Assembly (NCBI GenBank): GCA_025927935.1
Contig: JAICKM010000052.1
Location: forward strand, 1 to 17,370
DNA: 17,370 nt
Direction: 5' to 3'
Source: Chloroflexia bacterium
GTDB taxonomy: Bacteria; Chloroflexota; Chloroflexia; QHBQ01; JADMIH01
In this document: piece after piece, positions 1 to 17,370 of the stretch
Layout: every line of letters starts with the position of its first letter
Position numbering within the stretch: the first letter of the stretch is position 1
Made by a program: the position numbers and the translations under genes
Notes under the pieces: generated by a model
Seen by the model: only the letters and a program-made list of their open reading frames with translations
What the model was told of the DNA's origin: nothing
Database searches by the model: none

Positions 1-460
1 ACCGGCGGATCGCCGCGCCGATCACCGGGTCGAAGCTCTCGAAGGTGATCTCACCGGGCTGGCTGCCCATATAGTAGCCGCGTGGATCGACCAGCACAAT
101 CGTCGGCCAGGCGTCCACGGCGTAGGCCCGCCAGATGCGGAAGAAGCGGTCGTTCACCACCGGGTGGTCGATGCCCAGGCGCATGACCGCATCGCGCACA
201 TGCGCCGTGATGCGCTCCGCCGGATACTTGCCGGAGTGGACCCCGATCACCGCCAGTTCAGCCGGATACTTCTCTTCGAGCCGCCGCAACTGCGGCAGGA
301 TATGGATGCAGTTGATTCACCCATAGGTCCAGAAATCGAGCAACAGCAGCTTGCCGCGCAACTCGCCCAGAGTCAGCGGCTGATGGTCGACCGTGTTCAG
401 CCAATCGAGTCCCGTCTGGAACTCAGGCGCATGGACCACGCTGTTAAACATATCATCCAT
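1..460 (-). CDS. NHLRC2-type thioredoxin-like protein with in-frame UGA (probable selenoprotein), 3' part outside the window
   Basis: Starts at ATG (458-460), preceded by a strong Shine-Dalgarno AGGAGG ending about 8 nt upstream; 153 codons are visible and the gene runs off the left edge. The frame is open except for UGA at codon 48 (317-319). Sequence shown: [13 protein letters not shown] near the N-terminus, then [46 protein letters not shown] and [14 protein letters not shown]. This is the pattern of the thioredoxin domain that precedes NHL repeats in NHLRC2-like proteins, where the active site is usually WTYCCINC. UGA therefore sits on the first Cys of CxxC (UINC). No signal peptide is visible, so the protein is probably a cytoplasmic thiol-disulfide oxidoreductase. 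A near-consensus promoter lies at 517-544 and a SECIS-like hairpin follows the UGA. Family knowledge: Sec replaces Cys in many thioredoxin-fold proteins. Inference: residue 48 is selenocysteine. The alternatives, a Cys-to-stop mutation or a sequencing error, are less likely because a second such gene is present. Confidence 0.85.
281..298 (-). promoter_or_regulatory. SECIS-like stem-loop downstream of the thioredoxin UGA
   Basis: In the mRNA sense, the arms CUGCCGC and GCGGCGG form a 7-bp helix (one G-U pair) closing the loop AGUU. The loop begins 25 nt after the UGA codon and has G at its second position. Bacterial SECIS elements recognised by SelB lie inside the coding sequence, with the apical loop about 16-37 nt after UGA and a G near the start of the loop. 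Function is inferred from position and shape only. Confidence 0.6.
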
Positions 461-516
461 CAAGACCGCCTCCTACGCGCATGGCCGGGACCATACGCCG
501 TGTGTACCTCTCCAGC

Positions 517-544
517 ATTATAGCAAACGCCCTCCCGCCGTCAA
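517..544 (-). promoter_or_regulatory. sigma-70 promoter for the thioredoxin selenoprotein gene
   Basis: Read on the minus strand: TTGACG (539-544), a 16-nt spacer, then a perfect TATAAT (517-522). The expected transcription start near 510 leaves a leader of about 50 nt before the AGGAGG ribosome binding site and the ATG. Confidence 0.7.
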
Positions 545-745
545 ATATCACGACGGCCAGGGGTGCCCCCGCTACTTTCGCCTGCGGCACGGCGTTATGG
601 GGTGTGAGGCTCCTGGCGGGCGCCGTGGTCGGCCCTGGCCGCAAGAAGCACGCGGTGCCCGCCCCTCTACAAAACTGAAAGACCCCGCTGCCGCGTAAAC
701 ATCTCATACCAACATTAATCAAGCGGCCCCTCCCAACCGCCAATC

Positions 746-770
746 ACCTGTACACGTTACCTGTACACGT
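746..770 (+). repeat. 12-bp direct repeat upstream of the lipoprotein gene
   Basis: ACCTGTACACGT occurs at 746-757 and again at 759-770, a period of 13. Each copy contains the palindrome TGTACA. The pair ends immediately before the AGAGGAG ribosome binding site. It could be a duplicated operator or simply a small tandem duplication. Confidence 0.6.
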
Positions 771-786
771 CAGAGGAGAACCTGTT

Positions 787-1440
787 ATGCATTTGATCCC
801 GCGCATGTCCGTCCGGCGCAGCCTGCTGGTGCCGCTGCTCGGCCTGGCCTTGCTGCTCAGCGCCTGCGGAGGCGATGTTCCGCTCACCGCCACCACCGTG
901 GCGCCGACCAATACCGTCGCCGCCGCCGCGCCCACCGATACGGTGGCGCCCACCAGCGCCCCGACGACCGCGCCCACCACCGCTCCGACCGATACGGTCG
1001 TGCCGCCCACGGCCATGGCGGTGCCGCCCACAGCCATCCCACCGACCGACACCGCCGTGCCGCCCACAGTAGCACCGACCAACGCGCCTGCGCCGCCGAC
1101 GAAGGCCCTTACGGCACCCACCAAGGTGCCGACCAAGCGCCCCACGCCGGTGTCCGTCCCGACGAAAGCGCCCACCAAGGCCCCGGCTCCGGCTGTGGTC
1201 TATGTCAAAGTAGTAGACTTCGCCTTTGATCCGCCCTCAATCACGATCCCGGCGGGTACCAAGGTGATCTGGACGAACATCGGCCCGACCGAGCACACGG
1301 TAGCCGACAAGGATGTCAACTGGTCGTCCAACATCCTGAACAAGAACGATGCGTACAGCCATGTCTTCACGCAACCCGGCACAGTCACGGTGATCTGCAC
1401 GCTCCACCCCGATATGGTGAGCACCGTCATCGTAAAGTAA
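787..1440 (+). CDS. cupredoxin (plastocyanin-like) lipoprotein with long Pro/Thr linker
   Basis: A 217-residue protein starting at ATG after AGAGGAG. A lipoprotein signal peptide is clear: MSVRRS, a Leu-rich core, then the lipobox LLSAC with the lipidated Cys at residue 27. Residues about 28-136 are a low-complexity linker of Ala/Pro/Thr/Val motifs such as TDTVAPT and PPTA. Residues 137-217 form a compact cupredoxin domain: FAFDPPSITIPAGTKVIWTN, then His170 in EHTV, Cys204 in VICTLHP, His207 and Met210. These four residues match the His-Cys-His-Met ligand set of type I blue copper sites. Expected role: a small electron carrier tethered on the outer face of the membrane, with the linker reaching through the wall. 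The partner oxidase or reductase is not in the window. Residues Met1 and Met7 are both possible starts; Met1 has the better ribosome binding site. Confidence 0.9.
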   Translation: MHLIPRMSVRRSLLVPLLGLALLLSACGGDVPLTATTVAPTNTVAAAAPTDTVAPTSAPTTAPTTAPTDTVVPPTAMAVPPTAIPPTDTAVPPTVAPTNAPAPPTKALTAPTKVPTKRPTPVSVPTKAPTKAPAPAVVYVKVVDFAFDPPSITIPAGTKVIWTNIGPTEHTVADKDVNWSSNILNKNDAYSHVFTQPGTVTVICTLHPDMVSTVIVK

Positions 1441-1453
1441 TCCAGTGGCCGGC

Positions 1454-1481
1454 GGCAGGCCGGGCGCGCGCCCGACCTGCC
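1454..1481 (+). terminator. GC-rich hairpin after the cupredoxin gene
   Basis: GGCAGG-C-CGGGCGC pairs with GCGCCCG-A-CCTGCC, starting 13 nt after the stop codon. The stem is strong but no T-run follows, so it is either a weak terminator or an mRNA 3'-end stabiliser. Confidence 0.4.
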
Positions 1482-1605
1482 CCTGGTGTCCCCAATCGCC
1501 CTGGCAGACCGCTACTTTTAGGCGGGCGCGGGCGTTAGTCATAATGAACGGATGCTGCGCCGGGCCGCCGGGGTCATCCGTCGCGGCGATTGTGGGCCAC
1601 CAGAC

Positions 1606-1634
1606 TTGACACCACTGGATATCCATGCTACATA
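1606..1634 (+). promoter_or_regulatory. extended -10 sigma-70 promoter of the ECF sigma operon
   Basis: Perfect TTGACA (1606-1611), a 17-nt spacer ending in TGC (the TGn extension), then TACATA (1629-1634). Transcription would begin near 1641. This lies downstream of the first possible ATG (1625), so it argues for a later translation start. Confidence 0.7.
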
Positions 1635-1675
1635 ATCAACTCTGGACAGTGAATCTCAGTCCTAGCCCACAATAT

Positions 1676-2245
1676 ATGGACGATGCGATCCTGGTAGCCG
1701 GGTTACAGCGCGGCGAGACACGCGCGGTCGAGTACGTGGTGCAGCAGTACGCACCGGCGTTATATCGTTATGCCTATTATCAGTTGCAAGACGCCATGCT
1801 CGCCGAAGATGTCGTCTCCGAGGTCATGGCCCGCATGGTGGGACGCGTCGACAAGTTCGTGCTGGAAAGTACACCCTTCCAGGCATGGTTGTTCCGCATC
1901 GCCCGCAACCTGATCGCCGATCATTACCGGGCGCGCAAACGCCGGCCCCAGGTCTCCCTGGAGACCTGGCTGGAAGTCGATCCCAGCCAGGAACCCGGCG
2001 ACCTGGACACGCAGATCCTGGATCTGCCGGATCGGGAGGAGCTGATCGCCGGCCTGGCGCTGCTGACGGAGGAACAACGCCAGGTCATTCTCCTGCACGT
2101 GGTCGAAGGATGGGAGTTGCCGCAGGTTGCCAAGCTTCTGGACCGCAGCGTGCCATCCGTGAAGAGCCTGTATTATCGCGGGGTGCAATCGCTCCGGCGC
2201 GTGCTGACCCGCAGCGCAGATCCCCAGGGACAACTGCCCGCCTGA
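1676..2245 (+). CDS. ECF-type RNA polymerase sigma factor
   Basis: A 189-residue protein beginning MDDAILVAGLQRGET. Region 2 (residues about 18-85) shows YAPALYRYAYYQL, AEDVVSEVMARM and PFQAWLFRIARNLIADHYR, the usual sigma-70 region 2 pattern. Region 4 (about 124-178) shows LLTEEQRQVILLHVVEGW and a helix-turn-helix ending SVKSLYYRGVQSLRR. The frame is open from an ATG at 1625, but the promoter at 1606-1634 overlaps that ATG. The start is therefore more likely 1676, or a GTG at 1649. None of these has a strong Shine-Dalgarno, so the start is uncertain. It lies 16 nt upstream of a single-pass membrane protein. That arrangement is typical of an ECF sigma factor co-transcribed with its regulator. 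It ends in TGA. Confidence 0.9.
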   Translation: MDDAILVAGLQRGETRAVEYVVQQYAPALYRYAYYQLQDAMLAEDVVSEVMARMVGRVDKFVLESTPFQAWLFRIARNLIADHYRARKRRPQVSLETWLEVDPSQEPGDLDTQILDLPDREELIAGLALLTEEQRQVILLHVVEGWELPQVAKLLDRSVPSVKSLYYRGVQSLRRVLTRSADPQGQLPA

Positions 2246-2261
2246 AGGAACGTAGATAGGC

Positions 2262-3776
2262 ATGTTTGAGCGCAACTCACGCGCAGAGGAAATATTCAGC
2301 GCCGCCTGGGAACAGGTTCGCGCCGGGCGCAGCATTGAGTCGGTGGTCGCGCAATACCCGGATCTAGCCGCCGACCTGGAGCCGATGCTGCGGCTGGCCC
2401 AGGCCGTGCGCGACACGCCCGCGCCGGCCCTGTCGCCTGACGCCATGGCGCGCATTCAGGCGCGCGCCCGGCAGGCCGCCCAGGCTCGCCCCCCGGCCGT
2501 GACCGTCGCCCCGCGTGAGTCTGCGGAGCGGATGGCCGGGGGCGCACTCCCGCCCCGCCGGGCGCCCTGGTTTGCCCCGTTCCGGCCCTCGCTGCGCGGC
2601 GGCCTGGCGATGCTGCTGGTCTTGCTCACGGTCGGCGTGGGCCTGGTGGCCGCCTCGGTCATCATGCCGCCGCCGCCCGTCCCGACGGTGCCGCCGACAG
2701 CCAGCCTTGCCAGTTACAGCGGGGTGATCAAAGTCATCTCGGACACCCAGTGGATTATCGACGATGAGGAAATCGTCATCGAGCCGGGGGTCACGCAGAT
2801 CCACGGCCAGCCCCGGATCGGCGCGGTGGCCGAATGCATCGGCCAGCCCATGCCGGGCGGTGCTAACCGCATCCGTGCGCTGACAATCTGGATCCACGAA
2901 GATCCCACGCCTGCGAACCCCACGCCCCCGGCGCAGGCTACGGAGAGTCCGGCAGCCTCGCCCGCCCCGGCGTCGGCCACCCCGGCGCCTACGGCGGCCG
3001 GCAGCGCCGTGCCTGAGACGAACGTACCGCTGCCGGGGCCGCCCGCCACGGTGACGCCGCGCCCTAGCCGAACCCCCACACCGGGCAGTGGTTGGGCGCC
3101 CACCGCTATGCCGCCTACGCAGGTGCGCGCCTGGCCCACGGCCACAGCGGTGCCGCCCACCAAGCCCTGGGCCACGCCGATCCCGCCGACCCGCCCGCCC
3201 TGGCCGACCTATACTCCCGCGCCACCCACCGCGACTCACGCACCGTGGCCCACCTACACGCCCGCGCCGCCCACCGCGACCCGCCCGCCGTGGCCCACCT
3301 ATACCCCCGTGCCGCCCACCACGACCCAGGCGCCGTGGCCGACTTATACCCCTGCTCCGCCCACCGCCACGCCGGGCGGAGGCGTATGGCCCACGTACAC
3401 GCCTGCGTCCTGGCCGGCGACGGCCACTACCGGACCAGGGGTGACTTCCGCTACCCCGGCCCCTCCCAATGCGCTACCCTCGGCCACGGTGCTGGTAGAT
3501 CGGACGCAGGCGCCTGTGGAAACCCCGGCGCCCACGTACCCGCCGACCCAAAGCAGCGTGCCAACCCAGGAGCCGACCCGGCCCGCGCTGCCCACGGAGA
3601 CACAGCAGCCCGCGGCAGAACCCACGCCGCGGGCCACCGCCGAACCGAGCCGCACGCCGAAGCCGAGCGAGACCCCGCACACCGGCGGCGGACCCCGGCC
3701 CAGCGAGACCCCGCACGATGATAACGGGGGCAGCGGGAGTGGTGGCGGCCATGCGACGCGCACACCGCACCCATGA
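2262..3776 (+). CDS. single-pass membrane protein, probable anti-sigma-like partner, with DUF5666-like domain and Pro/Thr repeats
   Basis: A 504-residue protein with AAGGA upstream of the ATG. Residues 1-70 are a helical, probably cytoplasmic segment (EEIFSAAWEQVRAGRSIESV, YPDLAADLEPMLRLA). No HxxxCxxC zinc anti-sigma motif is visible. One membrane helix lies at about 112-134 (GLAMLLVLLTVGVGLVAASV). Residues about 150-214 form a small beta-rich domain (SGVIKVISDTQWIIDDEEIVI, ending IRALTIWI) resembling DUF5666. From about 215 to the end the chain is Pro/Thr/Ala-rich, with four tandem 15-residue units built on PWPTYTPAPPTAT, and a hydrophilic Gly/Ser tail. Inferred topology: N-terminus inside, repeats outside, so it could sense the envelope and hold the sigma factor coded just upstream. 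That role rests on operon position only. It ends in TGA. Confidence 0.75.
   Translation: MFERNSRAEEIFSAAWEQVRAGRSIESVVAQYPDLAADLEPMLRLAQAVRDTPAPALSPDAMARIQARARQAAQARPPAVTVAPRESAERMAGGALPPRRAPWFAPFRPSLRGGLAMLLVLLTVGVGLVAASVIMPPPPVPTVPPTASLASYSGVIKVISDTQWIIDDEEIVIEPGVTQIHGQPRIGAVAECIGQPMPGGANRIRALTIWIHEDPTPANPTPPAQATESPAASPAPASATPAPTAAGSAVPETNVPLPGPPATVTPRPSRTPTPGSGWAPTAMPPTQVRAWPTATAVPPTKPWATPIPPTRPPWPTYTPAPPTATHAPWPTYTPAPPTATRPPWPTYTPVPPTTTQAPWPTYTPAPPTATPGGGVWPTYTPASWPATATTGPGVTSATPAPPNALPSATVLVDRTQAPVETPAPTYPPTQSSVPTQEPTRPALPTETQQPAAEPTPRATAEPSRTPKPSETPHTGGGPRPSETPHDDNGGSGSGGGHATRTPHP
3198..3377 (+). repeat. four 45-bp tandem coding repeats
   Basis: The Trp codon of the unit PWPTYTPAPPTAT recurs at 3201, 3246, 3291 and 3336, an exact 45-bp period. 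A fifth, offset copy has its Trp codon at 3387. The repeats encode an extended surface stalk in the putative anti-sigma protein. The copies differ by scattered substitutions, so the array is not newly made. Confidence 0.9.
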
Positions 3777-3777
3777 G

Positions 3778-3814
3778 CTGAGGGGCACGGTATCCGTGCC
3801 CCTCAGTGTTTTCT
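3778..3814 (+). terminator. rho-independent terminator of the sigma operon
   Basis: A perfect 13-bp stem (CTGAGGGGCACGG with CCGTGCCCCTCAG) closes a 3-nt loop and is followed by TGTTTTCT. It starts at the stop codon of the membrane protein and separates it from the convergent GH13 gene. Confidence 0.88.
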
Positions 3815-3866
3815 AAGACCTGTTTCCGGTCGCGGAGCGGGTATGCATCTTGCGACTGGAGCCGCG

Positions 3867-5321
3867 TCAGACGGGGGGCGGGACCAATGCAATGCCCGCG
3901 CGGGGGGGAAGGCTAATTTCGAGCACATTGCCCTGCACCGTAGCCTGACCTTCCCCGATCAGGATCTGCCACGGCCCCTTGCCGGCCAGGCTGTCGCTCA
4001 GGGGTAACTGGAGATTGCGGCGGGCGCGGGCGTTGTTCAGCGCCACAATCACATAGTCATCGCCCAGGCTGCGCGCGAAGCCGTACACGCCGTCGGCCGC
4101 ATAAAGCGGTTGATAGGCCCCGGTGCGCAGCGCGGGGTGGGCATGGCGCAGGGCAATCGCCTGCTTGAAGAAGGCCAGCAGTTCCATGTTCCACTGAGCC
4201 TGGTCCCAGGGAAAAGTGCGCCGCGAATCGGGATCACGGGCGCCCTCGATGCCGATCTCGTCGCCGTAATAGATCGACGGCGCGCCGGGATAGCACATCT
4301 GGAACAGCGTCGCCAGTTGCAACGCCGTCACGTCGCCGCGCGCCATGGTCAAAAAGCGCGCCGTGTCGTGGCTGTCGAGCAAATTAAGCTGCACCTCGGT
4401 AATCTCGCGAGGATAGAGGTCGAGCAACCCGGCGATGGCCTGGGCAAACTCCGGCCCATCCAGCGGATGCGTCGGGTCCCATCCCTGGTCGCGGACCATG
4501 CTCTTATCCAGGTGGCTGCCGATGGCATACTCGATCACCCGCCCGCCGAAGAGGTAGTTCATCGTCGCGTCGAACTGGTCGCCCTGTAACCAGTGGCGCC
4601 CCTCCTCCCAGACCTCGCCGACGATGTAGGCTTCCGGGTTAATGGCTTTAACCCGCGTGCGGAACTCGCGCCAGAAGGCGTCATCGGCGATCTCGCCGGG
4701 CACGTCGAGGCGCCAGCCGTCAATGCCCTGGCGCAGCCAGTATTCGGCCACCCGCAACAGGAACTCGCGCACCGCCGGGGTGCCGGTATTGAACTTGGGC
4801 AGCGCGTGATAGCCCCACCAGCCGTGGTAGCCGGGCGGGCGCGACTCGTCATAGGCGTTAGGCGGCAACTCGTGAAAATAGAACCAGTCGAGATAGGGCG
4901 AGTACTTGCCGTTCTCCAGTGTATGGTTGAACTGGTAAAACCCGCGGCTGGCATGATTGAACACCCCGTCGAGGATCACGCGGATGTTGCGGGCGTGCGC
5001 GGCGTCCAGCATTGTGCGGAAGGCTTCATCGCCGCCCAGGATCGGGTCCACTTTGTAATAGTCATGCGTGTGATAGCGATGGTTCGCGGTGGACGCGAAG
5101 ATGGGCGTGAAGTAAATCGCGGTGATCCCCAGGTCTTGCAGGTAATCCAGGTGCTCAGTCACGCCCAGCAGATCGCCCCCTTTGAACCCATGCACCGTGG
5201 GCGGGGTGTCCCAGGGTTCCAGGTTCGACGGCTTCGGCACGGCTTCCGAGCGGGCAAAACGATCCGGGAAAATTTGATAGAAGACGGCATGCCGAACCCA
5301 TTCCGGCGTATTGATGCTCAA
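3867..5321 (-). CDS. GH13 alpha-amylase family glycosidase (neopullulanase/cyclomaltodextrinase-like)
   Basis: 484 residues from a TTG start. GGAGG lies 7 nt upstream of that TTG, and the promoter at 5416-5444 sits where a longer frame would begin, so longer versions starting at 5444 are unlikely. N-terminal signature: WVRHAVFYQIFPDRFARS. GH13 regions in order: region I DGVFNH, region II GIDGWRLDVPGE with nucleophile Asp206, region III YIVGEVWEE with acid/base Glu236, region IV NLLDSHD with Asp319. All three catalytic carboxylates are present. It lacks the N-terminal CBM34-like domain of classical neopullulanases and has only a short C-terminal beta domain (ending PPRAGIALVPPPV). No signal peptide is visible, so a cytoplasmic role in cleaving maltodextrins or cyclodextrins is expected. 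Exact substrate cannot be read from the sequence. It ends in TGA. Confidence 0.92.
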   Translation of the reverse strand: MSINTPEWVRHAVFYQIFPDRFARSEAVPKPSNLEPWDTPPTVHGFKGGDLLGVTEHLDYLQDLGITAIYFTPIFASTANHRYHTHDYYKVDPILGGDEAFRTMLDAAHARNIRVILDGVFNHASRGFYQFNHTLENGKYSPYLDWFYFHELPPNAYDESRPPGYHGWWGYHALPKFNTGTPAVREFLLRVAEYWLRQGIDGWRLDVPGEIADDAFWREFRTRVKAINPEAYIVGEVWEEGRHWLQGDQFDATMNYLFGGRVIEYAIGSHLDKSMVRDQGWDPTHPLDGPEFAQAIAGLLDLYPREITEVQLNLLDSHDTARFLTMARGDVTALQLATLFQMCYPGAPSIYYGDEIGIEGARDPDSRRTFPWDQAQWNMELLAFFKQAIALRHAHPALRTGAYQPLYAADGVYGFARSLGDDYVIVALNNARARRNLQLPLSDSLAGKGPWQILIGEGQATVQGNVLEISLPPRAGIALVPPPV

Positions 5322-5415
5322 CAGGGTTCCTCCATTGGATAGACAGTCTGGCCCACAGGCGGTGGTGCCCGGTCTCCGTTTGTGGTGCCGGCAACATTGT
5401 GGACCGATCTGTCGG

Positions 5416-5444
5416 ATTATACACTGTCGTGCCCGCGCTGTCAC
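5416..5444 (-). promoter_or_regulatory. promoter of the GH13 gene
   Basis: Minus strand: GTGACA (5439-5444), a 17-nt spacer, and a perfect TATAAT (5416-5421). The predicted start of transcription near 5409 gives a leader of about 88 nt before the TTG start codon. Confidence 0.65.
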
Positions 5445-5663
5445 GAATTATGACAGGTTTGATAGATTGCTGAGATACGACTAGCAAGCGCGTGAAATCG
5501 CGCACCAGGCCACGCGACGAGCGTCTCGATGCCGGATCATCTACAAGATTCGATCCAGGCCCGCTTTGTTACATACGTTTACCGGTTATCCACCCGCGCT
5601 GCGACCCGCGCCTGGTAGAGTAGAGTTGGCCCACTGCACATACCGGCTAAGGGCACTGGAATT

Positions 5664-5702
5664 GCTGAGCATAGCCGGAAGGCATCGCCGGCTATCGGCA
5701 GC
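5664..5702 (+). promoter_or_regulatory. two-part hairpin in the GAPDH upstream region
   Basis: Outer arms GCTG and CAGC (5664-5667, 5699-5702) and inner perfect 8-bp arms ATAGCCGG and CCGGCTAT (5671-5678, 5688-5695) are separated by a symmetric 3x3 internal loop. The apical loop has 9 nt. It lies about 90 nt upstream of the start codon, so it is probably a structured 5' leader element or an operator dyad. Confidence 0.45.
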
Positions 5703-5789
5703 GTAACGTAGCTGCCCGTGAAGACCGGCCAACACCGCGGGGATCAGGTGCGCGTTCACCTGACGGCCCGCAAAGCTAAGGAGTCTGAT

Positions 5790-6788
5790 ATGAACAACGT
5801 TGCTATCCACGGATTCGGCAGGATTGGGCGGATTGCCACGCGCGTCGCGCTACGCGGTGACTTGTTTACCCCGGTGGCCGTGTCCGATATTCAGGATCTG
5901 GCGACCCTCGGCGCTCTCTTCAAGGTCGACACCAACTACGGCGTGTGGCCCGAACCGGTCAGCACCGACGGCGACAAGCTGATCATCGGCGGGCGGGCCA
6001 TCCCCTACTTCAACACCAAGGAAGCGCTGCCCGACTGGGGGGCGCTGGGCGTGGATCTGGTCGTCGATTGCACCGGGCGGGCCACCAGGCGCCCCGTCGC
6101 CCAGGCCCATCTCGACCGCGGCGCCAAGCGCGTGCTGGTCAGCGCCGCCAGCAAGACGCTGCAAGATTGCGATGCGGTGCTGTTGCCGGGCATCAACTTC
6201 GCGAGCTACAAGCCGGGCGAGCACCACATCATCAGTCTGGCAAGCTGCACGACCAACGCGCTGGCCCCGGTCGTCAAAGTGCTGAAAGAGCAGTTCGGGC
6301 TTCAGCATGGTTTCTTCACCACTGTGCACGCCTACACCAATACACAATCGCTCACCGACCAGCCGATGAAAGACCGGCGCGATAGCTGGGCGGCAGCCGA
6401 GAACGTCATCCCCTCGTCGTCTGGGGCGGCCAAGGCGCTGAAGTTCATCTGGCCCGACCTGGACATCACCGGCAAGGCGTACCGCGTGCCCGTGCGGACC
6501 GGCAGCATCGTCGAACTGAACGTGCTGCTGGGGCGCGACACCACCGCCGAGGAAGTGAACGACGCCTTCCGCAAAGCGGCCGGTAGCGCCCCGTTCAAGG
6601 GCATCATGGACGTGCTGGAAGAGGAATGGGCCTCCAGCCGCATTGTCGGCGAGACGCACTCGTCGCTGATCGACCTGCCGCTGACCCAGGTCCTCGGCGG
6701 GCGCTTCTTGACCATCGCCGCCTGGTATGACAACGAAATGGGCTATGCGACGCGCCTGGCCGAGATGGCAAAGGCCGTCAGCGAGTAA
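5790..6788 (+). CDS. gap: glyceraldehyde-3-phosphate dehydrogenase
   Basis: 332 residues, the usual family length. The ATG at 5790 is chosen because AAGGAG lies 6 nt upstream and the Rossmann fold begins at once (NNVAIHGFGRIGR). An in-frame ATG 24 codons upstream lacks these features. Asp33 in AVSD favours NAD over NADP. The catalytic Cys153 is in SLASCTTNAL, His180 in TTVHAYT, and the C-terminal signature AAWYDNEMGYATRL is intact. The enzyme oxidises and phosphorylates glyceraldehyde-3-phosphate to 1,3-bisphosphoglycerate in glycolysis, or the reverse in gluconeogenesis. Here pgk does not follow; a terminator-like hairpin does, so the gene appears monocistronic. The loop normally reading PT(T/S)TGAAKA is PSSSGAAKA, a mild variant. 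Confidence 0.96.
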   Translation: MNNVAIHGFGRIGRIATRVALRGDLFTPVAVSDIQDLATLGALFKVDTNYGVWPEPVSTDGDKLIIGGRAIPYFNTKEALPDWGALGVDLVVDCTGRATRRPVAQAHLDRGAKRVLVSAASKTLQDCDAVLLPGINFASYKPGEHHIISLASCTTNALAPVVKVLKEQFGLQHGFFTTVHAYTNTQSLTDQPMKDRRDSWAAAENVIPSSSGAAKALKFIWPDLDITGKAYRVPVRTGSIVELNVLLGRDTTAEEVNDAFRKAAGSAPFKGIMDVLEEEWASSRIVGETHSSLIDLPLTQVLGGRFLTIAAWYDNEMGYATRLAEMAKAVSE

Positions 6789-6814
6789 CCCCGCCTTACC
6801 CGAACAAACTCGCG

Positions 6815-6841
6815 CAGGGGCCGGCCCAATGCCGGCCCCTG
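6815..6841 (+). terminator. hairpin terminator after gap
   Basis: A perfect 11-bp GC-rich stem, CAGGGGCCGGC with GCCGGCCCCTG, closes the loop CCAAT 26 nt after the stop codon and is followed by TCGTCATCCT. It lacks a clean T-run but is well placed. Confidence 0.6.
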
Positions 6842-6906
6842 TCGTCATCCTGCGTGGCCCTTCCGGCAACCGCGCCCCGGCGGCCAGCGCCCGCCCCGCG
6901 CGCCTT

Positions 6907-6931
6907 GTAGGGGCCGGTTTCAAACCGGCCC
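6907..6931. repeat. REP-like palindrome
   Basis: GGGCCGGTTT, one C, then AAACCGGCCC, preceded by GTAG. Short palindromes of the form GTAGGGGC-GGTTT-AAACC-GCCCC are often dispersed in intergenic DNA of high-GC bacteria. Only one copy is in this window, so a repeat family is inferred, not shown. Confidence 0.45.
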
Positions 6932-6954
6932 GCGCCGTGACCGGGATGGCGCAA

Positions 6955-6992
6955 CAAAACCGGACCCTTGTACCGGGTGGTACAAGGGGTCC
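6955..6992 (-). terminator. terminator of the VanW-family gene
   Basis: On the minus strand a 13-bp stem (GGACCCCTTGTACC with GGTACAAGGGTCC, one bulged C) closes a 4-nt loop. It is followed by GGTTTTGTT, about 25 nt past the stop codon of the VanW-family gene. Confidence 0.7.
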
Positions 6993-7017
6993 AAGCGTAT
7001 ACGCAATCAGCCGGGGC

Positions 7018-9243
7018 TTACGGCGCGGACGACGCGGGGCCGGTGCCGGTTACATAGGTGTCATGCGACGGCAGATAGGTGCCCTGGGCGTGCCAATCGT
7101 CGATCTTCGCGCCGGTCTTGTCAAACACCTGGCGGTGAATGTCCGAGGTAAAGCCGTCCTGCGCGTGCTCGACCATGACCTTCCGCCCCGCCGGCAGCTT
7201 ATCGGAGGTCTGCTGTCGCGGTGTGTGGTCGGTGCGCACAACATTGGTGATCACCGGCTGATCGACCTTGACCTTCCAGCCGGGATTGGTGCCCCATAGT
7301 TCCACGCGCACGTTCTGATGGTCGCCAATCGCCCGGATCAGCAGCCAGTTGCCCGTGGTGTTCTTGAAGCGGAAGTCCGAGTCCGGGGGCGAGATCGTCG
7401 CGTCCAGACCCTGCATGCCGAGCGGCTTGAGCCCGTAGCTCGCAATCCAGTAACTATGGTGGTGGCGCTCGACAATCGGCAGGCCGGCCCAGAAGACCGG
7501 GTGGAAGAGCGTGGTCGCCACCTGGCAGATGCCACCCGCTTCCGAGGGAATGGTCGTCGCGTTCCCGGCCTGGACCAGGATAGCCCAGCCCATCTTGAAC
7601 CCGGCGTCCAAAGTCAGTTCGCCGAGCGCGTCGTTCGTGCTAAAGGTGCCGCCAGGCGGGATCAGCCAGCCGTCCAGCTTTTGCGCGCCCAGGGTCACGT
7701 TCCAGTTGCGCTCCGGCGAGGAACCGCCGTAGTAGGTGCTGTCGGCCTGGAGGAGATCGGGCGTCAGGATCTGGTTGGCCTGATCCGTCGCGGCGAATTG
7801 CGGCTTGACCGTGATCAGGGTTAGATCGGCTGTCTTCTTACTGTTCAGGATTGCGTCCTTGATCGCCGCCGCGGTCTTGTCCTGATCGACCCGGATACCA
7901 TCGGCCGGCTGGTGCACCAGGGTGATCTGGTTGTTCACCAGGCGATACGTGGCGTTTTGCGCCGGCACATCGACATCGTCGGCAACCTGGGCGGCGAGGC
8001 GGGCCAGATCCCGATCATTCACCGTGATCTGGTACGGCGCGGCGGCTCCCGCCGGACTCGGATCAACATACAGGATCAACGCGAGCCGGCGGCCCGTAAT
8101 CTGGTACGTCTTCCCGCCGCCCGACAGCGTGAGACCATCACGCATGGCGGCGTCCAATTGATCTTTCAGCGGCTGCAGCATGGCGGCACTGACCGCAGCG
8201 GGCACGGAATCCAGCGTCAATTCGGCGGAACGGGTATCACCATCCGCGGCGGCGGCTTGCGCCAGCGGCAGCGAAGCGGCGACGTTCAACTGCTGCCCGG
8301 CCACATCGGGGGTCAGGCTCGCCGAGGTCGCATAATTGGGCAACGCGAGGACAGCATCCTTGGGATCGCGCTTGAGGTCAGCAGCCAGCCCCTGCACAAA
8401 AGAGGTCAGCTTTGCCTCGTCCAGCTTATCGGCGACCACCGGGGCGCCTGCCGCATCAGTGCTAATCTGGAGCCAGGTGCGCAGGGTCGACGGCGGCACG
8501 GTCCAGCTAAGTACCTTGCCGTCCGGTCCCGGGCCGGTCAACGTCAGCGGCTTATCCGCTAAGCGGTGGACCATGCCCAGCGCGGGCGCGACGGCGCTGT
8601 CGGACACCTGGGGCAGCACCTCCGCCACCTTGACCGTGATTTCGCTAAACGGATAGGTCTGGGTCGCGGCCTCCAGCGCCTGCCAGGTCGCGTCCACATC
8701 CAGCCGGCGCCCATTCTGCGCCGCGCCCACCCGCACGCCGTCGGCGTCCACGCTAAGCTCAGCATTGCGCGGCGGCACGGCCACGTCTTTGGCCACGGTC
8801 TGGAGGGCCTGCTCGGCGGTGGAGCGGTCGCGCTTCACCACCAGCGGGATGGCAGGGGGCGCGGCATTGCGGCCCGCCTGTTGCGCCGCGTGGGCGGTTG
8901 CCGCCGCGTCAAAGCTCAGCCCCAGTTCGCGGGCGGTGAAGGTCCAGACCTGGGCATTGTAGCGCAAGACCACCTGGCTATCGGCCAACCCGGCAAAATG
9001 CTGCTCGATGGCGGCCTCGGCCTCCCCCGTCTTCATGCCGGCCACCGGTAGCCCGGCCACCGCCACCCCCTGGGGCACCCGCGACAGCGCATCCTGCCAT
9101 TGCAGGAACCCGGCGCCCGCGCCCAACAGCAAGAGTACGCCCGCGATCAGCAGGACGATCCGCCCGCGCCCAGCGGTCCACCCGCCGGCGCGCCGATTAG
9201 CCGGGGAGTCCGGCTGCGTGGTAAGTAGGGTCTTGGTTGCCAT
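7018..9243 (-). CDS. membrane-anchored VanW-domain protein with peptidoglycan-binding-like repeats and G5-like C-terminus
   Basis: 741 residues; GAGGA lies about 11 nt before the ATG. After a short charged N-terminus, one membrane helix spans residues about 28-46 (GRIVLLIAGVLLLLGAGAGFL). The long middle part (about 55-480) contains repeated modules of the PG_binding_4 type found before VanW domains; VWTFTARELGLSFD is one example. The VanW core is near 505-640, with LIPPGGTFSTND and the hallmark SEAGGICQVATTLFH (GGICQ at 570), then ERHHHSYWI. The last about 80 residues (GRKVMVEHAQDG through YLPSHDTYV) look G5-like. Proteins of this layout are extracytoplasmic and wall-associated; VanW's biochemical activity is not settled. 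It has its own promoter (9354-9382) and terminator, so it is probably a single-gene unit. Confidence 0.85.
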   Translation of the reverse strand: MATKTLLTTQPDSPANRRAGGWTAGRGRIVLLIAGVLLLLGAGAGFLQWQDALSRVPQGVAVAGLPVAGMKTGEAEAAIEQHFAGLADSQVVLRYNAQVWTFTARELGLSFDAAATAHAAQQAGRNAAPPAIPLVVKRDRSTAEQALQTVAKDVAVPPRNAELSVDADGVRVGAAQNGRRLDVDATWQALEAATQTYPFSEITVKVAEVLPQVSDSAVAPALGMVHRLADKPLTLTGPGPDGKVLSWTVPPSTLRTWLQISTDAAGAPVVADKLDEAKLTSFVQGLAADLKRDPKDAVLALPNYATSASLTPDVAGQQLNVAASLPLAQAAAADGDTRSAELTLDSVPAAVSAAMLQPLKDQLDAAMRDGLTLSGGGKTYQITGRRLALILYVDPSPAGAAAPYQITVNDRDLARLAAQVADDVDVPAQNATYRLVNNQITLVHQPADGIRVDQDKTAAAIKDAILNSKKTADLTLITVKPQFAATDQANQILTPDLLQADSTYYGGSSPERNWNVTLGAQKLDGWLIPPGGTFSTNDALGELTLDAGFKMGWAILVQAGNATTIPSEAGGICQVATTLFHPVFWAGLPIVERHHHSYWIASYGLKPLGMQGLDATISPPDSDFRFKNTTGNWLLIRAIGDHQNVRVELWGTNPGWKVKVDQPVITNVVRTDHTPRQQTSDKLPAGRKVMVEHAQDGFTSDIHRQVFDKTGAKIDDWHAQGTYLPSHDTYVTGTGPASSAP

Positions 9244-9353
9244 GCGCTGAAGATTCCTCTATCTGCTGCCACCCACCAGCCGCCCGCGCCGGCGCTGAGC
9301 GCCGGCCATCACACACGGACTTGAGGGAGTAAATCAATGAGAATTGCCGTCTT

Positions 9354-9382
9354 ACTATAACCGATAGCCGCGCGTTCGTCAA
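9354..9382 (-). promoter_or_regulatory. promoter of the VanW-family gene
   Basis: Minus strand: TTGACG (9377-9382), a 17-nt spacer, and TATAGT (9354-9359). The leader of about 100 nt contains an 8-bp hairpin (GCCGGCGC with GCGCCGGC, 9288-9306). Confidence 0.72.
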
Positions 9383-9502
9383 ACATGAGGCCGCTATTTC
9401 GCCCTGCATTCCACGCCTATCTCGCCGAGCGAACATCGGCTATCCTTAGTTACTAAACGGGAGGCACGCGGAAATGGTTGCGTGATCCGGGTCCAATCGT
9501 GA

Positions 9503-9570
9503 CGTTTGCCGCGCCAAATGGGCGCGGCAAACGCAAACGGCGCTCCGTTGAGTACGGAGCGCCGTTTGCG
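9503..9570 (-). terminator. pair of adjacent perfect hairpins after the rhodanese gene
   Basis: The first, 18 nt past the stop codon, has a 17-bp perfect stem (9532-9548 with 9554-9570, 5-nt loop). The second has a 13-bp perfect stem (9503-9515 with 9521-9533, 5-nt loop). The two overlap by two bases and share related sequence (GGCAAACG, CAAACGGCG), so they could not both be complete at once. No T-run follows. They probably terminate or protect the rhodanese transcript. Confidence 0.6.
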
Positions 9571-9588
9571 ACTGCAACTTGAACCGTC

Positions 9589-10404
9589 TTATGGATTCGG
9601 GGTAACGACCACATTACCATTGGACGGCAAGTTGATGATCAGCGGGGTGTTGGTCGCCGCACCGGGCGGCGTGGTCGGCCCGGGTGTGGCGATGACCACT
9701 GGATAACCCGCGTCCTGCCACGCGTGCCAGCCGCCCAACAACACCTGCAACTTGTCGTAGCTAAAGCCGTATTGATCGTGAAGCTTTTGCGCCACACGGG
9801 CGCTTTCATTTTCAGCCGGTCATTGGCAGTAGGCGATAATCAGCTTGTCCTTGGGCAATTCGGCAACCCGCGCATCCACGTCGGATTCGGGGAAGCTGAT
9901 CGCGCCCGTGATATGCCCGGCGTCAAAGGCGTCTTTGGCGCGCACATCGAGGATCAACGGGCGCTTGGCCGGGTCATCATACAGGGCCTTAAACTCATCC
10001 AGCGCCATACGCGGCGGTTGGTCGGTCGCCGGTGCGGCGGTCGCGTCGCTGGCGGCAGCGGCCGGCGTGCTGGTCGGCAGCGGGGCCGCCGCGCCGGAAT
10101 TCGCGCCGGGGTTGGCGCCGCCTGGCGCGGTCGTCCCGGTGCTTGCGTTATTACTGAGCAGGAACACCGCCATCAGTCCCGCGATCAACAACACCACCAC
10201 CGCGCTCACCGCGAGGGGGAAGGTATCCCGCTGCGTGGCGGGACGCGGCGCGGGGCGGCGACTTGCCACGGTAGCCGGCGGCGCGGGGCGCGGGGCCGGG
10301 CGCGCGGCGGGGCGCGGGGCGGGTCGCGGGGCGCGGGGCGGCGGGGGAATATAATCTTCCTCCTCGTCGCCTTCCTCCCGTTCTCCGGGCCAATCTCGAC
10401 TCAT
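9589..10404 (-). CDS. membrane-anchored rhodanese with in-frame UGA (probable selenoprotein)
   Basis: Read through the UGA at 9820-9822, the gene encodes 271 residues with Sec at position 195. GGGAG precedes the ATG. Residues 1-60 are acidic and then Arg/Pro/Ala-rich (probably cytoplasmic), a membrane helix spans about 62-84, and a Pro/Ala/Thr linker follows. The rhodanese domain is at about 130-240: MALDEFKALYDD, LILDVRAKDAFDAGHITGAI, then IIAYCQ-UGA-PAENESARVAQ and VLLGGWHAWQDAGYPV. Homologues of this type carry YCxCP(x)E..SA, so UGA replaces the second Cys. Counting back from the conserved Ser-Ala, this position aligns with the persulfide-forming Cys of canonical rhodaneses. A SECIS-like hairpin follows. 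The short tail (to the TAA at 9589) is Pro/Thr/Asn-rich. Inferred role: an extracytoplasmic sulfur- or selenium-transfer or thiol redox protein. Without read-through it would lose the end of its fold. Confidence 0.85.
9789..9803 (-). promoter_or_regulatory. SECIS-like stem-loop downstream of the rhodanese UGA
   Basis: In the mRNA sense GCGCC pairs with GGCGC, closing the 5-nt loop CGUGU. The loop begins 21 nt after UGA and has G at its second position. The stem is short, but distance and loop match bacterial SECIS rules, as does the element in the thioredoxin gene. Confidence 0.55.
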
Positions 10405-10452
10405 AATCTCCCATCTCCCTGAGTGGCGGCAAGGGACACGCCACAGATGATA

Positions 10453-10487
10453 CCCGGCTTATGTAAGTGGAACATGCAGCAGCCGGG
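10453..10487 (-). promoter_or_regulatory. hairpin in the rhodanese mRNA leader
   Basis: Arms CCCGGCT and AGCCGGG (7 bp) enclose an inner ATGT/ACAT pairing. It lies within the leader of about 93 nt between the promoter and the ATG, so it could affect expression. No known riboswitch class was recognised. Confidence 0.4.
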
Positions 10488-10502
10488 GGTAGCAGTACCC
10501 TC

Positions 10503-10531
10503 ATTATAAGAACTGGCGCCCGCCCTGTCAA
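10503..10531 (-). promoter_or_regulatory. perfect consensus sigma-70 promoter of the rhodanese gene
   Basis: Minus strand: TTGACA (10526-10531), a spacer of exactly 17 nt, and TATAAT (10503-10508). All 12 bases match consensus. The predicted transcription start is near 10497, about 93 nt before the ATG. Confidence 0.85.
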
Positions 10532-10719
10532 CTTACTGCGCCTGCCAATCAGTTCGAAATGCGCCATAAGGGCGCAACGCTGAGCGACAGGCGTGCAATG
10601 CGTCGCGTTCTACGCCTCCTTGCAGTAGCCGGCCCCGGCGGATGACCAGCCACCGGACTTCCCGATGACTGGAGGAGCTAAAGACCCTGCTTTCTGCCGC
10701 GTTTCGGGGCTTGCCGCTA

Positions 10720-10748
10720 TTGACACACGCGCAGTAAAGGTATAGTAT
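10720..10748 (+). promoter_or_regulatory. promoter of the HAD hydrolase gene
   Basis: Perfect TTGACA (10720-10725), a 17-nt spacer, then TAGTAT (10743-10748); TATAGT frames overlap it. The -10 box ends only 10 nt before the ATG at 10759, so the transcript would have almost no leader. Confidence 0.7.
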
Positions 10749-10758
10749 AGTCAGCATT

Positions 10759-11400
10759 ATGCACCAGATGTCTCCAACGGCGGCGGCAATCAAAGCGGTG
10801 ATCTTTGACTGGGGTGGCGTGCTCGAAGCGCTACCCGATGCCACCGCTTTCGCCGAATGGGAGACCCGGCTAGGGCTGGCGCCCGCTAGCTTGCAAACCA
10901 TTCTCTGGGGGCCGGTTTGGGAGCAGGTCGAACAGGGAACCGCCACCGTCGCCGACTATGAGGCGCAAGTCTGCCGGGACTGTGGTTTCACGAGCCGCGC
11001 CCAGCTTGAAGCGTTCTATACCGCCTTCTATCCCCATCATCTGTACAAAGAGATGCTGGCCGCGGTGCGTGCATTACGCGCCCAGTACGGGGTTGCCTTG
11101 CTCACCAATGGCTTTCAGGGGCAAGACCAGCACATCGAGCGCCTGACCGGCATCCATCCCACGCAACTCGTCGATCATTATGTCAACTCTGCGGAGGTCG
11201 GGCTGCGCAAGCCGATGCGCGCCATCTTTCAACTCACCTTAGAGCGGCTAGGAGTTGCGCCGGACGAGGCGGTATTCATCGACGACAATCCCGCAAATAT
11301 CGCGGCAGCGCGCGCCGCGGGCTTGCACGTAATTCCCTTTGAAACGCCCGCGCAGGCCCTGACAGCCCTTGCAGTGCTGCTGAGCCATCCCATCGAATAA
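10759..11400 (+). CDS. HAD-superfamily hydrolase (HAD-IA, YihX-like)
   Basis: 213 residues. Motif I is VIFDWGGVL, in which the usual second Asp of DxD is Gly, as in the DxGGV subgroup that includes YihX and soluble epoxide hydrolase N-domains. Motif II is ALLTNG, motif III Lys is in GLRKPM, and motif IV is VFIDDNPANI. The insert between motifs I and II is helical (cap type C1). A phosphatase acting on small phosphorylated metabolites is likely, but the substrate is not evident. There is no Shine-Dalgarno before the first ATG, and the promoter position implies a leaderless mRNA. A second ATG at codon 4 is possible. Confidence 0.88.
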   Translation: MHQMSPTAAAIKAVIFDWGGVLEALPDATAFAEWETRLGLAPASLQTILWGPVWEQVEQGTATVADYEAQVCRDCGFTSRAQLEAFYTAFYPHHLYKEMLAAVRALRAQYGVALLTNGFQGQDQHIERLTGIHPTQLVDHYVNSAEVGLRKPMRAIFQLTLERLGVAPDEAVFIDDNPANIAAARAAGLHVIPFETPAQALTALAVLLSHPIE

Positions 11401-11430
11401 CAACGCCGGGCGACCGGCCACGCATCGAGG

Positions 11431-11473
11431 CTAACACTTCCTTAACATGGCGGTAAATTGGCGCGAGTAGACT
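11431..11473 (+). promoter_or_regulatory. Pho-box-like triple direct repeat and -10 box upstream of the phosphatase gene
   Basis: CTAACA (11431), TTAACA (11442) and GTAAAT (11453) are spaced exactly 11 bp apart, one helical turn each. A possible -10 box TAGACT (11468-11473) follows 9 nt after the last unit, and no normal -35 box is present. This layout matches activator-dependent PhoB/PhoP promoters, whose boxes are 11-bp direct repeats (TTAACA-like in Bacillus). The assignment is inferred from motif, period and the gene downstream. Confidence 0.55.
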
Positions 11474-11521
11474 CGCAGTGCCGGCGAAGTCATACTCGCC
11501 AGTGCAACGCGGCCACGTTGC
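11463..11521 (+). promoter_or_regulatory. three small hairpins before the phosphatase start
   Basis: GCGAG/CTCGC (11463-11476), GGCGA/TCGCC (11483-11500) and GCAACG/CGTTGC (11504-11521) follow one another upstream of the AAGGAGG ribosome binding site. The first overlaps the proposed -10 box. Each is short and could be fortuitous. Confidence 0.35.
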
Positions 11522-11543
11522 AATAGCACAAGGAGGGTGTTCC

Positions 11544-13028
11544 ATGCGCAAGGCTCGAAAGGTCCTATCGCTGCTCGGTCTGGTGGCGGTCGTTGCCACC
11601 GCCGGCTATTCGCCGGGGGTCGCCGCCGCCGGTCCCACGGACAAGATCAACCATGTCATTGTGATCTTCCAGGAGAACTGGAGCTTCGACGGCCTCTACG
11701 GCAGCTTCCCCGGCGCCAACGGCCTCGCCAACGCGGGCGCCGCCGCCACGCAAGTCGACAAGAACGGCGTGCCCTACACCGTGTTGCCCCAGCCGATCGA
11801 CACGACGAAGAAACCGCCCGCGCCCGACCCGCGGTTCCCCGCCGATCTGCCCAACGGCCCGTTTGATGTCTCCAAGTATGTCCCGCCCGACCAGAAGACC
11901 GGTGACCTGGTCCACCGCTGGTTCCAGGAGCAGTACCAGATCGACGGCGGCAAGATGGACAAGTTTGTCGCCTGGTCCGATGCCGCCGGCCTCTCCATCA
12001 GCCACTATGACGCCAGCAATATGCCGGAAGGCAAGCTGGCCCAGCAGTATGTGATGGCCGATAACGACTTCCACGCGGCCTTCGGCGGTTCCTTCCTGAA
12101 TCACCAGTGGCTGATCTGCGCCTGCACGCCCGTCTGGCCCAACGCGCCCGCTTCGCAGGTCGCCCAGGTGGACGCGAACGGGGTGATGGTCAAAGACGGC
12201 AACGTCCTGCCCGACGGCTCGGTCGTCAATACCTCCTTCACCATCAACAGCCCGCACCCGGCCAACATCACTAACACAATGAACCTGGTGCCCGAGCAAA
12301 CCGCCCCGACCATTGGCGACCGGTTGAGTGACAAGGGTATCTCCTGGGCCTGGTACTCCGGCGGCTGGAATGACGCCATCGCCGGGCACCCCGATCCCCT
12401 GTTCCAGTATCACCACCAGCCGCTCGCCTACTTCGCCAACTACGCCGACGGCACGCCGGGCCGCGCCGCCCATCTCAAGGACGAGACTGATTTCATGCGC
12501 GCGCTGACCACCAACGACCTGCCCGCCGTCTCGTTCGTCAAGCCGCTCGGGCCGGACAACGAGCATCCCGGCTATGCCAGCCTCCAGCAGGGCCAGCAGC
12601 ACGTCGCCGATCTGGTCAGCGCCGTGCAGAACAGCCCCTACTGGGCCGACACCGCCATCATCATCACCTATGATGAGCATGGTGGCCGCTGGGACCATGT
12701 GGCCCCGCCGGTTGTGGACAAATGGGGTCCGGGCAGCCGCGTCCCGATGATCATCATCTCGCCGTATGCCAAGAAGGGCTTCGTGGACCACACGCAGTAT
12801 GACACCACTTCGATCCTGAAGTTCATCGAGGTGCGCTGGGACCTGGCGCCGTTGACCAGCCGCGACGCGAATGTCAACAACCTGACCAACGCCTTCGAGT
12901 TCCCCAGCGGCACGCCCGGTATGCCGACCACCGGCAACAGCGTCGATCTCTGGGCGCCGCTGGGCGCCGCGATGCTGCTGGCGCTGGCCGGGCTGGCGTT
13001 GCGCCGTCGCTCCACGGCCCGCGAGTAA
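11544..13028 (+). CDS. secreted acid phosphatase / phospholipase C-like phosphoesterase with C-terminal anchor
   Basis: 494 residues; AAGGAGG lies 8 nt before the ATG at 11544. A Sec signal peptide covers about residues 1-29 (MRKARKVLSLLGLV, cleavage near AAA-G). The phosphoesterase family motif follows at once: VIVIFQENWSFDGLYG, with Glu44, Asn45 and Ser47; relatives usually have ENRSFD, so Trp replaces Arg. The C-terminal metal-site motif is IIITYDEHGGRWDHVAPP, followed by GSRVPMIIISPYAKKG. This is the family of AcpA-type acid phosphatases and bacterial phospholipases C. The last about 35 residues carry MPTTG, a hydrophobic stretch (WAPLGAAMLLALAGLAL) and RRRSTARE, the layout of a sortase sorting signal. 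Expected action: release of phosphate from organic phosphoesters at the cell surface. A Pho-box-like element upstream fits. Exact substrate is not readable. Confidence 0.9.
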   Translation: MRKARKVLSLLGLVAVVATAGYSPGVAAAGPTDKINHVIVIFQENWSFDGLYGSFPGANGLANAGAAATQVDKNGVPYTVLPQPIDTTKKPPAPDPRFPADLPNGPFDVSKYVPPDQKTGDLVHRWFQEQYQIDGGKMDKFVAWSDAAGLSISHYDASNMPEGKLAQQYVMADNDFHAAFGGSFLNHQWLICACTPVWPNAPASQVAQVDANGVMVKDGNVLPDGSVVNTSFTINSPHPANITNTMNLVPEQTAPTIGDRLSDKGISWAWYSGGWNDAIAGHPDPLFQYHHQPLAYFANYADGTPGRAAHLKDETDFMRALTTNDLPAVSFVKPLGPDNEHPGYASLQQGQQHVADLVSAVQNSPYWADTAIIITYDEHGGRWDHVAPPVVDKWGPGSRVPMIIISPYAKKGFVDHTQYDTTSILKFIEVRWDLAPLTSRDANVNNLTNAFEFPSGTPGMPTTGNSVDLWAPLGAAMLLALAGLALRRRSTARE

Positions 13029-13053
13029 CGCGCATCCGCGCGCCGTAAAACGC

Positions 13054-13092
13054 GAGGGGTGGGTCCCAGGACCCACCCCTCTGTCTATCCCT
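13054..13092 (+). terminator. terminator after the phosphatase gene
   Basis: A perfect 12-bp stem (GAGGGGTGGGTC with GACCCACCCCTC) closes a 4-nt loop and is followed by TGTCTATCCCTT, 25 nt past the stop codon. Confidence 0.72.
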
Positions 13093-13197
13093 TGCCTGCG
13101 TGGCCACGCGATTAACGGGGCCGCCCGCGTGGCGCGGTCCCAGGCGTAGCCGGGCGATTCAACGCGCCGCCCGCCCAACCGGTCGCCGCAATGGACA

Positions 13198-13884
13198 CTA
13201 ACGTTCGAGATAGCGCGGATAATCGATCTTGTGGACCCCCGGAATGGCCCGCAAGCGATCCACGAGTCCGATCAAGGTCCGCTCCGGGGCGCGAGGCAGG
13301 AATAATTGGATGCGGTCACGGTGCGGCGTATCCTCGTGCTCCGTCACCAGCTGTAACACCTGGAGTCCACTCTCCTCTACCGCCGTCATCACGGCGACCA
13401 GCGAGGTCTCCCGCCGGTCGACAATCAGAGAGATGCGCGGGGCCCGGCGCTTGGGAAAGAGCCGCCGTTCAAGCGGTTTGATGCCGGCCAGAATCACCAG
13501 AATGAGCACGGTCGCGCTAATCGCGGCAAAATAGAGGCCGCCGCCCACGGCCAGGCCCACGGCGGCCACCGTCCAGACACTGGCCGCCGTCGTCAACCCG
13601 CGGACCGCCTCGCGTCGCAGGATGATCGTGCCCGCGCCCAGGAAGCCCACGCCCGACACCACCTGGGCGGCAATCCGGGAGGGGTCCAGCCCGATGCCCG
13701 GTGTGCCCAGGACATCGGCGAAGCCAAAGGCCGACACCAGCATGAACAGGGTGGAGCCTAAACAGACCAGCATATGCGTGCGCAGCCCGGCGGCCCAGTC
13801 GAGGCGCTCGCGCTCCATCCCGACCAGGCTACCCAGGATAGCGGCTAAAATCAGGCGTAGCAGGATTTCTTCGAGCCTCGGCAT
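13198..13884 (-). CDS. MgtC/SapB family membrane protein
   Basis: 228 residues from the ATG at 13882-13884, chosen because AAAGGA lies 8 nt upstream and the conserved family N-terminus starts there. An extended frame to 13995 adds 37 unconserved residues. Family signatures: LILAAILGSLVGMERER, GLRTHMLVCLGSTLFML, QVVSGVGFLGAGTIILR and GLTTAASVWTVAAVGLAVGGG. Four or five membrane helices occupy about residues 5-145, and a soluble C-terminal domain (about 150-228; ISLIVDRRETSLVAVM) resembles an ACT fold. MgtC relatives influence growth at low magnesium and modulate other membrane enzymes; they are not proven transporters. No leader or clear promoter was seen. It lies downstream of the rplA terminator on the same strand. 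Confidence 0.9.
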   Translation of the reverse strand: MPRLEEILLRLILAAILGSLVGMERERLDWAAGLRTHMLVCLGSTLFMLVSAFGFADVLGTPGIGLDPSRIAAQVVSGVGFLGAGTIILRREAVRGLTTAASVWTVAAVGLAVGGGLYFAAISATVLILVILAGIKPLERRLFPKRRAPRISLIVDRRETSLVAVMTAVEESGLQVLQLVTEHEDTPHRDRIQLFLPRAPERTLIGLVDRLRAIPGVHKIDYPRYLER

Positions 13885-14164
13885 CCCCTTGTTCCTTTCG
13901 TATCGGCGGCCCGGATATGGCTGCGCGCCGGTCGGGGCCTGTAGGCGGGCGACGGGGCCGGCGATACGCCACCGCATAGACCAGACCGCCCCCACGCATA
14001 GAACGCAGCCCCGGCGGGCGTGCTGCCCACCCGTGTACCAATATTTGCCAGTCGGCGCTGCCCTTTGGCCTCACTTGGGTCCAGTCCGCCTGCGCGGGCT
14101 TCGTACTCGTAGCCCGCCCGTTGACGGGCCGGGCGTCGTACCCCGCCGAGCGCCGGATCGTGGG

Positions 14165-14195
14165 CAAAAAAGAACCCCGGCAAAACTGCCGGGGT
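14165..14195 (-). terminator. rho-independent terminator of the ribosomal-protein cluster
   Basis: On the minus strand an 8-bp stem, ACCCCGGC with GCCGGGGT, closes a 6-nt loop and is followed by TCTTTTTTG. It begins 24 nt after the rplA stop codon. Confidence 0.9.
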
Positions 14196-14219
14196 CTTTG
14201 CAGGCCACGCTGCTCTGGT

Positions 14220-14942
14220 TTACTGGCCGGTTTGCGCGGCGGCCAGGGTCGGCGCCACGTCCAGCGGGATGCCGGGACCCATCGTGCTGGTTAGCGTAAT
14301 GCTCTTCACGTAGGTGCCCTTGGCGCCGGTCGGTTTGGCGCGGACGATGGCGTCAAGCAGGGCGAGCATGTTCTCGCGGATCTGCGCCTCGTCGAAGCTG
14401 CCCTTGCCGATACCGACGTGGACCAGGCCGGTCTTGTCGTTGCGGAACTCGACCTTACCGCGGCGCACGTCCGCGATCACGCGGGGCAGGTCCTGCGGAT
14501 TGGCGATGGTGCCGCTCTTGGGGTTGGGCATGAGGCCGCGCCGGCCCAGGATCTTGCCGAGCTTACCCACGCGGCCCATCATGTCGGGCGTGGCGATGGC
14601 AACGTCGAAATCGACCCAGCCGCCCTCGATCTGGCGGATCAGGTCGTCGGCGCCCACGAAGTCGGCGCCCGCCTCGCGGGCCAGGCGCTCGCCGTCGCCG
14701 GCGGCGAAGACCAGGATGCGGATCTTCTTCCCGGTGCCGTGCGGCAGGATCGCCGTGCCGCGCACCACCTGGTCGGCGTGGCGCGGGTCGATACCGAGGC
14801 GCAGGTGCACTTCAATCGTCGGGTCGAACTTCACATAGCTGGTCTCTTTGACCAGCGCCGCCGCTTCGCCCGGTTCGTAGGCTTTGGTTTGATCGATCAG
14901 GGCGGCTACGCGCTCATAATTCTTACCGTGTTTGTTAGCCAT
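14220..14942 (-). CDS. rplA: 50S ribosomal protein L1
   Basis: 240 residues from ATG at 14940-14942, with GGAGG 11 nt upstream. The N-terminus [17 protein letters not shown] and the L1 hallmarks [38 protein letters not shown] and [21 protein letters not shown] are all present. Slightly longer than typical (about 230) because of a C-terminal Ala/Gln tail. L1 binds 23S rRNA at the L1 stalk and, in other bacteria, represses translation of the L11-L1 mRNA. A structured region containing a motif shared with the rplK leader lies just upstream. It is the last gene of the cluster: a terminator follows, and rplJ/rplL are absent. Confidence 0.97.
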
Positions 14943-14998
14943 GGTTCTGGAATCCTCCGGGTGGTCTTGCCTCGGACGAGGCGCCGGGTGGTTCGATT

Positions 14999-15010
14999 GC
15001 CACCCTCCCA
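14999..15010 (-). promoter_or_regulatory. 12-nt motif upstream of rplA, shared with the rplK leader
   Basis: On the mRNA the sequence UGGGAGGGUGGC is identical to that at 15519-15530. Here GGGUGG can pair with CCACCC nearby, a GCCUCG/CGAGGC hairpin follows, and a second CCACC could pair with the preceding GGUGG. A candidate site for L1 autoregulation; inferred. Confidence 0.45.
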
Positions 15011-15026
15011 CCTGCGTGTAGCGTCG

Positions 15027-15452
15027 TTAGGCGACGACCTCGATACCCATGCTGCGCGCCGTGCCTTCCACCATTTTGATGGCGGCATCCACATCGTAGG
15101 CGTTGAGATCCTTCAGCTTGGTTTCCGCGATTTCGCGGATCTGCGCCGCGCTGACCCGCCCGACCTTCTCCTTGTTGGGCACCCCCGACCCCTTGGGGAT
15201 ACCGGCGGCCTTGCGCAGCATATCCGCGGCGGGCGGGGTCTTCAGCACGAAGGTGAAGGTGCGGTCCTCGAAGACCGTGATCTCCACCGGGATGATCTGC
15301 CCGGCCATGGGGGCCGTGCGCTCGTTATACTCTTTAATAAAGCCCATCATGTTGATCTGGTGGGCGCCGAGCGCGGGGCCGACCGGGGGGGCCGGGGTTG
15401 CCTTGCCCGCGGGCAGTTGCAACTTGACGATTGCGCGTACTTTCTTAGCCAC
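15027..15452 (-). CDS. rplK: 50S ribosomal protein L11
   Basis: 141 residues, the standard length. The start codon is GTG (15450-15452) with AAGGA 5 nt upstream. [43 protein letters not shown] and the C-terminal [25 protein letters not shown] are typical. L11 binds the GTPase-associated centre of 23S rRNA and is needed for stringent-factor activation. It lies between nusG and rplA in the conserved order; the gap to nusG is 137 nt. Confidence 0.97.
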
Positions 15453-15518
15453 AGCGTTTCCTTTTCTTCGGGAGCCGATCGCACGGGACCGCTCCTGGTG
15501 CTAGCGGGCAGCAGTAGC

Positions 15519-15530
15519 GCCACCCTCCCA
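15519..15530 (-). promoter_or_regulatory. 12-nt motif in the rplK leader, copy of the one before rplA
   Basis: UGGGAGGGUGGC on the mRNA, 67 nt before the rplK start. GGGAG can pair with CUCCC next to the ribosome binding site, with GGUG/CACC inside. This topology resembles that before rplA, consistent with a shared protein-binding site, probably for L1. Confidence 0.45.
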
Positions 15531-15589
15531 TACAGTAAAGTGGGCGGGGCCAGGTGGCCTCGCCCAAGCTCCAACGCAGGGAGAAGACC

Positions 15590-16156
15590 TTAGACGGCCT
15601 TCTCGACCTGCAAGAAGTCGAGTTCGACGGGGGTCTCGCGTCCGAAAATGGACACCAGCACCCGGACTTTGCCTTTTTCGTGGTTCACGTTGTCCACGCG
15701 CCCCTCGAAGTCGGCGAATGGGCCATCGATAATCTTGACTGCCTGGCCTGGGCTGAAGGTCACTTTGACCTTCGGCGCCTCGGCCTCCATCTGGCGCAGG
15801 ATGCCGGCGGCTTCGTCCTTGCCCAGCGGCGTCGGCTTGTTGCCCATGCCGACGAACCCGGTGACGCCTGGTGTATTGCGAACCAGATACCAGGCGTCGT
15901 CCGACATCGCCATTTCGACCAGCACATAGCCGGGGAAGACTTTGCGCTGCACCGTGCGGCGCTGGCCGTCGCGGATCTCGATTTCTTCCTCGGTGGGCAC
16001 CACGATGCGGAAAATCTTATCGCCCAGATCGTTCGTCGCGACCCGATATTCCAGGTTCTTCTTAACTTTATTCTCGTAGCCGGAGTACGTGTGAATCACG
16101 TACCACTGACGATCGTTCTGTTCGTCCTGGCTCTCGGTCTCGACCTGATCGCTCAT
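15590..16156 (-). CDS. nusG: transcription termination/antitermination factor NusG
   Basis: 188 residues from the ATG at 16154-16156. AAGGG lies 11 nt upstream. Other starts are possible at ATG 16180 (196 aa) and TTG 16201 (203 aa), neither with a good ribosome binding site. The NGN domain shows RQWYVIHTYSGYENKVKKNL and VFPGYVLVEMAMSDDAWYLVRNTPGVTGFVG. The KOW domain is at the C-terminus: PGQAVKIIDGPFADFEGRVDNVNHEKGKVRVLVSIFGRETPVELDF. NusG binds RNA polymerase and links it to Rho or the ribosome. Gene order secE-nusG-rplK is conserved. Confidence 0.96.
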   Translation of the reverse strand: MSDQVETESQDEQNDRQWYVIHTYSGYENKVKKNLEYRVATNDLGDKIFRIVVPTEEEIEIRDGQRRTVQRKVFPGYVLVEMAMSDDAWYLVRNTPGVTGFVGMGNKPTPLGKDEAAGILRQMEAEAPKVKVTFSPGQAVKIIDGPFADFEGRVDNVNHEKGKVRVLVSIFGRETPVELDFLQVEKAV

Positions 16157-16237
16157 CGGCAGTTCTGCCCTTGTATCCATAACGCTCGCAACTATTCCCA
16201 ACCACCCGCTTTCCCATGAAGGGGAAAGCCGCCGGTG

Positions 16238-16522
16238 CTAGAAGCCACTACCCGTCAGCAGCTTGACTAACTGCACCAGCACCAGGTCTACGATACCGAG
16301 CACGCCGCCGACAAACACGGAGATGCCGATGACGACAATCGTCAGGTTGCGCGTTTCGGAGCGGCTCGGCCAGGTCACCTTTTTGATTTCCGCGGCAACC
16401 CCGTCCAGCAAGTCGCGCACCCGCTCGATCGGGTTGCGGCGCCGCGACTCGCCCCCTTCGTTGCCTGTCCCTGTGCGCGAGGCCGGTCGGACCTGGTCCT
16501 GTTCGCGCTCTCTGATACTCAC
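16238..16522 (-). CDS. secE: preprotein translocase subunit SecE
   Basis: A single-helix SecE: IERVRDLLDGVAAEIKKVTWPSRSETRNLTIVVIGISVFVGGVLGIVDLVLVQLVKLL, with the conserved KKVTWPS amphipathic segment before the membrane helix. SecE clamps SecY in the SecYEG channel. Two starts compete: a GTG at 16520-16522 with AAGGAG 6 nt upstream (94 aa, used here), and an in-frame TTG at 16549 with AGGAG 7 nt upstream (103 aa). Both have good ribosome binding sites. The first about 30 residues are polar and charged, so either would be functional. Confidence 0.93.
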   Translation of the reverse strand: MSIREREQDQVRPASRTGTGNEGGESRRRNPIERVRDLLDGVAAEIKKVTWPSRSETRNLTIVVIGISVFVGGVLGIVDLVLVQLVKLLTGSGF

Positions 16523-16637
16523 GCTGCTCTCCTTGGTCAGGGTCGCCAATGTGTCGCTCCTAAAGTTGTCGTTCTGTTACCCTTGGGGGCCCGGGGATGA
16601 TCGCCATCAAGCGGGGGCCTCACAGGAGGCAAAAAAC

Positions 16638-16713
<76 letters not shown>

Positions 16714-16753
16714 GTGCAAACCCCGCTGGAGTGACCCCCTCGGGGTGCCATTA

Positions 16754-16782
16754 ATTATACGCCAACGACTCCATGCTGTCAA
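16754..16782 (-). promoter_or_regulatory. perfect consensus promoter for tRNA-Trp and downstream genes
   Basis: Minus strand: TTGACA (16777-16782), a 17-nt spacer, TATAAT (16754-16759). It lies between rpmG and the tRNA, so it can drive tRNA-Trp-secE-nusG-rplK-rplA separately from tuf-rpmG. A short ACCCC/GGGGT hairpin follows the start point. Confidence 0.88.
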
Positions 16783-16795
16783 GCACGAACGCGGC

Positions 16796-16960
16796 TTACT
16801 TGGTCTCGCGGTGCACACGATGGCACCGGCAACGCGGGCAGAACTTGTTCAGTTCCATGCGCGCGGCGTCGTTGCGCTTGTTCTTGGTGCTGGTGTAGTT
16901 CCGCTCCTTGCACTCGGTACAAGCGAGCGTCATCAGGATGCGGTCCGCCTTCTTCGCCAT
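16796..16960 (-). CDS. rpmG: 50S ribosomal protein L33
   Basis: 54 residues, ATG at 16958-16960 with GGGAG about 9 nt upstream. The protein reads [40 protein letters not shown], then [14 protein letters not shown]. Two CxxC pairs (CTEC and CPRC) make this the zinc-binding form of L33. It is a small 50S protein near the E site. It follows tuf by 83 nt, in the common order tuf-rpmG-tRNA-Trp-secE. Confidence 0.96.
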
Positions 16961-16987
16961 TGTCTGTTACTCCCACAGCACGATCCA

Positions 16988-17026
16988 GGGCGGAGACCGG
17001 AAGTGTATAGCCCCCGATCTCCGCCC
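16988..17026 (-). terminator. hairpin between tuf and rpmG
   Basis: GGGCGGAGA and TCTCCGCCC form a 9-bp perfect stem around a 21-nt loop, 17 nt after the tuf stop codon. There is no T-run, so it may be a partial attenuator or an RNA processing site rather than a full terminator. Confidence 0.4.
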
Positions 17027-17043
17027 GGCGCGCGCTAACTAAA

Positions 17044-17370
<327 letters not shown>

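Follow-up and report, generated by a model that had tools for sequence, protein, structure and literature searches.

The question raised by this locus is whether an in-frame TGA in a contig of a Chloroflexia bacterium ends a protein of 194 residues or is read as selenocysteine (Sec) in the middle of a rhodanese. The whole stretch of DNA that was analysed, 17,370 nt in length, is referred to as the window. A 194-codon ORF (10404..9820, minus strand) stops at the TGA, and its frame continues to a TAA at 9589. The read-through product would have 271 residues with U at residue 195, the sole in-frame UGA of the frame. The Pfam profile PF00581 (rhodanese) covers residues 136–231 above its gathering score with an E-value of 2.4e-15, the predicted fold is that of a rhodanese, and the UGA falls in mid-domain. 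The initial annotation had assigned the 194-codon frame and the frame downstream to a single rhodanese domain, and the common minus-strand frame and the profile spanning the UGA bear this out. The protein sequence around the predicted Sec is DKLIIAYC-Q-U-PAENESARVAQKL. The features are listed in Table 1. The arms of the inverted repeats found 3' of the gene are 9503–9515/9521–9533 (100%) and 9527–9548/9554–9575 (91%).

Table 1. Features of the putative selenoprotein gene and of a second UGA gene, in window coordinates.
Feature	Position	Strand	Evidence
Whole predicted selenoprotein gene, 271 codons and TAA stop	9589..10404	-	Single-UGA frame; Pfam rhodanese across the UGA
In-frame UGA, codon 195, predicted to be read as Sec	9820..9822	-	80/84 best homologues stop here; 40 other loci
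SECIS-type hairpin GCGCC-CGUGU-GGCGC	9789..9803	-	Pairing in 41/41 loci, compensatory changes, CGT bias
Cys193 codon, first of the C-x-U pair	9826..9828	-	hhalign; invariant in the 16-sequence alignment A5
Predicted membrane helix, residues 63–88	10141..10218	-	Hydropathy; predicted helix; flanking charges
Ala/Pro/Thr/Gly-rich linker, residues ~89–129	10018..10140	-	pLDDT <50 at 87–125; composition
Rhodanese domain, residues ~130–241, split by the UGA	9682..10017	-	
Low-confidence C-terminal tail, residues 244–271	9592..9675	-	pLDDT <50 nearly throughout
Two strong inverted repeats, possible transcription terminator	9503..9575	-	Just after the rhodanese gene
Second UGA gene, thioredoxin-like, WTYG-U-INC	2..472	-	UGA at 317–319; cut by the window end

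Residues 126–245 were used as a query against 5.8 billion predicted proteins, and 104 matches were obtained. As many as 81 of them end at YCx, where x is Q (72), A (6), S (2), or N (1). Among the closest 84 homologues (P0003–P0086), 80 end exactly at the position of the UGA, and the remaining four are P0003 and P0004 with Trp, P0005 with Cys, and P0066, which is a fragment. P0003 and P0004 are full length. Their near twins by eye, P0011 and P0012, stop at the Sec site, and thus, judged from the protein entries alone, the W in P0003 and P0004 is probably a TGA translated under table 4. Over the searched region the window frame is 75% identical to P0003 and 71% to P0004, and the conservation extends beyond the UGA. 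The Cys homologue P0005, a single protein entry, reads YCACPAEETSVRVA; it has Cys at the very site where the UGA had been proposed to replace the second Cys of the loop. The UGA therefore occupies a conserved site of a conserved domain with coding conservation on both sides, as expected of a bacterial selenoprotein, and the Cys counterpart at this site comes from one protein only. Among 20 stop-free homologues, the loops readable by pattern were of other types, and nine had no pattern match.

In DNA sequences, 40 further loci carry UGA at the corresponding codon, the best relatives being about 40–50% identical. Thirty-five loci were recovered when species genomes were scanned with the read-through alignment; none is close, the best hit by score being 44% identical, and across the genomes scanned the identity of DNA relatives does not exceed 51%. 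One locus from an Acidobacteria MAG (L001) also carries UGA at the site. In one class (199 genomes), an in-frame TGA is present in 32 of the best 33 rows, and stop-free rhodanese homologues become common farther down the match list of this class. All 16 matches at E ≤1e-17 carry TGA in a draw of 400 genomes from the phylum, which partly overlaps the 199-genome set. TGA was seen in 10 of 15 rows in an order of 13 genomes and in 10 of 27 rows in a class of 158 genomes, the others (5/15 and 17/27) being stop-free rhodaneses. At least three UGA-bearing rhodanese matches lie on one 4.4-Mb contig (C1) of the genome G029.

The motif YC-x-U...SA matched 43 times among the loci and the window, and 41 non-identical loci remained after the removal of two identical ones. 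TGA loci with a second nearby stop or another loop motif (e.g., L038, L070, L074, and L087–L090) were excluded. The selection by a motif including Ser/Thr-Ala leaves codon choice, the Arg residue, and base pairing as the independent characters. Neither Cys at the UGA site nor a Cys-type DNA control with the same SAR motif was found among the 41 motif matches. In one further locus, L100 from G585, the first Cys is retained and Gln takes the position of Sec. Among the forms seen in DNA, it alone lacks both Sec and Cys at this position; it is also the only non-Sec control of its type, and it looks as if Sec was lost there.

The reading of the UGA as Trp, through a recoded genetic code or UGA suppression, could appeal to the W at the site in P0003 and P0004, but it is scarcely credible, given that the 14 other genes of the window contain 80 UGG and no in-frame UGA while four of them end in TGA, that the tRNA-Trp in the window has the anticodon CCA, that P0005 has Cys and the twins P0011 and P0012 stop at the site, and that the SECIS is conserved. 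Judged from these codons and this anticodon, UGA is not a Trp codon here.

The window contains another UGA gene, whose frame (472..2) matches Pfam Thioredoxin_8. One internal TGA is present in 8 of 12 matches of this frame from 30 genomes, the best being 69% identical. In the predicted folds, a hairpin loop lies at one place in the window and in all eight UGA forms, with a loop of 4 nt in seven of the eight and 6 nt in one. Three of four Cys forms are without the hairpin, and the fourth, L166, has a stable one with its loop at the same place; this hairpin control is thus imperfect. The use of Sec in this genome is supported by the occurrence, within 17 kb, of two UGA codons that are unrelated to each other and both fall on redox sites. 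The thioredoxin-like frame is of the TlpA/ResA type and was probably the first Sec candidate of the initial annotation. The plus strand at 787–1440 encodes a Cupredoxin-like protein (Pfam Cupredoxin_1), which has an extended linker of Pro/Thr/Ala and by eye resembles a lipoprotein.

A candidate bacterial SECIS element was recognized just downstream of the UGA of the rhodanese gene. The hairpin (9803–9789) begins 16 nt after the UGA and consists of the stem GCGCC, the loop CGUGU, and the stem GGCGC, so that a G is in the apical loop; this G follows the UGA after 22 nt. Spacing and loop are within the usual limits for bacterial elements of this kind. A SECIS-like hairpin had been placed 21 nt from the UGA; the hairpin itself holds, and the distance is close, the first stem base being the 20th from the U of UGA. 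Across the 41 loci, window included, the alignment of the 48 nt from the UGA onward has no gaps. The stem columns (20–24/30–34) are paired in 205 of 205 cells, in all 41 loci and with one fixed spacing, and three of the five stem pairs are altered on both sides (6 cells). None of 500 shuffles matched the values of pairing or covariation, and pairing falls to 20–60% when the partner columns are slid.

Since the stem overlaps the protein motif Ser-Ala-Arg-x-Ala, codon choice provides a clean test. The Arg codon inside the hairpin is CGT in 39 of 40 loci, compared with 31 of 180 (17%) elsewhere in these domains (p 5e-29), and the Ser codon is AGC or AGT in 40 of 41 loci against a background of 41%. 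The loci are related, and the p values for hairpin and codons are therefore too small (optimistic); the CGT bias in these alignments is extreme despite the kinship. In L100, the Arg codon is AGG instead of CGT, and the hairpin is lost by eye. Compared with synonymous recoding, in which the null draws codons by GC3 only, the window hairpin alone is modestly better (p 0.028), and 11 of 24 loci, window included, reach p ≤0.05 (combined p 1e-10). The energy of the whole 48-nt segment gives a weak combined p of 0.0014. Because of this weakness and of the GC3-only null, the pairing and the codon counts are relied upon. When the 58 nt from the UGA are folded whole, their stability does not exceed that of shuffled sequences (z −0.42); the signal is confined to the local hairpin in its proper position.

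These observations bear on the simplest alternative, in which a nonsense mutation or a sequencing error has left a pseudogene or a product of 194 residues only. Most public predictions stop at the UGA, and the 194-residue ORF is clean under table 11, as this alternative would have it. It is nevertheless very improbable, because a stop at this codon is shared by dozens of distinct assemblies and lineages, the frame after the UGA is conserved at the identities to P0003 and P0004 given above, the part behind the UGA is predicted to fold as half of the domain with pLDDT ~95, and the hairpin covaries. With the UGA conserved, the hairpin covarying, and P0005 as a Cys homologue, the central proposal of the initial annotation is upheld, namely that a membrane-anchored rhodanese carries Sec in a C-Q-U loop and has a SECIS element; the Sec machinery of the two nearest genomes found adds to it. 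By sequence comparison, the UGA is almost certainly read as Sec.

The nearness of genomes was estimated with ribosomal protein L1 among 301 drawn genomes, and the nearest were G466 (71%), G272 (70%), and G336 (68%). G272 and G466 contain tRNA-Sec (71.9 and 72.2 bits; cut-off 47), SelB (363 and 368 bits; cut-off 242), and SelA (544 and 566 bits; cut-off 268), and SelA was found in G336 with 543 bits. UGA-type rhodaneses are present in G272. In G466, no rhodanese was matched at E 1e-12, and no match of the thioredoxin-like frame of the window was seen at E 1e-15. SelB is above the cut-off in 160 of the 199 genomes of one class and in 31 of 40 genomes of another set, and SelA in 28 of 30 genomes. 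Among the matches listed and by a hand tally on E-values, SelB is present in 39 of 46 UGA-bearing genomes versus 121 of 153 others; in a hand tally of the same kind on the matches listed, SelB or a tRNA-Sec of ≥60 bits is present in 45 of the 46. This threshold of ≥60 bits was used for co-occurrence, and the tRNA-Sec cut-off itself is possibly unspecific, as 5 of 14 control genomes pass it. In the searches of the 13-genome order and the 158-genome class, SelB passes in 12 of 14 UGA-bearing genomes versus 19 of 26 others. The machinery is near universal in these groups, so that its co-occurrence with the UGA rhodanese hardly discriminates; its presence in relatives is consistent with Sec decoding.

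The predicted protein is anchored by a membrane segment with a hydropathy of 2.91 over 19 residues. The 20 residues before the predicted helix contain 4 K/R and 1 D/E, and the 45 residues after it contain no K/R. With 11 K/R and 10 D/E, the complete N-terminal tail carries almost no net charge, and the topology thus rests on the 20 helix-flanking residues and on the relatives. By hand count, a strongly hydrophobic segment precedes the rhodanese domain in 36 of the 41 loci, and by eye a lipobox-like N-terminus is seen in five. In P0022, a redoxin/TlpA-type domain (WCPPC) stands ahead of the rhodanese, and in the database this protein breaks off at the site of the UGA. From these sequence features, the rhodanese domain is highly likely to be extracytoplasmic. 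A Pro/Arg-rich N-terminus would lie in the cytoplasm, followed by the single membrane helix, the flexible linker, and the rhodanese outside the cytoplasm. The selenol had been suggested to face outward, and this is likely from the flanking charges and the relatives; that such an arrangement would be unusual does not hold, and membrane anchoring as an oddity of the window protein was rejected, given the hydrophobic segment in most of the loci. Exported bacterial selenoproteins exist, such as formate dehydrogenase-N. In five loci (L107, L108, L116, L122, and L125), a Sec-type rhodanese forms the C-terminus of a long membrane protein; L107 is a Na/H exchanger by Pfam, and the N-termini of the other four are similar by eye.

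Rhodaneses of other kinds were observed near Sec genes in two genomes. L151 (G076:C101, ~4091–8530) is a cluster with a UGSC-type frame interrupted by a single in-frame UGA, a rhodanese frame containing two UGA codons (YCDCP when read as Cys), a MauE/DoxX-like frame (by eye), and tRNA-Sec. In L150 (G093:C69, 5744–9703), a Cys-type lipoprotein-like rhodanese, a DoxX/MauE-like frame (by eye), tRNA-Sec, and SelB stand in a row.

If the domain served selenium, as a carrier or sensor for Sec synthesis, and not sulfur redox, a lipoprotein-like rhodanese near tRNA-Sec (G076) or near tRNA-Sec and SelB (G093) would be in keeping with such a role. This is very unlikely, however, for the window protein: judged by their loops, the rhodaneses of G076 and G093 are from different subfamilies, the 17-kb window showed no gene of the Sec machinery, and an exported domain would be badly placed to feed the cytoplasmic SelD.

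The role of Sec195 depends on how the active-site loop, Cys193-Gln-Sec195-Pro, is aligned with ordinary rhodaneses. A count that starts at Ser-Ala and runs backwards matches Sec195 with the classical rhodanese Cys, and one that runs forward from beta-4 (PKDKxxxxxC) matches Cys193 with the catalytic Cys. Nine ordinary rhodanese loci were tried, and four from the same class were read and used in hhalign, which equates Cys193 with the catalytic Cys and leaves a two-residue gap on Sec195-Pro196. HMMER alignments with solved structures are split: 6mxv and the second domain of 1yt8 favour Sec195, and 3tp9 favours Cys193. The UGA had been said to align with the catalytic persulfide Cys; this is right for the count from Ser-Ala but not for the beta-4 count or the profile–profile alignment.

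A true selenoprotein might thus still be a classical sulfurtransferase, with Sec195 catalytic through a Se-S persulfide and Cys193 only helping. The back-count from Ser-Ala, which puts Sec in the canonical place, and the gapless HMMER alignments with 6mxv and 1yt8 agree with this. Against it, hhalign with the four ordinary rhodaneses and the 3tp9 alignment place Cys193 there, the predicted strand ends at residue 192, and L100 keeps the first Cys where Gln replaces Sec; catalysis by Sec195 is accordingly possible but rather doubtful. Cys193 is invariant in all 16 sequences of the alignment A5. In a classical sulfurtransferase, the helix is preceded by a six-residue loop with one catalytic Cys, while the window protein has C-x-U and a loop longer by two. 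We infer from the sequences that Cys193 is the canonical Cys and Sec195 a resolving partner in the enlarged loop.

With Cys193 and Sec195 in these roles, a redox mechanism can be proposed. The UGA (9820–9822) would be decoded as Sec by SelB and tRNA-Sec at the bacterial SECIS hairpin 16 nt downstream. Outside the cytoplasm, sulfane sulfur or a different product of thiol oxidation would be loaded onto Cys193. Sec195 would then resolve the loaded Cys193 as a Cys-S-Se-Sec bridge, with release of sulfide, and a partner of the TlpA/thioredoxin type would re-reduce the S-Se bridge. The fusion in P0022 and the rhodanese/DsbD-type selenoprotein TsoB point to extracytoplasmic thiol redox. That the C-x-U pair acts as a redox couple in this way is a tentative proposal, with nearly even chances.

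Taken together, one exported C-Q-U rhodanese selenoprotein of 271 residues is very probably the best explanation of the whole. The main support is comparative, from the conserved UGA, the SECIS, and the domain; export is likely, and the redox steps are conjectural. In a broader and more speculative reading, which is possible though less likely than not, a large Chloroflexota family of extracytoplasmic C-x-Sec rhodaneses, hidden by gene callers that stop at UGA, would comprise selenium-dependent persulfide/sulfane-sulfur reductases. They would have an enlarged active-site loop and receive electrons from TlpA/thioredoxin partners, which may sometimes be Sec proteins as in the window, and the modules might be joined to redoxin domains, zinc ribbons, or cation/proton antiporters. 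If true, this would be a selenium-based cell-surface thiol-redox system not described as such. Should the C-x-U pair indeed have its redox role outside the cytoplasm, this would represent a defined and testable use of selenium at the Chloroflexota surface. In public annotation, this widespread selenoprotein branch appears for the most part in truncated form (80 of the 84 closest relatives), and two more close relatives, P0003 and P0004, carry a probably false Trp.

Among rhodaneses of solved structure, the C-terminal domain of 3tp9 is an ordinary one, which by alignment has one catalytic Cys in a shorter loop and no Sec. GlpE (1gmx), an ordinary single-domain rhodanese, likewise has one catalytic Cys in a shorter loop and no Sec. 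Another rhodanese selenoprotein is TsoB (NF045694, rhodanese/DsbD fusion-like, UxxxxU), in which, by its name, a rhodanese is joined to a transmembrane thiol-electron module. The window protein has one membrane helix and one Sec, and scores 23.2 bits against this model, far under the cut-off of 805.

The best NCBIfam model for the window protein is NF041203 (rhodanese_LYCAU, "rhodanese-related (seleno)protein"), with which it shares the C-x-U rhodanese loop. The score is 82.2 bits, below the equivalog cut-off of 115. Nine relatives, counted without a short L100 piece that had no match, score 62.4–105.9 bits, and NF041203 is the top model in eight of them; in L107, antiporter models rank ahead of it. 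All ten UGA members scanned (the window protein and nine relatives) are thus below the cut-off, and a broader NF041203 model would capture these proteins together with the Sec site. The window protein has YCQU in place of the LYCAU of the model, and its branch differs from NF041203 by a 3-residue insertion after the post-loop helix and by the long tail of low confidence. Within the window branch, a membrane helix near the N-terminus is the rule.

In two reviews, a CxU rhodanese selenoprotein is listed as rhodanese-like form 3 or COG0607 form 2 (PMC13188914, PMC9312934). The Sargasso Sea and GOS surveys include Sec sulfurtransferases (COG2897, COG0607) (PMC1088965, PMC2398784), in which, as in the window, a UGA-coded Sec occurs in a rhodanese-type protein; the sulfurtransferase rows consulted in the GOS table give no motif ("-"). 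A marine deltaproteobacterium is noted to have a Sec rhodanese-like domain (PMC8318568), and an early survey reported three selenoproteins from Chloroflexi (PMC1794560). In the available extracts of the open-licence literature, the CxU form is named and the window branch is not, and a deep-learning survey of groundwater genomes, cited in PMC13188914, may include such genes. CxU rhodanese selenoproteins in general are therefore already known as a kind; the window protein would act in the manner of the NF041203 type, but by the cut-off of that model it is not a member of NF041203. Within the known CxU (NF041203-type) rhodanese selenoproteins, the window gene probably stands for a divergent branch whose members are probably exported.
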